Of a stretch of 64,000 nucleotides of DNA, positions 1 to 64,000 are shown piece after piece. Origin of the DNA: an uncultured Chitinophaga sp. (lineage in GTDB: Bacteria; Bacteroidota; Bacteroidia; Cytophagales; Cyclobacteriaceae); NCBI GenBank assembly GCA_902168205.1, contig CABHOK010000003.1, forward strand, positions 930,001-994,000, written 5' to 3'. Both the position numbers and the translations under genes were made by a program. Under the pieces are notes generated by a model. That model saw only the letters and a list, made by a program, of their open reading frames with translations, did no database searches and was not told where the DNA came from. Every line of letters begins with the position of its first letter. The stretch's first letter is position 1.

Positions 1-11
1 TTTCTGCGGAA

Positions 12-32
12 GGATAACGGATAACGAATAAC
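12..32. repeat. Tandem TAAC-type heptamers
   Basis: Three heptamers follow one another: GGATAAC, GGATAAC, GAATAAC. Similar TAACG/TTAAC words recur at 1838-1909, so this looks like one arm of a dispersed intergenic repeat. It lies just upstream of the promoter-like sequence of the first gene, and its left part may be cut by the window edge. Confidence 0.5.
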
Positions 33-38
33 TTTTTA

Positions 39-46
39 TTACTTTG
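39..46 (+). promoter_or_regulatory. Possible -7 element of the PorP-like gene
   Basis: TTACTTTG followed by C differs in one base from the Bacteroidota -7 consensus TAnnTTTG. It would place transcription start near 53, about 27 nt before the ATG at 80. No clear -33 TTTG is visible, so this is a weak call. Confidence 0.35.
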
Positions 47-79
47 CCCCGATTGCATACTCTAAAAGAACACGACTCG

Positions 80-1123
80 ATGTACAGGATACTCCTGCTT
101 TCATGTGTATTAATGCTGATGCTGAATGGTGCGGTAACTGCTCAGGACCCTCAATTTTCGCAATTTTATGCAGCGCCCCTATATCTCAACCCGGCTCTGA
201 CCGGTGCCACCAATCAGGCGCGGGCCGGTATAAATTACAGGAATCAATGGCCGGCTATTGATGCTAACTTTACTACACTGTCGGCCTACTTCGATTATTT
301 TATTGAGGATAAGAATAGTGGTGTGGGGGTTATCATTACGCGTGACCGTGAAGGACTTGCAGGCTTGCAGTCCATCAGTCTCGGGCTTCAATACTCCTAT
401 GAACTTCAGCTTACCAAGTATCTCGGCTTTCGTCCGGGAGTACAGGTGGCTGTCTTTAACCGCGATGTAAATTTTGACAAACTTACCTTCGGAGATCAGT
501 TCGATGCTTCTACCGGACAGATCATCAGTCAGGAAACTGCCGAGACGTTCAATACACAGTCAAGCAAAACTTTTGTTGACCTCTCTTTCGGTGGTGTGTT
601 CTTTACAAAAAGTGCATGGCTTGGTGTTTCAACCTGGCACCTTACACGCCCTAACCAGAGTTTGATCGGCGAGGAAAGTAAATTGCCGGTAAAGCTTTCA
701 GTGCACGGAGGTTTTAAATTCTATATGCAACCCGGTGTAGTGGGGAGCGGAGCATACGCACGCAAATCAGAGCGAAGCATTGCGCCAGCGTTTCAATATC
801 GTCATCAGGGACAGTGGGATCAGGTTGATCTCGGTCTATACTTTACATTCGAACCGCTTGTGCTGGGAACGTGGTACCGTGGTGTACCCTTCAAGAACCT
901 GGGCGGTACGGTGAACAATGAATCGATCGTATTGCTGCTCGGCTTCACCAAGCTCGGAGCGAAGGATGCCATCAACATTGGTTATAGTTATGACTATACT
1001 ATATCGAAGCTCGGTCCCGGCAGCGGAGGCGCGCATGAATTCAGCCTCGTATATACCTGGCCGATGCGTAACCCGAGAAAGCCACCAAAAGATAAACTTG
1101 TGATTCCGTGCCCCGACTTCTAA
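80..1123 (+). CDS. PorP/SprF family type IX secretion-associated membrane protein
   Basis: The product has 347 residues. The start at 80 gives a clean signal peptide (MYRILLLSCV..., cleavage near A21-Q22) followed by the family hallmark DPQFSQFY at residues 23-30 and LYLNPALTGA. The rest alternates hydrophobic and polar residues as expected of an outer-membrane beta-barrel. PorP/SprF proteins are usually linked to type IX secretion and gliding, often as paralogues beside large secreted adhesins. Here no adhesin or PorE/OmpA partner is adjacent, so a specific partner cannot be named. An in-frame ATG at 44 would add 12 residues that do not look like a signal peptide and would fall in the promoter-like region. 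A terminator follows at 1161. Confidence 0.85.
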   Translation: MYRILLLSCVLMLMLNGAVTAQDPQFSQFYAAPLYLNPALTGATNQARAGINYRNQWPAIDANFTTLSAYFDYFIEDKNSGVGVIITRDREGLAGLQSISLGLQYSYELQLTKYLGFRPGVQVAVFNRDVNFDKLTFGDQFDASTGQIISQETAETFNTQSSKTFVDLSFGGVFFTKSAWLGVSTWHLTRPNQSLIGEESKLPVKLSVHGGFKFYMQPGVVGSGAYARKSERSIAPAFQYRHQGQWDQVDLGLYFTFEPLVLGTWYRGVPFKNLGGTVNNESIVLLLGFTKLGAKDAINIGYSYDYTISKLGPGSGGAHEFSLVYTWPMRNPRKPPKDKLVIPCPDF

Positions 1124-1160
1124 TGAGATTCACGGTAAATTCAATGCAATAACATACAAA

Positions 1161-1193
1161 GAGGCTTTCATTGCGAAAGCCTCTTTTATTTTG
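1161..1193 (+). terminator. Rho-independent terminator
   Basis: A perfect 9-bp stem, GAGGCTTTC (1161-1169) with GAAAGCCTC (1175-1183), has a 5-nt loop and is followed by TTTTATTTT. It ends the transcript of the PorP-like gene. Confidence 0.9.
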
Positions 1194-1229
1194 TACTCGG
1201 CTATATTTGTAAGATTATACCTAACGCCT

Positions 1230-1835
1230 ATGAATCTTCAATATACACTCGAACTGTTCGGCACATTCGTCTTCGCCATTTCGGGAGCACTCGCCATTCA
1301 GGACAAAGAGCACGATTGGTTCGGAGCGGGCTTCACCGGGTTTGTTACAGCTATAGGAGGAGGGAGTCTCCGCGATATGATCCTCGGCAGCTATCCGCTG
1401 GTGTGGGTGGGCGATATATACTTTCTGTACAGTATCATTGCCGGTACGGTTGCTGCCATTGTCTTCTACCGGTATATCATTACCCTGCGCAAAACATTTT
1501 TTCTGTTTGATACTTTTGGTATAGCCTTCTTTACCGTATTGGGAGTAGAGAAGTCGCTGAGCCTGGGTGTTCGTCCGGAGATAGCCGCGATCATGGGAAT
1601 GTTTTCAGCGGTGATGGGCGGTGTGATCCGCGATACACTTACCAACGAAACTCCAGTGATCTTCCGTAAAGAGATTTATGCAACGGCATGTCTGGCAGGG
1701 GCAGTGTGTTATTTACTTCTGGATCTGTTCACAGACATAACGCGCAATGCCAACCTGCTGGTGTCTGCCGGAATCATTATCGCTATACGACTCGTGGCGG
1801 TGAAGTATAGATTATCATTACCAGAATTGAAGTAG
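1230..1835 (+). CDS. Trimeric intracellular cation channel (TRIC/UPF0126) family protein
   Basis: The product is a membrane protein of 201 residues. It shows the duplicated three-helix unit of the UPF0126/YicG family, each unit carrying a glycine-rich motif with Arg-Asp: GGGSLRD at residues 43-49 and GGVIRD at 130-135. A charged loop KEHDW follows the first helix. Bacterial TRIC homologues form trimeric potassium-selective channels; the substrate here is inferred from the family. The ATG at 1230 was chosen because the upstream in-frame start at 1191 lies in the U-tract of the preceding terminator. A 13-bp inverted repeat begins three bases after the stop codon. Confidence 0.85.
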   Translation: MNLQYTLELFGTFVFAISGALAIQDKEHDWFGAGFTGFVTAIGGGSLRDMILGSYPLVWVGDIYFLYSIIAGTVAAIVFYRYIITLRKTFFLFDTFGIAFFTVLGVEKSLSLGVRPEIAAIMGMFSAVMGGVIRDTLTNETPVIFRKEIYATACLAGAVCYLLLDLFTDITRNANLLVSAGIIIAIRLVAVKYRLSLPELK

Positions 1836-1837
1836 TG

Positions 1838-1897
1838 CGGTTAATCGTTATTAGTTAGCTGTTAATAGAACTTCGTATAACGTGTAACGATTAACCG
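1838..1897. repeat. Perfect 13-bp inverted repeat, TAACG family
   Basis: CGGTTAATCGTTA (1838-1850) is the exact reverse complement of TAACGATTAACCG (1885-1897), with a 34-nt loop that itself contains TTAGTTAGCTGTTAA and GTATAACGTG words. It starts right after the stop codon of the TRIC gene. There is no T-tract, so it is not a classic terminator. The TAACG words echo 12-32, suggesting a dispersed repeat kept here as an inverted pair. Confidence 0.7.
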
Positions 1898-2010
1898 ATA
1901 ACGACAGGTGGGTATGGTTATTGAGAGACCTCAGAAGATGGCAGAAGAAGGGTAAATTCTTACTAACGAAAGTTAGCGGTTAAAAAAAATAAAGTTTCTT
2001 ACCCCAAATG

Positions 2011-2044
2011 TTTGCCATTAAACAAACTTTTCCGTTTAATTTTG
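2011..2044 (+). promoter_or_regulatory. Candidate promoter of the arginine operon
   Basis: TTTG at 2011-2014 and TAATTTTG at 2037-2044 fit the Bacteroidota -33/-7 pattern with a 22-bp spacer, slightly long. Transcription would start near 2051, leaving an untranslated leader of about 310 nt. Downstream at 2073-2085, TGAA-N5-TTCA resembles an ARG box but is one base short of the usual TGAAT-N4-ATTCA spacing. Confidence 0.5.
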
Positions 2045-2050
2045 CATTTA

Positions 2051-2361
2051 GAAAAAAAACATAAACAAAAGCTGAATGATTTTCATCTAACGTTTCACTT
2101 TAACGCTTGAAAAGAAATTGAAAACATTGTTCACCATAATTAACGCAGCCAAGGCTGCCTACCAATCTGACAGAACTATTCAGTTCTTATTTACTGCCTG
2201 CATGGTGACCAGGCGACCGCGACCCGTACGCTTTGCGCGTATCTGATACCTCCATCATACAACCTCTGTTGTTGAGCTAACGTGATGTCAAGGACATTGC
2301 GTTATTGTGCTTTTGGGCCTCGGCCGTTTTCAATTAATCACTACTAATTCAGAATTTAACA
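2051..2361 (+). promoter_or_regulatory. Structured 5' leader of the arginine operon
   Basis: This stretch of about 310 bases has no credible gene but many short hairpins: GCAGCC-aa-GGCTGC (2145-2158), AGAACT-attc-AGTTCT (2172-2187), CCTG...CAGG near 2198-2214, a TACGC/GCGCGTA pair near 2227-2241 and GTATC-t-GATAC (2239-2249). The density of stems and the position before the first arginine gene suggest a cis-acting RNA, for example an attenuator or riboswitch-like element. I do not recognise it as a named RNA family, and no T-rich terminator hairpin is obvious before the TTG start. Confidence 0.4.
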
Positions 2362-3159
2362 TTGGAAAATCATAATATCATTGTTCGACTGGCAACAGTT
2401 GACGATAAACATTACGCAGAGACCATCACCAAAGAGATGGAAGAATCTGCCAAAGCGCGCGGCACCGGTATAGCCAAGCGTTCACCTCTTTACATCGAGA
2501 AGAAGATGGAAGAAGGTAAAGCGATTATTGCCGTTACAGCGGAGGGAACATGGGTTGGCTTTTGCTACATCGAAGCGTGGGAGCACGACAAGTATGTTGC
2601 TAACTCAGGTCTCATCGTATCTCCGGCATTCCGTAAAACCGGAGTGGCTACAGAGATTAAACATAAAGTATTCAATCTTTCCCGTCAGAAATATCCGCAC
2701 GCCAAAATATTTGGTCTTACCACAGGTTTGGCCGTTATGAAGATCAACTCGGATCTCGGTTATGAGCCGGTAACTTATTCTGAGCTCACCAACGATGAAG
2801 AGTTCTGGAAAGGCTGCCAGAGCTGCGTTAACTACGAGATCCTGATGAGTAAGGGCAGAAAAAACTGCATGTGTACAGCCATGTTGTTCGATCCGGTAGA
2901 AGCCGAAGCCAAGATCAAAGCTGCTGAAGCTGCCCGCGCACTGGCGCAGCCCCAACCTGTAAAAGCTCCTGAAACGGTAGTAACTCCGGAAGGCGAGCTG
3001 GTAACGCACCGTCATCGTGAATTCAAAGGCAACTTCAAACTGTTTGAACGCTGGGTGCGCTTCAAGCAATTCGTGTTGTTGAAGTCCCGTAAAAGAGACG
3101 AGTCCAACGGAGATAAATCCGATAAGAAAACATTGTTAAGCTTTTTCTTCTTTTGGTAG
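2362..3159 (+). CDS. GNAT acyltransferase, probable N-acyl-glutamate synthase (argA-like)
   Basis: The product has 265 residues from a TTG start. Residues about 7-150 form a GNAT fold; the stretch GLIVSPAFRKTGVATEIK holds the acyl-CoA binding region (Bacteroidota variant of RxxGxG). As first gene of an operon holding argG, argC, argD, argF', argB, argE and argH but no classical argA or argJ, it most likely makes N-acetyl- or N-succinyl-glutamate from glutamate and acyl-CoA. A cysteine cluster (CQSC at about 152-155, then CMC near 172) follows. The last 90 residues are a linker rich in Ala and Glu plus a basic tail ending in KKTLLSFFFFW, outside the GNAT domain. TTG was accepted because the next ATG would remove the first strand. 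The acyl donor is not visible from sequence. Confidence 0.7.
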   Translation: MENHNIIVRLATVDDKHYAETITKEMEESAKARGTGIAKRSPLYIEKKMEEGKAIIAVTAEGTWVGFCYIEAWEHDKYVANSGLIVSPAFRKTGVATEIKHKVFNLSRQKYPHAKIFGLTTGLAVMKINSDLGYEPVTYSELTNDEEFWKGCQSCVNYEILMSKGRKNCMCTAMLFDPVEAEAKIKAAEAARALAQPQPVKAPETVVTPEGELVTHRHREFKGNFKLFERWVRFKQFVLLKSRKRDESNGDKSDKKTLLSFFFFW

Positions 3160-3184
3160 AATACCAAAGATGAGAAGTAATTTG

Positions 3185-3223
3185 CACCAGGCAGTTCCGT
3201 TTAAAGCAACGGGCTGACTGGTG
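3185..3223 (+). other. Long hairpin between the GNAT gene and argG
   Basis: CACCAG (3185-3190) pairs with CTGGTG (3218-3223), followed inward by CAG/CTG and CCGTT/AACGG, giving an interrupted stem of about 14 bp with a short loop. No T-tract follows, so it is more likely an RNA-processing, stability or translation-control element than a terminator. The whole gap of 147 bases contains no gene. Confidence 0.45.
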
Positions 3224-3306
3224 TGAAAGAGGTGTGTCCGGAAGGTACTAGCCATTCACAGAGAAATATATAGTTAAACCCCCACAGCAGTCAAATAGAT
3301 ATACAC

Positions 3307-4509
3307 ATGAGCAAAAAGAAAGTCGTATTAGCATTCAGCGGAGGTCTCGATACTTCGTATTGTGTAAAGTATTTAGGTGAAGAAAAAGGATTTGAAGTTC
3401 ACACCATCACTGTTAACACCGGTGGTTTTGATGACAAGGAGATCAAGGAGATTGAAACACGCGCCAAAAATCTGGGCGTAGCTTCACACAAAACAGTAGA
3501 CGAAACGAAGAATTACTATGATAAGGTAATCCGTTACCTCATCTATGGAAATATACTGAAGAATAATACCTATCCACTCAGTGTAAGTGCCGAGCGTATG
3601 TCGCAGGCATTGGCGGTGGCTATATATGCGAAAGAAATAAAGGCTGATGCGGTAGCGCACGGTAGCACCGGTGCCGGTAACGACCAGGTTCGTTTCGATA
3701 TGATCCTGAATATACTCGTACCAGGTATTGAGATCATCACTCCGATCCGCGAGCTAAAACTATCACGCGAAGAAGAAATAGCATACCTGAAATCGAAAGG
3801 TGTGCAGATGAACTTTGACAAAGCCATGTACTCGATCAACAAAGGTATATGGGGAACATCTGTAGGCGGAAAAGAAACACTGAAGTCACTCGGTATGCTT
3901 CCGGAAGAAGCGTGGCCCACACAAGTAACCAAAACAGGAAATGAAACGGTAAAGCTTACGTTCGAGAAAGGTGAGCTTCGTAAAGTAAATGACAAAGCTT
4001 TCGCTCATCCTGCGGAAGCCATTCAACACCTGCAGGCTATAGCAGGTCCATACGGTATAGGAAGAGATATACATGTGGGCGATACGATCATCGGTATAAA
4101 AGGACGTGTAGGTTTTGAAGCTGCAGCTCCTATATTGGTATTGAAAGCCCACCATGCGCTGGAGAAGCACGTACTCACCAAGTGGCAGCTAAGCTGGAAA
4201 GATCAGCTCGCACAATTCTACGGTAACTGGTTACACGAAGGCCAGTATCTTGACCCTGTAATGCGCGACATCGAAGCATTCCTCACCAACACACAACAAC
4301 ATGTAACCGGTGAAGTGTCTATCGAATTGCATCCATACCGTTACCAGGTATTGGGTATCGAATCTTCGTACGACCTCATGTCATCGAAGTTTGGCAAGTA
4401 TGGTGAAATGAACCTTGGCTGGACCGGTGATGACGTAAAAGGCTTCACCAAAATATTCGGCAACCAGACTGCTATATACCAGCAGGTAAAAGAAGAAAAC
4501 GAAAAGTAA
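3307..4509 (+). CDS. argG: Argininosuccinate synthase
   Basis: The product has 400 residues, normal for ArgG. It joins citrulline and aspartate with ATP to give argininosuccinate in the cytoplasm. The N-type PP-motif SGGLDTS lies at residues 11-17, and the substrate-binding signature HGSTGAGNDQVRFD at 118-131. In the classical pathway the substrate is free citrulline, which fits an argE-type deacylase encoded downstream acting on N-acyl-citrulline. The gene is second in the operon, 147 bases after the GNAT gene. An AGCTC-type repeat starts six bases after its stop. Ten of its 13 ATA isoleucine codons follow a T-ending codon. Confidence 0.97.
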   Translation: MSKKKVVLAFSGGLDTSYCVKYLGEEKGFEVHTITVNTGGFDDKEIKEIETRAKNLGVASHKTVDETKNYYDKVIRYLIYGNILKNNTYPLSVSAERMSQALAVAIYAKEIKADAVAHGSTGAGNDQVRFDMILNILVPGIEIITPIRELKLSREEEIAYLKSKGVQMNFDKAMYSINKGIWGTSVGGKETLKSLGMLPEEAWPTQVTKTGNETVKLTFEKGELRKVNDKAFAHPAEAIQHLQAIAGPYGIGRDIHVGDTIIGIKGRVGFEAAAPILVLKAHHALEKHVLTKWQLSWKDQLAQFYGNWLHEGQYLDPVMRDIEAFLTNTQQHVTGEVSIELHPYRYQVLGIESSYDLMSSKFGKYGEMNLGWTGDDVKGFTKIFGNQTAIYQQVKEENEK

Positions 4510-4515
4510 TATTTG

Positions 4516-4551
4516 TCTCAAAGCTCATAGCGCACAGCTCGTAACTTAAAA
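4516..4551 (+). repeat. AGCTC-family repeat before argC
   Basis: This stretch contains TCTCAAAGCTCATAG and ACAGCTCGTAACTTAAAA. It shares TATGAGCTTTGAG and AGTTACGAGCT (as reverse complements) with the copy inside hisS at 36678-36717, and CTCATAGC words with the copy at 8521. It ends 10 bases before the argC start codon. Confidence 0.7.
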
Positions 4552-4561
4552 TATAGTGCTC

Positions 4562-5542
4562 ATGACAAAGAATAAAATAAAAGCAGGAATCATCGGAGGT
4601 GCAGGCTATACCGGGGGCGAAACGATCCGGTTGCTGCTGAACCACCCTCAGGTAGATCTTGCTTTTGTACATAGCCGAAGCAACGCAGGTAATCCGCTAT
4701 ATTCTGCTCATGCTGATTTGCAGGGTGATACCGAGCTGAAATTTACCGATACCATTCTGCAGGATGTCGATGTAATCTTTCTGTGTCTCGGACATGGTGA
4801 GAGTAAAAAGTTTCTGCAGGAGAATACAATCAACGACAAGATCAAGATCATTGATCTGAGTCAGGATTTTCGATTGGGTGAATCGGTTAACGGAAGAACC
4901 TTTGTATATGGTTTACCCGAACTGAATCGTGCCGATATAGTAAAGGCAAACAACATTGCGAACCCGGGCTGCTTCGCTACCGCTATACAATTGGGATTAC
5001 TTCCCTTGGCAAAAGCCGGTATACTGAAAGAAGTATTTGCAACGGGTATAACCGGTTCAACCGGAGCCGGACAAAAGCTGCAGGATACTACGCACTTCAC
5101 GTGGCGCGCTAATAATATATCCGCTTACAAAACACTTTCACATCAGCACCTGAAAGAGATCAACCAGTCGCTGAAACAACTTCAGTCAGGCTTCAGCGAT
5201 GCTATAAATTTTGTGCCGTGGCGGGGAGATTTCACCCGCGGTATATTTGTAAGCTCCTGCATTGCTACTGATAAATCACTGGAAGAAGTAAAAAAACTAT
5301 ATAAAGATTTTTACAACGGACATCCCTTCACTATTGTATCCGATGATACAATCGATCTGAAGCAAGTAGTAAACACCAATAAATGTTTGATCGGCATCGA
5401 GAAAGAAGGCAACAAAATAGTAGTTCATTCTGCTATAGACAACCTCCTGAAAGGAGCCTCCGGCCAGGCCGTCCAAAACATGAACCTGTTATTCAATCTT
5501 GAAGAAACTACAGGAATCAAACTAAAAAGTATAGCATTCTAA
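4562..5542 (+). CDS. argC: N-acetyl(succinyl)-gamma-glutamyl-phosphate reductase
   Basis: The product has 326 residues. It reduces N-acyl-glutamyl-phosphate to the semialdehyde with NADPH. The Rossmann motif GGAGYTG is at residues 12-18, and the catalytic cysteine is C137 in NPGCFATA. SNxGAG-like and GDFTRG segments of the family are present. The ATG at 4562 is preferred to an in-frame GTG six bases upstream (4556). The gene follows argG with an AGCTC-type repeat filling most of the gap. Whether the acyl group is acetyl or succinyl depends on the pathway; the argF' gene downstream hints at succinyl. Confidence 0.95.
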   Translation: MTKNKIKAGIIGGAGYTGGETIRLLLNHPQVDLAFVHSRSNAGNPLYSAHADLQGDTELKFTDTILQDVDVIFLCLGHGESKKFLQENTINDKIKIIDLSQDFRLGESVNGRTFVYGLPELNRADIVKANNIANPGCFATAIQLGLLPLAKAGILKEVFATGITGSTGAGQKLQDTTHFTWRANNISAYKTLSHQHLKEINQSLKQLQSGFSDAINFVPWRGDFTRGIFVSSCIATDKSLEEVKKLYKDFYNGHPFTIVSDDTIDLKQVVNTNKCLIGIEKEGNKIVVHSAIDNLLKGASGQAVQNMNLLFNLEETTGIKLKSIAF

Positions 5543-5556
5543 AATTAACCCAATCA

Positions 5557-5592
5557 GGCTGGCAGCTAATAGCTCGCAGCCAGCAGCTAAAA
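5557..5592 (+). repeat. AGCTC/GCAGC mosaic repeat before argD
   Basis: GGCTGGCAGCTAATAGCTC and GCAGCCAGCAGCTAAAA combine the AGCTC words of the other operon copies with the GCAGCCAG words seen at 52587-52616. It ends two bases before the argD start codon, so any ribosome binding site would have to lie within the repeat. Confidence 0.6.
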
Positions 5593-5594
5593 AA

Positions 5595-6716
5595 ATGAAA
5601 CTATTTGACGTATACCCGCTATTCAATATAACACCTGCTAAAGCGCAGGGCTCATGGCTTTGGGATGACAAGGGCGAGAAGTATCTCGATTTGTATGGAG
5701 GCCATGCGGTAATCTCTATAGGGCACTCGCATCCTCATTATGTAAAAACACTTTCGGATCAGTTAAGCAAGATCGCTTTTTACTCGAACAGCGTTCAGAA
5801 CCCGATACAGGAGCGACTCGCGGAAAAATTAGGACAACTGTCGGGCTATACGGACTATCAGCTTTTTCTTTGTAACTCCGGTGCCGAAGCAAATGAGAAT
5901 GCGCTGAAGCTTGCTTCGTTTGTTACAGGGCGTAAAAAAGTTATTGCCTTCAAGAAAGCTTTTCACGGAAGAACATCCGGTGCTGTAGCGGCTACCGATA
6001 ATCCGAAGATCGTGGCACCGTTCAACGCAGGACATGATATTGTGTTTGTACCGATGAACGATGAAGCTGCCTTCGATGCTGCATTGGACAACACTGTTGC
6101 TGCGGTAATTATTGAAGGTATACAAGGTGTTGGTGGTATACAATTACCAGATGACTCATTCCTGCAACACCTCGAAAAGAAATGTAAAGAAAACGGCTCG
6201 CTGTTTATACTTGATGAAATTCAGAGTGGCTATGGAAGAACCGGAAAATTCTTCGCGCATCAGCATGCCGGTGTAAGACCGCATCTGATCACCACAGCAA
6301 AAGGTATGGGTAACGGATTTCCGATTGGTGGTGTGTTGATTCACCCGGATATAAAACCATGGGCGGGTATGCTTGGCACAACGTTCGGAGGCGCTTATCT
6401 TGCTTCTGTAGCCGGGCTCGCGGTGCTGGAAGTCATGGAGAAGGAAAATCTCATTCACAACGCAGCGATGCAAGGCGAATACCTCATCGCGAAGTTGAAG
6501 ACATATAGTATATTAAAAGATGTGCGCGGCAGAGGTTTGATGATAGGCTTTGATTTGCCGGAAGAGAAGAAGAGTGTGCGCAACGATCTTTTGCAGAAAC
6601 ATAAGATATTTACAGGCGAGGCCAAGCCCAACACCATACGCTTGCTGCCTTCGTTAACATTAACCACACAGGAAGCAGATATATTTATAACGGCACTGAC
6701 TGAAGAATTGAAATGA
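5595..6716 (+). CDS. argD: Acetylornithine (N-acyl-ornithine) aminotransferase
   Basis: The product has 373 residues and is a class III PLP-dependent aminotransferase. It converts the N-acyl-glutamate semialdehyde to N-acyl-ornithine with glutamate as amino donor. NSGAEANE lies at 94-101 (PLP phosphate region), DEIQSGYGRTG at 207-217, and the Schiff-base lysine is K236 in TTAKGMGNG. At 373 residues it is slightly shorter than typical enzymes of about 400, with no motif missing. Its stop overlaps the start of argF' in ATGA, so the two are translationally coupled. Confidence 0.94.
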   Translation: MKLFDVYPLFNITPAKAQGSWLWDDKGEKYLDLYGGHAVISIGHSHPHYVKTLSDQLSKIAFYSNSVQNPIQERLAEKLGQLSGYTDYQLFLCNSGAEANENALKLASFVTGRKKVIAFKKAFHGRTSGAVAATDNPKIVAPFNAGHDIVFVPMNDEAAFDAALDNTVAAVIIEGIQGVGGIQLPDDSFLQHLEKKCKENGSLFILDEIQSGYGRTGKFFAHQHAGVRPHLITTAKGMGNGFPIGGVLIHPDIKPWAGMLGTTFGGAYLASVAGLAVLEVMEKENLIHNAAMQGEYLIAKLKTYSILKDVRGRGLMIGFDLPEEKKSVRNDLLQKHKIFTGEAKPNTIRLLPSLTLTTQEADIFITALTEELK

Positions 6717-7672
6717 AGAATTTTATTTCCGTCAATGATGTAAGCGACATCAACGGTCTGGTTGCAAAGGCCCTTGACTTCAAAGCTAACCCGCTGAAAA
6801 ACCAGGCCCTGGGACAGAACAAACGGATTGGCTTGTTATTTCTCAACCCCAGCATGCGTACCCGTTTAAGTACGCAGATCGCGGCCGAAAATTTAGGCAT
6901 GAAGGTGATCGTGTTCAACGTTGGTCAGGATGGATGGGCGCTTGAGTTTGAAGATGAAGCCATCATGAGTGGTAATACGGTGGAGCACGTGAAAGATGCC
7001 GCACCGATCATGGGTAAATATTTTGATGTACTCGGTATCCGTACGTTTCCATCGCTGCAGAATAAAGTGGATGATTATAGCGAACTATATATCAACCAGT
7101 TTATCAAGTATGCCGGTATACCCGTGCTGAGCCTGGAGAGTGCAACACTCCATCCGCTGCAAAGTCTTACGGATGTTATTACGATACAGGAGACTTTCAA
7201 GGAGAAACGTAAACCGAAGATCGTACTCACATGGGCTCCGCATGTAAAGGCATTGCCTCAATGTGTAGCGAACAGTTTTTCGCAGTGGATCAATGCATGG
7301 GGTGAATCTGATTTTGTGATCACACACCCGGAAGATTACGAGCTCGATGAGAAATTCACCAAAGGTGCTGCCATTGAACTCGATCAGCAGAAAGCATTAA
7401 AGGATGCTGATTTTGTATATGTAAAGAATTGGAGTACATATACTGATTATGGAAGAATATACTGCAACGATCCTTCGTGGATGCTCACCAATGAAAAGCT
7501 GAAGCTTACTAGCAACGCGAAGGTAATGCACTGTCTCCCGGTGAGACGTAACGTGGAATTGAGCGATGAGATATTGGATGGACCTAACAGTGTAGTAACA
7601 CAACAGGCTTCCAATCGCGTGTGGGCAGCGCAAACTGTACTGCACGAATTACTCTCGGCTAAAACTAAATAA
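6713..7672 (+). CDS. argF': N-acyl-ornithine transcarbamylase (probably N-succinylornithine)
   Basis: The product has 319 residues and resembles the Bacteroides fragilis N-succinylornithine transcarbamylase throughout rather than classical ArgF. The carbamoyl-phosphate motif is SMRTR at 47-51, HPLQ lies at 146-149, KNW at 237-239 and HCLPVRRN at 272-279. It makes N-acyl-citrulline. In this family the residue before the EH of the 80s loop sets the acyl preference: Pro in the B. fragilis succinyl enzyme, Glu in the Xanthomonas acetyl enzyme. Here it is V90 (GNTVEHV). From memory of published mutagenesis, replacing that Glu by small or hydrophobic residues including Val shifts the enzyme to the succinyl substrate, so I favour succinylornithine. 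The gene overlaps argD by 4 bp. Confidence 0.88.
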   Translation: MKNFISVNDVSDINGLVAKALDFKANPLKNQALGQNKRIGLLFLNPSMRTRLSTQIAAENLGMKVIVFNVGQDGWALEFEDEAIMSGNTVEHVKDAAPIMGKYFDVLGIRTFPSLQNKVDDYSELYINQFIKYAGIPVLSLESATLHPLQSLTDVITIQETFKEKRKPKIVLTWAPHVKALPQCVANSFSQWINAWGESDFVITHPEDYELDEKFTKGAAIELDQQKALKDADFVYVKNWSTYTDYGRIYCNDPSWMLTNEKLKLTSNAKVMHCLPVRRNVELSDEILDGPNSVVTQQASNRVWAAQTVLHELLSAKTK

Positions 7673-7683
7673 GCGAACGGTTC

Positions 7684-8472
7684 ATGAATAAACTTTTCAT
7701 CATCAAGATAGGAGGTAACGTACTGGATAACCCGGCAGCGTTAAGTTCTTTTCTGAAAGATTTTGCATCGATTAAGGAACCGAAGATATTGATTCACGGT
7801 GGCGGAAAGATCGCGACTAAACTTGGCGATCAGCTCGGTATAGAATCAAAGTATATTAATGGTCGCAGAATTACCGATGCTCAAACGCTGGACGTTGTTA
7901 CCATGGTATACGGTGGTTTGGTGAACAAGCAAATCGTAGCAACTCTGCAAACCTTGAGTTGCAACGCGATGGGCGTTACCGGTGCCGATGGTAATCTGAT
8001 CAAGGCCGTGAAGCGCCCGGTAAAAGATATAGACTATGGTTTTGTAGGCGATATAAAAGCAGAGGGTGTTAACACGGCACTGCTATATTTCCTGTTACAG
8101 CAAAATGTAGTGCCCATCTTCGCACCGCTTACGCATGCCGATGGTTCAATACTGAATACCAATGCCGATACAATAGCTTCGGTATTGGCCGTAGCGCTCA
8201 GTAAACATTTTGATGTACGACTGATCTTCTGTTTCGAGAAGAAAGGCGTATTGATGGATGTGAACAATCAGGGCTCTGTAATAACCCACTTGCCGAAGAA
8301 ACGTTACGATGAACTGTTGCCGCAAGGTATATTTGCCGATGGTATACTGCCGAAGCTTGAAAATGCTTACGCGGCTATACAGACAGGCGTAAAAGAAGTG
8401 TTGATCGGAGAAGCGAAAGACCTGCTGAAGAATACAGGACAGGTAACAGAAGGAACTTTGATAACTTTATAA
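7684..8472 (+). CDS. argB: N-acyl-glutamate kinase
   Basis: The product has 262 residues, normal for ArgB without the N-terminal arginine-sensing helix found in arginine-inhibited forms. It phosphorylates N-acyl-glutamate with ATP. KIGGN at residues 8-12 and HGGGK at 38-42 form the phosphate-binding loops, NGRRITD at 59-65 binds the acyl-glutamate carboxylates, and NADTIA is present in the C-terminal half. The missing sensing helix suggests arginine feedback acts elsewhere. The gene lies 11 bases after argF'. Confidence 0.94.
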   Translation: MNKLFIIKIGGNVLDNPAALSSFLKDFASIKEPKILIHGGGKIATKLGDQLGIESKYINGRRITDAQTLDVVTMVYGGLVNKQIVATLQTLSCNAMGVTGADGNLIKAVKRPVKDIDYGFVGDIKAEGVNTALLYFLLQQNVVPIFAPLTHADGSILNTNADTIASVLAVALSKHFDVRLIFCFEKKGVLMDVNNQGSVITHLPKKRYDELLPQGIFADGILPKLENAYAAIQTGVKEVLIGEAKDLLKNTGQVTEGTLITL

Positions 8473-8520
8473 AGGCCAGAGCGGGCAACGCTTCGGGAAA
8501 TGTGAAGACGAAGGAAGGGT

Positions 8521-8562
8521 AATGTCTCGAAGCTTAAAGCTCATAGCTCGAAGCTAACTAAA
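8521..8562 (+). repeat. AGCTC-family repeat before argE
   Basis: TCTCGAAGCTTAAAGCTCAT is followed by AGCTCGAAGCTAACTAAAC. It shares CTCATAGC with the copy at 4516 and, as reverse complement, GCTTCGAG and ATGAGCTTT with the copy in hisS. It ends two bases before the argE start codon. The bases between argB and the repeat (8473-8520) show nothing recognisable. Confidence 0.7.
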
Positions 8563-8564
8563 CT

Positions 8565-9623
8565 ATGGATTCATTATACGAAAAGGCTACCAATCTGCTG
8601 ATTAAGCTCATCGCTATTCCTTCGTTCAGCAAGGAAGAAGATGAGGTAGCTTCGGTATTGGAAGAGTTCTTTGAGAAGGAACGCGTTCATTCCTATCGCA
8701 AAGGCAACAATGTATGGGTAAAAAATCAATACTTTGATCCGGCAAAACCCACCGTGTTATTAAACTCACATCACGACACAGTTAAACCCAATCCGCAGTA
8801 TACACGCGATCCATTCAAACCCGAGATCATCGATGGGAAATTATTTGGTTTAGGCAGCAATGATGCCGGTGGACCGCTCGTATCGTTGATCGCTACATTT
8901 TTACATTACTATCCGCAGCAGAACCTGAAATATAATGTGATGCTCGCGGCTACAGCGGAAGAAGAAATTTCAGGAACGGGTGGAGTTGAAAGTATATGGT
9001 CTTCACTACCACCGGTTGACTTTGCTATCGTAGGTGAGCCTACGCTATGCCAGATGGCTACCGCAGAAAAAGGACTGATGGTGCTGGATTGCATAGCACG
9101 CGGCAAAGCTGGTCATGCAGCACGCGAAGAAGGCATCAATGCTATATATGAAGCATTGCCGGATATAGAGTGGTTCCGGAACTATAGATTCCCGGTCGTG
9201 TCTCAAACACTCGGACCGATCAAGATGACGGTAACGATCATAAATGCAGGTAAGCAACACAACGTTGTGCCGGCTGAATGTCACTATACTGTAGACGTTC
9301 GGGTGACGGATGCCTATACATTGGAAGAATTACTCGCGGTTATTAAACAGAACGTAAAGAGTGAAGTATCACCGCGCTCCATGCGCATGCGCCCTTCCGG
9401 TATAGCGGATGAACACCCATTGGTGCAGGCAGCCATCAAGCTCGGTATAAACCGCTATGGTTCGCCTACTACATCTGATCAGGCGCTTATCCCGACTCCG
9501 TCTGTAAAAATGGGGCCAGGCGATTCGGCTCGTTCGCATACAGCCGATGAGTTTATCTATGCCGATGAAATCCGGCAGGGGATAGATACCTATATCAAGG
9601 TGCTCAACGAAGTGATCCTGTAG
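8565..9623 (+). CDS. argE: M20 family deacylase, probable N-acyl-citrulline/ornithine deacylase
   Basis: The product has 352 residues and is a di-zinc M20 metallopeptidase-fold enzyme of the ArgE/DapE group. Metal and catalytic residues are visible: SHHDT at 68-72, SNDAGG with D100, the AEEE stretch at 131-134 (general base and ligand), GEPT further on, and a C-terminal GDSARSHTADEF with the last histidine ligand. In an operon using argF', the substrate expected is N-acetyl- or N-succinyl-citrulline, released as citrulline for ArgG. It follows an AGCTC repeat and is followed two bases later by the isochorismatase-fold gene. Confidence 0.88.
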   Translation: MDSLYEKATNLLIKLIAIPSFSKEEDEVASVLEEFFEKERVHSYRKGNNVWVKNQYFDPAKPTVLLNSHHDTVKPNPQYTRDPFKPEIIDGKLFGLGSNDAGGPLVSLIATFLHYYPQQNLKYNVMLAATAEEEISGTGGVESIWSSLPPVDFAIVGEPTLCQMATAEKGLMVLDCIARGKAGHAAREEGINAIYEALPDIEWFRNYRFPVVSQTLGPIKMTVTIINAGKQHNVVPAECHYTVDVRVTDAYTLEELLAVIKQNVKSEVSPRSMRMRPSGIADEHPLVQAAIKLGINRYGSPTTSDQALIPTPSVKMGPGDSARSHTADEFIYADEIRQGIDTYIKVLNEVIL

Positions 9624-9625
9624 GC

Positions 9626-10198
9626 ATGAAGCAGCCGGCTCTGATCGTGATTGATGTACAGAAAGGTATTGACGAAGCCGGGCATTGGGGAGGAAATCGC
9701 AATAACCCGCAGGCCGAAGAAAATATAGTATATCTGCTGAGGGCGTGGCGCGATAAAAATTTTCCGGTGATGTTCGTTCAGCATTGCTCTGTCTCAAACG
9801 TATCACCCTTCCGACCCGGATATGCAGGCAACGACTTCAAAGATATCGTGAAGCCCTTTGTTAACGATAACGTTTTTAAGAAATCAGTTACCAATGCTTT
9901 TATCGGTACCAGTTTACAGCAGACATTAACAGATCATCGTGTTTCCGAAGTTGTGATCACTGGTTTTGTAACCAACAACTCAGTGGAGGCAACAGCACGC
10001 ATGGCAGGCGATCTGGGTTTTAAAACAACAGTAGTAACAGATGCTACAGCCGCATTTGATAAACAAGGCATTGACGGAACTATATATCCGGCATACCTGG
10101 TACACGCCTTGTCATTGGCGCACTTAAAAGATGAATACGCTTCTATAGCTACAACAGCAGAAGTGTTACAGTATATATCAGCAAATCAACCGATCTAA
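9626..10198 (+). CDS. Isochorismatase-fold hydrolase with Ser at the nucleophile position
   Basis: The product has 190 residues of the isochorismatase/cysteine-hydrolase superfamily. D10 (VIDVQKG) and a lysine at K85 or K86 (VFKKSVTNAF) fit two members of the Asp-Lys-Cys triad. The third position, normally Cys in GxxTxxCV, reads GFVTNNSVEAT, giving S119. The only cysteine nearby is C54, outside the motif. It may be a non-cysteine variant or a non-hydrolytic protein. It starts two bases after argE and ends 12 bases before argH, so it is made with the arginine enzymes. A role on an N-carbamoyl or amide intermediate is only inferred from position. Confidence 0.8.
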   Translation: MKQPALIVIDVQKGIDEAGHWGGNRNNPQAEENIVYLLRAWRDKNFPVMFVQHCSVSNVSPFRPGYAGNDFKDIVKPFVNDNVFKKSVTNAFIGTSLQQTLTDHRVSEVVITGFVTNNSVEATARMAGDLGFKTTVVTDATAAFDKQGIDGTIYPAYLVHALSLAHLKDEYASIATTAEVLQYISANQPI

Positions 10199-10210
10199 AA
10201 ATTTCAGTTC

Positions 10211-11542
10211 ATGAAGCTCTGGCAAAAAGATAAAGCATCGCTCAAGGAAGTAGAAAAATTTACAGTGGGCAGAGATCAGGAGATGGATATGTTCCTGGCT
10301 CCGTTTGATGTACAGGGATCACTCGCTCACATTACGATGCTTGAATCAATCGGACTGCTTGAAAAAAATGAACTTGCAATCTTGTCTGCCGAACTGAAGA
10401 ATATATACAAACGCATTCAGCAAGGCGACTTCAAGGTAGAAGATGGTGTTGAAGATATACACTCGCAGGTTGAACTTGAGCTTACGCGCAAACTCGGTGA
10501 TGTAGGTAAAAAAATTCACAGCGGTCGCTCGCGTAACGACCAGGTGTTGGTTGATATTAAACTATACCTGCGCCATGAAATAAAAGAAGTGACTACAGAA
10601 GTAAAACACTTCTTTGATCTGCTGATCGAGCAGAGTAATGCCTATAAAAATCATTTGGTACCGGGCTATACGCATCTTCAGTTAGCGATGCCTTCATCGT
10701 TCGGGCTTTGGTTTGGCGCGTATGCAGAAAGCCTGGTTGATGACATCATTACCCTGCAGGCTGCTTACAAGATCGTGAATAAAAATCCGCTGGGTTCAGC
10801 TGCCGGATACGGTTCATCATTCCCGCTGAATCGTACGATGACTACACAGCTCCTGGGCTTTGAAGATCTTAACTACAATGTAGTATATGCGCAGATGGGC
10901 CGTGGTAAAACAGAACGTATTGTTGCTTCGGCATTATCCAATATAGCTTCCACGCTGGGTAAACTTTCGATGGATGCCTGCTTGTTCCTGAATCAGAACT
11001 TTGGCTTTATCAGTTTTCCGGATGAACTCACAACCGGTTCGAGCATCATGCCACATAAGAAAAATCCGGATGTGTTCGAGTTGATTCGCGCGCGTTGCAA
11101 CCAGTTGACTGCACTTCCGAATGATATAGCGTTGTCATTGGCGAATCTTCCTTCCGGCTATCATCGCGATATGCAATTGCTGAAAGAAATTCTTTTCCCG
11201 GCCATTCAACGGTTGAAAGAGTGTTTGCGTATGGCGCACCTCATGCTCTCTAACATCACCGTAAAAGAGAATATACTGGCTGATGAAAAGTATAAATTCC
11301 TGTTCAGTGTCGAGGAAGTAAATCGCCTGGTATTATCGGGTGTTCCGTTCCGTGATGCCTATAAGAAAATAGGACTTGATATTGAGCAAGGTAAATATCA
11401 GCCTCAGACAACTGTTGATCACACGCACGAAGGAAGTATAGGAAATCTTAATCTTCCGGAGATCAACAAAATGATGAGTCGCGCATTGGAGTCTTTTCAA
11501 TTCGGAGACGCTGAGCAAGCCGTAGAAAAACTGATCGACTAA
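10211..11542 (+). CDS. argH: Argininosuccinate lyase
   Basis: The product has 443 residues of the fumarase/aspartase superfamily. It splits argininosuccinate to arginine and fumarate, the last step of the operon. GRSRNDQV is at 105-112, PGYTHLQ at 151-157 (catalytic His), and the family signature GSSIMPHKKNPD at 276-287 with the flexible serine loop. The length is slightly below the usual 455-465. It is the last gene of the operon and is followed by a strong terminator at 11567. Confidence 0.95.
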   Translation: MKLWQKDKASLKEVEKFTVGRDQEMDMFLAPFDVQGSLAHITMLESIGLLEKNELAILSAELKNIYKRIQQGDFKVEDGVEDIHSQVELELTRKLGDVGKKIHSGRSRNDQVLVDIKLYLRHEIKEVTTEVKHFFDLLIEQSNAYKNHLVPGYTHLQLAMPSSFGLWFGAYAESLVDDIITLQAAYKIVNKNPLGSAAGYGSSFPLNRTMTTQLLGFEDLNYNVVYAQMGRGKTERIVASALSNIASTLGKLSMDACLFLNQNFGFISFPDELTTGSSIMPHKKNPDVFELIRARCNQLTALPNDIALSLANLPSGYHRDMQLLKEILFPAIQRLKECLRMAHLMLSNITVKENILADEKYKFLFSVEEVNRLVLSGVPFRDAYKKIGLDIEQGKYQPQTTVDHTHEGSIGNLNLPEINKMMSRALESFQFGDAEQAVEKLID

Positions 11543-11566
11543 CGTACGATAAACTCATTTACAGAG

Positions 11567-11602
11567 AGAGTACACGTGAAAACACGTAGTACTCTTTTTT
11601 TA
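11567..11602 (+). terminator. Rho-independent terminator of the arginine operon
   Basis: AGAGTAC-ACGTG (11567-11578) pairs with CACGT-A-GTACTCT (11583-11595) around an AAAA loop, a 12-bp stem with one bulged A, followed by a run of eight Ts. Confidence 0.92.
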
Positions 11603-11825
11603 TTTCCATCCGTTATTCCTTTTTGGTGCTGTGTAGAATTTAATCATCGATTTTACCAGCCGTTGCAGTGCGTTACGATAGGTTCCATTACCCGCAAAAT
11701 AACGCTTGTAAAAGCATAGGCATGGTTTTTACCTTTTTCAGGTGTATTAACCCACGCTGTATGAATTTTGCGGGCATATAACTTCACCAGCTGTGTATTG
11801 CAAAAGAAGAAAGTAAAGTGGTGAG

Positions 11826-11909
11826 ATGGGCTTGCGCGATGTAAAGATACTGATGGCTATATATGAAGCCGCACATACAGGCAAGAAAGTTCAATTGACA
11901 AACCTTTAA
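11826..11909 (+). pseudogene. C-terminal fragment of a Gfo/Idh/MocA oxidoreductase gene
   Basis: Starting at 11826 the reading frame gives MGLRDVKILMAIYEAAHTGK then KVQLTNL and a stop, the typical last helix and tail of a Gfo/Idh/MocA sugar dehydrogenase. In this frame a stop codon sits at 11814-11816, so there is no upstream coding part. The rest of the gap from 11603 to 11825 shows no gene and no clear homology in other frames. It reads as the remnant of a deleted gene whose 3' end survives ahead of the next gene. Confidence 0.55.
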
Positions 11910-11920
11910 AGTAAACAGCT

Positions 11921-12379
11921 ATGAGAAAGAGTAATAAAGGAAATGCTGCAAGTAAGACAAGTAAAACGAAAGCAGATAAAAAACTTCCGGGCGAATACCC
12001 GCCCAGTGAAGATATCATGAACCCGGTAAATGATGCTGAACGCGTTCATGTTGATTTGGACAATCTAAGTTTATCAAGAGCAACTTCGGCAGAGGCTGTG
12101 CAGGATACACCGCGTCCATTGGATAATGAATCAAATCTTACCAACGAAGACAAGGAGGCGTTGGGCCCGCGGGATCTGAGCCTGGACATGGGGGATGATG
12201 AACAGCTGAAGCACCGAAAGTGGCCGGTAGATTTTACAGCACGTGACCTGGATATACCAGGCAGTGAACTCGATGATCGAAATGAAATGATCGGTTCAGA
12301 AGATGAAGAAAATAACTCCTATAGTCTGGGAGGCGATGATAAAGAGAATCTGGAAGAAGACTCAACGAACCGCTATTGA
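11921..12379 (+). CDS. Acidic disordered conserved hypothetical protein
   Basis: The product has 152 residues with no signal peptide and no membrane segment. It has a basic N-terminal 25 residues (KSNKGNAASKTSKTKADKK), then KLPGEYPPSEDIMNP, a DLD-rich middle, and a very acidic C-terminus with GSEDEENNSYSLGGDDKEN. I recall similar short proteins with PGEYPPSEDIMNP and GSEDEENN motifs in Bacteroidota, often annotated as hypothetical. The composition suggests intrinsic disorder. No function can be assigned. It follows the Gfo/Idh/MocA fragment and converges with the ABC transporter gene. Confidence 0.75.
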   Translation: MRKSNKGNAASKTSKTKADKKLPGEYPPSEDIMNPVNDAERVHVDLDNLSLSRATSAEAVQDTPRPLDNESNLTNEDKEALGPRDLSLDMGDDEQLKHRKWPVDFTARDLDIPGSELDDRNEMIGSEDEENNSYSLGGDDKENLEEDSTNRY

Positions 12380-12398
12380 TTCGTTGAATCCCGTTGAG
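12361..12398. terminator. Possible bidirectional hairpin between convergent genes
   Basis: CTCAACG (12361-12367) can pair with CGTTGAG (12392-12398), and GATTC-gtt-GAATC (12378-12390) forms an inner stem. An AT-rich tail TATATTTTAATTTTT follows on the plus strand. It overlaps the end of the small acidic protein gene; termination is plausible but not certain. Confidence 0.35.
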
Positions 12399-12413
12399 AC
12401 TATATTTTAATTT

Positions 12414-14258
12414 TTACAGGGCAACCGGAAGTTGCTGGGCTGAATCTTTTTCGACAGAAGCAGATTCCTCAGCACTTTCCGCTACCTGGTGCTCCCAAAG
12501 TTCTTTAAACACGAGGCTCGTACGCTTCAGTTCATCAAACGTTCCTTCGGCTATAACAGAACCGTTTCTCAGAATATAGATATAGTCGAACTTCGTAAGT
12601 AAATGAAGTCTGTGCAAGGACGATATAACCGCTTTCTTCTTGAATGCCTTGAACAGGTTTGCATAGATCCAATTCTCCGTTCGCGGATCAACGCTGCTGG
12701 TAGGCTCATCCAGCAATACAATGCTGCTGCTGCGTGCCGCGAGTATACCACGGGCCAGTGCTAAACGCTGCTTCTGTCCACCCGAAAGATTTACTCCTTT
12801 CTCCTTGATGTGTGTCTCAAGTCCCTGCGGAAGTTTGTTGATCACATCAGCAAAGTGTGCAGCCTCGCACACTTCCATCACTTCCTGTTCAGAGAAGGGG
12901 AGTCCGAGTGTTATATTATACAGAATTGTGTTTTCAAAAATTTCCGGTTCCTGCGGAAACAGCGTTACAGCATTGGCAATGCTGTCGAAATCACTGGCCA
13001 CACCGTTGTCAGTGTATACGCGTGATCCTTCTTTCGGAGTATATAGTCCGCGCAGCAGTGAGAGTAATGTACTCTTGCCACTTCCGCTTTCACCGATCAA
13101 GGCAATGCGTTCGCCTCTTTTTATGCGCATATCCAGGTCTTTCAACCCGGTAGGAGTTCTGTCGCCCGCTTTTTCACTGCGCTCGAAGTTGAGGCTTTGT
13201 ATTTCAATCTGTTTCCAGTCTTTCGGTAAATGACGTTCTTCGCGAACGTGGTGAAACTCGTCATACGCTTTTTCCAGCTCGCGTGAATTCTGGATCTCTA
13301 CATCATACTTCGTAATCTGCGTATAGTGCGATGCTATATCGTTAAACACACTTGTAAACTGATTCACATATCCCAACAGAATTACGAGACCACCGATATA
13401 TAGTGTTTCACCCGGAGTATAGTGCTGGTATAAATAACCAATGGTTGTAACGGCATAGATAAGTCCCACCATCATCTGCGCGATAAACCATTTCCATTCA
13501 TTGATGGTAACATTACGTTTGAACGGAGGAAAAACTTTCATAAGCTTCTCCATAAAGCTTTTCTGAATTCGCTTCTCAAGACGCAGTGTTATAACCGTAA
13601 TGATATTGGAAAGACTGTCGAACAGTGTGGAAGAAACCTCATGCTCGCGTTCGGTTACCTCGCGCTGACTGGCAATAAAAGGCTTGTCGAATTTAATGAT
13701 GATGAATACCGTGATAGCTCCGAGTGCAATGCCGATCGTTCCGAACAGAGGCGAAAAGTAAAGCATTGCACTGAACGAAAAGAAAAACTTGCCAAAAGAG
13801 TACATGTAGATGAAACCGTTCTGGAAGAAATCACGAAGCGCCTCATGCGATTTGCGCAGGCGATTGATCGTGGCACCGCTGTGGTGATCCTGGTGCCACT
13901 TTACAGGCAAGTGTAAAACTTTATGATATAATTCCTCTACGTAGTTACGGGCAATGCCAAAGGCAAGCTTACGCTCCATAACGCGAGCCGGACCGTGAAA
14001 GGCCCATTCCAGCAAACGAAGTCCAATGAAGCCTCCGGCATACATCCAGCCCACTTCTAAAACTGCTTGAGTGTTTTGCTGAAGCGCATTGACAAACCAG
14101 CCGTAAAAAAGCGGGTTGATCGCGACAATGATGTTTGAGACAACAAACATCGAGTATATCAATACAAATCGTTTCTTCTCGTGGCGCGCATACTTCCATG
14201 CCGTTTTGAGCATGGATACATATGGATTTCTCATAAAAAATGGGGGTGTTTTTTGCAT
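12414..14258 (-). CDS. ABC exporter, fused permease and ATPase
   Basis: The product has 614 residues. Residues about 30-320 form the six-helix exporter domain; 350-600 form the nucleotide-binding domain with Walker A GESGSGKST at 389-397, signature LSGGQ at 491-495, Walker B IVLLDEPT at 513-520 and an H-loop in SSLHRLH near 554. It is a half-transporter expected to dimerise in the inner membrane and export lipids, peptides or drugs; the substrate cannot be read from sequence. It is a single gene on the minus strand. ACTTTG sits just before the first ATG, so the transcript may have almost no leader; a later start at residue 10 (MRNPYV) is possible. Confidence 0.9.
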   Translation of the reverse strand: MQKTPPFFMRNPYVSMLKTAWKYARHEKKRFVLIYSMFVVSNIIVAINPLFYGWFVNALQQNTQAVLEVGWMYAGGFIGLRLLEWAFHGPARVMERKLAFGIARNYVEELYHKVLHLPVKWHQDHHSGATINRLRKSHEALRDFFQNGFIYMYSFGKFFFSFSAMLYFSPLFGTIGIALGAITVFIIIKFDKPFIASQREVTEREHEVSSTLFDSLSNIITVITLRLEKRIQKSFMEKLMKVFPPFKRNVTINEWKWFIAQMMVGLIYAVTTIGYLYQHYTPGETLYIGGLVILLGYVNQFTSVFNDIASHYTQITKYDVEIQNSRELEKAYDEFHHVREERHLPKDWKQIEIQSLNFERSEKAGDRTPTGLKDLDMRIKRGERIALIGESGSGKSTLLSLLRGLYTPKEGSRVYTDNGVASDFDSIANAVTLFPQEPEIFENTILYNITLGLPFSEQEVMEVCEAAHFADVINKLPQGLETHIKEKGVNLSGGQKQRLALARGILAARSSSIVLLDEPTSSVDPRTENWIYANLFKAFKKKAVISSLHRLHLLTKFDYIYILRNGSVIAEGTFDELKRTSLVFKELWEHQVAESAEESASVEKDSAQQLPVAL

Positions 14259-14454
14259 TACAAAGTTGATGAAGCAACGGGGTCGGAGCCACTTAAATGT
14301 ACTGGCAATATTACATCCGACTATATTTTACCGCAATCATACATTTTCTGAAGATTTCCAGAAGTACACTCTTCTTGAGTTTCCGTTATAGCAAACAGTC
14401 GTTAACCTATTACTGTAGAATTTTGACAACACTAAGATTGGATTGATCTGCCTT

Positions 14455-14490
14455 TATTCTGCGTAAGTCTGCGACCTCTGCGGGAAAGAA
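14455..14490. repeat. CTGCG-type repeat in the gap before the DUF2892 gene
   Basis: TTCTGCGTAAGTCTGCGACC and TCTGCGGGAAAG form three TCTGCG units spaced 10-12 bases apart. This resembles TCTGCG/CTCTGTG intergenic words I know from other Bacteroidota genomes. It lies within the divergent gap 14259-14604 between the ABC exporter and the DUF2892 gene; the remainder of that gap is AT-rich and shows no gene or strong promoter. Confidence 0.45.
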
Positions 14491-14604
14491 TTTTGCGCGG
14501 GACTTTGCATGAACATAATGGTATATTTTTTTACGTACGCATGTATACTCCCTGCATGAATATGCAAAGGACAACATGAAATTTTACTTTTAATGTAATT
14601 AGTT

Positions 14605-14907
14605 ATGAGCAGCTATAACACAGACGGAAACAGAGATGCCGGGGCATTGCTGACATCAGTTTCATCCATCACAAATGTTACTCCTGGCGAGCGAATTATA
14701 TCCGTAGTAAGCGGACTCGCGCTGGCTGTAGCAGGCGTTCGTCACTTTGAAAGAGGTAAAGGTATTTCGTTGATACTCGGAGGCGGATATCTTTTAGCAA
14801 GAGGTATAACAGGCTATTGCGCTGTCAACGCATTGCTCAATAAAAGCAAAGCCGTAAATGCAGCATTACCACAGGCAACCGGTACATTCAAGGTACTGGC
14901 TTACTAA
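14605..14907 (+). CDS. DUF2892-like small membrane protein
   Basis: The product has 100 residues. NVTPGERIISVVSGLALAVA followed by GVRHFERGKG and ISLILGGGYLLARGITGYC match the two-helix pattern of DUF2892/YgaP-type inner-membrane proteins. The N-terminal 30 residues are polar. The family often occurs alone or fused to rhodanese domains; no partner is evident here. It is followed closely by the charged secreted protein gene (start 14963). Confidence 0.7.
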   Translation: MSSYNTDGNRDAGALLTSVSSITNVTPGERIISVVSGLALAVAGVRHFERGKGISLILGGGYLLARGITGYCAVNALLNKSKAVNAALPQATGTFKVLAY

Positions 14908-14962
14908 GCTTGCTTATATATGCTTGCCGGTATGTTTTTTTGAAACTATAAAGCAACAACAG

Positions 14963-15598
14963 ATGAAAGCTATATTCATTCCATGGATCATTATACTTAT
15001 CGGCATAACCGAGCTTCACGCGCAAGTGAGTGATTCAAGTAAACGTACGCAAAGCAGAAGGCCCACTATAAATCAGAGCCAGGCTAAACCGAGCCAGAAA
15101 GAACTTCGTGAGTTGGAGTTGAATCGTAATCGCAATAAAGGAACGCAAGCCGATACAACCACGACCACCGGTATAAATGCGCGCCAGCAACCAACTGAAA
15201 ATCGCGCAGTGAAAAACGAATCGAACAAGGCACTGGATGATGCGAATCCGAATAGTCCGGCCAACACCAACGAGACATCTATTTTTGAAACCGGTACAAG
15301 CTCGGCAGGTTCGCCCAGCACTATTTCCGAGAATGATGGTAAGGATCGCGATGGCACCAACAATGTACAACGCAGTACACCGAACATGGCAGGCTCACCG
15401 CCACCTCGCAGAGGCAGTGTGAAGGTATCAAACGCTTCGTCTTCATCCGGATCAGAGCGCGCGACAAAAGAATCGAAAGACGAACGGAAAGCTGAAGTAA
15501 AGAGCGAGAAAGAATCTTCGAAAGATAAAGACAAGTCCCGAAAAGAAGACAGGGCCAATAAAAAAGATAAAGCCAGGGGCAGCAAAAGCAACGATTAG
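14963..15598 (+). CDS. Secreted, highly charged low-complexity protein
   Basis: The product has 211 residues. The start at 14963 gives a signal peptide (MKAIFIPWIIILIGITELHA, cleavage before Q). The rest is predicted disordered: Gln, Asn, Thr and Ser rich up to about residue 150, then a Lys/Glu/Asp/Ser tail with repeated KESKD, KSEKESSKDKDK and KKDKARGSK. No cysteines, no domain and no sorting signal are seen. The longer frame from 14858 would add 35 residues overlapping the preceding gene and was rejected. Function unknown; an extracytoplasmic polyelectrolyte role is only a guess. Confidence 0.7.
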   Translation: MKAIFIPWIIILIGITELHAQVSDSSKRTQSRRPTINQSQAKPSQKELRELELNRNRNKGTQADTTTTTGINARQQPTENRAVKNESNKALDDANPNSPANTNETSIFETGTSSAGSPSTISENDGKDRDGTNNVQRSTPNMAGSPPPRRGSVKVSNASSSSGSERATKESKDERKAEVKSEKESSKDKDKSRKEDRANKKDKARGSKSND

Positions 15599-15699
15599 TT
15601 TAAAACAACAATTAGTATACAACAAAGTAGCGCTAATCAAACGAATACGTTGATTTACTCGCGAAACTTGATGATTTTTGCGGCTTCATAAACGAACCT

Positions 15700-16932
15700 A
15701 TGCAACCGCAGACGATCCTGTATATTATAATTTCCATCACGACCATCAGCTATATTTTCGAGCAGATCCTGGAGTATATAAACCTGCGGGCACAACGCGA
15801 AGATATTCCGGATGAGATTGCTGCTTTCTATGATCGTGCGAAGTATATCAAGTCGCTGCAGTATCATCGCGAGTTAACTAATTTTTCATTCCTTACTTCC
15901 GCATTCAGTTTTCTGTTGTCGCTTGGTATGCTTCTCTTCGGAGGTTTTGGCTGGATTGATGGTATACTTCGAAATGTAGTGGAGAATGAGATATTGCTGG
16001 CATTAACCTTCTTCGGTGTTATTAGCGTTGCTTCCGATATTCTTACGCTTCCGTTTCAATGGCATCGCATCTTTGTGATTGAGGAAAAATATGGTTTCAA
16101 TAAGACAACCCTTAAAATATTTATAGCCGATAAACTGAAGGGGTATATATTGGGTGCGCTTATCGGTGGCGCACTGCTCGCTGCATTGATATACCTGGTG
16201 CAGACTATAGGACCGAACTTCTGGATCTGGTTTGCGCTTATTGCCTGTTCGTTCATGTTGCTGATGAATATGTTCTATGCATCGGTAATTCTTCCGCTGT
16301 TCAATAAACTTGCTCCGTTGCCGGAAGGAGAATTGAAAACCGCCATCGAAGCATTTGCCCGGAAAGTAGATTTTCCGCTTGATAATATTTTTGTGATCGA
16401 TGGATCGAAACGTTCCAGCAAAGCCAATGCGTTCTTCTCGGGCATCGGTAAAAAGAAAAAGATTGTATTGTACGATACACTCATCAGCAACCATACAACG
16501 GAAGAGCTGGTGGCCGTACTGGCACACGAAGTAGGGCACTTTAAAAAGAAGCACATTGTGTGGAGCTATATCGTATCGGTAGTACAAATTGTTTTTATGC
16601 TCTATGTGCTTTCGCTGATGATCTTCAATGAAAATCTTTCGCTGGCGTTGGGTGGACAGCAACAAGCCATTCATCTGAACCTGATAGCCTTTGCTATTTT
16701 ATTTTCACCGGTATCGGGTATAACAGGTTTACTGATGAGTATACTCAGTCGCAAGAATGAGTTTGAAGCAGATGCATATGCGCGGCAGACCTACAGCGGG
16801 ACTGCGTTGGCCAATGCGTTGAAGAAGTTATCAGTGGATAGTTTGAGCGATCTATACCCGCATCCGCTATATGTATTCTTTCATTATTCGCATCCTCCGC
16901 TGCTGGAGCGATTGCATGCCATTAACCGTTGA
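15700..16932 (+). CDS. M48 family (Ste24/CAAX protease-like) membrane metalloprotease
   Basis: The product has 410 residues with several membrane helices. The zinc motif HEVGH is at residues 276-280, with the third ligand in EFEADAYA further on. GSKRSSKANAFF and KKIVLYDTL before the motif are characteristic of the Ste24p subgroup rather than HtpX. Bacterial members cleave membrane or misfolded proteins; there is no evidence for prenylated substrates here. The stop overlaps the region before the next gene by 4 bp if the longer start of that gene is used. Confidence 0.92.
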   Translation: MQPQTILYIIISITTISYIFEQILEYINLRAQREDIPDEIAAFYDRAKYIKSLQYHRELTNFSFLTSAFSFLLSLGMLLFGGFGWIDGILRNVVENEILLALTFFGVISVASDILTLPFQWHRIFVIEEKYGFNKTTLKIFIADKLKGYILGALIGGALLAALIYLVQTIGPNFWIWFALIACSFMLLMNMFYASVILPLFNKLAPLPEGELKTAIEAFARKVDFPLDNIFVIDGSKRSSKANAFFSGIGKKKKIVLYDTLISNHTTEELVAVLAHEVGHFKKKHIVWSYIVSVVQIVFMLYVLSLMIFNENLSLALGGQQQAIHLNLIAFAILFSPVSGITGLLMSILSRKNEFEADAYARQTYSGTALANALKKLSVDSLSDLYPHPLYVFFHYSHPPLLERLHAINR

Positions 16933-16994
16933 TGGAGAAATGGTGTGATCTTTTTGGAGAAAGCCTTAATTTCTCATTCAAAAAAAAGACGCCC

Positions 16995-18287
16995 ATGCAT
17001 CGCAGACAATTTATCAAGGCTTCTGTCGCTACCGGTGTAGCGCTTGCAGCACCGCTCATCTATGTTCCAGGTAAAGATAAGAAGTATAAAACCGCACTTA
17101 TCGGCAGTGGCTGGTGGGGTAATAACATCCTGCGGTGTGCTATACAGGCAGGTGAAAGTAAAATTGTGGCGCTCTGCGATGTTGATGCAAGTCATTTGAC
17201 AAAGACAGCTGAAGAGGTAAAGCGGTTAAACGGAGATACACCGAAGCTATATCGCGACTATCGCGAACTGTTAAGCAAAGAGAAACCCGAGATTGTTATT
17301 GTGGCAACACCCGATCACTGGCATCCACTGATTGCTATTGCTGCCATGGAGATTGGTGCGCATGTATATGTTGAGAAACCTATATGTCATACCATCAACG
17401 AAGGTAAAGCGATGGTGAAGGCTGCGCGCGATACACAACGTATTGTACAGGTAGGAACGCACCGCAGAGTATCGCCTCACAACGTATCGGGTATGCAGTT
17501 TTTGAAATCAGGCAAAGCCGGGAAGATTGGTATGGTACGAGCCTTCGTACACTACCCCGGTGGTGCCGGTACAAAGACTCCCGATAGTGAGCCACCGAAA
17601 GAGCTGGACTGGAATATGTGGTGTGGACCAGCACCGTTGAGGCCCTTCAACAAAACCATTCATCCGAAAGGTTTTCGAACGCATTTGGATTATGCCAATG
17701 GTCAGCTTGGAGACTGGGGTATACATTGGATGGACCAGATATTGATGTGGACTGAAGAAAAGCATCCGAAAAAAGTATACTCAACGGGTGGAAGATTTAT
17801 TCGTCAGGACAGCACCGATGCGCCCGATACCCAGACCGTTAGTTTTGAGTTTGATTCTTTTATAGCTACATGGGAGCATCGTCTCTATGCAGGTAATGAA
17901 GCAGAGAAGACAAATATAGGCTGTTACTTCTATGGCACCGAAGGCACGTTTCACATGGGCTGGCTTGACGGGTGGACGTTCTATCCATCGGATACCAAAA
18001 AGCAGATTATTCACGAAGCACCAAAGCTCGATGAACCCGATCAGCAAAATATAGCAGGCCTGTGGTCTGACTTCCTTCAATCCATCAAGACTAATAAATT
18101 ACCGGTATGCGATATTGAAATAGGACAACGCTCAACCAACATGAGCTTACTCGGCATGCTCAGCTGGAAACTCGGAAGAAGTGTTGAATGGAACGGAGAG
18201 AAAGGATTGATTGAAAATGATGCCGAAGCGAATAAACTCCTGAGTCGCGCATATAGGGGAGAGTGGAAGTACCCGGGAATAATATAG
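16995..18287 (+). CDS. Tat-exported Gfo/Idh/MocA family oxidoreductase
   Basis: The product has 430 residues from the ATG at 16995. MHRRQFIKASVATG gives a twin-arginine signal (RRQFIK) followed by a hydrophobic stretch, so export to the periplasm is expected. GSGWWGNNIL starts the NAD(P)-binding Rossmann fold, and VEKPICHTINEG contains the EKP motif with the conserved lysine. The C-terminal domain fits the sugar-dehydrogenase family that acts on sugar derivatives. The start at 16929 was rejected because it overlaps the M48 gene and hides the signal peptide. The substrate is unknown. A hairpin terminator follows. Confidence 0.9.
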   Translation: MHRRQFIKASVATGVALAAPLIYVPGKDKKYKTALIGSGWWGNNILRCAIQAGESKIVALCDVDASHLTKTAEEVKRLNGDTPKLYRDYRELLSKEKPEIVIVATPDHWHPLIAIAAMEIGAHVYVEKPICHTINEGKAMVKAARDTQRIVQVGTHRRVSPHNVSGMQFLKSGKAGKIGMVRAFVHYPGGAGTKTPDSEPPKELDWNMWCGPAPLRPFNKTIHPKGFRTHLDYANGQLGDWGIHWMDQILMWTEEKHPKKVYSTGGRFIRQDSTDAPDTQTVSFEFDSFIATWEHRLYAGNEAEKTNIGCYFYGTEGTFHMGWLDGWTFYPSDTKKQIIHEAPKLDEPDQQNIAGLWSDFLQSIKTNKLPVCDIEIGQRSTNMSLLGMLSWKLGRSVEWNGEKGLIENDAEANKLLSRAYRGEWKYPGII

Positions 18288-18316
18288 GTTATTAAAACGA
18301 ACTATAGTCTGGAGAT

Positions 18317-18349
18317 GCGAAGGACATACACGAAGTGTCCCTCGCGTTT
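18317..18349. terminator. Terminator hairpin between convergent genes
   Basis: GCGAAGGACA (18317-18326) pairs with TGTCCCTCGC (18335-18344) with one A/C mismatch around a 8-nt loop, followed by GTTTT. It separates the Gfo/Idh/MocA gene from the efflux operon coming from the other strand. Confidence 0.65.
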
Positions 18350-18378
18350 TAAACTATATATACGATGAATTACTTCTT

Positions 18379-18412
18379 GCAGTTCACAGCTAAAAACTCA
18401 CAGCTATTGCAG
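18379..18412. repeat. Degenerate CAGCT repeat at the operon end
   Basis: CAGTTCACAGCTAAAAACTC followed by ACAGCTATTGCAG carries ACAGCT words like the AGCTC family. It overlaps the last codons of the beta-barrel gene (stop at 18404-18406), so the end of that reading frame seems to be built from repeat sequence. The similarity to the arginine-operon copies is weaker than among those copies. Confidence 0.35.
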
Positions 18413-19027
18413 CGGAGTCTTAAACCCAACCTGTAAACTCACACCATTCAAATTCCCATCATATACCTGCGTAGTGATTGGGAAACTCAGGAATTGGGAT
18501 TCGAAGTAGAGAATGAAGAACCTGTTGATTTTATAGTCGATGCCGACACCGGTGCGAAACGAAAGCGCAGATCGCGATCGGGACGTTAAGCTTATATTGC
18601 CAGATGAAGAAGTCTCTTCCAGAAAAGGTATATCGGTAATCGCTATACCCGCTCCGGCATATGCATACGGTGAGAATTTCTTGATGCGGAAGCTATACCC
18701 CATATCCAGGCCGATCAGCGTACTGGGTATCTTTCCTTTGATGGAAAGGCTGGAGCCATCCCGGGCCGTGTAGTCGGTGAGAAAAGCTATGTTGTACTGA
18801 TCGAGATATAGTCGTGAGAAGAAATGCTTTTTGTAGTCGACCTGGAATTGGAAGCTGCTGGCAAAACCGGTTTCACTAAGCGCACCGTGTGTTGATGTGG
18901 GGATATAGAGTCCTATTCCTCCGTTGAAATAGTATAGCAGCTTGCGCGCCTGGTTAAGGGTATCTACTTGTGCCTTTACAGGTATTGCGAACAGAAGCAG
19001 CAGACTACAGGTTGTTAATTTTAGCAT
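18404..19027 (-). CDS. Outer-membrane beta-barrel protein
   Basis: The product has 207 residues with a signal peptide (MLKLTTCSLLLLFAIPVKAQ). GGIGLYIPTS, DMGYSFRIKKFSPYAYAGAG and GVGIDYKINRF are typical alternating strands of OmpW/OmpA-type or porin-like small barrels (DUF-type outer membrane beta-barrel). It is the last gene of the efflux operon, seven bases after the HMA-like gene. Its role with the pump is unknown. Confidence 0.75.
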   Translation of the reverse strand: MLKLTTCSLLLLFAIPVKAQVDTLNQARKLLYYFNGGIGLYIPTSTHGALSETGFASSFQFQVDYKKHFFSRLYLDQYNIAFLTDYTARDGSSLSIKGKIPSTLIGLDMGYSFRIKKFSPYAYAGAGIAITDIPFLEETSSSGNISLTSRSRSALSFRTGVGIDYKINRFFILYFESQFLSFPITTQVYDGNLNGVSLQVGFKTPLQ

Positions 19028-19034
19028 GGATATT

Positions 19035-19244
19035 TTATTTCAGAGTTTCACAAGTAAAGCCGTGGTTATACAGAATGTCCTGGATAGAGGCTGTAATGTC
19101 TTTCTCAGTCAGCACCCGTAGCACTTTATCTTCATCGCCTATATCTACAGACCAGTTATTTCTGCCTGTAATTTTTGTCAGGTCGGCTGCAATGTGTTCA
19201 ACATCATGGCTACAGGCCAGATCGGTTTTAAAAAGGAGAATCAT
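19035..19244 (-). CDS. Small HMA-like ferredoxin-fold protein without CxxC
   Basis: The product has 69 residues with a beta-alpha-beta-beta-alpha-beta pattern: ILLFKTDL, a helix DVEHIAADLTKI, NWSVDI, KVLRVLTE, helix ITASIQDILYNHG, FTCETL. This resembles heavy-metal-associated domains, but the metal loop reads DLACSHD with one cysteine instead of CxxC. I recall similar CxxC-less HMA-like proteins in Bacteroidota. It lies between the TolC-like gene and the beta-barrel gene in the efflux operon; metal or redox sensing is only a guess. Confidence 0.7.
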   Translation of the reverse strand: MILLFKTDLACSHDVEHIAADLTKITGRNNWSVDIGDEDKVLRVLTEKDITASIQDILYNHGFTCETLK

Positions 19245-19266
19245 ATATGATTGTTATTAGTAGAGA

Positions 19267-20619
19267 TTAAAGACCTGTAAGGTGTTCCAATTCAGCAATT
19301 GTCAGCAGGTATGATAACTGTGCAGCGTAGAAGTCTGCTTCCGATTTTGCTGCGGCAGCCTCTACTTCAAGCAAAGCACTTTTGATATTCAGACCTGCAC
19401 CTTGTTTGTCCCGCTGTACTTTTAGCTCCTCGTGTCGATATCGCATGGCTTTGCGTGCAACTTCCATTAGCGCTTTGGTTTGATTTACCTTGCGATGTGT
19501 TTTATCTATATCTGCACGAAGCTGCTGCTGCTGGTATAAAACCTTGTGCTCGGCTTGCTTTAGCTGTGCTTCACGTTGCCTCAATACCTGGTGGTTGGTA
19601 AAAAGATCCTGCAGATTCCATCGCAGGTTTATACCTATATATGGACTCGATGTTGGTAGTATGGGATTCCCTTTTTGATAGTAGTATCCCGCCACCAGAC
19701 CTATATCAGGCAGATTACTTCGCTTTGCTGCTTTTATGCCCAGAAGTGCTTTCTCTTGATCGATTCGCGCGATCCGTAAATCAGTGTTTGCTGTTTTAGC
19801 ATTCTGGAAAGTCTCTTCTACAGGTGTGGTTTCGATATGTGCAGTTGTTGTATCAAGTGGCTGCAGGCTTATGTCGGTATCATGCTGGATATTGGTAATA
19901 TCGGACAGTTCGTGATTATAGTCCTGTAGAGCAATGTCGAGTTTTAGAATGTTTTGTTCTTCTTCCGCAACCAGTGCCCGGAGTCCCGCCAGGTTGGAGG
20001 ATATTGTTTTCCCTGCGGTAAGTGCGCTCTCTGCATCTGTTAGTTTAACCTGCGCAAGTTCAAGGCGTACAACCGCTTCCTCGCGCTGCTTCCGGGTAAT
20101 CAATATACCATAGTATAATTTCCGTACAGCGAGTTTTAGTTCGCGTACCATTTTTACTTTCTCTTTTTCAGAGCGTGCTATATCGGCCCTATCAATGTCC
20201 AGACCGGTTTTAGTCCTGGCCTGTTGCAGCAACGGCTGGTATAGTGCTATATCGGCACCATAGTTTGCGTGTTGTCCTAATTGCATTTGCTGATTCTCGG
20301 CCGGAAGCAATCGATCACCGTTAAGTGTCGGTACCGAACCAATAGCACCGGCCGGTATATTGAGATCACCGAGTGAAAAATTATACTGGTAATTCGCACC
20401 GAGTATAACCGATGGATAGCGTTTGGTTTCGTCCTCTTTAAGTTTACTTATCTTTTCCTGAAGCTGCCATTCTTTTATAGACACCAGATTGTTTTTGGCG
20501 ACAGCCGAATCAATAAGTTGCTGCAGTGTATAGGGTGCATTGTTCTGTGCCCGCAGCGAAACGCAGGAGACAAGAAGGATGCCTGCAAGCAGTATATTAC
20601 GCTTGATGTATGAATTCAT
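19267..20619 (-). CDS. TolC family outer-membrane efflux channel
   Basis: The product has 450 residues with a signal peptide (MNSYIKRNILLAGILLVSCV...). The two long coiled-coil repeats of TolC proteins are visible: TLQQLIDSAVAKNNLVSIKE at the N-terminus, RELKLAVRKLYYGIL, and the second half with IGINLRWNLQDLF and a Gln-rich helical segment. It gives the outer-membrane duct for the RND pump encoded 20 bases upstream. It carries many Lys and Gln in the helices, as usual. Confidence 0.9.
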   Translation of the reverse strand: MNSYIKRNILLAGILLVSCVSLRAQNNAPYTLQQLIDSAVAKNNLVSIKEWQLQEKISKLKEDETKRYPSVILGANYQYNFSLGDLNIPAGAIGSVPTLNGDRLLPAENQQMQLGQHANYGADIALYQPLLQQARTKTGLDIDRADIARSEKEKVKMVRELKLAVRKLYYGILITRKQREEAVVRLELAQVKLTDAESALTAGKTISSNLAGLRALVAEEEQNILKLDIALQDYNHELSDITNIQHDTDISLQPLDTTTAHIETTPVEETFQNAKTANTDLRIARIDQEKALLGIKAAKRSNLPDIGLVAGYYYQKGNPILPTSSPYIGINLRWNLQDLFTNHQVLRQREAQLKQAEHKVLYQQQQLRADIDKTHRKVNQTKALMEVARKAMRYRHEELKVQRDKQGAGLNIKSALLEVEAAAAKSEADFYAAQLSYLLTIAELEHLTGL

Positions 20620-20639
20620 GAGTAGAAGGAATTGAGATG

Positions 20640-23600
20640 TCAGGATTGTATTCTATCTTGTGGGCGGATCATCGCTATATATAGGACTGGAACGGTGAGT
20701 AATGCCGTGATCATGCTCCACACCACACCGAAGGCAAGCACACTCGCAAGCGGTGCCCACATACCTGAACCGGAAATGATCATAGGGAGAACACCGATCG
20801 CTGCTGCCATAGCTGCAAGAAATATAGGCCGAAGTCTTCGTTTGGCTGCTTCGATCGAAGCTGTCTTGATGTCCATTCCCTGTCTCAGGAGTATATTGGT
20901 ATAGTCAACCAGTATAATAGCATTTCGTACTACGATTCCGGAGAGTGCGATCAGTCCAATGAAAGCTGTGAAACTGAAATTGTTGCCCGTTACGACCAGT
21001 CCCAGGATAGCACCAAATAAACTGAGTGGTATCGTTAACATGATAATGATCGTTTCTTTTATGTTTCTGAATTGAAACAGCAGTATCAGGAAGATCAATA
21101 CAAGGCTTATCAGGAGTGCTGTAACCATCTCTGCAAATACCTCTTCCTTATTTGCTTCTTCACCACCATACTCAATCCGATAGCCTGCCGGTAAATGAAT
21201 CTTTTCGATTTTCGGTTTTATAGCTTCGAGAAGTTCTGCCGGTAATATGCCCGTTTGTATTTCGCTTTGCACAGTAAGTGCACGTACACCGTTACGATGC
21301 ATGATTTTACCTGATTGCCATTGTGGTGTAAGCGTAGCGATTTGTCTCAGTGGTAATTCAGCACCTGTAGCGGGAGAGGTGAGATATATATTCTGAAGGT
21401 CGGTGGTGCTTTGTCGTTTGTTCGCATCGAGGCGAAGTACTATATCTACAGGTGTGCTGCCTTCATAGAGTGTTGATATAGGCGCTCCGTTGAATCCGGT
21501 AAATACCGATTGTGCTATACTGGTGGTAGTGAAGCCCAGGCGTTTAGCTTCTTCGTTCAGTTGAAGACCGATACCATAATGGTCTTCGGAAAAATCATCG
21601 CGTACAAAGAGACTACCCGGAGTCTGTTTAAGAATTTTGTGAACTTCATTTCGAATTTGCTTGAGTCGCGTAATATCATCGCCGACTATCCGTACTTCAA
21701 CGGGTGCCTGGAGCGATGATCCTTGCTGCATCAACTTTACAAAGAATCTGCCATCGGCTGCAATCTTCCTGACCTTCGTAGTAAGTTCTTCCGCTAATTC
21801 TTCTGACGTTGCTTCGGATGTAGTGTTTACCAGTATGAGTGCATAATTAGTGGTAGGAAACTCCGGTGAAAAGTTATAGTAGAAACGAGGTGCAGATGTT
21901 CCGGTAAAGGTAGCATACGAGGTAACGCGTGCATCACCTTTTAGCAAATGTTCAGCTTTCAGAATTGTCTCATTTGTCTTTTCGAGTTTAGTACCCGTTG
22001 GCATCCATAACTCTATAACAAACTGGTTGCGTTCAGCCGGAGGAAAAAATAATTCGCGAACACCAAACTTGAACAGCAAGGCTACAAGCAGGAGGGAAGC
22101 GAAACTTCCGATCACTGTAGTTTTAGGATTTCGTATACACCAGTCTAATGTGGTGTTATATCCATCTTGCATATAGGTTAGTACAGACTTTTTCGGTTTC
22201 GTTCCGGGGGCAGAATGTATCGCGGGCGTTGTGTGATCGTGCTGATGCAGTCCTTTTTTAATAAAGGTATAGCAAAGTAGCGGTGTCAGGAATAACGCAA
22301 CGAAGTAAGAGGCTATAAGCGCAATCGCTACGGTAACGGGCAGTGTTGCTATAAATTCACCCGTAGAACCACTGATCAGGATCATCGGCATAAACGATGC
22401 TATAATGGTAATTGTAGCGGCCAGCACCGGTATAATCAGATCGTGCGCACTTCGCCATGCGGCTGTCCAGCGATCTACTTTTTCATCGAGTAACTCTACA
22501 TAATTATCAGCAATAACAATCGCATCATCCACCACCATGCCCAGTACAAGTATCAATGCCGCTAATGATACCTGGTGCAGTTCTATACCGAGTAAGTTCA
22601 TCATGGCGAATGTAAGGGCGACAGTCATCGGTATTGCCATGGCTGCTACGGATGCAATACGAAAGGGCAACAGCAGGATTACCACAACAATAACAGACGC
22701 TATAGCGAGGAAAAACTCTTTGATGAAATGCGATATATTCTGATCGACCAATGTTGGTTGTGATATGAGTGTAGTGATGTTTATACTACCCGGAATAATG
22801 GTTCGTGCATCCTTGATTCTAGCCTCTACAGCCTTTCCGAATTCGACAATATTATTTCCTTCACGCATCTGGATGCACAGCATAATAGCTTTGTTACCAT
22901 TGCTGGTAAGGATGCTTTCAGGTTCGGTATAGCCACGCTTCAACGTAGCAACATCGCCTAATCGCACAAGTGCTCCTGAAGGTGAAGCTCCTACAATCTG
23001 GCTGGACAGATCCTGTTCGGTGTGAAAGTACCCTTCTGTGTAGAGTGGTGTTTTCTGTGTTTCTGTTTTCACTTCTCCTGTAGCACGAATACTGTTTTGA
23101 GACTGCAGCAGTTGTACAACCTGGTCGAGCTTTAGACCATACTGTGATAATCTTTCTGAATTGGATGAAACTACAATCTGCTGGCGCTGGTCGCCAATGC
23201 GTTTTATTTTTGATGCGGCTGGTATTGTGCGAATCATATCTTCAACTTTCTGCGCATAGCCCTTCAGTTGTTCGTAGGTTGCATATTTACTGTCCAATGC
23301 AATTACCATTGCTTCAGTATCACCAAAGTCAGAGTCTACGATCGGACCGTTTACGCCTGCGGGTAAATCGAGTTCGCGTGCAAGGAGAAGCTGGTGTCTT
23401 AGTTTACTCCAGAATACATCCGGATGTTTTACATCCTGGCTTAATTCAACCGTAATCACTACCATGCCGTCCTTTGATGCCGCGGTAGTTTTGGTCTTGT
23501 CTACTTCTTCGTATTGAAAAAGATATTGCTCCAGTTTTTTGGTGACCTGGTCTTCCACCTGCGTAGCGTTCGCTCCGGGAAAATAGGCAATCACGAGTCC

Positions 23601-23732
23601 TTGCCGGATGGTGATTTTTGGATCTTCGCGCCTGGGCATATTCAAAAGCGAGTTAACACCCACGGCAAATAACATGAGTAGTACGGCCAGCGTTACCTGC
23701 TTGTATTTAAGTGCTGCTTCAATAAAATTCAT
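20640..23732 (-). CDS. RND efflux pump, HAE1-type inner-membrane permease
   Basis: The product has 1030 residues, normal for AcrB/MexB-like transporters with 12 membrane helices and two large periplasmic loops. The helix-4 acid pair is present in LGMVVDDAIVIADN. The helix-10 position that is lysine in AcrB reads VVRNAIILVDY, so arginine replaces the relay lysine, a variation I know from other HAE1 branches. It exports hydrophobic compounds by proton antiport; the substrate is not evident. It lies six bases after the adaptor gene and before the TolC-like gene. Confidence 0.93.
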   Translation of the reverse strand: MNFIEAALKYKQVTLAVLLMLFAVGVNSLLNMPRREDPKITIRQGLVIAYFPGANATQVEDQVTKKLEQYLFQYEEVDKTKTTAASKDGMVVITVELSQDVKHPDVFWSKLRHQLLLARELDLPAGVNGPIVDSDFGDTEAMVIALDSKYATYEQLKGYAQKVEDMIRTIPAASKIKRIGDQRQQIVVSSNSERLSQYGLKLDQVVQLLQSQNSIRATGEVKTETQKTPLYTEGYFHTEQDLSSQIVGASPSGALVRLGDVATLKRGYTEPESILTSNGNKAIMLCIQMREGNNIVEFGKAVEARIKDARTIIPGSINITTLISQPTLVDQNISHFIKEFFLAIASVIVVVILLLPFRIASVAAMAIPMTVALTFAMMNLLGIELHQVSLAALILVLGMVVDDAIVIADNYVELLDEKVDRWTAAWRSAHDLIIPVLAATITIIASFMPMILISGSTGEFIATLPVTVAIALIASYFVALFLTPLLCYTFIKKGLHQHDHTTPAIHSAPGTKPKKSVLTYMQDGYNTTLDWCIRNPKTTVIGSFASLLLVALLFKFGVRELFFPPAERNQFVIELWMPTGTKLEKTNETILKAEHLLKGDARVTSYATFTGTSAPRFYYNFSPEFPTTNYALILVNTTSEATSEELAEELTTKVRKIAADGRFFVKLMQQGSSLQAPVEVRIVGDDITRLKQIRNEVHKILKQTPGSLFVRDDFSEDHYGIGLQLNEEAKRLGFTTTSIAQSVFTGFNGAPISTLYEGSTPVDIVLRLDANKRQSTTDLQNIYLTSPATGAELPLRQIATLTPQWQSGKIMHRNGVRALTVQSEIQTGILPAELLEAIKPKIEKIHLPAGYRIEYGGEEANKEEVFAEMVTALLISLVLIFLILLFQFRNIKETIIIMLTIPLSLFGAILGLVVTGNNFSFTAFIGLIALSGIVVRNAIILVDYTNILLRQGMDIKTASIEAAKRRLRPIFLAAMAAAIGVLPMIISGSGMWAPLASVLAFGVVWSMITALLTVPVLYIAMIRPQDRIQS

Positions 23733-23738
23733 GACTTA

Positions 23739-24767
23739 TTATTTTACGACTGTGATATTTACACCATCGGAGAGTTTTGACTGACCAGCCGTTACAATTA
23801 CTTCACCTGCCGACAAGCCCGCGATAATCTGTAGTTTATTATCGATCATGCTACCCAGACTTACCTTGCGTCTGAATGTTTTGTGCGTGGCTTCATCCAC
23901 AACATATATATAGCTTTGATTGTCTACATCATGAATGACAGACTCTGCCGGAACCAGTATACCCATACTATCTGAGTTACCGTTGAGTTGTACTTCAGCA
24001 ATCATTCCCGGGCGTATAAGCATGTCGTTGTTCGCGATCTCCGCTTTTATTGTAAAGGCGCGCGATGTAGCATCTGCAATAGCACCAACCTCAGTAATCT
24101 TGCCGGTAAATTTCTTATTTAATGCGGCAATGCTGATCGCTGCCTGTTGCCCAATGGTAACATGGTGTAATTCTCCTTCCGGTATAAATGCTGTGACAAT
24201 AACATGTTGTATATCTGCGATTACAAACAAGGGTGTACCGGCTGCAATAATCTCGCCTGCTTCTGCCTGCTTGCTCAACAGTATACCGGTTAATGGTGCA
24301 TGGAGCTTTGTGTCGGTCAGGTTTTTATTCTCCAGCTTTTGCTGAAGTTTAGCCTGCTGTAGTGAAAAGGATGCTTTCGTGTGATCGCTCTCACTCAGGC
24401 TGCCTCGTTTATATAACTGGTCTAAGCGGTTGAATTCATCCTGGGCGACATTTGCCTGCACATCAGAAAGCTGCTTGGCAATAGTATAGTTAGTAGGTTC
24501 CAGGTTTGCGAGTAATTGATCTTTTGTTACCTGTGAACCTTCTTTTACGGCTATATATTCAATTTTACCCGGTACCATAAAACCGAGTTTTACGGTAGTT
24601 TTTCCTTCGATGCTTCCACTTAAAATGATTACGTTCGGAACTGTTTGTGCTGTTACCTTCTGCACTTCTACAGCCGTGGCGCTGTCTGCGTCAGCGTGGA
24701 TTTGTTCGTGATTGCCTGTGCAGGCTGTGAATAGCACGAGCACGGCGAGAATAGAGTTGTATTTCAT
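23739..24767 (-). CDS. RND efflux periplasmic adaptor lipoprotein
   Basis: The product has 342 residues of the HlyD/AcrA membrane-fusion family. MKYNSILAVLVLFTAC gives a lipobox with C16, so the protein should be lipid anchored. The lipoyl-like half domain GKIEYIAVKEGSQVTKDQLL is followed by a coiled-coil hairpin (residues about 95-145), the second lipoyl half (APLTGILLSKQAEAGEII), and the beta-barrel and membrane-proximal domains. It bridges pump and channel. It is the second gene of the operon, 47 bases after the FNR-like gene. Confidence 0.92.
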   Translation of the reverse strand: MKYNSILAVLVLFTACTGNHEQIHADADSATAVEVQKVTAQTVPNVIILSGSIEGKTTVKLGFMVPGKIEYIAVKEGSQVTKDQLLANLEPTNYTIAKQLSDVQANVAQDEFNRLDQLYKRGSLSESDHTKASFSLQQAKLQQKLENKNLTDTKLHAPLTGILLSKQAEAGEIIAAGTPLFVIADIQHVIVTAFIPEGELHHVTIGQQAAISIAALNKKFTGKITEVGAIADATSRAFTIKAEIANNDMLIRPGMIAEVQLNGNSDSMGILVPAESVIHDVDNQSYIYVVDEATHKTFRRKVSLGSMIDNKLQIIAGLSAGEVIVTAGQSKLSDGVNITVVK

Positions 24768-24814
24768 ATAGTATATATAATTTTCTGTTGATGAATTATG
24801 TGATGTGTAGTGTG

Positions 24815-25219
24815 CTACAGGTCGGTAAAGAACTGCTCATGAACAGTAACTGTGTTGATACCCAGGAACTGTAAAACTGTTTTGACTTGTTCAATAAATT
24901 CAGTTTGTCCTGATACGATAAAGCTCGTCTCCGGAATGATGTTCGTGTTAATAATGGCTTCTATCGTTCTTTGACAGGATATATTATTACCAGACATGGC
25001 CTCGGATTCGTACGATATATATAGCTTTCCGGGAAAATACCGTTCGAGTATGTTCAGCTCTTTTGTAAATGCAAAGTGATCGTTGACGGATTGGTATAGT
25101 ATGGTTATTGCCGTTGAAGACGTTTCGGTAAGTTCGTGCTTTAATTCAGGGAAAACAGAAGCCATGCCTGCTTCGTCAGCTATATATACCAGGTGTTTGT
25201 TGAACGTTTTGTCTTGCAT
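24815..25219 (-). CDS. Free-standing FNR-type NAD-binding domain protein
   Basis: The product has 134 residues from the ATG at 25219. It matches the NAD(P)-binding half of ferredoxin-NADP reductase-type flavoenzymes: HLVYIADEAGMAS (first strand and loop), TILYQSVNDHFAFTKELNIL, ERYFPGKLYISY, and the C-terminal SFIVSGQTEFIEQVKTVLQF plus HEQFF. The FAD-binding domain is missing, and the glycine-rich loop reads ADEAGMAS instead of AGGxGxxP, so normal NAD binding is doubtful. The ATG at 25219 is preferred to a TTG at 25243 because that codon overlaps the predicted -7 element. First gene of the efflux operon. Confidence 0.65.
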   Translation of the reverse strand: MQDKTFNKHLVYIADEAGMASVFPELKHELTETSSTAITILYQSVNDHFAFTKELNILERYFPGKLYISYESEAMSGNNISCQRTIEAIINTNIIPETSFIVSGQTEFIEQVKTVLQFLGINTVTVHEQFFTDL

Positions 25220-25240
25220 CTCTTTTCTTTTTTGATGAAG

Positions 25241-25287
25241 CAAAGGAAGCTATAAGACATAGTATATTTTTTAAGATATATTAAAAA
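25241..25287 (-). promoter_or_regulatory. Promoter of the efflux operon with 21-bp box
   Basis: Read on the minus strand: a 21-bp AT-rich near-palindrome (25287-25267; plus strand T6 AAGATATATT A5), an 18-bp spacer, then TTCCTTTG followed by C (25248-25241), one base off TAnnTTTG. Transcription would begin near 25234, 15 nt before the ATG. The identical box with the identical 18-bp spacer precedes the cyclase gene at 26556-26602. The box takes the place of a -33 element and is centred near -43, as expected for an activator of Crp/Fnr class II type. Confidence 0.6.
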
Positions 25288-25432
25288 CGAATGGGTATAA
25301 GGTAAATTTGTTAATCATGTATGGTAACTTCGTAAAAACAAATTGGTGCCTTGTATCGAATATACCGGCAATATGATTTGAGAAGCTACTGTTAAATGGC
25401 CGTAAAGTATAGTTGGCTATAGGTATGAAAAC

Positions 25433-26527
25433 CTAGTGTATTGAAGGTGTTGTTATTTCGTAGATAGCGGTTTCGGAAGCTTTACCGCGAAAGGTAAGCT
25501 GTGTGGCGAATGAGGCAGTAAATCGGTCAGCTTCCTGGAGCCAGTTCGCTACGGGTGATGATACCAGTAAATTTTTCTTCAGCGTGTTACATTGCTCCAG
25601 CATCCGCGCACAGGTATTCAGTACATCTCCGTGATAAACGATGTCTCGTTTTATAGTACGTATTTCGGTAACGGTAACAAGCCCGGTATGTACTGCAGCT
25701 TTAAAGCGAGGCGTTTCTCCAAATGATTTTGTAAAGTAGTCGCTTTGCTGATCGATTTTTTTGATAAAGTCAAAATATAGCTTGAGCGGTGCGAGTGTCT
25801 TCTGGGCAGTTCGCGCAGGCCAAAGCAGTACGGCTTCATCACCTACAAACTGGTAAAGAATTGCATCGTGCTGATGTATACTTTCGGTTAGTAGTTGAAA
25901 GCTGCTTTCTATAAAACGACTATATTGTGCATGTCCTAATTGTTCGGCAATGCGAGTGGATGCCTGCAGATCGATGAACAAAAACGTAAGATCTTCTTCT
26001 ACCGGCTGACTATATTTACCGAGAAGAGCACCTACAATAGCTTGCGGCCCCAGGTAGTCATAGATCGTTTTGATCATGTTTAGTAAAATACTGAAGAGTA
26101 TAAGGTAGAGGAACACCGAAAGGAATATCTCGGTTTGCAGAAACTCGGGTATTGACTGCAACGATGCATGCAGAGATTTATTCTCAAAAACCTGTGCAAA
26201 GAATATAAAAACGAGAATACAACCGGTCGTTATCAACAAGATAATGATGCTGTATTTATACAGTATAAATCTTCCGAAAGGATAGTTTTCCCAGCGATTA
26301 AATATATACACCTCCATGAATGCTATACCCAGTGCCACGAGCAGGGCCATGCACGATGAGAGTGGGAGCAGAGCCTGTTGAGTTTGGAGATTGATCTCGT
26401 TCAATTCTTTTAGCCCGAGCATTTTCAGCAGGACAAAAATGTTCATTCCGGCTACGTAAGCGATGACCAATACAATGAGGTAAGGTCGGTTAACTTTCCG
26501 CGCGTAGTTATTTATGGCCGCTTTCAT
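25433..26527 (-). CDS. Membrane-anchored class III adenylate/guanylate cyclase
   Basis: The product has 364 residues. Four hydrophobic segments (about 14-36, 53-75, 90-111, 133-152) precede a class III cyclase catalytic domain from about residue 175. The two metal-binding aspartates fit D186 (FLFIDLQAST) and D230 (YQFVGDEAVLLW). VHTGLVTVTEI matches the conserved GI-x-G-x-V region in altered form. Such proteins make cAMP or cGMP at the membrane. It lies between the efflux operon and a Crp/Fnr regulator gene on the same strand and shares its promoter box with the efflux operon. Whether the nearby regulator binds a cyclic nucleotide is not shown. Confidence 0.85.
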   Translation of the reverse strand: MKAAINNYARKVNRPYLIVLVIAYVAGMNIFVLLKMLGLKELNEINLQTQQALLPLSSCMALLVALGIAFMEVYIFNRWENYPFGRFILYKYSIIILLITTGCILVFIFFAQVFENKSLHASLQSIPEFLQTEIFLSVFLYLILFSILLNMIKTIYDYLGPQAIVGALLGKYSQPVEEDLTFLFIDLQASTRIAEQLGHAQYSRFIESSFQLLTESIHQHDAILYQFVGDEAVLLWPARTAQKTLAPLKLYFDFIKKIDQQSDYFTKSFGETPRFKAAVHTGLVTVTEIRTIKRDIVYHGDVLNTCARMLEQCNTLKKNLLVSSPVANWLQEADRFTASFATQLTFRGKASETAIYEITTPSIH

Positions 26528-26555
26528 GAATTACTTTGTTCTGCCGTTGCAGGTG

Positions 26556-26602
26556 CAAAAGAAGCGAGAAGCGGAGAATACTTTTTTAAGATATATTAAA
26601 AA
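26556..26602 (-). promoter_or_regulatory. Promoter of the cyclase gene with the same 21-bp box
   Basis: The box at 26602-26582 is identical over 21 bases to that at 25287-25267. After an 18-bp spacer comes TTCTTTTG plus C (26563-26556), giving a start near 26549 and a 22-nt leader. The two spacers do not share sequence, so the common spacing and box are unlikely to come from a simple recent duplication. Confidence 0.6.
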
Positions 26603-26624
26603 GCGCCCTGTAGGGGAAAGAAAT

Positions 26625-27185
26625 TTACCGTTTGGCCCTGATCACACTAAGCGTTTGCTGGGTTATGCCGAGGTATGAGGCAATATGACCGAGCGGTACG
26701 CGTAGTAATATTTCGGGGTACATTTCCATCATGGAGCTGTAGCGCTGCTCGGCCGTCTGGAATTGAAGAGACTCCAGCTTAATAACAAACATATTCAGCG
26801 TGTCGATGGCAGCCAGAAAAAGCATACGCTGAACCTCGGGTATACGAACGCACATCGCTTCCAGTTCGTGGTATGGAATTACCTTTACGATGGTGTCTTC
26901 CAGAGTTTCCCATCCGTAGGGCTCTTCTTTACCGTAGAAGACACTATTCAGAGGCGTGGTAAACGAGCCTGCATCGAAAAAGAATTGTGTTATGTCACGC
27001 TCATCTTTATAGTAAAACGTACGTATCAATCCTTTTTCGATAAAATATACTTTTGATGACGAACCGCCCGGCTTTATCAGATGTGCGCCCCTGGTATATG
27101 ATTCCGTTTTAAAGGCTGCTACTATTTTGGAACATACTTCGGGATCGAGTTTAATCTTCGAGGTTATATAGGATAGTAGCTCCAT
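26625..27185 (-). CDS. Crp/Fnr family transcriptional regulator
   Basis: The product has 186 residues. Residues about 20-125 form a cyclic-nucleotide-binding-like beta barrel (YTRGAHLIKPGGSSSKVYFI then EKGLIRTFYY), followed by a long dimer helix and a C-terminal helix-turn-helix, VPLGHIASYLGITQQTLSVI. The four-cysteine iron-sulphur motif of FNR is absent (Cys only at about 18 and 112), and the canonical cAMP-contacting RxS motif is not obvious. Such short regulators are abundant in Bacteroidota with mostly unknown ligands. Its stop lies 23 bases before the promoter box of the cyclase gene, making it the first candidate for binding that box. Confidence 0.88.
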   Translation of the reverse strand: MELLSYITSKIKLDPEVCSKIVAAFKTESYTRGAHLIKPGGSSSKVYFIEKGLIRTFYYKDERDITQFFFDAGSFTTPLNSVFYGKEEPYGWETLEDTIVKVIPYHELEAMCVRIPEVQRMLFLAAIDTLNMFVIKLESLQFQTAEQRYSSMMEMYPEILLRVPLGHIASYLGITQQTLSVIRAKR

Positions 27186-27296
27186 AATTTTTGTTTACAT
27201 ACCACAAATTAACGAGAACCGTTGGCACCTCGGTGAAAATGACTACGATTTTAGATGTTCGGTACTATAAAAGATACTATTGCGTACCCTGAAAAA

Positions 27297-27327
27297 GAAA
27301 AGCCGCATCAGGTAGACGCGGCTTTTT
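27297..27327. terminator. Bidirectional terminator after pdhB
   Basis: AGCCGC (27301-27306) pairs with GCGGCT (27318-27323), flanked by AAAA on the left and TTTTT on the right, so it can stop transcripts on either strand. It serves the pdhB gene on the minus strand. Confidence 0.85.
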
Positions 27328-27349
27328 ATATAGTTTGAATTTCTATAAT

Positions 27350-28330
27350 CTAGTCTCTGTACAATACAGCTTTTACAGCCTTCACCGTTCTTTCTACGTT
27401 TGGCAGAATAGCTTGGATCAATGTAGGTGCATATGGCAGTGGTACATCCAGGCTGTTGATACGGTGGATAGGAGCATCCAGGTAATCGAACGCATGTTTC
27501 TGTACGTGGTATGTAATTTCAGTCGCGATAGATGAAAGAGGCCATGCTTCTTCAACGATCACCAGGCGGTTTGTTTTCTTTACAGATTCAACCACAGTAG
27601 CATAGTCGATCGGACGAACGGAACGAAGATCGATCACTTCAGCAGATATACCTTCTTTCTCAAGTTCAGCCGCTGCAGCCAAAGCAACTTTCATGATCTT
27701 ACCGAATGAAACGATGGTAACATCACTACCGGCTTTCTTGATATCAGCAAGACCAATCGGGATAATGTATTCCTCTGCAGGAACTTCACCTTTATCACCA
27801 TACATCACTTCAGACTCCATGAAGATCACCGGATCGTTATCGCGGATGGAAGCTTTCAGAAGACCTTTTGCATCATATGGATTGGAAGGAACTACTACTT
27901 TCAATCCCGGGCAGTTAGCATACCAGTTCTCGAAGTTTTGAGAGTGCTGTGCACCAAGCTGACCTGCGTTACCGGTAGGTCCGCGGAAAACCATCGGAGC
28001 ACTATATTGCCCGCCAGACATTGAATATATTTTGGCAGCAGAGTTGATCACCTGGTCGATAGCCACCAGGGAAAAGTTGAATGTCATAAATTCAACGATT
28101 GGACGCAACCCGTTCATGGCCGCTCCGACACCGATACCTGCAAAACCAAGTTCTGAAATAGGAGTGTCTAAAACACGCTCGGCACCGAATTCGGCCAGCA
28201 TGCCCTGGCTCACCTTGTAGGCACCGTTGTATTCGGCAACCTCTTCACCCATAAGCACTACGCTTGGGTCTCTGCGCATTTCTTCGCTCATGGCCTCGCG
28301 CAAGGCCTCTCTAAACTGGATTTCTCTCAT
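27350..28330 (-). CDS. pdhB: Pyruvate dehydrogenase E1 component, beta subunit
   Basis: The product has 326 residues. MREIQFREALREAMSEEMRR and DPSVVLMGEEVAEYNGAYKV are the typical E1-beta start, followed by LDTPISELGFAGIGVGAA and the C-terminal transketolase domain (VIDLRSVRPIDYATVVESVK). With an alpha subunit it decarboxylates pyruvate using thiamine diphosphate in the 2-oxo acid dehydrogenase complex. The alpha subunit and E2 are not in this window, so the gene stands alone as is common in Bacteroidota. Branched-chain or acetoin dehydrogenase beta subunits are related alternatives. Confidence 0.9.
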   Translation of the reverse strand: MREIQFREALREAMSEEMRRDPSVVLMGEEVAEYNGAYKVSQGMLAEFGAERVLDTPISELGFAGIGVGAAMNGLRPIVEFMTFNFSLVAIDQVINSAAKIYSMSGGQYSAPMVFRGPTGNAGQLGAQHSQNFENWYANCPGLKVVVPSNPYDAKGLLKASIRDNDPVIFMESEVMYGDKGEVPAEEYIIPIGLADIKKAGSDVTIVSFGKIMKVALAAAAELEKEGISAEVIDLRSVRPIDYATVVESVKKTNRLVIVEEAWPLSSIATEITYHVQKHAFDYLDAPIHRINSLDVPLPYAPTLIQAILPNVERTVKAVKAVLYRD

Positions 28331-28387
28331 GTCGGTATTTTGAAAAGCGTGTAAAAATAGTATCCGTGGACGGATTGGGCAAATAAA

Positions 28388-28416
28388 AAACCCTCCCGAT
28401 CATTCGGAAGGGTTTT
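28388..28416. terminator. Terminator after the OmpA/TPR lipoprotein gene
   Basis: AACCCTcCCG (28389-28398) pairs with CGGaAGGGTT (28405-28414), with A residues on the left flank and TTTT on the right, so it can act for the minus-strand lipoprotein gene (A-tract read as U-tract). Confidence 0.8.
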
Positions 28417-28445
28417 CTACCTATTGTTATTCCAATGAGTTTATC

Positions 28446-30221
28446 TTATTTCAATGCGTTTCTGAAAGTTTCAGTAGCTGAGAACTTCGCGAACTCAAGG
28501 TCGCTAAGTGCTGCTTCTTTCAAAGACGGATCAATTTTAACTGCATCTGTCAGGTGACTAACCACACCGTCTGCCTGACCTAATCTTGCAGAAGCTACAG
28601 CTGCACCGTAGTGAGCGATAGCAAGGTTGCTGTTTTTGCTGATAGCTTCATTGAATGAAGTTAATGCATTCTGGTAATCTTTGTTAAGTACTTGTGCCAG
28701 ACCTTTGTTGAACAGGTTGTCAGCATTGTCTGTAGCGTTAGACTCAGAGCTAACCGCTGCAGCGTACTCAGCTTTAATGATTTCAGTAGCACCTTTCACA
28801 CCGTTAACACCAGCTGCGTTGTCGCCAGTAAGACCGCTGCTGATCGCTTTGCTAGCGTGGTTGTAAGCAGCATACGCGTTACCTTTCAATAAGGATACAG
28901 AAGCCAGGTTAGCGTGAACTTCAGGAGCTTCCTGCAGTTTAACAGCGATGTCTAATTGAGCCTGAGCTTTGTCTGCTAAAGCAGCAGCGTTGCTAGGGTT
29001 CTCAATAGCCTGAGCGATATATACTGCACCTAAGTTGTTGTGTGCATTCCAGTTAGAACCTTTTTTAGTAGCAGCTTCGTAGATCGCAGCTTTCTCATCT
29101 AAAGAAGGAGTAAGTGTAGCAGCGTACATCAGTTCTTCGAAAGAAAGTGTATCTGCGCTAACTGAGTTTTGTGTGATTTGCTTAGCAAGTACAGAGATCT
29201 CTGCATCTGTCTTCTTCTCTTTTACAACAAGAATTTCAGTTTTAGCAGTTCTCAGTTTAGGATATACATCTTTGAAAACTTTCTTGTAAGTCTTCAGACC
29301 TTTCATTTGTTTTTCCTGATCTTCGAAAGTACCGCCACCGTTGATGATGTTCAGGTATTCAGCCTTCTCTTCAGAAGATATACCAGTATAAGCTTCGAGT
29401 TCAGTTTTGAATTGTGCCCAGTCCTGGATTACAGGCTTCAGGATGAACTGGATAGAATCAGCCTTGCCTTTGTAATCGTACTTCTTCATTTCCTTACGGT
29501 AGAAAGCTTCGATAGCAGCAGCACGATCCGGAGACAGTTTGCTGTTGATACGTTCAGCACCTTCAGGAGAGTGAGTACCCGTGATAGTTACCGTACGGGT
29601 AGCGTTTTTAGAAGCGATGAATGCATCTAACTGCTTTCCTTTAGTGCTCTTTATCTCAGATGTTCTCAGAACAGATTTACCTTGTTCGAAGATGAAATCA
29701 GGAATTACAATTGGTGTAAGTTCTTCCTGGTTGTTGTAACCGTGACCTGCATAGGCAGCGAAATATACTGGCTTAACAAGTTTAGAAGTAGTGATTACTC
29801 CTGTTGCAACAGGCATACGAGGAGATGCTTTAGACTTTTCGCCTTTAGAAGCTACACCTTCAACTTCAAGCGTACCGGTTTTCATGGCAGGCTGATAAGC
29901 GAAAGAGAAGTTCTTGGTTACTTTAGGCTGTTCAGTCTTGCTATTTGGATAGTCTTCAGCTTTGAATGGAATAGGATCCAGTGCAAGTTCTTTGTCTCCA
30001 TATTTATAGAAGCTGTTCACAGTATAAACTGTACCTTTCTTCAACATTTTAACAGGGAGGTTTGCTGCCATTTCAAAGGCAACAGTGTCTTTGTGAACTT
30101 CCAGCGGGTTTGGTGTAACAGTGAGCTGCTGCTCTTTCGACATCTTCACCATCTTGGGCAGCGTACAGCCCGCAAGGGTCAATGCACCGAAGACCAGACA
30201 TGAGTAAACTACTTTTCTCAT
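28446..30221 (-). CDS. OmpA-like and TPR-containing outer-membrane lipoprotein
   Basis: The product has 591 residues from the ATG at 30221. MRKVVYSCLVFGALTLAGC gives a lipobox with C19. An N-terminal region of beta character is followed by an OmpA-like segment at about 215-300 (IVIPDFIFEQGKSVLRTSEI, then ITGTHSPEGAERINSKLSPD RA with the peptidoglycan-binding pattern), and from about 410 TPR-like helical repeats (NWNAHNNLGAVYIAQAIE, LFNKGLAQVLNKDYQNALTS). It may anchor to peptidoglycan and organise partners in the periplasm. An upstream in-frame extension to 30422 was rejected since it crosses the promoter. It has a strong promoter at 30258-30289 and its own terminator. Confidence 0.8.
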   Translation of the reverse strand: MRKVVYSCLVFGALTLAGCTLPKMVKMSKEQQLTVTPNPLEVHKDTVAFEMAANLPVKMLKKGTVYTVNSFYKYGDKELALDPIPFKAEDYPNSKTEQPKVTKNFSFAYQPAMKTGTLEVEGVASKGEKSKASPRMPVATGVITTSKLVKPVYFAAYAGHGYNNQEELTPIVIPDFIFEQGKSVLRTSEIKSTKGKQLDAFIASKNATRTVTITGTHSPEGAERINSKLSPDRAAAIEAFYRKEMKKYDYKGKADSIQFILKPVIQDWAQFKTELEAYTGISSEEKAEYLNIINGGGTFEDQEKQMKGLKTYKKVFKDVYPKLRTAKTEILVVKEKKTDAEISVLAKQITQNSVSADTLSFEELMYAATLTPSLDEKAAIYEAATKKGSNWNAHNNLGAVYIAQAIENPSNAAALADKAQAQLDIAVKLQEAPEVHANLASVSLLKGNAYAAYNHASKAISSGLTGDNAAGVNGVKGATEIIKAEYAAAVSSESNATDNADNLFNKGLAQVLNKDYQNALTSFNEAISKNSNLAIAHYGAAVASARLGQADGVVSHLTDAVKIDPSLKEAALSDLEFAKFSATETFRNALK

Positions 30222-30257
30222 TGGATTGTGGTTTATTGTTTGATTTTTAACAGGTTG

Positions 30258-30289
30258 CAAAACTATACTTATGTGTATTTTTTTGCAAT
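30258..30289 (-). promoter_or_regulatory. Promoter of the OmpA/TPR lipoprotein gene
   Basis: On the minus strand ATTG (30289-30286) is followed after 20 bp by TAGTTTTG (30265-30258), an exact match to TAnnTTTG. Transcription would start near 30251, 30 nt before the ATG at 30221. This supports the short start and excludes the longer reading frame. Confidence 0.7.
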
Positions 30290-30340
30290 TATACTCAAAA
30301 AAATAAGATGAGATAGGTAATAATAAGGGCCTGAGGCTGT

Positions 30341-30348
30341 TATATTTG
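30341..30348 (+). promoter_or_regulatory. -7 element of the pspC gene
   Basis: TATATTTG matches TAnnTTTG exactly and lies 65 bases before the pspC start. No clear -33 TTTG is seen upstream. Confidence 0.4.
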
Positions 30349-30413
30349 TAAGCCGGATTTTTGCTCGATAAATCAACTTTTTGACAAGTTGAAAATCTAA
30401 ATGTGTAGATAAT

Positions 30414-30641
30414 ATGAACCAACTAACGGATAAAATCCAGGACTTCTTTGAGAGTCAGGCTTTCGGGGTGTGCACGCATCTGGGTGAAAAGCTGGGTGTC
30501 GCTACATCCAGTATACGTCTGTTTTTTATTTATACCTCCTTTATAACGTTCGGCTCTCCGCTGATCGTATACCTTTCCCTGGCCTTTATTATGAACATGC
30601 GCAAACATCTGCGTAAGCGTAAACCCATCTGGGACTATTGA
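30414..30641 (+). CDS. PspC domain protein
   Basis: The product has 75 residues. The PspC pattern FGVCTHLGEKLGVATSSIRL is followed by a hydrophobic segment FFIYTSFITFGSPLIVYLSL and a basic tail MNMRKHLRKRKP. PspC domains take part in envelope-stress responses; in Bacteroidota such single-domain forms are often genes of unknown role. It is divergent from the OmpA/TPR lipoprotein gene and overlaps the 3' end of the glycosyltransferase gene on the other strand by 7 bp. Confidence 0.85.
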   Translation: MNQLTDKIQDFFESQAFGVCTHLGEKLGVATSSIRLFFIYTSFITFGSPLIVYLSLAFIMNMRKHLRKRKPIWDY

Positions 30642-31642
30642 CCGATCTTTCGTTTACCACGAAGGAAGAAGTCAACTATAACTATACCAGTATATAGACT
30701 TACTCTACTATAATGCGGGTATTGGTTACGCAGTTGACTGCGCTTTCGCTGGTTATTACCGATAGCTCCTATAAAACTGATATGTGCCTGAAATACAGCG
30801 GTAAAGTTTCCTGTTTTACCCTTTAGCAGATACATAAAGGCCGCTAGCCAGTCCAGGGCTATACGCACGGGAAATTTATAGAGTAGCTCTGCCGTATCAA
30901 AGTGTTTGAAGATAAGGGCGAGGCCGTTTCGGAAGTTAAGATAGGTCTTGCGCGGGTTTTCATAGCCCAACGTACCGGCTCCTACATGGTATACTATACT
31001 CGCTCCACAATAGTATACCTGTTGATTATCACGATGAAGTTTCCAGCAAAGGTCTATTTCTTCCATGTGCGCGAAAAAATCTTCATCGAGTCCATTGAAC
31101 TGGTGATAAGCCTTTGATCGGATCATGAGACAGGCTCCGGTTGCCCAGAATACCGGGCGTATATCATTATACTGTCCTTTGTCTTCTTCTACATAATCAA
31201 ATATTCTTCCCCGGCAGAACGGATAGCCCAACGTATCCATCAAGCCACCGGCAGCACCGGCATATTCAAACACGCTACGATTATGATAAGAGAGTATCTT
31301 CGGTTGAAGAGCCGCTATAGATGGATTGCTGTCCAACAGCGCGATCATCGGTTGAAGCCACTGCGGAGTTACCTCTATATCTGAGTTTAGCAACACATAG
31401 TAATCGGCTTGTACCTGGCGCAGTGCGCGGTTATAGCCACCGCAGTATCCGTAATTATTATCGAGGCGAATGATCCTGACGGATGGAAAATCTTTTTCAA
31501 GCAGTGCGATCGACTGATCGGTAGAGCCGTTGTCAGCTACAATGATCTCTGCTTCGCGGGAGTGTGAGATAACAGCAGGGAGAAACTGTTTTAAAAATTT
31601 CTCCCCGTTATAATTCAGAATAACTACTGCGGTGTGGCTCAT
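30635..31642 (-). CDS. Glycosyltransferase family 2 protein
   Basis: The product has 335 residues. VVILNYNGEKFLKQFLPAVI, IIVADNGSTDQSI and YYVLLNSDIEV (the DxD-type metal motif as NSD) are the GT-A fold signatures of rhamnosyl- or similar transferases. HMEEIDLCWKLHRDNQQVYY near residue 215 is the conserved ED-type motif region. A hydrophobic segment near 290 may contact the membrane. It would add sugar to cell-surface polysaccharide or lipid. It overlaps ybaB by 4 bp upstream, and pspC by 7 bp at its 3' end. Confidence 0.9.
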   Translation of the reverse strand: MSHTAVVILNYNGEKFLKQFLPAVISHSREAEIIVADNGSTDQSIALLEKDFPSVRIIRLDNNYGYCGGYNRALRQVQADYYVLLNSDIEVTPQWLQPMIALLDSNPSIAALQPKILSYHNRSVFEYAGAAGGLMDTLGYPFCRGRIFDYVEEDKGQYNDIRPVFWATGACLMIRSKAYHQFNGLDEDFFAHMEEIDLCWKLHRDNQQVYYCGASIVYHVGAGTLGYENPRKTYLNFRNGLALIFKHFDTAELLYKFPVRIALDWLAAFMYLLKGKTGNFTAVFQAHISFIGAIGNNQRKRSQLRNQYPHYSRVSLYTGIVIVDFFLRGKRKIGQ

Positions 31643-31974
31643 CCCATGAGGCCGCTTAAGTCTAAGCCCGGAATGTTGGGTAATAAACCTTCGGTGCTTT
31701 TGCGTAACTCTTCCTTGGCCAGTACTTCGGCTTCTTCGGAAGCTTTATTTACTGCGGCTACTACCAGGTCTTGTACAATTACTTTATCATCACCTTTTAA
31801 AAGCGAAGGGTCTATGTCCAATGATACCAGTTGCTTCTTGCCATTTACAGTTGCCTTTACCATACCTGCACCAGCTTCACCATGTGCACGTACATTTACC
31901 AGATTATCCTGTGCTTCCTTCATACGGGCCTGAACTTCTTTCATCTTGCCCATCATTTTCATCATGTCAAACAT
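31639..31974 (-). CDS. YbaB/EbfC family nucleoid-associated protein
   Basis: The product has 111 residues. MFDMMKMMGKMKEVQARMKE is the usual N-terminal helix, then VNVRAHGEAGAGMVKATVNG and SLDIDPSLL, followed by a C-terminal helical part and a Pro/Gly tail. The family binds DNA as dimers and commonly sits next to recR or dnaX; here it is coupled to a glycosyltransferase gene by a 4-bp overlap instead. Confidence 0.93.
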   Translation of the reverse strand: MFDMMKMMGKMKEVQARMKEAQDNLVNVRAHGEAGAGMVKATVNGKKQLVSLDIDPSLLKGDDKVIVQDLVVAAVNKASEEAEVLAKEELRKSTEGLLPNIPGLDLSGLMG

Positions 31975-32080
31975 ACTGTATTGTTTTTACGGGATCCGGA
32001 AATTAAAAGGCCAAAGGTACAAATAGTAAATGCGATTTACGAAGTAAACCTGTGTTCGATTGTCAGTACATGAATCGTAT

Positions 32081-34030
32081 TTATTTTTTACGAATGAGGA
32101 AGAAAGAACCGGAGCGTTCAAATGTTCTTCCGAGCAAATCAGTGATGTTCGCTTTAAATACATACGTAGCTTCGGGCATGAGGGAGCCTTTATAGGTACC
32201 ATCCCATCCGGCACCGGTAAGATCATCGGTGGTATACATCATCTCACCCCAGCGGTTAAAGATTCTCATCTCGAACTTCGCTACAAATTGTCCGTAAACG
32301 GTAAAGTTATCATTGAGACCATCGTGGTTCGGTGTAAAACCGGTAGGGTAAAAAAGATTCGGTTGCTTGATGGTCTCCAGGGTGTTGGATACAGACTCTG
32401 CCAAAGTTCCATCTACAGGGTAAGCATATATAGTATAATAGTATACCTGGTTATCTACATCCTGCGCATTGTCAGTATAGGTGGTAGCGGAGCCGGCATC
32501 AATAGTTTGAAGCAAGGTTCCACCGGCATCATATTTTTCGATAACATAATTCTTGGTGCCACCAGCCCAGCCGTTGTACGTTGTCCAATTAATGGTGATG
32601 ACGTTGTTGCCCTGTACATTTCCCTTCAATGCTACCGGACAAGCTTCGCGGCTCTGTGCGCTGCGGTTGTTACATGCATCGATGTACTCAATCTTATAGC
32701 ATGCTGCTGAAGCAGTGGTATATTCACTATCTGTAAAAGTAATCTGATCGGATGTACCGCGTGGCGTAAAGACCCCGTTGTCGGATTTTAATATAGTATA
32801 CTCCGATGCATTGTAAGCCGGGTCTTGTATCCACGAGAGTTGTACTTCAGTGCCTGCCGGATTTACCACGGCACTGATGTTTTCAATAGCAGCCGGTATA
32901 TCGCTTGAGAATGCGGTTACGGTTTTGGGCAGCGAAAGACTTTTAACATTACCAGGGTAATTAGATTCAAGTCTATAGGTGTACGATGTGCCACACACTA
33001 CATCAGTATCGCTATACGCGCGTAGGTTGGCGGCAAGCGCAGGCGTTAATGCTGCGCTGTTTTTTACAACCGTAAAATTGGCAAGCGGATGTGCTCCGGA
33101 CGCGTTCGCAGTATTCCACGTTAAGTTGTTCTGATTGTTTTGTGCCGCTACATCAAAGTTTGTACTGCATACGATAGGAGAAACTGCAGCTACATTATTC
33201 CCGCACGGGTTATACGTATCTACCCGGAAGCAATAATAATTGTCATCGGGGCGAATGCCTGGTATAGTCTCTGCGAGCGTAGCGGCCGCAGGACTATAGA
33301 TCTGTTTATACTGTTGAAAGCTGGTGGCATTATTCGTAGCGATCATGAACCGGTACTGAATAGAAGGCGATGACGCAAAATCGACTTTAACAGAAGATGC
33401 ATCGAGTACTTCGGTCTGAGATATAGTGGCGGCTGGTAAAGTTGCAGCAACCGTTACCGGCAATGTATTGCTTACACAGTTATCAGCAGTACCCGGTCCG
33501 TTGTAACCACGCACTGAAACGTTGCGGGTAGAGGGAGGCGGTGCCGCATAGGTATGAATATCGGTAGCAGCATTGGCAGGCTTTGTTACCTCTGCCGTAG
33601 CATCGTTATAGTTGAAGATATAGTATGCATATTTACTCTCCGTTACTTTAACCGATACCTGGTTGCCGTTACAGGAGTATGGTTCAAATGCAGGAGGATC
33701 GTTGGCAGTAATGGAAACGCCCACACTGTCGTTATCAACAACGGTGGTAGAGTATATAATTTTCAGTTTGAAATTGCCGGCTGTAGGATAATTCGCGATA
33801 TCGCCACTTACGAAAGGTTGAGCAGGTCTGCCATCACCATAATCGATTACACAAAATATACCCCCGGAGCCACAGGCAGGCGTAACGTTGTGCGTAACCT
33901 GGATGTTCAATCCTGCACAGCCTTTTACCTCATCTACGGTAAATTTATTATTCAAGCTGTTATACTGACTCCAGCTTTTCCAGGAGATGAGCATCCCAAC
34001 GAGAACAAGAATACAGGCTTTACCTCTCAT
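32081..34030 (-). CDS. Secreted protein with gliding-motility C-terminal (CHU_C) sorting domain
   Basis: The product has 649 residues with a signal peptide (MRGKACILVLVGMLISWKSW...). The middle contains PKD/fibronectin-like beta domains (GDGRPAQPFVSGD near the start, repeated SWIQDPAYNASEYTILKSD and WTTYNGWAGGTKNYVIEKYD segments). The C-terminal 90 residues, LFYPTGFTPNHDGLNDNFTV and FNRWGEMMYTTDD, are the type B type IX secretion sorting domain. It should be secreted and attached at the surface. The start overlaps the end of hutH by 4 bp (ATGA), an odd pairing of unrelated functions. Confidence 0.88.
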   Translation of the reverse strand: MRGKACILVLVGMLISWKSWSQYNSLNNKFTVDEVKGCAGLNIQVTHNVTPACGSGGIFCVIDYGDGRPAQPFVSGDIANYPTAGNFKLKIIYSTTVVDNDSVGVSITANDPPAFEPYSCNGNQVSVKVTESKYAYYIFNYNDATAEVTKPANAATDIHTYAAPPPSTRNVSVRGYNGPGTADNCVSNTLPVTVAATLPAATISQTEVLDASSVKVDFASSPSIQYRFMIATNNATSFQQYKQIYSPAAATLAETIPGIRPDDNYYCFRVDTYNPCGNNVAAVSPIVCSTNFDVAAQNNQNNLTWNTANASGAHPLANFTVVKNSAALTPALAANLRAYSDTDVVCGTSYTYRLESNYPGNVKSLSLPKTVTAFSSDIPAAIENISAVVNPAGTEVQLSWIQDPAYNASEYTILKSDNGVFTPRGTSDQITFTDSEYTTASAACYKIEYIDACNNRSAQSREACPVALKGNVQGNNVITINWTTYNGWAGGTKNYVIEKYDAGGTLLQTIDAGSATTYTDNAQDVDNQVYYYTIYAYPVDGTLAESVSNTLETIKQPNLFYPTGFTPNHDGLNDNFTVYGQFVAKFEMRIFNRWGEMMYTTDDLTGAGWDGTYKGSLMPEATYVFKANITDLLGRTFERSGSFFLIRKK

Positions 34031-35526
34031 GCCGGATAGTTAACTGGAAATTTCTTTAAAAATAATTCCGCCTTTGCAATGTCGTGATGCAATACGCGGT
34101 CATCTTCAATAAACGGAACATGTTCACGGAAAGTATGAACAAACTCTTCCAGGAGGGGAGAAGTTTTTAAGGGTCTTCGAAACATGAGCGCCTGCGCAGC
34201 CGTGATGAGTTCTATCGCCAGAATAGAGTATAGATTGTTGACAATTCTATACGCTTTGGTGGCAGCATTCGATCCCATACTCACATGGTCTTCCTGTCCG
34301 TTCGAAGATACGATCGAATCTACGGAAGCCGGAGTTGCCAGCTGTTTATTCTGACTCACCAGTGATGCAGCAGTATATTGTGGAATCATCAATCCTGAAT
34401 TTATACCCGGATTCGCTACGAGGTAATTCGGCAGGTCGCGAACTCCGGAGATAAGCTGATACGTTCTGCGCTCCGATATATTGCCCAGTTCCGACAAAGC
34501 AATCGATAAGAAGTCTAAAGCCAGGGCAAGTGGTTGTCCGTGAAAATTACCGGCCGATATAATGCGGTCATCTTCCGGAAAAACATTCGGGTTGTCTGTA
34601 ACGCTGTTTACTTCCGTGAGAATAACATTGGTTACATACCCGATAGCATCCCAACTGGCACCGTGTACCTGCGGTATACATCGGAACGAGTATGGATCCT
34701 GTACATGCTTTTTAGGCTGACCGATCAGTTCGCTACCCTGTAACAATTCACGAAACGATGCTGCTGTTTTTACTTGTCCATGTTGCGGACGAATAGCATG
34801 CACCGGCTCCAGGTAAGGCTCTATGCGACCATCAAAAGCATCCAGCGAAAGCGCACCAATCATATTGGACAATTGCATCAGTCGGTGTGCATGGAGTGTA
34901 CACCAGCTTCCGTATGCACTCATAAACTGGGTGCCGTTTAGCAAAGCAAGTCCTTCCTTCGCCTGGAAATGTATAGTTGACCAGCTGAGTTTCTGATTGA
35001 TTTGTTCTCCCGTTAGTCGCTGCTGATTATAGTATACTTCGCCTAAACCAATTAATGGTAAAGTAAGATGTGCTAAGGGAGCGAGGTCGCCCGAGGCACC
35101 GAGTGAACCCATTTCGTAGATCACCGGGTATACCTGTTCGTTGAACATGGCCAGCAGCCTCTCCGTTGTATCAAGTTGTACTCCGGAGTAACCATAGGCC
35201 AGCGATTGTACTTTTAAGAAAAGCATCAGCTTCACAATCTCAACCGGTACCTCCGGTCCGGTACCGCAAGCGTGAGACTTTACAAGATTTTCTTGCAGTC
35301 TTTCGAGTTGATCGTGCGATATATTCCGGTTGTATAGTGAGCCGAAACCGGTGTTGATACCATAGATCGGTTGTTGCGTAGTAGCAAGTTTCTGATCGAG
35401 GTATTGACGACAGTGTATTATTTTTTGTTTGGCTTCTTCTGAAAGTTGCACGGTAACATCTCCGGCCAGTATAGCGGATAAATCGTGAAGCGTTAATTGC
35501 CGGTCGGAGATGAAATGCACTGCCAT
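34027..35526 (-). CDS. hutH: Aromatic amino acid ammonia-lyase, histidine ammonia-lyase-like
   Basis: The product has 499 residues. The MIO-forming triad A144-S145-G146 lies in SLGASGDLAPLAH, and Y56 in YGINTGFG is the conserved catalytic tyrosine. The substrate-selecting position is H85 (LVKSHACGTG), as in histidine and some tyrosine lyases, not phenylalanine lyases. It eliminates ammonia from histidine to give urocanate or from tyrosine to give coumarate. No hutU, hutI or pigment genes are adjacent, so histidine is preferred but tyrosine cannot be excluded. It lies 54 bases after hisS and overlaps the secreted-protein gene. Confidence 0.88.
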   Translation of the reverse strand: MAVHFISDRQLTLHDLSAILAGDVTVQLSEEAKQKIIHCRQYLDQKLATTQQPIYGINTGFGSLYNRNISHDQLERLQENLVKSHACGTGPEVPVEIVKLMLFLKVQSLAYGYSGVQLDTTERLLAMFNEQVYPVIYEMGSLGASGDLAPLAHLTLPLIGLGEVYYNQQRLTGEQINQKLSWSTIHFQAKEGLALLNGTQFMSAYGSWCTLHAHRLMQLSNMIGALSLDAFDGRIEPYLEPVHAIRPQHGQVKTAASFRELLQGSELIGQPKKHVQDPYSFRCIPQVHGASWDAIGYVTNVILTEVNSVTDNPNVFPEDDRIISAGNFHGQPLALALDFLSIALSELGNISERRTYQLISGVRDLPNYLVANPGINSGLMIPQYTAASLVSQNKQLATPASVDSIVSSNGQEDHVSMGSNAATKAYRIVNNLYSILAIELITAAQALMFRRPLKTSPLLEEFVHTFREHVPFIEDDRVLHHDIAKAELFLKKFPVNYPA

Positions 35527-35580
35527 GATTTGCTAAATATATTCAGTTCAGCGGAATATAGTATACGGAATGTTTATTGT

Positions 35581-36948
35581 TTATCGCTGGAGTTTTGAAA
35601 TGATTTGGTCGATCGTAATCTTTTCCTGTTCGCCTTTCTCCATGTCTTTAAATGGAAGCGATCCGCTTTTTACTTCTTCCGATCCGATCACAATCGTATA
35701 AGGAATTCCTTTCTTGTTAGCGAAGTCGAGTTGCTTCTTAAGCTTGGCCTGGTCAGGGTATATTTCCGAAGCTATACCGGCACTGCGCAGTTGCGTAAGT
35801 ACGCCTAAACCATAGTGGAAACTCTCATCATCAAAATGGCAAACCAATACTGTTGAAGATACCTGTGCATTTTTCGGGAAGAGTTTTAGTTCTTCCATAG
35901 CATCGTATATACGATCTACGCCAAAGGAGAAGCCTACGCCAGAAAGATTTTCTTTATCACCAAACGATTGGGTGAGGTTATCATAACGTCCGCCACCGCT
36001 CACACTGCCGATAGCAACGTTATTGATCTTTACTTCAAAGATACACCCCGTATAATAACTTAAGCCGCGGGCGAGTGCTATATCAAAATCAACGTGGTCG
36101 ATAGTGGATCCGTAACTTTTCAGAATGTTGAGGACTTCCTGCAGATCACGCAGACCATTCATGCCGTGCTGGGTTGTATCCAGGTGTGCTGCGAGAAAAG
36201 CGATCTTGTTTGTTGCCGATCCTTTAACACTCAGAATTTTGAAGAGTGTAGTGATGCTCGCATCGTCAAAACCTTTCGTGAGTAATTCCTGTCTTACACC
36301 ATCTTCACCAATCTTATCAAGCTTGTCGATAGCAACGAACAGGGCTGTCTCATTTACAGCTTTGATGTATTCCGCTATACCTGAAAGTATACCACGGTGG
36401 TTAATCTTGATGCTATAGTCTTGTATACCGAGACCTTTGAATACTTCTTTGATCATGAGGATGATCTCGGCTTCGCAGATGAGTGAGTTTGTTCCCACTA
36501 CATCGGCATCGCATTGATAGAATTCTCTATATCTTCCTTTCTGCGGTCGATCCGCTCTCCATACAGGTTGTATCTGATAACGCTTGAATGGAAAGCTAAT
36601 TTCATTACGATTCATTACCACATAGCGCGCGAAAGGGACAGTGAGATCGTAGCGAAGACCTTTTTCAGATATATTAGAAGTTATGAGCTTTGAGTTACGA
36701 GCTTCGAGCTTTTGATTATCGACATCTTTCAGGAAGTCGCCTGTGTTAAGAATTTTGAAGAGTAATTGATCGCCTTCTTCGCCATACTTTCCGGTAAGGG
36801 TAGAAAGGTTTTCCATCGCAGGGGTTTCCAGCGGTTGAAAGCCATACTTCTGAAATACCTTTCGGATGTTCTCGAAAATGAATTGCCGCTTGGCCATAAC
36901 AACCGGCCCGAAATCGCGTGTTCCCTTTGGTAATGTCGGTTTTTCCAT
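35581..36948 (-). CDS. hisS: Histidyl-tRNA synthetase
   Basis: The product has 455 residues of class II synthetase. Motif 2 lies in RYQIQPVWRADRPQKGRYRE, the histidine-A motif region in LARGLSYYTGCIFEV, and motif 3 in GVGFSFGVDRI. The anticodon-binding domain closes the protein. Residues about 98-115 (VDNQKLEARNSKLITSN), just before ISEKGLRYDL, are encoded by an AGCTC-family repeat copy at 36678-36717. A variable linker exists here in Bacteroidota homologues, so the copy may have replaced or lengthened it without harm. It is followed by hutH. Confidence 0.93.
   Translation of the reverse strand: MEKPTLPKGTRDFGPVVMAKRQFIFENIRKVFQKYGFQPLETPAMENLSTLTGKYGEEGDQLLFKILNTGDFLKDVDNQKLEARNSKLITSNISEKGLRYDLTVPFARYVVMNRNEISFPFKRYQIQPVWRADRPQKGRYREFYQCDADVVGTNSLICEAEIILMIKEVFKGLGIQDYSIKINHRGILSGIAEYIKAVNETALFVAIDKLDKIGEDGVRQELLTKGFDDASITTLFKILSVKGSATNKIAFLAAHLDTTQHGMNGLRDLQEVLNILKSYGSTIDHVDFDIALARGLSYYTGCIFEVKINNVAIGSVSGGGRYDNLTQSFGDKENLSGVGFSFGVDRIYDAMEELKLFPKNAQVSSTVLVCHFDDESFHYGLGVLTQLRSAGIASEIYPDQAKLKKQLDFANKKGIPYTIVIGSEEVKSGSLPFKDMEKGEQEKITIDQIISKLQR
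36678..36717 (-). repeat. AGCTC-family repeat inside hisS
   Basis: On the plus strand this reads GAAGTTATGAGCTTTGAG then TTACGAGCTTCGAGCTTTT. TATGAGCTTTGAG and AGTTACGAGCT occur identically (reverse complement) in the intergenic copy at 4516-4551; GCTTCGAG and ATGAGCTTT occur in that at 8521-8562. In the direction of transcription all copies have the same orientation. It is read in frame as KLEARNSKLITS. Confidence 0.7.
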
Positions 36949-37010
36949 AATATGGCCGCAAAGCTAAACAGGAAATTGAGGATTTGAAGAGCGCGGGCGC
37001 TGATAGAACC

Positions 37011-37113
37011 AAAATCCACCGCACAAAGAACTCAGCGAAGGCACAAAGTTTCTCAAAGGTATTTTTCTTTGTACTTCTTTGCGTGTTCTTCGTGAACTTG
37101 GTGCAATGGATTT
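37011..37113. repeat. CACAAAG/GTTCTTCGTG repeat as a degenerate inverted pair
   Basis: The left arm (from AAAATCCACCGCACAAAG at 37011) and the right arm (CTTTGCGTGTTCTTCGTG to TGCAATGGATTT, ending at 37113) are degenerate reverse complements of each other. The right arm shares GTGTTCTTCGTG and TGCAATGGATTT with the copy at 52036-52087. It fills the divergent gap between hisS and the 53-residue protein gene. Confidence 0.65.
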
Positions 37114-37134
37114 AATAAAAAAGTAGATCAATAC

Positions 37135-37165
37135 TTTGCAATTCAGAAAAACGCGGTTATTTTTG
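37135..37165 (+). promoter_or_regulatory. Strong consensus promoter of the 53-residue protein gene
   Basis: TTTG (37135-37138), a 19-bp spacer and TATTTTTG (37158-37165) match the Bacteroidota vegetative promoter exactly. Transcription should start near 37172, 17 nt before the ATG at 37189. Confidence 0.8.
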
Positions 37166-37188
37166 CGCTCCTTTTAAAGAAAAGTGCC

Positions 37189-37350
37189 ATGGCTGTAACA
37201 AGACTTAAGAGAAAAAACCGTAAAGATAAAGCAGTATCAGCAGTAAGACGCCAGTCGCTGAAAATCCAGAATGCTAAACCGGTTATCAAAAACGTAGATA
37301 TCGAAAAGATTAAAGAAGAATTCAAAGCTAACGCTTCGAAGAAAGCTTAA
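37189..37350 (+). CDS. Small basic conserved protein (53 residues)
   Basis: The frame begins MAVTRLKRKNRKDKAVSAVR and ends VDIEKIKEEFKANASKKA. The first half is very basic (RLKRKNRKDK, RRQSLKIQ), the second half an amphipathic helix. I recall very similar short proteins starting MAVTRLKRK in many Bacteroidota, annotated as hypothetical. The composition suggests binding to RNA, the ribosome or DNA, but this is inference. It is a stand-alone unit with a near-perfect promoter and its own terminator, so strong expression is expected. Confidence 0.85.
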   Translation: MAVTRLKRKNRKDKAVSAVRRQSLKIQNAKPVIKNVDIEKIKEEFKANASKKA

Positions 37351-37370
37351 TCATACGAAAGTATAACAAG

Positions 37371-37402
37371 AAGCCCTGTGCACATTCGTGCAGGGCTTTT
37401 TT
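37371..37402 (+). terminator. Rho-independent terminator
   Basis: AGCCCTGTGCAC (37372-37383) pairs with GTGCAGGGCT (37388-37397) allowing a two-base bulge, followed by TTTTTTGTTTT. It ends the small basic protein transcript. Confidence 0.85.
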
Positions 37403-37497
37403 GTTTTATTCCTGAATCGTAAATAGCATCTGATTTTACGGGCTGCCCGCAGAACACGTGCAGCAATTTTTTAACTACACGCTAATCGTTTGTATTC

Positions 37498-38265
37498 ATG
37501 CATCTGGTAAACTGGAACGTAAACGGAATTCGCTCGATCATTAAAAAAGATTTCTTGAAAGATGTAAAGGAGATGGATCCTGATATTCTTTGTTTTCAGG
37601 AAACCAAAGCAGCGGTTGAAGAAGTGCGCTCGGCACTTGAGCTTTTACCAGGTTATCATGTATACATCAATTCGTCCAAAGCCAGAAAAGGATATTCCGG
37701 CACTGCTATTCTTTCGAAAGAAGAACCGATCCAGGTAACGTACGATATGGGCCTGGAGGAACATGACCAGGAAGGTCGTGTGATCACAGCCGAGTATCCT
37801 ACATTTTTCCTGGTAACAGTATATACACCCAACTCAGGTGAAGGACTCGCGCGCCTCGATTACCGCGAGCGCTGGGATAAAGAGTTTACGGAATACCTCA
37901 ACTGGCTCACCCGCAGAAAACCAGTGATTGCCTGTGGCGATTTCAACGTGGCGCATCAGGCTATAGATATAGCGCGCCCCAAAGAGAACTATAACAAATC
38001 AGCCGGCTATACCCAGCGTGAGATCGATGGCTTTACACGCCTGCTTGAATCCGGCTTCATTGATACCTTCAGACGTTTTTACCCGGAAGAAGTGAAATAT
38101 ACCTATTGGAATTACCTGTTCAATGCCCGTGCTAAAAATACAGGCTGGCGAATTGATTACTTCCTGGTGTCTGAATCGATTATCGATAAGGTAAAAGATG
38201 CCGCCATTTATAATCAATACCTCGGGTCTGATCACTGCCCGGTAGCCCTTCGTATAGAATTGTAA
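37498..38265 (+). CDS. xth: Exodeoxyribonuclease III
   Basis: The product has 255 residues of the Xth/APE family. N5-W-N-V-N9 (LVNWNVNG), E35 (FQETK), TPNSG with the catalytic tyrosine just before, GDFNVAH with the Asp-Asn pair, and the C-terminal SDHCPV with the catalytic Asp-His are all present. It acts as AP endonuclease and 3'-exonuclease in base excision repair. It is a single gene between the small basic protein and a secreted protein. Confidence 0.95.
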   Translation: MHLVNWNVNGIRSIIKKDFLKDVKEMDPDILCFQETKAAVEEVRSALELLPGYHVYINSSKARKGYSGTAILSKEEPIQVTYDMGLEEHDQEGRVITAEYPTFFLVTVYTPNSGEGLARLDYRERWDKEFTEYLNWLTRRKPVIACGDFNVAHQAIDIARPKENYNKSAGYTQREIDGFTRLLESGFIDTFRRFYPEEVKYTYWNYLFNARAKNTGWRIDYFLVSESIIDKVKDAAIYNQYLGSDHCPVALRIEL

Positions 38266-38304
38266 CGTTGTCGTATTTTCCGGTTGGCAAAACTGTTGCC
38301 TGAT

Positions 38305-38324
38305 TTGTATCTTGAGTGATACAA
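38305..38324. promoter_or_regulatory. Inverted repeat upstream of a secreted-protein gene
   Basis: TTGTATC (38305-38311) and GATACAA (38318-38324) form a perfect 7-bp inverted repeat with 6-bp spacer, 45 bases before the start at 38369. A further CTTGTAT follows at 38336. It could be an operator or simply the stem of an RNA hairpin ending the xth transcript (no T-tract). Confidence 0.35.
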
Positions 38325-38368
38325 GTATGTATATCTTGTATTCTACGCTAACCCCGGGAAATATACAA

Positions 38369-39067
38369 ATGAAACTGATCACTATAATTCTGCTCGTTAT
38401 TGGAGCAGTGCCGCTCTACGCACAGGTGAACGGCCTGGAAGCACAGAACAATGTAAACATGCTGGGTGCAGGCAGCTATACCGCCCGCACATTTGATAAT
38501 CGCTATAAAGGAGTAAAAGGCTCCGTTACCTTGCTGCAGGATTTTTCTCCCGCCAAAATTTACATGACTGATAAAAAGGTTGTTATCTATCCGAAAGTAA
38601 ATTTCGATGCGCATGCAAACGAACTGATCATGGCCCGTAACGGCAGCGAATATGTTATTCATAAAAAACTGGTAAACCGGTTCAGTATATATACCGGTAC
38701 GGATTCATTACATTTTACGAAAGTGGAAGCAGAAGATAACAAGCTGCTATATTTTCAGGTATTGGTGCCGGGAAATATTCAACTTCTCAAAAAGAATATA
38801 AAGATATTCAAAGAGGCTAGTTATCAGGGTGCATATAGCGCGGGCCGCGAGTTTAATGAATTTATAGACGATGAAAAATACTACGTGACAGCAGAAGGAA
38901 AACCACTAACGGAATTCAAGAATAAAAAATCACTGCAACAAATTGTACCGTCTGAGTACACCGATGAGATTGATCAGTATATAAGGAAGAATAACCTGAA
39001 TCTAAAAGAAGAACAGCACCTGGTGATGCTGTTCCGTTACTTAAATGATATTGTTACGAAGCGCTGA
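38369..39067 (+). CDS. Secreted hypothetical protein
   Basis: The product has 232 residues with a signal peptide (MKLITIILLVIGAVPLYAQ). The sequence has mostly beta-strand character in the first half (ARTFDNRYKGVKGSVTLLQD, KIYMTDKKVVIYPKVNFDAH) and helices at the end (FIDDEKYYVTAE, LKEEQHLVMLFRYLNDI). No known domain is recognised. Its last 14 bases overlap the end of murA on the other strand. The longer frame from 38312 would hide the signal peptide. Confidence 0.8.
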   Translation: MKLITIILLVIGAVPLYAQVNGLEAQNNVNMLGAGSYTARTFDNRYKGVKGSVTLLQDFSPAKIYMTDKKVVIYPKVNFDAHANELIMARNGSEYVIHKKLVNRFSIYTGTDSLHFTKVEAEDNKLLYFQVLVPGNIQLLKKNIKIFKEASYQGAYSAGREFNEFIDDEKYYVTAEGKPLTEFKNKKSLQQIVPSEYTDEIDQYIRKNNLNLKEEQHLVMLFRYLNDIVTKR

Positions 39068-40367
39068 CGCGCTCGATCTCGGCACCGATCGCCTTTAAGC
39101 GACCTTCTATATTCTGATAACCGCGGTCGATCTGTTCTATATTCGAAATCTCGCTTGTGCCACTCGCAGAAAGTGCTGCGATGAGCAGTGCTACACCGGC
39201 ACGTATATCCGGTGACGACATTTTGATACCTTTTAGTTTCTGTTTGCGGTCCAGACCAATTACGTTGGCTCGGTGCGGATCGCAAAGTATGATTTGTGCC
39301 CCCATGTCGATCAGCTTGTCTACAAAGAACAAGCGGCTTTCGAACATTTTCTGGTGAATGAGCACCGTTCCTTTTGCCTGCGTGGCCACTACCAGTATAA
39401 TACTGATCAGGTCAGGCGTGAAGCCCGGCCACGGTGCATCGGAAACGGTTAAAATAGAACCATCGATAAATGTTTCAATCTCGTAGTGCTCCTGCGAAGG
39501 TATATATATATCATCTCCGCGGAATTCCATTTTTATACCGAGGCGCTTGAATATATCCGGGATGATACCCAGCATATCGATGCGGCAATTCTTGATCGTG
39601 ATCTCGGATTGTGTCATGGCAGCAAGACCAATGAAACTACCAATCTCGATCATATCCGGAAGCATGGTATGTTCCGTTCCTCCCAGTTTGCTCACACCTT
39701 CAATGGTGAGGAGGTTGGAACCTACACCCGAGATCTTGGCACCCATGCGATTCAGCATCATACACAGTTGTTGCAGGTATGGTTCGCAGGCTGCGTTGTA
39801 TATAGTTGTTGTGCCCTTTGCGAGTACAGCGGCCATTACAATGTTGGCTGTGCCGGTAACGGAAGCTTCATCCAGCAGCATATAGCAGCCGGTAAGTTCA
39901 GAAGCATCGATGTGGAAAAGGTGTTCGCTGGAATCGAAGTTGAATTTTGCTCCCAGTTTCTGAAAGCCGAGGAAGTGTGTATCCAGTCTGCGTCTGCCGA
40001 TTTTATCACCACCAGGTTTCGGCAAGCTTGCTTTACCAAAGCGCGCCAGTATCGGACCGAGCAACATAACGGAACCCCTAAGCGCAGCCGCCTTCTTGCG
40101 ATACGTATCCGTCTCCAGGAATTTCATGTTGATGTCTGACGAAGTGAAGCGATAGGAACCTGTGCCCAGCTTTTCAACTTTGCAGCCGAGGTCACCGATC
40201 AGTTCGATCAGTTTATTAACATCCACTATATCGGGGATGTTGTGAATCGTAATGGGCTCTGCCGAAAGAAGAACCGCGCTTACAATTTGTAATGCTTCGT
40301 TTTTGGCGCCTTGCGGAACGATTTCTCCTTTTAGTTTCTTCCCGCCTTTAATTTTGAATACACTCAT
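39054..40367 (-). CDS. murA: UDP-N-acetylglucosamine 1-carboxyvinyltransferase, Asp variant
   Basis: The product has 437 residues of the EPSP-synthase fold. It transfers enolpyruvate to UDP-GlcNAc, the first committed step of peptidoglycan synthesis. K22-N23 (GAKNEALQ) are present. The active-site residue that is Cys115 in E. coli is D121 here (LPKPGGDKIGRRRLDTH). The Cys-to-Asp change is known from Mycobacterium and Chlamydia and prevents the covalent reaction with fosfomycin. It follows DUF4290 by 74 bases. Confidence 0.94.
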   Translation of the reverse strand: MSVFKIKGGKKLKGEIVPQGAKNEALQIVSAVLLSAEPITIHNIPDIVDVNKLIELIGDLGCKVEKLGTGSYRFTSSDINMKFLETDTYRKKAAALRGSVMLLGPILARFGKASLPKPGGDKIGRRRLDTHFLGFQKLGAKFNFDSSEHLFHIDASELTGCYMLLDEASVTGTANIVMAAVLAKGTTTIYNAACEPYLQQLCMMLNRMGAKISGVGSNLLTIEGVSKLGGTEHTMLPDMIEIGSFIGLAAMTQSEITIKNCRIDMLGIIPDIFKRLGIKMEFRGDDIYIPSQEHYEIETFIDGSILTVSDAPWPGFTPDLISIILVVATQAKGTVLIHQKMFESRLFFVDKLIDMGAQIILCDPHRANVIGLDRKQKLKGIKMSSPDIRAGVALLIAALSASGTSEISNIEQIDRGYQNIEGRLKAIGAEIERVSAS

Positions 40368-40441
40368 TTAAAAACAATAGCTTATTATCAATGCCTGAAA
40401 TTGACAAAATCGTACCTGATAAGATTTGTTATACCGCTGAA

Positions 40442-41128
40442 TTACTGATCTCTTCTTCTGCGGAAATTCTGATTGCCACCTTTGTTCTTGTTGAAAGGGC
40501 GGTGTCCTCCCTGGCGCTGGTGCTGATGACCCCCGTTGCCCTGAGGTCTTACCTTCTTGCGTTCTTTATACAGCTTCTCGAACAGGTTGTCTTCGCGTAC
40601 GCGATCGATCGTCATGTTCAAGGCACCACCCGACATCTGCTGAATGTCACGAAGGATAACTGAGTCATCCAGTGGTTCCTTGTTCCAGTTAGCGTAGAAA
40701 GTTTTCATCAGTTTGCCGAGGTATATAATGGCATCCTGGCGTTCCTGTGGATCTTCTTTCTTCAACGCCTCTTTTACAAGCTTCTCAATATTTTTACCAT
40801 AGTGCTTGAAGCGGATGTTGCTCTGCGGATACTCAACCTTCATCGGTTTTTTGAAAAGTATCTCACGCTCCGGCACCGGGAAAGGATTGTTTACATCCAG
40901 GTTGAAATCGGCAATAATATACAGGTCGTCCCACATGCGCTGCGGATCATCGCCCTGCTCTTTAATAGAAGGCGTAAGTTGCTTGATGAGTTCGATCAAT
41001 GTATAGGAAAGCTCCGTGCGCTTTTCTTTATCAGAGATAGTTCTGATATACTCTACCAGCTTCTGAACGTTGCGTCCGTATTCTTTCAAAATGATACCCG
41101 GACGTTGGGTGTTGTATTCTCCGATCAT
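40442..41128 (-). CDS. DUF4290 protein
   Basis: The product has 228 residues. EYNTQRPGIILKEYGRNVQK at the N-terminus and YPQSNIRFKHYGKNIEKLV in the middle are the typical motifs of DUF4290, a family restricted to Bacteroidota and usually encoded beside murA, as here. The N-terminal 170 residues are helical; the C-terminal 40 are Gly, Gln, His, Arg and Asn rich (GNGGHQHQRQGGHRPFNKNK), resembling RGG-like nucleic-acid-binding tails. Function unknown. Confidence 0.9.
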   Translation of the reverse strand: MIGEYNTQRPGIILKEYGRNVQKLVEYIRTISDKEKRTELSYTLIELIKQLTPSIKEQGDDPQRMWDDLYIIADFNLDVNNPFPVPEREILFKKPMKVEYPQSNIRFKHYGKNIEKLVKEALKKEDPQERQDAIIYLGKLMKTFYANWNKEPLDDSVILRDIQQMSGGALNMTIDRVREDNLFEKLYKERKKVRPQGNGGHQHQRQGGHRPFNKNKGGNQNFRRRRDQ

Positions 41129-41289
41129 AAATTCTTATATGAGGTACGATTGTGATATTTCTCTAAATTATATCCTGGGCTTTATAGTAAACGAGCTGCT
41201 ATATCTTCTTCAGGAAACGACACTCGTTATGAAAGCTGTATATTTCTGATGGATTTAGCCAAAAGTAAATCTACTTGTTAAAAGTATCA

Positions 41290-41387
41290 GGCGTTTTTCA
41301 GTCAGCCCGTATACTACGAAACGATTTCCGGCAGGGAACATTATGTTCCCAGTTCCTAACAAAGCTACAGGAATATATAAAAACGCC
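41290..41387. other. Nested inverted repeats behind the uvrD/pcrA gene
   Basis: An outer 9-bp pair, GGCGTTTTT (41290-41298) and AAAAACGCC (41379-41387), encloses an inner pair GGGAACA-tta-TGTTCCC (41334-41350). The element starts five bases after the helicase stop codon in its reading direction. It may form the structured 3' end of that transcript, a processed small RNA, or an operator for DUF4290. The remaining gap to 41129 shows nothing else. Confidence 0.45.
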
Positions 41388-41391
41388 AAAA

Positions 41392-43650
41392 TCAGTTTTC
41401 TACGATCCTCAGCTTGGCAAAGCTCAACAGCAGGGTTTTCTCGCCAATTTCTGTAAAATTGATCTTGGCCTTGCGGTCTGCGCCCGACATATCCATTTGT
41501 AATACGGTGCCAAAGCCGAATTTGGGGTGCTCTACTTTCATACCCTCTTTCAGAGATGAAGTATCGCTTGGTACAAAATCAGCCGGAGCTTTGTATGCCG
41601 TTGGTTTCTGTGCCGGAGGTGCAGAGGTAATAGTCTTTTTAATTCCCGTTACCAGCTTCTTCGCATAGTCACTCGGTGGCGCGGATTCGAGACCTGAGAA
41701 TTTCGTACTTACCTTGATGAAGCTCTGATCGATATCATCCAGGAAACGACTCGGTTCACAGTTCTTCAATCTTCCGAAACGATAACGCGTTAAGGCGTAG
41801 GAGAGGAACAGGCGCTTCTCGGCACGTGTGATCGCCACATAGAACAATCGTCTTTCTTCTTCCAGTTCTGCGCGACTGCTGATCATCATCTGTGAAGGGA
41901 AGAGGTCTTCTTCCATCCCCACCATGTATACATACTTGAACTCAAGTCCTTTGGCCATGTGTATGGTCATCAGTGTTACCTTATCAGGATCTTTGTCTTT
42001 ATCTTCATCCTGACCAGTAACCAGCGATACCTCTTGCAGAAATGCACCCAACGTTTTGTCCTGGCGCTCCGGATCATCTACATATTCCTTGATCGCGTTC
42101 AACAATTCCTGAACGTTTTCGTAACGGCTTAACCCTTCAACAGTTTTATCTTCATATAGCTCACGAAGCAGGCCTGAACCTTTAGCAATTTCAAAGGCAG
42201 CATCGTAAGCATCTTTACGCTGTATCTCAATCGTAAAGCGTTTGATCATCGCTACGAAGTCATCGATCGGTCCGGCAACCCTTCCGCCAACAAATGGCGT
42301 TGCATTCTGCAGAATTTCCCAGATAGAAGTACCATGATCATTCGCTGCTACAACAATCTTGTCAACCGTTGAATCTCCTATACCACGCTTCGGTAAATTG
42401 ATGATCCTGCGGAACGAAGCTTCATCCTGCTGGTTCATGGTAAAGCGCAGGTAGGCGAGGAGGTCTTTGATCTCCTTGCGCTGATAGAACGACAGACCAC
42501 CAACAACTTTATACTTGATATTCATTCTGCGCAGTGCTTCTTCTATAGCACGCGACTGGCTGTTGGTTCGATATAGTATAGCAAAGTCGCTGAACTTGAG
42601 CTGATGCTGCATTTTCTCCTGGAAGATAGATGTAGCCACCAGTCTTCCTTCTTCATTGTCGGATACAGCTTTGATCAGTTCAATAAGATTGCCCTCTTCA
42701 TTGGCAGTCCATACATTTTTAGGAAGCTGTGCACGATTTCGTTTGATCACCGAGTTGGCTGCCTGCACTATATTTTGCGTTGAACGATAATTCTGTTCAA
42801 GCTTGATCACTTTCAGATCCGGGTAGTCGCGCTCAAAGTTCAGAATATTCGTGATGTCGGCACCGCGAAACGCATATATACTTTGCGCATCATCACCTAC
42901 TACGCATACATTCTCCTTTACAGAGGAAAGTTTACGGATGATATAATACTGACACAGGTTGGTATCCTGAAACTCATCCACCAATACATAGTGAATACGG
43001 TGCTGATATTTATTCAGTACTTCGAGGTGTTCTTTAAAAAGTTTATCAGTGTTGAATAACAGGTCATCAAAATCCATCGCGCCTGATTTGAAACAGCGCA
43101 TGGCGTATGTCTTGTATATCTTGCCGATCTCCGGGCGCAGGTTGGCTGCATCATCGCCCATCAGCTCAGCATTGCGCAGGTAGTCTTCCCAACTGATCAA
43201 GCGGTTTTTTGCAGCAGAGATTCTGCTATATACGGTATTGACTTTATAAACAGTATCGTCAAGGCCCATTTCCTTTACAATCGTGCGGATAAGTGATTTC
43301 GAATCATCCGAATCATAAATCGTAAAGTCGTGCGGATAGCCCAGGTGATGTGCTTCTGCGCGCAGAATTCTGGAGAACACAGAGTGAAAAGTTCCCATCC
43401 ATAAATTACGGGCATCGTGGCCAACAACTTTTTCAATACGCTCGCGCATTTCTTTTGCGGCCTTGTTGGTAAAGGTCAGCGCCATGATGCTGAACGGATC
43501 AACACCTTTCTGTTGAATAAGGTGTGCAATGCGATAGGTTAGTACACGTGTTTTTCCGGAGCCTGCACCGGCAATAAGCATGCAGGGACCATCTGTTGTA
43601 AGTACACCTTCGCGCTGAGGTTCATTAAGGGTTGCTAAATAATCGGTCAT
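41392..43650 (-). CDS. UvrD/PcrA superfamily 1A DNA helicase
   Basis: The product has 752 residues. Walker A GAGSGKT is at residues 28-34, followed by the TFTNKAA motif Ia, VDEFQDTN (motif II), QNYRSTQ (III), and VTLMTIHMAKGLEFKYVYMV (motif V region) with YVAITRA near the end. The C-terminal part after about 680 ends with LKEGMKVEHPKFGFGTVLQM, a Tudor-like domain as in PcrA that contacts RNA polymerase. It acts in repair and removal of proteins from DNA. The gene is alone on its transcript, divergent from the TcmP-like gene. Confidence 0.94.
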   Translation of the reverse strand: MTDYLATLNEPQREGVLTTDGPCMLIAGAGSGKTRVLTYRIAHLIQQKGVDPFSIMALTFTNKAAKEMRERIEKVVGHDARNLWMGTFHSVFSRILRAEAHHLGYPHDFTIYDSDDSKSLIRTIVKEMGLDDTVYKVNTVYSRISAAKNRLISWEDYLRNAELMGDDAANLRPEIGKIYKTYAMRCFKSGAMDFDDLLFNTDKLFKEHLEVLNKYQHRIHYVLVDEFQDTNLCQYYIIRKLSSVKENVCVVGDDAQSIYAFRGADITNILNFERDYPDLKVIKLEQNYRSTQNIVQAANSVIKRNRAQLPKNVWTANEEGNLIELIKAVSDNEEGRLVATSIFQEKMQHQLKFSDFAILYRTNSQSRAIEEALRRMNIKYKVVGGLSFYQRKEIKDLLAYLRFTMNQQDEASFRRIINLPKRGIGDSTVDKIVVAANDHGTSIWEILQNATPFVGGRVAGPIDDFVAMIKRFTIEIQRKDAYDAAFEIAKGSGLLRELYEDKTVEGLSRYENVQELLNAIKEYVDDPERQDKTLGAFLQEVSLVTGQDEDKDKDPDKVTLMTIHMAKGLEFKYVYMVGMEEDLFPSQMMISSRAELEEERRLFYVAITRAEKRLFLSYALTRYRFGRLKNCEPSRFLDDIDQSFIKVSTKFSGLESAPPSDYAKKLVTGIKKTITSAPPAQKPTAYKAPADFVPSDTSSLKEGMKVEHPKFGFGTVLQMDMSGADRKAKINFTEIGEKTLLLSFAKLRIVEN

Positions 43651-43715
43651 AATCAGGGCGCAAATTAAACATTAAAGGTTGACATCCTTTTAATCAATTT
43701 CAACCTTCAGTACTT

Positions 43716-44576
43716 TTGAAAAAATCTTTTTTCTTGAACTCAAAACTTTCCGCGCAAGTTCCATTTTTTCAGGCTGACGGACTCAGTGTAACTGCTGTAG
43801 AACCGTGGTTTAAAGTAAAGGTTCAGCTCATAGAACGTTACGTGCAATCATTCATCGTGAATGCTGCCGGAAGAGTGGATGATATTGTGCTGGTTGACCT
43901 GTGTGCAGGCAGTGGTCTCTTCTCATTCGGACATCAGAAAGAAATTTTTGCAGGTTCTTCTTTGTCTTTGCTCGCTGCTAATCTGCCTCTATCACAATGG
44001 ATTCTGTGCGAGCGCGATCATGAGCAGATGTATGCGTTGCAAAGTCGTGCAGATCGTTTCTTCCGCAATAAAAATATACTGTTGCTGGACGAACCGCTAG
44101 ATGCACTGGCCGACAGACTTCGCTCCGCTATTCCACAAACAAAAGGAAACAAGAAAGCTGTTCTTTGCCTGGTCGATCCGTTCTCATTCGAAATACCTTA
44201 CGCGTTACTGGATAAACTCGCAGCGTGCGGATTTAGTTTCCTCATACCGTTTACCTGGATGATGAATCAACGTATGAGCTACGCTTTTTACCTCGAAGAA
44301 CACCGCGAGCAACTGAAGCGATACCTCGGCATTGCCGATCTGCAGCGACTCGCCAATGTGCAGAGCAACCAGCAATTTTATAAACACATGGTACGCATTT
44401 ACCAGAACAACATGCTGGTGCTGGGACTTAACACCGCGTTGTCGGTGCATAAACTTGAGTCCAGGCTAATGGAGCTCCCCGCGTACTACATCGGCTTCTT
44501 CTCCAAGAAATTTTCAACCAAAGCTGTGCTCAGCGATGTGCAGGAGAGTGAGCACGTGCAATTTGAGCTGTGGTAA
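43716..44576 (+). CDS. TcmP-like (three-Cys-motif partner) protein
   Basis: The product has up to 286 residues. DIVLVDLCAGSGLFSFG resembles motif I of methyltransferase folds, and LCLVDPFSFEIPYALLDKLA followed by IPFTWMMNQRMSY matches the DPF and late motifs of three-Cys-motif partner proteins (TcmP), which normally accompany a phage Gp37/Gp68-like partner. No such partner is in the window. The assignment is from motif memory and is moderate. The TTG start lies within TACTTTTG (43711-43718), an exact -7 element, so either this is not the promoter or the true start is further downstream; no ATG occurs for about 100 codons. Confidence 0.6.
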   Translation: MKKSFFLNSKLSAQVPFFQADGLSVTAVEPWFKVKVQLIERYVQSFIVNAAGRVDDIVLVDLCAGSGLFSFGHQKEIFAGSSLSLLAANLPLSQWILCERDHEQMYALQSRADRFFRNKNILLLDEPLDALADRLRSAIPQTKGNKKAVLCLVDPFSFEIPYALLDKLAACGFSFLIPFTWMMNQRMSYAFYLEEHREQLKRYLGIADLQRLANVQSNQQFYKHMVRIYQNNMLVLGLNTALSVHKLESRLMELPAYYIGFFSKKFSTKAVLSDVQESEHVQFELW

Positions 44577-44899
44577 GTATATATATACTATGGCGCTCAG
44601 CCCGGCAGAGTAAAGTATATAGTCAGTACCTATATTTTTACTTCCTGGCAGAGTACACGGACAGCACGGTATATTTTATATCCCTATATATATACCTTAC
44701 GAGACGGTATTTTTAAATTTTCTTCTCCGTTTTTTTGAGAGATGCTATAGCAGCATGCAAACGATTTTAAATTTTGAACAATCGGTTGTTGTTGGTTTTA
44801 TATTTTGTTATAGTATATGGTATCTGTATTTTATTTGGTTAAACATCGTTTTTGTAGAATAAAAGTTTGGATAAATTGAAATGTCTAAACCTAAATTCT
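44577..44899. other. AT-rich gap before susC, no gene
   Basis: This gap of 323 bases carries a TATA-rich palindrome AGTATATATATACT directly at the stop of the TcmP-like gene, several CTATATATATA words, and GCTATAGCAGC near 44744. No exact TAnnTTTG element was found before the susC start, although near matches such as TATTTTATTTGG (about 44827) exist. No gene or RNA family is recognised. Confidence 0.5.
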
Positions 44900-47800
44900 A
44901 TGAAGCGAATTTTACTGTATTGTTTCGCGATGGGCTTCGCATGCTACACGTGGGCTCAGGAGAGAACGATCTCCGGAACGGTTGTATCCACAGAAGATGG
45001 AACAGCACTTCCCGGAGTAAATGTACTGTTGAAAGGTACAAGCATTGGAACTGTTACGGATGCAGAAGGAAAATACTCTCTTGCTATATCCGGTCAGGAA
45101 GGAACACTGATATTTTCATTTATCGGTCTTCAAACAAAAGAGATTCCCATTGGCGATGCTACAGTTATACCGGTACAGATGGCAACCGATGCCCGGCAAC
45201 TCGCGGAAGTGGTTGTTACTGGTGTAGGCGTTGCTACCGACAAACGAAAGATTGCTATATCTGTAGAGTCGGTTACATCGGATCAATTACCACAAACACC
45301 TTCGGCATCAATCGATCAGGCACTCGTTGGTAAAATTGCCGGAGCGCAGATCTCCAGCACAGGCGGTACACCGGGTGCAGATATAAATATACTCTTGCGG
45401 GGTATCAATACACTGAATCGGGGCACATCGCCTATGATTCTTATTGATGGTATACAAGTAGGTGCTACCAGCCTGCAAACTATAGATCTCAATTCCATCG
45501 AGCGTGTAGAGGTAGTGCAGGGTGCTGCTGCTGCTACTATCTATGGTGCACAGGGAGCGAACGGTGTTATACAACTGTTTACGAAGAAAGGTAAAAGCGG
45601 CAAGCTGGCTATAGATATATCTTCCAGCATAACCGAAAATACATATCTGAACGTTGGCGGAGTAAGCAAAGCCAAGTATCACGCGTTTGTAACCGATGCC
45701 AATAACAACGTGATCGGTTCATCCGGAAATCCGATAACATTCGATGCAGTCAATGGTATATATACCGAAAATGTTCAGTATTTCTCTACTGACCCAACCG
45801 TAAAGAATGATAAAGCATACGATGCCAACCTGAAGTATATCGATCACTTTGATTTTTTCTTTAAACCGGCTAACACGATAAACAACAGTATTTCTGTTTC
45901 CAGAGGAGGCGATAAAGTTGATTTCAGTATATCAGCATCAAACAGTCACCAAGAGAGTAACATTGTGAACAACGGCTACTGGGACCGCAGCAACCTGAAT
46001 ACAAATATAGGTATCGATCTGTTTAAAGGACTCAAGTTCCGCACCATTACACAACTGGCCTATACCAAGAGTACACTCAAAACCAGCGACCGCACAATTC
46101 TATACGGCCTGCTCAATGCGTATCCCTTTGCCGACTTCTCCCTTACTACGAACGATGGTTCCATTCCCCTATACCTGAACCAGACGGCTGGTATAAATTC
46201 ATCTAACCCGCTATACCGGCAACACTATACGCACAACAACGACAATAAGGTTGATATCATCCAGAACTTCAATCTTCATTATGCATTTCCGAAATTTGTA
46301 GAGCTCGATGTAAAGTATGGTTTGAATTACCAGGTGCAGGATCGCGATCTCGAGTATTCCAACCAATCGGCTAATGCGAACGTGAAGTACTGGCTCAGTT
46401 CATCGCGGTTTATCACCAACTCGTATGTTTCTAAAATATATAATGACAACCCGAACAACCCGGCAGTAAACTTCAACTCTACCAATACCGGTGATCTTAC
46501 CAAGTATAGCAACAGTATATTCTTTCAGAACTTTTTAGGTACGGCTACCATTGCACTGGACTTCAAAGAAGACTTTGGTATTGAGCTTCCGCTGAAATCC
46601 ATTACACAGGCTTCGTTCGACTGGCGTAAAAATGTTATCAAGGAGTATACTTCGGCTGCCATCGGACTGCCCTCTGCTTACGAGCCCTATACAGGCGAGA
46701 ATACTTCCTCCTGGAAGGTATTTCGTGATTATGAAGAACCATTCATTACGTACGGATATCTGGTGAATCAGCGTTTTGAATACGGTGATATAGCCGGTAT
46801 ATCCGGAGGCTTCCGCAGCGACTATTCTTCTGCCTATGGAAAAGGATCAAAGCCGTTTACATTTCCGCGAGGCGATGCATACTTCCGCGTATCTGCGTTG
46901 AAATTCTGGGAGAACAGCAATATGAATGGTGTTTTACCCGAAGTGAAAATACGGGCTGCGTACGGTGAAGCCGGTATTCAGCCAAAACCATTCGACCGGT
47001 ATATTACGGTGTCTCCTACAACTGTAGGAAGCAGTACGGCATTTTACTATAAACGATCACAAAGTAACCCGGAGTTATCCGTGGAGGTTTCCAAAGAATT
47101 TGAAGTGGGCGCAGATATAGTGGTAAGCTTGTTCAAGAATACAAACTGGCTAAATGATATAGCCTTCTCGGGTACCTATTGGGACCGAAAGACTGAAGAT
47201 GCAATTTATCCGGTAGATGTAGCGCCTTCCATTGGACTCGGAACGTTGATCGATAATGCTTTCTCGCTGGGATCCCATGGTATTCAGTTCTCGCTGGATG
47301 CAACAGCCTATAACAGCAGCGACCTGCGATGGAACACCACGGTAAATTATGGCAAGCAAACATCCGAGATACTTTCCATACGAGGTGATCAGGAAGTAAT
47401 TATTCTGTCGAGTGCAGGAAGTACCAACTATGTGTTGAAAGCAGGTGACAAGATCGGACAGCTATATGGTTTCAAAATGTTACACAGTGTTACGGAACGA
47501 GATGCCAATGGAAACTTCCTGATACCGGAAGCGCAGCAGGTAAATTATACTGTGGCCAGTAACGGTTATGTTGTCAGTAAAAGTACCAAGCAGCCTTATC
47601 TCACGGCCAATAAATATAGCTTCGGTGATCCAAACCCGAAATTCAATTTGTCGTTCATCAATGATTTCTCCTATAAAAGTTTCCTGACATTTTCGTTCCA
47701 GTTCGACTGGGTATATGGCAGCCACTTGTATAACCAGACGAAAGAGTGGATGTACCGCGATGGTATACACAGCGATTATGCCAGGCCTATCGCCATTGAA

Positions 47801-48133
47801 GGTGAAGAAGGAGCATGGACCGCATTTTACAGAGGTGTATATGCGCAGCGAACAGCCAACGGAACCAAAGATTACTTTTATGAAGATGCCTCGTTTCTGC
47901 GTTTAAGAAACGTGGCTGTAGGATTGGACTTCGCGAAAGTATTTAACCTGCCTGCGTTTCGCAAATTGCAGCTTGTGCTCTCCGGTCGTAACCTGTGGAC
48001 GGTAACAGACTATACCGGCTTTGATCCGGAGATTAGCTCGGGTTCTTCCAACTCTGCGTGGGACCGCGGTACCGATCACAGCACGATGCCGAACTTCAAG
48101 TCCTACCAGGCAACCTTAAACATCGGTCTATAA
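44900..48133 (+). CDS. SusC/RagA family TonB-dependent outer-membrane transporter
   Basis: The product has 1077 residues from the ATG at 44900. A signal peptide (MKRILLYCFAMGFACYTWA) is followed by a carboxypeptidase-regulatory-like domain at about 22-105 (ISGTVVSTEDGTALPGVNV), the plug domain (VVVTGVGVATDKRK and ILLRGINTLNRGTSPMILID), and a beta-barrel ending SYQATLNIGL. It imports oligomers bound by the SusD-like lipoprotein using TonB energy. No glycosidase, sigma or anti-sigma factor gene is adjacent; the next genes are susD and a secreted amidohydrolase, so the ligand may be a peptide or acylated amine rather than a glycan. Confidence 0.95.
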   Translation: MKRILLYCFAMGFACYTWAQERTISGTVVSTEDGTALPGVNVLLKGTSIGTVTDAEGKYSLAISGQEGTLIFSFIGLQTKEIPIGDATVIPVQMATDARQLAEVVVTGVGVATDKRKIAISVESVTSDQLPQTPSASIDQALVGKIAGAQISSTGGTPGADINILLRGINTLNRGTSPMILIDGIQVGATSLQTIDLNSIERVEVVQGAAAATIYGAQGANGVIQLFTKKGKSGKLAIDISSSITENTYLNVGGVSKAKYHAFVTDANNNVIGSSGNPITFDAVNGIYTENVQYFSTDPTVKNDKAYDANLKYIDHFDFFFKPANTINNSISVSRGGDKVDFSISASNSHQESNIVNNGYWDRSNLNTNIGIDLFKGLKFRTITQLAYTKSTLKTSDRTILYGLLNAYPFADFSLTTNDGSIPLYLNQTAGINSSNPLYRQHYTHNNDNKVDIIQNFNLHYAFPKFVELDVKYGLNYQVQDRDLEYSNQSANANVKYWLSSSRFITNSYVSKIYNDNPNNPAVNFNSTNTGDLTKYSNSIFFQNFLGTATIALDFKEDFGIELPLKSITQASFDWRKNVIKEYTSAAIGLPSAYEPYTGENTSSWKVFRDYEEPFITYGYLVNQRFEYGDIAGISGGFRSDYSSAYGKGSKPFTFPRGDAYFRVSALKFWENSNMNGVLPEVKIRAAYGEAGIQPKPFDRYITVSPTTVGSSTAFYYKRSQSNPELSVEVSKEFEVGADIVVSLFKNTNWLNDIAFSGTYWDRKTEDAIYPVDVAPSIGLGTLIDNAFSLGSHGIQFSLDATAYNSSDLRWNTTVNYGKQTSEILSIRGDQEVIILSSAGSTNYVLKAGDKIGQLYGFKMLHSVTERDANGNFLIPEAQQVNYTVASNGYVVSKSTKQPYLTANKYSFGDPNPKFNLSFINDFSYKSFLTFSFQFDWVYGSHLYNQTKEWMYRDGIHSDYARPIAIEGEEGAWTAFYRGVYAQRTANGTKDYFYEDASFLRLRNVAVGLDFAKVFNLPAFRKLQLVLSGRNLWTVTDYTGFDPEISSGSSNSAWDRGTDHSTMPNFKSYQATLNIGL

Positions 48134-48162
48134 ATTTTACAAACGGTAAAACAGATTTCACT

Positions 48163-49803
48163 ATGAAAATGGCAAAGATATTTTCGCTGATGTTGGTGAT
48201 AACGTTCATCAGTATATCGTGCAGCGATCAACTGGATGTTGAAAATCCCAATCAACCATCTTCGGAAGCTATCAAGAATGAACTGGGTATTATTGCTTTC
48301 GGACAAGGTATATATATAACGGGTTTCAAGGACCTTAAGTATTACGATGGTGTGCCCGGGTATTTCTGGTCAGGCGCTATAGGCTACCACGAGTTAATGG
48401 GCGATGTTATCGGCACCGATATAGCCAACGTGTTTATGAACCAGATCGGTTGTCCTGACCTTGTAACTCTGGATGATGGCACTGCATTGACAAACCCGAA
48501 TTCTCCCAGCAAGCAATTGGATTTTATACGCATCACCGCCAACGTAAATTCCACCGGCTATCAGAATACTACGTTTTACGAATGGGCCTATATGTATAAC
48601 ATCAACAACGCTACCAATGTAATACTGGAGAATATAGATGATATAACATTCTCAGGCGATGCCGCAACGAAAAAAGGTGTGCTTCAGGCATGGGCATACT
48701 GGTGGAAAGGATATGCGTACTCGCGCATAGGCTCGATGTACTATGCCGGTATCATTAACGATGTAGCTAACGGAGAAGAGCTCAACGGCACCAACGGTAA
48801 TTATGTAACCAAGGAAGAAATAATTGCAGCGGCTAACGCGAGCTTCGATGCGGCTGCCGGTATATTAAACGGGCTAACCGTTAATGCAGACTATACAAGT
48901 ACACTAACCGGTTTGATACCCAGCTTTAACCTGACCGGCAAAGGTGGCGTGCTTACACCGGCTATGTGGTTGCGGAATATCAATACCATGAAGGCACGAA
49001 ATATACTGGTAAACACCAAAGCAGCAGATATGACTGCCACGCAGTGGAATGAGATATTGACGCTTACCAACAACGGTATAGTGGCTTCTGATTTTGTATT
49101 TACCGGTCGCTCGAACGCCAACGGAGATTTTCTGGCGCCTTCCACCGGAACTGTGTCTGCTAAAACAGCTGGTACATCAACCTATAAAATATCAGAACGA
49201 CTGATACAGGATTTTAAAGCGGGTGACCTGCGATTCACCAATAACTTCAAGCAACGCTCATCCGCCTATATTGGCGAGGTATCACGTGGCAATGCATTTT
49301 TCACGCGGTGGGAATTAATAGACCGGAGTATAACGGCAGGCTCTGCTTCTGTTATACAATTCTGCAACAATGCTGCTGGTGGTTATGAATTATTTCTGGC
49401 AGGGAGCTACGAGGAAAATGAATTGATGAAAGCAGAAGCAATGATTTATACTTCGGATGTAGAAGGTGGTCTTGCGCTGATCGATGCCGTTCGTACAGCA
49501 CAGGGTGCAGGACTTGCAGCCGTTGCCGGCACAGGACTTACGGAAGATGAAGCTCGCGAAGAACTTCGGAAGGAGCGAAGGATCGGTCTGCTGTTCAGGG
49601 CGCTTTCATTTTATGATGCAAGACGTTGGGGTATAATTGAAAGCGGACGCACCGGGGCTATAGCGCTGAGTAAAACAGGTGTTGTAAGTACCAATGCAAC
49701 CATTAACTATAATTATCTCGATTACTGGGATGTACCCGATAATGAAATTGTATACAATCCGCCTGCTGCGGGCAGTGCTGAGACAACCAATCCACGTCAA
49801 TAA
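48163..49803 (+). CDS. SusD/RagB family nutrient-binding lipoprotein
   Basis: The product has 546 residues from the ATG at 48163. MKMAKIFSLMLVITFISISC gives a lipobox with C20 followed by SDQLDVENPN. Four TPR-like helix pairs and the C-terminal signatures ENELMKAEAMIYTSDVEGG and RKERRIGLLFRALSFYDARR with WG identify the family. It caps the SusC barrel at the cell surface. The longer frame from 48058 overlaps susC and was rejected. The gene is 29 bases after susC and is followed by a terminator. Confidence 0.93.
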   Translation: MKMAKIFSLMLVITFISISCSDQLDVENPNQPSSEAIKNELGIIAFGQGIYITGFKDLKYYDGVPGYFWSGAIGYHELMGDVIGTDIANVFMNQIGCPDLVTLDDGTALTNPNSPSKQLDFIRITANVNSTGYQNTTFYEWAYMYNINNATNVILENIDDITFSGDAATKKGVLQAWAYWWKGYAYSRIGSMYYAGIINDVANGEELNGTNGNYVTKEEIIAAANASFDAAAGILNGLTVNADYTSTLTGLIPSFNLTGKGGVLTPAMWLRNINTMKARNILVNTKAADMTATQWNEILTLTNNGIVASDFVFTGRSNANGDFLAPSTGTVSAKTAGTSTYKISERLIQDFKAGDLRFTNNFKQRSSAYIGEVSRGNAFFTRWELIDRSITAGSASVIQFCNNAAGGYELFLAGSYEENELMKAEAMIYTSDVEGGLALIDAVRTAQGAGLAAVAGTGLTEDEAREELRKERRIGLLFRALSFYDARRWGIIESGRTGAIALSKTGVVSTNATINYNYLDYWDVPDNEIVYNPPAAGSAETTNPRQ

Positions 49804-49816
49804 ATTTTGTTATATT

Positions 49817-49847
49817 AAAGGGTGATCGATGAAGGTCACCCTTTTAC
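49817..49847 (+). terminator. Terminator after susD
   Basis: AAAGGGTGA (49817-49825) pairs perfectly with TCACCCTTT (49836-49844) around a 10-nt loop, with one more T and an AC afterwards. The short T-tract suggests partial read-through into the amidohydrolase gene. Confidence 0.7.
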
Positions 49848-49867
49848 ATGTATATATACTTTAGATT

Positions 49868-51325
49868 ATGCTATATAAAATTAACGCCCGGTACTTTTTG
49901 CTTATACCTGTTCTATTGATTTCAGGTTCGCTCTACGCGCAACGTACAAAGGAAGAAGTTATTAAATCGATTGATGATAAGTATGCGGCATACTCTGCTG
50001 TAGCGCAGAAAATATGGGAGTATGCAGAAGTTGGTTTCCAGGAAGAGAAAAGCTCTGCATTGCTTCAGAAGGAATTGACAAAGGAAGGATTTACCATTGA
50101 GTCTGGCGTGGCCGGTATGCCTACGGCATTTGTAGCGAGCTATGGAAAAGGTAAACCTGTAATCGCTATACTAGGCGAGTTCGATGCATTGCCCGGTGTA
50201 TCGCAGGATGCAACTCCGGAATTAAAACCTATACCCGGTAAAACTTCCGGACATGCCTGCGGTCATCACCTGTTTGGTACAGCATCGGCAGCAGCCGCTA
50301 TAGCCGTAAAAAAATGGATGGAGGCGAACAAGATAAAAGGCACCATCCGGTTTTACGGAACGCCTGCGGAAGAAGGTGGCTCCGGTAAAGTATATATGGT
50401 ACGCAGTGGTTTGTTTGCCGATGTTGATGCTGTATTGCATTGGCATCCGGCACCAGCCAACAGTGCCAGCGCGAGTGCAACGCTCGCCAACAAAACCGGT
50501 AAGTTCAGATTCTATGGTATAGCATCACACGCATCTGCTTCACCGGAGCGCGGCCGATCTGCGCTCGATGGAGTTGAGTCCATGAACTATATGGTAAATA
50601 TGCTTCGCGAACATGTTACGCAGGAGACGCGTATTCACTATATCATTACAAGCGGAGGTGAAGCTCCCAATGTAGTGCCTGCCTATGCCGAAGTATATTA
50701 TTATGTAAGACACCCCAAACGCGATGAAGTAAAAGCTGTATGGGAGCGCATTGAGAAAGCTGCACAGGGAGCAGCACTTGGTACGGGTACGCGACTCGAG
50801 TTTGAAATAACAGGTGGTGTATACGATGTGTTACCGAATAAGACACTGGCGGTAATGATGGACAGCAGTCTGCGCGCAGTAAAAGGATATACCTATACGG
50901 CTGCCGAAAAGGAATTTGCTGCGGCTATACAGAAGACGTTTACCGGGGATGTTCCGTCATTGGAGACAACGAACCAGATCATGCCTTTCGAAGTGAAGAA
51001 TACTCCACACAGTGCATCTACCGATGTAGGCGATGTAAGTTGGGTAGTGCCAACGGTAGGGCTGGGGGCAGCTACGTGGGTGCCGGGAACAGCAGCGCAT
51101 AGCTGGCAGGCAGTAGCCGCAGGAGGAACTACCATTGGTTACAAAGGCATGATGATCGCAGCCAAATCGCTCACGTTAACAGCCATTGATTTGTACAACG
51201 CTCCTGACAAATTAAAGAAAGCCTGGGAGGAATTGAATGAACGGAGAGGCACCAGTTTTAAATATGAAGCCCTGCTGGGCGACCGAAAGCCAGCGTTGGA
51301 TTACAGAAAGATTGGCGCGAAGTAG
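49868..51325 (+). CDS. Secreted M20 amidohydrolase, AbgB-like
   Basis: The product has 485 residues with a signal peptide (MLYKINARYFLLIPVLLISG SLYAQ). GEFDALPG at 103-110 and SGHACGHH at 127-134 are the M20D/AbgB metal-site motifs, and TPAEEGGSGK holds the Glu-Glu pair. The C-terminal part with HSASTDVGDVSWVVPT supplies the last ligand. The family splits N-acyl bonds, for example p-aminobenzoyl-glutamate, indole-acyl-amino acids or other aminoacyl conjugates. Export to the periplasm or surface and position behind SusC/SusD suggest it trims imported or external N-acyl compounds. Confidence 0.9.
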   Translation: MLYKINARYFLLIPVLLISGSLYAQRTKEEVIKSIDDKYAAYSAVAQKIWEYAEVGFQEEKSSALLQKELTKEGFTIESGVAGMPTAFVASYGKGKPVIAILGEFDALPGVSQDATPELKPIPGKTSGHACGHHLFGTASAAAAIAVKKWMEANKIKGTIRFYGTPAEEGGSGKVYMVRSGLFADVDAVLHWHPAPANSASASATLANKTGKFRFYGIASHASASPERGRSALDGVESMNYMVNMLREHVTQETRIHYIITSGGEAPNVVPAYAEVYYYVRHPKRDEVKAVWERIEKAAQGAALGTGTRLEFEITGGVYDVLPNKTLAVMMDSSLRAVKGYTYTAAEKEFAAAIQKTFTGDVPSLETTNQIMPFEVKNTPHSASTDVGDVSWVVPTVGLGAATWVPGTAAHSWQAVAAGGTTIGYKGMMIAAKSLTLTAIDLYNAPDKLKKAWEELNERRGTSFKYEALLGDRKPALDYRKIGAK

Positions 51326-51419
51326 ACAGATTGTAGCAACACAAAAGCTTTGACGGGCACGGATTATGAGCGGGGTGAAACATTACCTTACGCATTGCGT
51401 AATTCGTGCTTTGTATTTG

Positions 51420-51427
51420 TATCTTTG
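51420..51427 (+). promoter_or_regulatory. -7 element giving a near-leaderless DUF3109 mRNA
   Basis: TATCTTTG matches TAnnTTTG exactly and is followed by C. With a start about seven bases after it (near 51434), the ATG at 51435 would be at or next to the 5' end. A -33-like ATTG lies at 51394-51397 (22-bp spacer). Confidence 0.55.
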
Positions 51428-51434
51428 CACTTGT

Positions 51435-52034
51435 ATGATAAAAATCGGTGAAATTCTCATATCGGATGATGTTGTAGAAAAAGAATTTGTCTGCAACCTC
51501 GAGAAATGTAAAGGTGCGTGCTGCGTGGAAGGTGACTTTGGTGCACCGCTGGATGAAGACGAACTTGCTATCCTGGAAGAGATATACCCGATTGTAAAAC
51601 CTTACCTCACCAAAGAAGGCATCAAGGTAATTGAAAAAGAAGGTACGCATACAACAGACGATGATGGCGACCTGTGTACACCGGTAATTGACGGCCGCGA
51701 GTGTGCATACGCTATCTACGACAAGAAAGGAATTCTGAAATGCGGCATCGAACAGGCATACCTCGATGGCAAGATAAAATGGAAGAAGCCTATATCCTGT
51801 CACCTTTACCCAATCCGCATTACCGCGAAGAAAAACTTTGAAGCACTCAACTATCACAAGTGGCACATCTGTTCACCAGCCTGCTCACTCGGAAAAGAGT
51901 TACAGGTACCGGTATATAAATTCCTCAAAGACCCGCTGATCCGTAAATACGGAGAACAATGGTATAACGAATTGGTAGAAGTAATCGAAGCACTGCCGAA
52001 GAAGGAGAAAGTGAAGAAAGAGAAGAAGAGCTGA
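51435..52034 (+). CDS. DUF3109 family cysteine-rich protein
   Basis: The product has 199 residues. [17 protein letters not shown] near residues 20-36 gives a Cys-x4-Cys-x3-Cys-Cys cluster, with further cysteines in [26 protein letters not shown] and HICSPAC. This pattern matches DUF3109, related to the YkgJ-type zinc or iron-sulphur cluster proteins; biochemistry unknown. The tail is Lys/Glu rich ([12 protein letters not shown]). The ATG at 51435 was chosen over 51366 because the earlier one lies upstream of the promoter. Confidence 0.88.
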
Positions 52035-52035
52035 A

Positions 52036-52087
52036 TCACTCTGTGCTCCTTTGTGCCTTCTCTGTGTTCTTCGTGCAATGGATTTTT
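52036..52087. repeat. CTTTGTG/GTTCTTCGTG repeat behind DUF3109
   Basis: CTCTGTGCTCCTTTGTGCC then TTCTCTGTGTTCTTCGTGC and AATGGATTTT. It shares GTGTTCTTCGTG and TGCAATGGATTT with the right arm at 37011-37113. It begins one or two bases after the DUF3109 stop and shows a single arm only. Confidence 0.65.
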
Positions 52088-52112
52088 GCATTCGTGAAGA
52101 GTATAGCTATTA

Positions 52113-52481
52113 CTATAAAGGCTGTATAAATCGCAGCGTATTCCCATCCGGATCGGTAATATAAAACTCCCGTCTTCCCCACGTTTGATCAAGTGGCCTT
52201 TGATGTACAGGTGATTCCTTTTTAGAAGAAGTATTCAACCCGCGCGCTATATATTTCCCGAACAATGCATCGATATCCTCTACGAGTATATTCGCTGCGA
52301 TACCGGCCTTCTGATCGCCCTCCAAACTGGTAAGCATCAACGCAGCATCTTCATTTGTTAATATCACAACAACATCTTCAGAAGAATCACCCGGAAACAA
52401 TTCAAAATCAAGTATACCGGTATAAAAGGCAACAGACCTTTTCATATCCGTACACCTGAAAAGAGGAATCATCTTTTTCAT
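52113..52481 (-). CDS. VOC superfamily (glyoxalase/bleomycin-resistance-like) protein
   Basis: The product has 122 residues with the beta-alpha-beta-beta-beta pattern twice: MIPLFRCTDMKRSVAFYTGI and LDFELFPGD, then ANILVEDIDALFGKYI and FYITDPDGNTLRFIQ. The latter end is typical of extradiol-dioxygenase-like or glyoxalase-like proteins. The exact reaction cannot be inferred. It stands alone between two repeat-filled gaps. Confidence 0.85.
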   Translation of the reverse strand: MKKMIPLFRCTDMKRSVAFYTGILDFELFPGDSSEDVVVILTNEDAALMLTSLEGDQKAGIAANILVEDIDALFGKYIARGLNTSSKKESPVHQRPLDQTWGRREFYITDPDGNTLRFIQPL

Positions 52482-52491
52482 AACTTTAATA

Positions 52492-52616
52492 GTTGCTGGT
52501 TACTGGCCTCTGGCTACAGGTAGTATTACCTGTGTTCATAGATATACTATATATAGAAATCATAAACCTCGAAGTAACGTCACCTTCCTGCAGCCAGAAG
52601 CCAGCAGCCTGTAACC
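52492..52616. repeat. CTGGC/GCCAG inverted pair
   Basis: TGGCCTCTGGCTACAGG (52504-52520) and CCTGCAGCCAGAAGCCA (52587-52603) are reverse complements at 15 of 17 positions, and GGTTAC at 52499 matches GTAACC at 52611 outside them. GCAGCCAG words also occur in the repeat before argD (5557). The right arm stops four bases before the stop codon of the FAD oxidoreductase gene, and the left arm lies upstream of the VOC gene. Confidence 0.65.
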
Positions 52617-52619
52617 CTC

Positions 52620-53966
52620 CTAAAGCTCCAGTCCCAGTCTGCGCGAAAGATCAGAACTAAATACATTGTTCGGATCGTACTTGCGCTTGATATCGAGCCA
52701 CTCTTTATACTGCGGATACATCGCTTTGAAAGTAGCTTCATCCAGGTAGGCATCTTTTCCTAAATATATACGTCCCCCCATAGACAGTACCATCTGATCA
52801 AGCTTTTGTGTGAAAGCCTTGAGCTGATCTTTGATCGGGAAGTCGATCGCGAAAGTATATCCTTCGAATGGGAACGAAAGTAATCCTCCTTGTCCTTTGC
52901 CAAACTTCTTCAATACATTAAGGAAAGGCACGCAATCACTCTGTGTTATTTCGGTCAGGATCTTACGAATGTTTTCACGGCCATTCTCCATCGGTATAAC
53001 AAACTGGTATTGTATAAAGCCGCGTTTACCATAGCCGCGATTCCAGTTGTTGATCATGTCCAACGGGTAAAAGAACTTGTCGTAATGTGCAATGGGTTTA
53101 CCACCCTTCTGCATAATATATAGGGCTGTGTTGAGTATTTTAACCGACAACGTATTGAGTGTAAAACTCGGTAAGTAAAATGGTACGGTAAGTTTCGCTT
53201 TCTTGCCAAGCTTCAAGGGCTCAGCGCGCAGACTGGCAGGCAGGTCAGCAAGTTTAGCGTGGTTACCCATTGTCAATACACCGCGACCGAGATCTTTACC
53301 GCGTGCCATCGAATCAAGCCATGCAACGGATGAGCTATAGTCTTTATCACTTTCATCAATCGCATCCAGCATAGCATCGAGATTCTTTGCCGGTACAGCT
53401 TTCTGTACAAAATAAGTTGTCTCAATTTTACGAAGCTGTATACGTGCGGTGAGAATGGTACCGAGTAATCCGAGTCCACCGAAGTTTGCCCAGAACAAAT
53501 CGCTGTTCTCATCGCGACTTGCTTTCAGGATGCGACCATCGGCCAGCATGATCGTAAAGTCGTAAACACAATTTACAAACGACCCATCGGCATGGTGCGC
53601 TTTACCGTGAACATCATTCGCGATAGCACCACCAATGGTAATATACTTTGTTCCCGGGGTTATCATCGGAAACCATCCGCGAGGCGCCAAGTATTGAATA
53701 ATATCTTCGAGACTTGTGCCCGCTTCACATTCGAGTATACCTTTCTCCGGGTCGAACGAAATGAATCGGTTGAACTTCTCCATCTTGATGATGGCGTGAT
53801 TCTGGTTGGTGGCCTGATCAGCATAACTTCTCCCCAGACCGCGGGCAAGAGGTTTGTCGAGTTTGAGTGTTTCCTTTACATCGCTTAGCGACCGCGGGTA
53901 AACGACTTGAGAGGCATGGGCAGGGATATTTCCCCAACCCGAGAGGGTTTCTTTTTGAGGGTGCAT
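52620..53966 (-). CDS. FAD-binding oxidoreductase, DprE1/aldonolactone-oxidase type
   Basis: The product has 448 residues. LARGLGRSYADQATNQN and TPGTKYITIGGAIANDVHGK followed by AHHADGSFV form the PCMH-type FAD-binding domain with the GGAIANDVHGKxHH pattern of decaprenylphosphoryl-ribose oxidases. RKYDPNNVFSSDLSRRLGL ends the protein as in the ALO family. It probably oxidises a sugar or sugar-phosphate hydroxyl, perhaps lipid-linked; the partner reductase DprE2 is not adjacent. It lies between repeat DNA and the AraC regulator gene. Confidence 0.85.
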   Translation of the reverse strand: MHPQKETLSGWGNIPAHASQVVYPRSLSDVKETLKLDKPLARGLGRSYADQATNQNHAIIKMEKFNRFISFDPEKGILECEAGTSLEDIIQYLAPRGWFPMITPGTKYITIGGAIANDVHGKAHHADGSFVNCVYDFTIMLADGRILKASRDENSDLFWANFGGLGLLGTILTARIQLRKIETTYFVQKAVPAKNLDAMLDAIDESDKDYSSSVAWLDSMARGKDLGRGVLTMGNHAKLADLPASLRAEPLKLGKKAKLTVPFYLPSFTLNTLSVKILNTALYIMQKGGKPIAHYDKFFYPLDMINNWNRGYGKRGFIQYQFVIPMENGRENIRKILTEITQSDCVPFLNVLKKFGKGQGGLLSFPFEGYTFAIDFPIKDQLKAFTQKLDQMVLSMGGRIYLGKDAYLDEATFKAMYPQYKEWLDIKRKYDPNNVFSSDLSRRLGLEL

Positions 53967-54005
53967 ACTTAAAACTAACTTATAGACAATGCGAAAATAA
54001 TAAGT

Positions 54006-55022
54006 TTATTCCGATTGATCGCGCTCGCGTCCAACATGAACTTCCGGCAACGATCTAAATTCACTGGGTGTCATCCCGTCCGACTTTTTAAAGTACGTGT
54101 AAAACGATGACAGACTGTTAAAGCCACATTCAAAAGCAACAGCCGCCACTTTCATATCAGATGTGCGCAGTAAATTTCGTGCCTCTTCCAGGCGCAACAA
54201 ATTGATATATTCCGGAAAGCCTTTGCCGCTTTGCTGGTTAATGAGATGAGACAGTTTATGCGTATGTATATTCGTTAACGATGCGAGTTTGGGCAACGTA
54301 AGCTCGGGATCTTTGAACAACTTTTTAGTCACAATTTCATCCGATACTTTCTGAAAGAGTTGACGTGTCTCATCGTTATCAGACTTTTGATAGGGAGCGA
54401 TCTTCTTCGATACTGGTTCGAACAACTCTTTGTAAAAGCGAATGCTCAGAAAACTGATCAGGTATATCATCACAGAGAATCCGATGGAGATGCCCACTAT
54501 GCAGAGGTAGTTCATAGAGAAGCATGACAGCAGCAATACAACGGTACCGATACTGCTCAGCAGCACATACAGCCAACGCTTTTTGAGTACCGTAGATGAA
54601 CTGCGACTCACAACCATACATGCAGCAACGGTATAAATCAGGATATAGCCTCCAATGCCAAGCAAGTGAAGCTTGCACACATTCATCTGGTATACCAGCG
54701 GCAAAAACGGAGGGACGAGCTGAAGGAGTTCGGAGAGCCCGGCTTTATAGTCTGGATTTAAGAATACATGACAATACAAAAGTGTAAGCGGACCAATCAG
54801 CGCAAGCGATGTAAGCGATATACTGTTGAAGTGGACAACATTGCTTTCGTCTATGAAGAGATATAGTGAATCGGCCAGGAAGAATATGAGGAAAAGATTC
54901 AACGCGACCAGCACCAGGTTGGATGTTGCCTTTCGAAGCTTCGAGGTGAGTACATACATACTTAAAAGCAGACTCTGCAAAATGCCGTAGCCTCCGAAAA
55001 GGACCATGATCGCTGACGTCAT
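54006..55022 (-). CDS. Membrane-bound AraC family transcriptional regulator
   Basis: The product has 338 residues. About six hydrophobic segments fill residues 1-215 (for example ILQSLLLSMYVLTSK, LVLVALNLFLIFFLAD, GIGGYILIYTVAACMVV), followed by an AraC-type double helix-turn-helix at about 240-330, with LTNIHTHKLSHLINQQ and VAAVAFECGFNSLSSFYTYF. Such membrane-tethered AraC proteins occur in Bacteroidota and may sense envelope or external signals. It is divergent from the PD40 protein gene (149-bp gap), a possible target. Confidence 0.88.
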   Translation of the reverse strand: MTSAIMVLFGGYGILQSLLLSMYVLTSKLRKATSNLVLVALNLFLIFFLADSLYLFIDESNVVHFNSISLTSLALIGPLTLLYCHVFLNPDYKAGLSELLQLVPPFLPLVYQMNVCKLHLLGIGGYILIYTVAACMVVSRSSSTVLKKRWLYVLLSSIGTVVLLLSCFSMNYLCIVGISIGFSVMIYLISFLSIRFYKELFEPVSKKIAPYQKSDNDETRQLFQKVSDEIVTKKLFKDPELTLPKLASLTNIHTHKLSHLINQQSGKGFPEYINLLRLEEARNLLRTSDMKVAAVAFECGFNSLSSFYTYFKKSDGMTPSEFRSLPEVHVGRERDQSE

Positions 55023-55171
55023 AGGATAAAGGGTTGCGTGGGTATACGATTCAAACGGGACGAGGTTTTGATAAAATTAGGTCTTTTTGACCTCAAAATG
55101 TACTTCAGATTTATAAATCCGGAAGATCGGAAGCGCATGAAGCAATTGCTTGCACTAAAAATTTTTGATTT

Positions 55172-56842
55172 ATGCAGAGACTGATCGCACTGGGATGTTT
55201 ACTCATCCTGACACAAACCTTGTTGGCACAGGCAACCCGTACTGCGGAGATACCGCATCCCGCGGATGAGACATTTGGATTTTCCATGAACCAGGCAAGA
55301 GACCAGGCATTCTACGTTTGGTCGCGGGGCGGACGTGATACCATGAATATCTATAGCGTTGTGAAGAAGAAAGGAAAATGGCAGAAGCCCGCGCCTGCTT
55401 CATTCTCTTTGAAACCGGGTGTATGGAAAGATATAGACCCGTTCGTAACTCCGGATGGACAACAGGTATACTTTCAATCGAATCGTCCGGTTAAACCCGG
55501 AGGCAATGTGAACAAGCAGTTTGATATCTGGATGGTGTCTAAAACTCCGAAAGGCTGGAGCGAGGCGAAACATCTTGGCAACATCGTGAACTCGGATAGC
55601 TCCGAAGCATTTGCTTCCGTAACACGCGATGGCAGGTTATACTACGGCTCGATGCGAAAAGAGAGTTATGGCAAACTTGATATTTTTTCTTCTGTGATTA
55701 AAGATGGCGTGTGGCAAACTCCGGTTAATGCAGGCATGACGATCAATACCTCGCAACATGAAACCAATCCGTTTATAGCGCACGATGAGAGTTTCCTGAT
55801 CCTGTCTACCGAGACTGATGGAAATTATGGTGACAACGATCTGTATATAAGTTTTAACGTTAACGGACATTGGACAAAGCCCTGGAACCTGGGAAGTGCA
55901 GTGAACTCTTCGATCGCTGAATTCTGTCCGTTTATGCTGCCGGGAGAGGATACGCTATATTTTGCAAGACTTGAAAAAGGCAAGCGTTTCAAAGAAGACT
56001 TGTACAAAGTATATCTGCCAGTTTCAACGTTGAGACAGTTGGTAACAGGTAAGGCCTCTATATTTGAAGATGGATTGCTCTCGGAAGGCAACACCATGAA
56101 CACAGCCTTTGAGCCTGATGGCAAAACGGTATATATAGCCCGTTCGAACAGTAATCGTTCCGTTGTAAAAATATTTCAATCACATTTTGCCAACGGTAAA
56201 TGGTCAGAACCGGTGGTAGTGCCATTCTCACAGAACGTTGCTTATACAGGTTTACCATACGTAACGACCGATGGCCGCAAGATGATCTTTTCTGCCAATG
56301 GAAAATCGAAAGACATCTGGGTGAGCGATAAGACTCCCAACGGTTGGGGTGATCCGTATCCGTTGCCGGGAAAAGTAAATACAAACGAACATGCCGAGTA
56401 CTTTGCCACAATGACCAGTAGCGGGACACTATATTTCTCTTCAGAGCGGGGCGATAGTAAATGTGATATATACCGGTCTGAACGTGTTAATGGTGAATGG
56501 CAGCAGCCCGTGCGTGTTGAAGGTATAAATACGAATGCTTCGGAATCAAACCCGCTGATCGCTCCGGATGAAAGCTATATGATCTTTATGGCTGATCGTC
56601 CGGATGGCTTTGGTGGATACGACCTATATATCAGTTATCGTGAAAACGGCACGTGGAGTACTCCGTTGAATTTAGGCCCCGAGATAAACAGCGATGTGCA
56701 CGACTTCCAACCGGCACTCAGTCCGGATGGGAAATACTTTTACTTCACTCGCACACCGTGGCCGACTGGTTCAGACAAACGATACGGTCGCGAAGATGTT
56801 TACCGGATTGATGCGCGCGTACTCCCGTTAAAGCGTAAATAA
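55172..56842 (+). CDS. Secreted PD40 (WD40-like) beta-propeller protein
   Basis: The product has 556 residues with a signal peptide (MQRLIALGCLLILTQTLLAQ). PD40/TolB-type repeats are obvious: ITPDGQQVYFQSNR-like segments (FVTPDGQQVYFQSNRP, SVTRDGRLYYGSMRKESYGK, YVTTDGRKMIFSANG, LIAPDESYMIFMADRPDGFG, ALSPDGKYFYFTRTPW). The typical partner OmpA domain is absent, so it is a propeller only. Ligand unknown. Its position divergent from the AraC regulator suggests coupling. Confidence 0.88.
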   Translation: MQRLIALGCLLILTQTLLAQATRTAEIPHPADETFGFSMNQARDQAFYVWSRGGRDTMNIYSVVKKKGKWQKPAPASFSLKPGVWKDIDPFVTPDGQQVYFQSNRPVKPGGNVNKQFDIWMVSKTPKGWSEAKHLGNIVNSDSSEAFASVTRDGRLYYGSMRKESYGKLDIFSSVIKDGVWQTPVNAGMTINTSQHETNPFIAHDESFLILSTETDGNYGDNDLYISFNVNGHWTKPWNLGSAVNSSIAEFCPFMLPGEDTLYFARLEKGKRFKEDLYKVYLPVSTLRQLVTGKASIFEDGLLSEGNTMNTAFEPDGKTVYIARSNSNRSVVKIFQSHFANGKWSEPVVVPFSQNVAYTGLPYVTTDGRKMIFSANGKSKDIWVSDKTPNGWGDPYPLPGKVNTNEHAEYFATMTSSGTLYFSSERGDSKCDIYRSERVNGEWQQPVRVEGINTNASESNPLIAPDESYMIFMADRPDGFGGYDLYISYRENGTWSTPLNLGPEINSDVHDFQPALSPDGKYFYFTRTPWPTGSDKRYGREDVYRIDARVLPLKRK

Positions 56843-56847
56843 CAATG

Positions 56848-58614
56848 CTATAGCTTGGGTGCAAGCCATAGAAACCCGAGACTTAACAAAAGTGTGATGA
56901 AAAAGATCAGCGGTGCTACAGGAGTATACGCTATATACTTGCTATCGCTGATCTCTTTTTTATTGATACTTCTTTGCTGCGATACGTTAACCCGGTTTGC
57001 TGCCTCGAGCGAATGCCATGAATTATTTGTGGATACATAGTAGGGGAGCTGCACAGAATCTGCGGTGGCGAGTATATGCCAGCCGGAATTACCTGCCCAT
57101 GTGGTGGCATGCCAGATGTTGTCGATGCGTGCATCTTCAGCTAATGGTAATGAGATGCTGTCATCTTGCAATACCGGTGTGCCACCGGCTGAAGTCAGTT
57201 CAATGTCGACCGGCTGATGGGGATAGATGGGGAATGTACTTTTTATCCGGATGGCGTTTGCAACGGACTGGCTGCGCGCAATTTGTTCCAGTACAGGCGA
57301 CCAGAGTTTGCTATAGGCGATAGTATCGCCCTGTAATATGAGCGGGTATGTGTTTTGTAGTAATTGGAAACCAACTTTGCCGGTGCCGGCATAACCAAAT
57401 CCTGCGAGCACTCCTCTTTTGTTTTGAAGAATGGTTTGAAGCGGAGATATACCTTCCGTAAATGCAAAAGGTGCAACGGCAAGGCTGGCGGTTTTTCCGG
57501 AAGCGAGTATAATGTTGGTGGTGTCTGTCTTCAGTGAGACTGTCTTCCAGGGAATGAACGTTGTAACGTTACGGCTGTTCGCAGGCTGATCGTGCATCAA
57601 TACCAGTAATCCCAGACCATTATCAATCGCATCTTTCAGCGCCTTTATCTCTGCGGCAGAGATACTTTGCAGCGTTTCTGAATCAACAATGACCAGGTCA
57701 AAACCGGAAAGTATTTTTTGAGACAATGTGTTTATTTGTACAGAAGGGTGATTGATATACTCGTACCGAAAGATGCTTCGGGATAATTGCGAACGGAGTA
57801 CAATGCTGTGATTTTTACCGGACAGAAAACTCTTCAGGTATTGATTCTCAAAGACAGGCTGCTGTTGCAGGAACAATGTTTTATAAGGTATAGCAGGATG
57901 AACAATTACCGGTACAGGTTCTGCCCATGCTTTGCCTGCTTGTCTCACAATAAGCTCATAAACAAAATTGCCGGACTGTCGGGGCGTAAACGATAACTTA
58001 AAAGAATGCATGCCCGGCTTTGTAATGGTTACGGAATCTTCAACGCCCGCAGGTGACTTCAGTGCGATCGTAAGGTTATCACCCGTCATGGCGTACTTTC
58101 CCTGAAGTATACCTTCACGATTTGTATATACCCGATCCGGTATATTAATAGACGTTAAACCAGTCGGCAAATTTCCGGATATATAGTTAGCGTTGTCCAG
58201 TTGATTCCAGGCATAGGCAGGTAGCCCGTTACCCAGTACCAACCTGATTTCTTTTGCTAAAGATGTAATATCATTTATCGAAGCAAGTTTAATGGAACGC
58301 TTATACGGTGCAGCATCGGGCAAGTGATAGAATTGCAGATCCTGGTTAGTACGATATAAACTATCAGCCTGCTCTTTTCTATAGCCATCGGTAAGCAGTA
58401 CAGCCGAGAGTTCTTTTTCTGTTTTAAATGATGGTCTCAAAAACAAGGCAGCGATAGATGTCATTAAAAAAAACGCTGCGATCAATCGTAAAGTGCGGAA
58501 GCGAATCTCCCGTTTGTATTCCTGCCAGAGAATATATATACCGAAGAGAATAAGTATAGCTATAAACCACCATCCGTCCAGAAGCGGATGTACCGTTAGT
58601 GCCTGGTCAGTCAT
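56848..58614 (-). CDS. Membrane protein with glutamine-amidotransferase-like domain (BatA/DUF58 operon)
   Basis: The product has 588 residues from the ATG at 58614. Two N-terminal helices (HPLLDGWWFIAILILFGIYI and LRLIAAFFLMTSIAALFL) are followed by a long periplasmic part and a C-terminal helix (VAPLIFFITLLLSLGFLWLA). FDLVIVDSETLQSISAAEIK and ALKDAIDNGLGLLVLMHDQP resemble a class I glutamine-amidotransferase-like fold without the catalytic Cys, as found in membrane proteins of DUF58 clusters. The start overlaps the stop of the DUF4175-like gene by 8 bp (ATGACTGA). Function unknown; probably part of an envelope complex with the four genes before it. Confidence 0.75.
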   Translation of the reverse strand: MTDQALTVHPLLDGWWFIAILILFGIYILWQEYKREIRFRTLRLIAAFFLMTSIAALFLRPSFKTEKELSAVLLTDGYRKEQADSLYRTNQDLQFYHLPDAAPYKRSIKLASINDITSLAKEIRLVLGNGLPAYAWNQLDNANYISGNLPTGLTSINIPDRVYTNREGILQGKYAMTGDNLTIALKSPAGVEDSVTITKPGMHSFKLSFTPRQSGNFVYELIVRQAGKAWAEPVPVIVHPAIPYKTLFLQQQPVFENQYLKSFLSGKNHSIVLRSQLSRSIFRYEYINHPSVQINTLSQKILSGFDLVIVDSETLQSISAAEIKALKDAIDNGLGLLVLMHDQPANSRNVTTFIPWKTVSLKTDTTNIILASGKTASLAVAPFAFTEGISPLQTILQNKRGVLAGFGYAGTGKVGFQLLQNTYPLILQGDTIAYSKLWSPVLEQIARSQSVANAIRIKSTFPIYPHQPVDIELTSAGGTPVLQDDSISLPLAEDARIDNIWHATTWAGNSGWHILATADSVQLPYYVSTNNSWHSLEAANRVNVSQQRSINKKEISDSKYIAYTPVAPLIFFITLLLSLGFLWLAPKL

Positions 58615-60883
58615 GAGTACGCAGGTTTTTAATAAATGCCTGATCAAGTTCGTGTAATGTTCGCACAGATGCTTCCGGAGCACTTGCCGTTACGGGCAAT
58701 GCACGCCATAGTGAAGCCTGTATATCGCTTAGCGCTTTTCGCTGTTCTGCAGGCTTTACTTCATTCTCAGTAATTGCACGGATCAGTGATAAGCTTTTCA
58801 AATATAGCCCCGGTTTCTCCAGTGCGAGCTTGCTTAACTCGCGGCCCGCGTCCGTTAAGCTTCTCCTGACAATATCATCAACGTACAGGCTATCTGCAGC
58901 CAGGGTTGAAGCAATGATCTGTGAAGCCTTTCGTATAGCCGGGTAACTTTCATTTTGTTTTGCTGCTGCCTGGGCTGTTGCGCTTTTAACTTCACTCAGA
59001 TCTCCCGTCATGCGTTTCTCTTCTTTTAGCGGAGGGGGATCAAAACCCGTGCGGTGCACGTAGATGCGCGAATCCTGACTGATCTCTTTCAATAGTTTCA
59101 GCGCTTTATACTGAAACGGTAATGACTTCTCCGGCTCATACAAGCGCAGGTGTAGCTCGGCATCCCACATTATAGTAAGTGCTGCTTTTAATTTGGCACG
59201 AATGGATTGTGTAAAGAATGTAGCTTCTTCTTCGCTATCGTGTTCATGTACAAATCCTGCCGGTATACCATTCTTGTCTGTCTCACCTTCTTTACCTTCA
59301 GCATGGTGATGATGATCATGTCCACCTTTCTTCTCTTCTACAAGGTTGTGCTCATTCTCCGTATCATGAACGTGACCATACTTTTTCGTGATGTCTTCAT
59401 CTTCATGATCGTGATCTTCTTCAGCCGGATTTTCCTGCGGACCTATACCAGATTCAAATTCTTCTCCTAAAAATTCTCCGTAACGCAGGCGCAATACTTT
59501 TTGATCATAACCTAATTCATTACTCTTCGATTGGAATGTTTGCTTCGTGATCTGCTTTCTCTCTTTCAGGAGTTTCTCCGTGTCGATAATGATTTGTCGC
59601 TGACTGCGGAAATAATCCGGCATCAGGTCAACACCAAGTCCATCGTCAACTACAGTTTCTTGTTTCGTAGTGTCGAGTAGCGACACAAAGTAAGTCTCGG
59701 TGCGTGAGCGATTCGGTATAGGTTGTTTCGTATCGAAGGTAACGACATAGAAATATAATTCATCCCCCGGCTCCATCCCGAGCTTCGCGAGATTCAGCTT
59801 GCGAGTGGCATCTATATGTTTACCACGGATAGTAGCTGGTTTTTCAAAGAACAATTTGTCTTCTCTGAATTTTACCGATTCACCACTTCCTTTACTCACG
59901 GTGGCTATAATGTGTGCATTGTCCAATCCGTAGTCATCAGCAAGTGTAGCCTGTATATCAATGGTAGCGTTATTGCTGAATTCAAGTTCGGTAAATTGAT
60001 TCAGCTTGTGTACGGTAATAACCGGGGGAAGATCGTTGATTACTTCCAGTTTATAGAAGTCAGAATGTTTGGTCTCACCTTGGTCAGTCGTCCAGGCCAA
60101 CTGATAGAAGCCCGTTTCGGAAATGTTTTTTTGCAGCGAGAATGTCCCTGCATCAGAAGCTTTTAAAGGTATATTTTCCTTTCCTGAAAAGATCAGTGAC
60201 GGCTTTTTTACTCCGGCCGTAAAAGCAATGTTCCAATGAATGGTACTGCCCTCGGCAAAAGTTAATGCCCACGACTCCGTATGCTCTGTCTTCAGATTGG
60301 TATAGGCCGGAGGAGTAATGGTAATACTGGTTTGCTTTACCTGTGCCGGAGCCGGTATAGCGGCAGAAGGATTTTTCGTGTCCTCATTTACGGCTGTCTT
60401 GTCTCCCCGGTGTGTAAGCATAGGAGCAAATGACGTCAAAGTAAACGAAGCGAGCATACTAATGGCAAGTATACCCGTAGCTTGCAACAAACGATGCGGC
60501 AATCTAATGGATGGATATAGTGCATCGAATGCCTGGACCGTTCGTATTTTCTGAAGCTGTTGTAGTCCGGTGAGTTCTTCGTTCTCTTTCAGTAAAAGAT
60601 CGCTGCTGTTTTGAAGCGAAGGAAAATGCTGATTCAGATATACCGTAACCTTATACGCGTTCAATTTGAAGAGATGAAGCTGCTCGCAACGAAATAGGAA
60701 TAATAGTATACCTCCGATGATAGCAAGAGCAAGCGATCCTGCCAATGATACATGGAGTACATACGGAACTATAAATGCGACTAATGCCAGTGCCAGCGAA
60801 AGAATGAATGCTTCACTCATACGCATGATCTTATACTTGCGCAGTAACTGGTGGAGGCGATATCGTGCGTAGCTATCGTTCAT
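58607..60883 (-). CDS. DUF4175-like membrane protein with His/Asp/Glu-rich segment
   Basis: The product has 758 residues. Three hydrophobic segments near residues 25-70 and 150-170 anchor it; the rest is expected periplasmic, with immunoglobulin-like beta domains (VKQTSITITPPAYTNLKTEH, SWALTFAEGSTIHWNIAFTA) and a helical C-terminal half. Residues about 500-575 are extremely rich in His, Asp and Glu (EEDHDHEDED, GGHDHHHHAEGKEGE, FVHEHDSEEE), suggesting metal binding. It is coupled to both neighbours by overlaps. Family members occur beside MoxR/DUF58/BatA genes; function unknown. Confidence 0.7.
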   Translation of the reverse strand: MNDSYARYRLHQLLRKYKIMRMSEAFILSLALALVAFIVPYVLHVSLAGSLALAIIGGILLFLFRCEQLHLFKLNAYKVTVYLNQHFPSLQNSSDLLLKENEELTGLQQLQKIRTVQAFDALYPSIRLPHRLLQATGILAISMLASFTLTSFAPMLTHRGDKTAVNEDTKNPSAAIPAPAQVKQTSITITPPAYTNLKTEHTESWALTFAEGSTIHWNIAFTAGVKKPSLIFSGKENIPLKASDAGTFSLQKNISETGFYQLAWTTDQGETKHSDFYKLEVINDLPPVITVHKLNQFTELEFSNNATIDIQATLADDYGLDNAHIIATVSKGSGESVKFREDKLFFEKPATIRGKHIDATRKLNLAKLGMEPGDELYFYVVTFDTKQPIPNRSRTETYFVSLLDTTKQETVVDDGLGVDLMPDYFRSQRQIIIDTEKLLKERKQITKQTFQSKSNELGYDQKVLRLRYGEFLGEEFESGIGPQENPAEEDHDHEDEDITKKYGHVHDTENEHNLVEEKKGGHDHHHHAEGKEGETDKNGIPAGFVHEHDSEEEATFFTQSIRAKLKAALTIMWDAELHLRLYEPEKSLPFQYKALKLLKEISQDSRIYVHRTGFDPPPLKEEKRMTGDLSEVKSATAQAAAKQNESYPAIRKASQIIASTLAADSLYVDDIVRRSLTDAGRELSKLALEKPGLYLKSLSLIRAITENEVKPAEQRKALSDIQASLWRALPVTASAPEASVRTLHELDQAFIKNLRTHD

Positions 60884-62145
60884 TGGTTCCGTTTATAGGC
60901 CAGTAATCGTTCGGTTAACAGCATGAGGGCGATCAATATGATCAGGTATTTGTCAAGCTGGGTTGTTGCTATAACACGTTTTGTCGTTGAAAGATTTTCG
61001 GAAGATGCCTGTAAAAATGTTTCCGGTATAGTTCGCTGGTCAGCCTTGTCTGCGGTTTGCTCCAGTGTACTGTCTTGCAGTAATGCGTTTGCCAGTGTAA
61101 CGGTGAGATGCTCTTGTAGGGCGTTGTCGATATTTAACCGTTGCGAAAGTGTCCAATGCCGGTGAGGCGTTTGTGGTCCTTCCGGATATAGTATATCGTT
61201 TGCTGTCGGATCGTTCTCATAGGCAATGAGATGACATGCGCCAGGTTCCGGAAAAGGTTTATCGGATAACCAGATGACCCAGTCGGTTGGTGTATACTGA
61301 AAATTCGTTGTACGTTTTACAGTTGTTTGCATGGCTACTGCCGGAATTTGTCCGATGGATTTGAGTGATACTTCCATGATAGTGGCATCGAACTGAAAAT
61401 CCTTGTCATACACAATAGTCACGTGTAGAGTATCCGTTACGTTTAATGTTATGGGATCGTTTTGTAACGATATAATTTGTTGCCCGGGGGATATACCTGT
61501 TGTGCTATATTTGAATGAGGTCAGTTTCGCATCACTTTTCGCTAGTCGCACTACGGCAGAATCTGATTTATACCGTGCAGCCAGTACCGGGTATTGTTTC
61601 GGATCAGCATCTGGAGTGATCCACCTGATAGTGGAAGGGAACATAACACGCTCGCCTGTAAAGTCTTTCAGGTAACTTCCGGACAGCACGACAACTTCCT
61701 GCGCACGCGATGATTTTAATTCGTTGAGGAGCGCCCAGTAATTTTTAACGTTGTATGCTGTTGTATCTTCTTCGGCAGGAAAGCCCGGTGCGAGGTAATG
61801 TGTTTCGTAGCCCGCAACGGTAAGGCTGTCCGCCAGTGAAATTATTGTTTTGTCTTTTTGAATGCCGGGTTCAATCACAAGCCACTTCTGTTCTTCCGTT
61901 GCTGCATGTTTCCATTGTATACCAGCGAGCAACAGCACGGTGAGTATAATCAGTAAACAGCGTAGGATTAGCAGGAGTACTTCGTTGAGACGTATCGCTT
62001 TAAACTGTTTGGTGCTGGACTCATCGAGGTGGCGTAGACTACCTATATAAATAACTTTTCCTTCCTTGCGACTGAGCAAATGTATACCAACCGGTATAAC
62101 CAAACCGCTTAGTGCCCAAAGCCATATCGGATTTGCAAACTGCAT
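60880..62145 (-). CDS. BatA-type aerotolerance regulator N-terminal domain protein
   Basis: The product has 421 residues. QFANPIWLWALSGLVIPVGI and HLLSRKEGKVIYIGSLRHLD are the N-terminal helix and basic loop of the BatA family, followed by a second helix (LLLILRCLLIILTVLLLAGI) and a large periplasmic part, with a final helix LDKYLIILIALMLLTERLLA. No VWA domain MIDAS motif is seen. It overlaps the DUF4175-like gene by 4 bp (ATGA) and DUF58 by one base. Confidence 0.85.
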   Translation of the reverse strand: MQFANPIWLWALSGLVIPVGIHLLSRKEGKVIYIGSLRHLDESSTKQFKAIRLNEVLLLILRCLLIILTVLLLAGIQWKHAATEEQKWLVIEPGIQKDKTIISLADSLTVAGYETHYLAPGFPAEEDTTAYNVKNYWALLNELKSSRAQEVVVLSGSYLKDFTGERVMFPSTIRWITPDADPKQYPVLAARYKSDSAVVRLAKSDAKLTSFKYSTTGISPGQQIISLQNDPITLNVTDTLHVTIVYDKDFQFDATIMEVSLKSIGQIPAVAMQTTVKRTTNFQYTPTDWVIWLSDKPFPEPGACHLIAYENDPTANDILYPEGPQTPHRHWTLSQRLNIDNALQEHLTVTLANALLQDSTLEQTADKADQRTIPETFLQASSENLSTTKRVIATTQLDKYLIILIALMLLTERLLAYKRNQ

Positions 62146-63041
62146 CAGCGCGCCAATGATTTTCTGATTTTTAAAAAATTACGAAGGGTTGTTTCAAACG
62201 GCTCATTGAGATTTACCAGTTCATAACTGATTTGTTTCTCCAGCATCCAGTTGCGTGATTGGTTGATCCATTGCTGTACCCGTTCGGTATATTGTTGCTG
62301 TTGAGCCTGTGTTTCTACTTTGGTGCGTACACCGGTTTCGAGATCTTCAAAAGTATAGGAGCCTTTAAAGTCCAGCGTTGTTTCATGTTGTCCCATCACA
62401 TGAAATACAATTACTTCGTTGCGTACCGTTTTCAGACGCGTGATGAAGCGAAGCAGATCATCGTTCTCATCATATAGATCTGTAATGAAAATGATCATTT
62501 CTTTTCCATGGTGATCGTACAGATGTTCGAGTCCGTTACCCTTGCGCCATGTACCTTCGCTTTTTACTGTCGCGAGTGCATGCAAAAAGCGCATGAACTG
62601 CTGTTGTTCAAAGCGCGGTTGTATTTCCGTGATCTCTTTTTCGTTAACGGTATATAGACCAAAGGCATCACTTTGCTTGCGTGCCAGGTAGGCGAGGGCT
62701 GCGATCATTACCTTGGCGTACTGAAATTTACTCAGTCCGCCTTCGGCATACATCATCGAGCGACTGGCATCCAGCATAAACTTTACTGTGATGTTAGTCT
62801 CAATGTCGGCTTGCCGTATATAGTAGCGGCCGGAACGAGCATACATTTTCCAGTCGAGCATGCGCAGGTCATCACCGGGCTCGTAACTCCTGTATTGACT
62901 AAATTCCTGTCCGGCACCTACACTCTGACTTTTATTGCTGCCGCTCATGAATCCTTCCACGATTACGCGCGCGATCAGTTCCAACCCGTTTACGGTGTTG
63001 ATCACTTCCGGCTTGAGTAACGATCGTATTTCAGAATTCAT
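62145..63041 (-). CDS. DUF58 protein
   Basis: The product has 298 residues from the ATG at 63041. GQEFSQYRSYEPGDDLRMLD W is the hallmark DUF58 motif, followed by a VWA-like fold with MLDASRSMMY (DxSxS-type MIDAS) and IIFITDLYDENDD. DUF58 proteins act with MoxR ATPases. The longer frame from 63140 was rejected since it begins inside the 3' end of the MoxR gene. The MoxR gene lies 31 bases upstream. Confidence 0.9.
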   Translation of the reverse strand: MNSEIRSLLKPEVINTVNGLELIARVIVEGFMSGSNKSQSVGAGQEFSQYRSYEPGDDLRMLDWKMYARSGRYYIRQADIETNITVKFMLDASRSMMYAEGGLSKFQYAKVMIAALAYLARKQSDAFGLYTVNEKEITEIQPRFEQQQFMRFLHALATVKSEGTWRKGNGLEHLYDHHGKEMIIFITDLYDENDDLLRFITRLKTVRNEVIVFHVMGQHETTLDFKGSYTFEDLETGVRTKVETQAQQQQYTERVQQWINQSRNWMLEKQISYELVNLNEPFETTLRNFLKIRKSLAR

Positions 63042-63072
63042 TTTCAGCTGTAAGTATATGCTGCTATACTTG

Positions 63073-64000
63073 TTAAATTGTATTTGTTTGCGTGCGTACG
63101 TGTTCCAGCAAATGTTTGGTGACGAGATCAGACGTAACACCTTCGGCCTCTGCCCGGAAGTTCATGAGTATACGGTGGCGGAGTACAGGGTAGGCTACAC
63201 GCTCAATGTCTTCTGAAGTAACAGCAAAATTACCGTGCAGTAACGCGCGTGCTTTCGCGGTCATGATCATGGCTTGTCCGGCACGTGGACCAGCCCCCCA
63301 GCGCACCCACTCTTTTACATACGGTGTGCTTGAATCCGGGCGTGTTAAGCGTACTATACTCGCAACGCGTTCAATCAACTCACGACTGATATGTACTTCG
63401 CGCACCAGGCCTTGTGCTTCTTTGATCTCGCGACCTTCCAATACTTTATTGATCTGCGTAGTTTTTCTTCCGGTAGTAGCTGCGAGTATTTCCGTTTCTT
63501 CTTCGGCTGTCGGGTAGCCAATTTTTATATATAGCAGGAAGCGGTCGAGCTGTGCTTCCGGTAATGGAAACGTACCGGCTTGTTCAATCGGGTTTTGCGT
63601 AGCGAGTATAAAGAAAGGTTTATCCAATGGATATGTTACACCTCCATACGTTACGGAAAATTCCTGCATGGCTTCCAGCAATGCCGATTGTGTTTTAGGA
63701 GATGTACGGTTTATCTCATCAGCCAGTATAATGTTGGCAAAGATGGGACCTTTGTTGAATTTGAAAAAACGTTTACCCGTGGTGTGATCTTCCTCCAGCA
63801 CTTCTGTACCAATGATATCCGAAGGCATGAGGTCCGGTGTAAACTGAATACGTCTGAAAGGTAAATCTATAGCTTCCGAGAGCGAACGGATCATCAGTGT
63901 TTTGGCAAGACCGGGTACACCTTCCAGCAACGCATGTCCACCAGCCAGAAACGTAATGAGCAACTGATCGACAGTCTCACTCTGCCCGACAATTACTTTC
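63073..64000 (-). CDS. MoxR family AAA+ ATPase (5' end outside window)
   Basis: The visible 308 residues lack the N-terminus: the frame is still open at the window edge, where KVIVGQSETVDQLLITFLAG precedes GHALLEGVPGLAKT. Walker A is GVPGLAKT, Walker B IILADEINR, sensor 1 in FILATQNP, and the arginine-finger region LPEAQLDRF. MoxR ATPases act as chaperones for VWA-domain proteins such as DUF58. First gene of the visible operon MoxR-DUF58-BatA-DUF4175-GATase-like; its promoter is outside the window. Confidence 0.92.
   Translation of the reverse strand, partial: KVIVGQSETVDQLLITFLAGGHALLEGVPGLAKTLMIRSLSEAIDLPFRRIQFTPDLMPSDIIGTEVLEEDHTTGKRFFKFNKGPIFANIILADEINRTSPKTQSALLEAMQEFSVTYGGVTYPLDKPFFILATQNPIEQAGTFPLPEAQLDRFLLYIKIGYPTAEEETEILAATTGRKTTQINKVLEGREIKEAQGLVREVHISRELIERVASIVRLTRPDSSTPYVKEWVRWGAGPRAGQAMIMTAKARALLHGNFAVTSEDIERVAYPVLRHRILMNFRAEAEGVTSDLVTKHLLEHVRTQTNTI

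Follow-up and report, generated by a model that had tools for sequence, protein, structure and literature searches.

The Crp/Fnr-type protein encoded at 26625-27185 on the minus strand of the 64,000-nucleotide stretch of DNA analyzed here (the window) is very probably a class II activator which acts through two identical boxes, one in front of an RND efflux pump operon and the other in front of a gene for a membrane cyclase. That this neighboring protein is the putative binder of the boxes is strongly supported, because a residue of its recognition helix covaries with a base of the operator. The conserved core would be the regulator together with the box, usually accompanied by the pump, with the cyclase as a lineage-specific addition under the shared operator.

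The 21-mer TTTTTTAAGATATATTAAAAA is present without any difference at 25267-25287 (box 1) and 26582-26602 (box 2), precisely where a preliminary description of this DNA had located it. The box was described there as a 21-bp near-palindrome; near-palindromic it is, but the symmetric unit is a 20-mer with one asymmetric pair, TTTTTAAT-ATAT-CTTAAAAA, which spans 25287-25268 in box 1 and 26602-26583 in box 2. The dyad form common to both copies is TTTTTAAK-N4-MTTAAAAA. On the minus strand, each box consists of TTTTTAATATATCTTAAAAA, followed by 23 nt and by TTTG (25244-25241 and 26559-26556, respectively). The complete -7 elements, TTCCTTTG at 25241-25248 and TTCTTTTG at 26556-26563, lie 18 bp from box 1 and box 2, and the spacers in between are unrelated in sequence, as had been reported. 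Crp/Fnr activators of class II, among them E. coli FNR, occupy a position centered at -41.5. In Flavobacterium psychrophilum, the Bacteroidota -7 box TAnnTTTG is located at -12 to -5 (PMC9723704); by this placement the TTTG of both promoters would correspond to -8 to -5 and the dyad to -51 to -32, with a predicted center at -41.5 and predicted starts at about 25236 (box 1) and 26551 (box 2). The earlier assignment to a class II position is thereby retained, while its estimate of a center "near -43" is replaced. At its predicted position the dyad lies where a -33 element would be, and the promoter geometry appears to fit class II activation, with start sites predicted from the -7 consensus only. 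In two relatives the operator region itself is repeated in steps of 58 bp, giving three boxes in Chitinophaga tropicalis (L120 8190-8350) and two in Chitinophaga sp. CF118 (L079 9072-9152), where the usual distance to TTTG is found at the promoter-proximal copy only.

On the minus strand the regulator gene comes first and is followed by box 2, cyclase and box 1; behind box 1 stand the NAD domain, the three RND pump components (adaptor, permease and channel), a 69-aa ORF and a barrel protein. The earlier placing of box 1 over the NAD-domain/RND operon and of box 2 over the cyclase gene is supported, both as putative operators defined by sequence. The regulator (186 aa) carries the cNMP-binding fold (PF00027, 28.7 bits at a cut-off of 27.5); its profile matches 3dn7 over positions 3-185 (E 1.8e-17), and its C-terminal helix-turn-helix is alignable to Crp/Fnr proteins. 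Pfam reported no separate helix-turn-helix match, and the AlphaFold model (pLDDT 42) was unusable. By the alignment made here, its helix GITQQTLSVIR has Gln at the place of FNR Glu-209 and Val at that of Arg-213. The gene under box 2 (25433-26527) encodes a membrane-anchored class III cyclase of 364 aa (Pfam Guanylate_cyc, 28.0 bits, cut-off 21.9). The first gene under box 1 (24815-25219) encodes a stand-alone NAD-binding domain of the FNR-reductase type (134 aa), whose start is probably the ATG at 25219 and not the listed TTG at 25243, as the latter lies upstream of the predicted transcription start. This domain had no Pfam match and a weak match to PaaE in NCBIfam, under the cut-off of that family, and a PDB sequence search with its profile gave nothing useful; its AlphaFold model (pLDDT 78) has its best PDB matches in the ferredoxin-NADP reductase family (top 2rc5, E 3.6e-5). 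In several species, such an NAD-binding half of an FNR-type reductase, lacking the flavin domain, stands first in the operon of an RND pump. It is followed, still on the minus strand, by the RND periplasmic adaptor (23739-24767; TIGR01730, above cut-off), the RND permease of 1030 aa (20640-23732; ACR_tran, 613 bits), a TolC-type outer membrane channel (19267-20619; OEP, 108.5 bits) and a conserved 69-aa ORF (19035-19244), which had no NCBIfam match and resembles, by eye, 70-aa ORFs at the CF118 and C. tropicalis loci L079 and L120. An outer membrane beta-barrel protein found by Pfam search (18404-19027), conserved at loci L077 and L120, ends the cluster.

The box is rare. At up to three mismatches the 21-mer had no match in 100 dinucleotide-preserving shuffles of the window, and in the genome to which the window belongs (7,299,025 bases, 20 contigs) the two sites were the sole matches, apart from one reading of each on the opposite strand; the reversed pattern gave one forward and one reverse match as a control. 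The box combined with its spacing, TTTTTAAKNNNNMTTAAAAA-N23-TTTG, had exactly two exact matches in this genome, which are the two boxes. Both remaining matches had two mismatches, one being box 1 on the other strand and the other being devoid of TTTG, and upstream of the regulator gene itself this search revealed no exact or one-mismatch site, a result that gives no sign of autoregulation and is counted against the activator reading. Rfam gave nothing at gathering thresholds. With two copies in the whole genome, both before -7 elements, a general repeat that is common apart from promoters is ruled out. Among relatives, the bare 21-mer amounts to background (80 of 98 genomes matched at up to three mismatches, with a reversed control of the same order by eye), and therefore box and spacing were used together as the pattern. 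At up to two mismatches, 60 genomes were scanned, namely 12 carriers of the regulator and 48 genomes not known to carry it, a set in part of which the Gln-Val regulator was tested for and which includes ten Chitinophaga picked for being without the NAD domain. Exact matches numbered 11 in eight of the 12 carriers and zero in the 48 others, and one-mismatch sites numbered 14 in the carriers (six genomes) versus four in the others. Counting all matches on both strands, the carriers had 52 versus 13 for the reversed control and the 48 others 87 versus 93, so that the two-mismatch pattern has to be regarded as background. Since the carriers were mostly found via their clusters, it is the lack of exact sites in the 48 others that carries information. 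Ten of the 11 exact sites fall into the regulator loci described here; the remaining one (G506) is located just past the pump and barrel genes of its cluster, ahead of a gene whose 142-aa product begins with a signal-like stretch. All exact occurrences of TTTTTAAT-N4-ATTAAAAA in CF118 and in C. tropicalis are confined to these loci, at three places each.

In both Ohtaekwangia and Chitinophaga, box and spacing are conserved near orthologues of these genes, whether a cyclase is present or not. Ohtaekwangia koreensis possesses the whole cluster (85% identity for Crp/Fnr, 80% for the cyclase, 48% for the NAD domain and 88% for the permease), and both of its boxes read TTTTTTAATATATATTAAAAA at the spacing seen in the window, which indicates that the two promoters changed in concert relative to the window. 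Chitinophaga sp. CF118 has, at L079, the Crp/Fnr gene, a cyclase split over two reading frames and the NAD domain, then short ORFs; its promoter-proximal boxes are TTTTTAAT-CCAG-ATTAAAAA and TTTTTAAT-CTGG-ATTAAAAA, and the same two cores occur in the boxes of C. tropicalis. At one C. tropicalis locus, the cyclase lies between two boxes; upstream, just the 3' end of a Crp/Fnr gene is left, and neither an NAD domain nor a pump follows the cyclase. A second locus (L120) has no cyclase: its Crp/Fnr gene is followed by three boxes at 58-bp intervals, of which one is exact and two carry a single mismatch, and then by NAD domain, adaptor, permease (81% identity), channel, 70-aa ORF and barrel. A further Crp/Fnr gene of C. 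tropicalis (L212) is accompanied by a box, adaptor and permease. In the cyclase promoters of these two Chitinophaga, TTCG stands in place of TTTG, which we count against the activator reading. The NAD-domain profile matched nine of 79 Chitinophaga genomes at E <=1e-8, including CF118 and C. tropicalis (G488 and G489). Four others (G505, G506, G511, G559) have the order Crp/Fnr-box-NAD domain-adaptor-permease with no cyclase among these genes, two (G550, G566) have Crp/Fnr-box-NAD domain without an adjoining pump, and G504 has a longer reductase-like protein and no Crp/Fnr match within the stretch examined. A genome of the same family, G602, shows Crp/Fnr-box-adaptor-permease-channel without the NAD domain. 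Four of the 12 carriers have cyclase and box, and in the eight that have no cyclase beside the regulator none was found genome-wide at E 1e-70 in the six searched (G602 and G588 left out). Cyclase orthologues were detected in one of 395 genomes of the class sample at E 1e-75, which is the window's own, and in two of 79 Chitinophaga genomes at E 1e-70. Across the loci, the box thus follows the regulator, and the presence of cyclase, NAD domain and pump differs from one locus to the next.

The permease shares 81% identity with its counterpart in C. tropicalis, a species of another order, and orthologues of regulator and NAD domain occur in only two of seven genomes of the genus; this suggests that the cluster may have spread by horizontal transfer. 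In Chitinophaga the cluster also shows decay: in CF118 (L079 8001-9079) the cyclase frame is split and the pump genes are gone from the locus, in C. tropicalis (L078 7800-7930) the regulator is reduced to its 3' end, and in both cases the boxes persist. Six further loci (L072, L080, L081, L082, L085, L076) contain more distantly related membrane cyclases of this group, a few kb at most from RND permease genes but in other arrangements; of these loci, L072 belongs to the window's own genome and has another Crp/Fnr gene.

The most direct link between regulator and box comes from the comparison of recognition helices with neighboring operators. From the fetched loci, 99 Crp/Fnr proteins with a readable helix were used (two of 101 were unreadable and dropped); 40 of the loci were taken in order from further down a list, with one entry (G654) skipped. 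A neutral scan downstream of the genes, which required 7-bp arms with at least six of seven pairs, a 4-bp spacer and TTTG at a given gap and left base 3 of the half-site free, found a dyad at the window's gap for 36 of the 99 genes, whereas any one of 30 other gaps gave between 0 and 4. In these 36 dyads, base 3 is G after Glu at the Glu-209 place (20/20) and A after Gln (13/13). Broken down by the residues at the Glu-209 and Arg-213 places, it is G for Glu-Arg (20/20; 68 examined) and A for Gln-Val (10/10; 13 examined), while the rarer pairs give A for Gln-Asn (2/2), Gln-Arg (1/1; two examined) and Val-Arg (2/2; four examined) and G for Ser-Arg (1/1). The 63 genes without a dyad at this gap, among them 48 of the 68 Glu-Arg and three of the 13 Gln-Val genes, are counted against the activator reading, as is one Gln-Val regulator (L156) with a 22-nt gap and an imperfect dyad. 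No dyad followed any of the five Glu-Lys proteins or the single Lys-Arg, Pro-Arg, Arg-Arg and Val-Lys proteins. The same division appears if spacing is ignored: TTGA-N6-TCAA was found near 57 of 73 Glu, one of 15 Gln-Val/Asn and none of 11 other genes, and TTAA-N6-TTAA near 3/73, 13/15 and 0/11, respectively. An earlier scan with fixed T-rich arms and base 3 free had similarly yielded 13 G after Glu-Arg and 13 A after Gln-Val or Gln-Asn with no exceptions, with 26 loci at the window's gap versus at most two at any other.

Three of the loci had been fetched by a match to the A-type box pattern (L210, L211, L212) and one via a G-type site in the same search (L219); without these four, the counts are G 19/19 for Glu-Arg, A 10/10 for Gln-Val, A 1/1 for Gln-Arg, A 2/2 for Val-Arg and G 1/1 for Ser-Arg, and both Gln-Asn rows drop out. 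The majority of the Gln-Val loci had come to light by way of the NAD domain or the cyclase rather than a box. The helix GITQQTLSVIR is common to the ten regulators aligned. On a tree that took in all kept columns, helix included, Gln-Val forms one group of 13 rows with a single change (support 90/84) and Gln-Asn another; because Gln-Val is a single group, the sites are not independent and represent few independent changes. Other combinations were encountered as well. A Gln-Arg Crp/Fnr gene of the window's own genome (L130; G000:C4:107531-107974) is followed by TTACC-N4-GGTAA, spaced from TTTG as in the window, and so provides another regulator-operator pair that can be read. Where Val or Ser replaces Glu-209 (L245, L248, L124, L211), dyads of the types TTAGC, TTATC and TTGTC occur at this spacing, and a gene with Pro at this place has an ATAAC dyad nearby without TTTG at the window's gap.

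The activator model would then read as follows. A homodimer of the Crp/Fnr protein would bind TTTTTAAT-N4-ATTAAAAA, centered at -41.5 and replacing a -33 element, and would owe its reading of TTAAT, in place of the TTGAT half-site of FNR, to Gln at the Glu-209 place, together with Val at the Arg-213 place. In the bound state it would activate the operon for the NAD domain, RND adaptor, permease, channel, 69-aa protein and barrel, and the cyclase gene as well. That the neighboring gene encodes the regulator had been proposed before and is supported by the joint occurrence of regulator and box and by the covariation. The same protein might also be a repressor, which would cover the -33 region and hold both pump and cyclase silent until it is released by a signal. 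The dyad does overlap the -33 region, where repressors can act, and geometry alone carries no sign. We nevertheless consider repression improbable and infer activation, given that the box stands in place of a -33 element and that 36 of 99 Crp loci keep the spacing to the base, which is typical of contact between activator and polymerase and not required of a repressor.

Clearly less probable still is a reading of the boxes by another DNA-binding protein than the neighbor. It would account for the identity of the central 4 bp, orientation aside, between the two promoters within each of four genomes, which exceeds what the plain N4 of a Crp/Fnr site needs, and the window's own genome contains 18 further Crp/Fnr-like matches. 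However, those of its other Crp/Fnr helices that could be read have no Val at the Arg-213 position, and the regulator is the steadiest neighbor of the box (as a relic at one C. tropicalis locus), whereas cyclase, NAD domain and pump vary. Near-palindromic boxes on both sides of the cyclase might finally bring to mind a repeat, terminator or recombination element flanking this gene without regulatory meaning, but we hardly give this credence in view of the constant spacing to the -7 elements with unrelated spacers and of the same site at loci without a cyclase. An invertible or recombination element, in particular, was rejected: the asymmetric cores have the same orientation in the window and opposite orientations in the two Chitinophaga, their relative orientation thus varying between species.

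With regard to the signal, the preliminary description had combined cyclase, regulator and pump into one circuit driven by cAMP or cGMP. Such a feedback, in which the product of the cyclase would serve as ligand for the Crp/Fnr protein and thereby raise expression of cyclase and pump, would be compatible with the activator model. The operator shared in four genomes, the cNMP-binding fold of the regulator and the related cyclases near RND genes at other loci speak for it; on balance, it appears possible but rather unlikely. The phosphate-contact motif GEL...RSA of E. coli CRP (sequence matched to the PDB) is absent in all ten regulators aligned, so that the cAMP/cGMP circuit is not supported in the form proposed. 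A cyclase lies beside the regulator in only four of 12 carriers, and the C. tropicalis pump cluster has the box without a cyclase alongside. The cyclase itself retains both metal-binding Asp residues and the NT.AR motif. At the two positions which determine purine specificity, it has Gln (shared with eight aligned relatives) and Val, and thus neither adenylate-type nor guanylate-type residues, so that its product cannot be predicted. It might even be speculated, with low probability, that the membrane cyclase, its purine pocket being unusual, produces a non-standard cyclic nucleotide, sensed by a Crp/Fnr protein without the cAMP contacts of CRP, and that positive feedback on the cyclase and induction of the RND pump headed by the stand-alone NAD-binding domain form a self-contained signaling cassette. 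The N-terminal four-cysteine motif of the FNR type is likewise absent, the window's regulator having two scattered cysteines and the alignment no conserved set; the regulator may respond to a redox or NAD(H) input just as well as to a cyclic nucleotide.

The pair of promoters becomes a testable regulator-operator pair and provides a lead on the control of an RND pump in Cytophagales and Chitinophagales. As 36 of the 99 Bacteroidota Crp/Fnr genes examined directly precede an operator whose position is fixed to the base, this operator can be read beside its regulator, and the specificities of a large and little-studied set of regulators could be predicted from the neighboring operator; a wider residue-to-operator code seems to be readable in Bacteroidota. 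The rule for base 3, Glu with G and Gln or Val with A, agrees with what is published on CprK (PMC2610375) and on HcpR2 and NssR (PMC1274295), where a residue-base correlation is described for the latter two. The literature matches listed, among which subscription papers are thinly covered and which are thus weak evidence of novelty, contained neither a Crp/Fnr-cyclase-RND circuit nor a -41.5 Crp/Fnr architecture in Bacteroidetes, nor a description of this regulator subfamily with its pump operon. The circuit had been put forward as undescribed, and this agrees with the matches; yet the operator type is already known from CprK and NssR, and the novelty is smaller than suggested.

A close parallel is CprK of Desulfitobacterium, which has Val-192 at the Glu-209 place and recognizes TTAAT-N4-ATTAA, the (de)halobox (PMC2610375). 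Similarly, the present system combines a Crp/Fnr protein with a substituted Glu-209 equivalent (T/A for C/G), this operator type and an associated gene cluster, for which activation is proposed here; the TTAAT half-site with its 4-bp spacer is exact in O. koreensis, CF118 and C. tropicalis, and one arm is TTAAG in the window. In contrast to CprK, which binds a chlorophenol, the regulator has Gln at this place and Val at the Arg-213 place and is associated with Bacteroidota -7 promoters and an RND pump operon, a likeness and difference drawn from the published description of CprK. NssR of Campylobacter has Gln at the CRP-181 place, corresponding to FNR Glu-209 by alignment, and the site TTAACnnnnGTTAA (PMC1274295). 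It shares the Gln and the A in position 3, while its half-site TTAAC ends with C instead of T and it regulates a globin gene. The residue-base pair of the window fits the rules published for both proteins. E. coli FNR, for which contacts by Glu-209, Ser-212 and Arg-213 are published (box TTGATNNNNATCAA; PMC4505428), has the same 5-4-5 dyad geometry but G in position 3, Glu-209/Arg-213 and an iron-sulfur cluster. FNR-type TTGAT-N4-ATCAA is not matched by the boxes, which are of the form TTAAT/TTAAG-N4 with A in position 3. Close counterparts are also the TTGAT-box Crp/Fnr pairs of Chitinophagaceae and of a genus-mate of the window (L155, L172, L173, L174, L219), in which the operator likewise directly follows the regulator gene and occupies the same base position before TTTG, and which differ from the window in a Glu-Arg helix, a TTGAT half-site and other neighboring genes (checked at L218 and L219).
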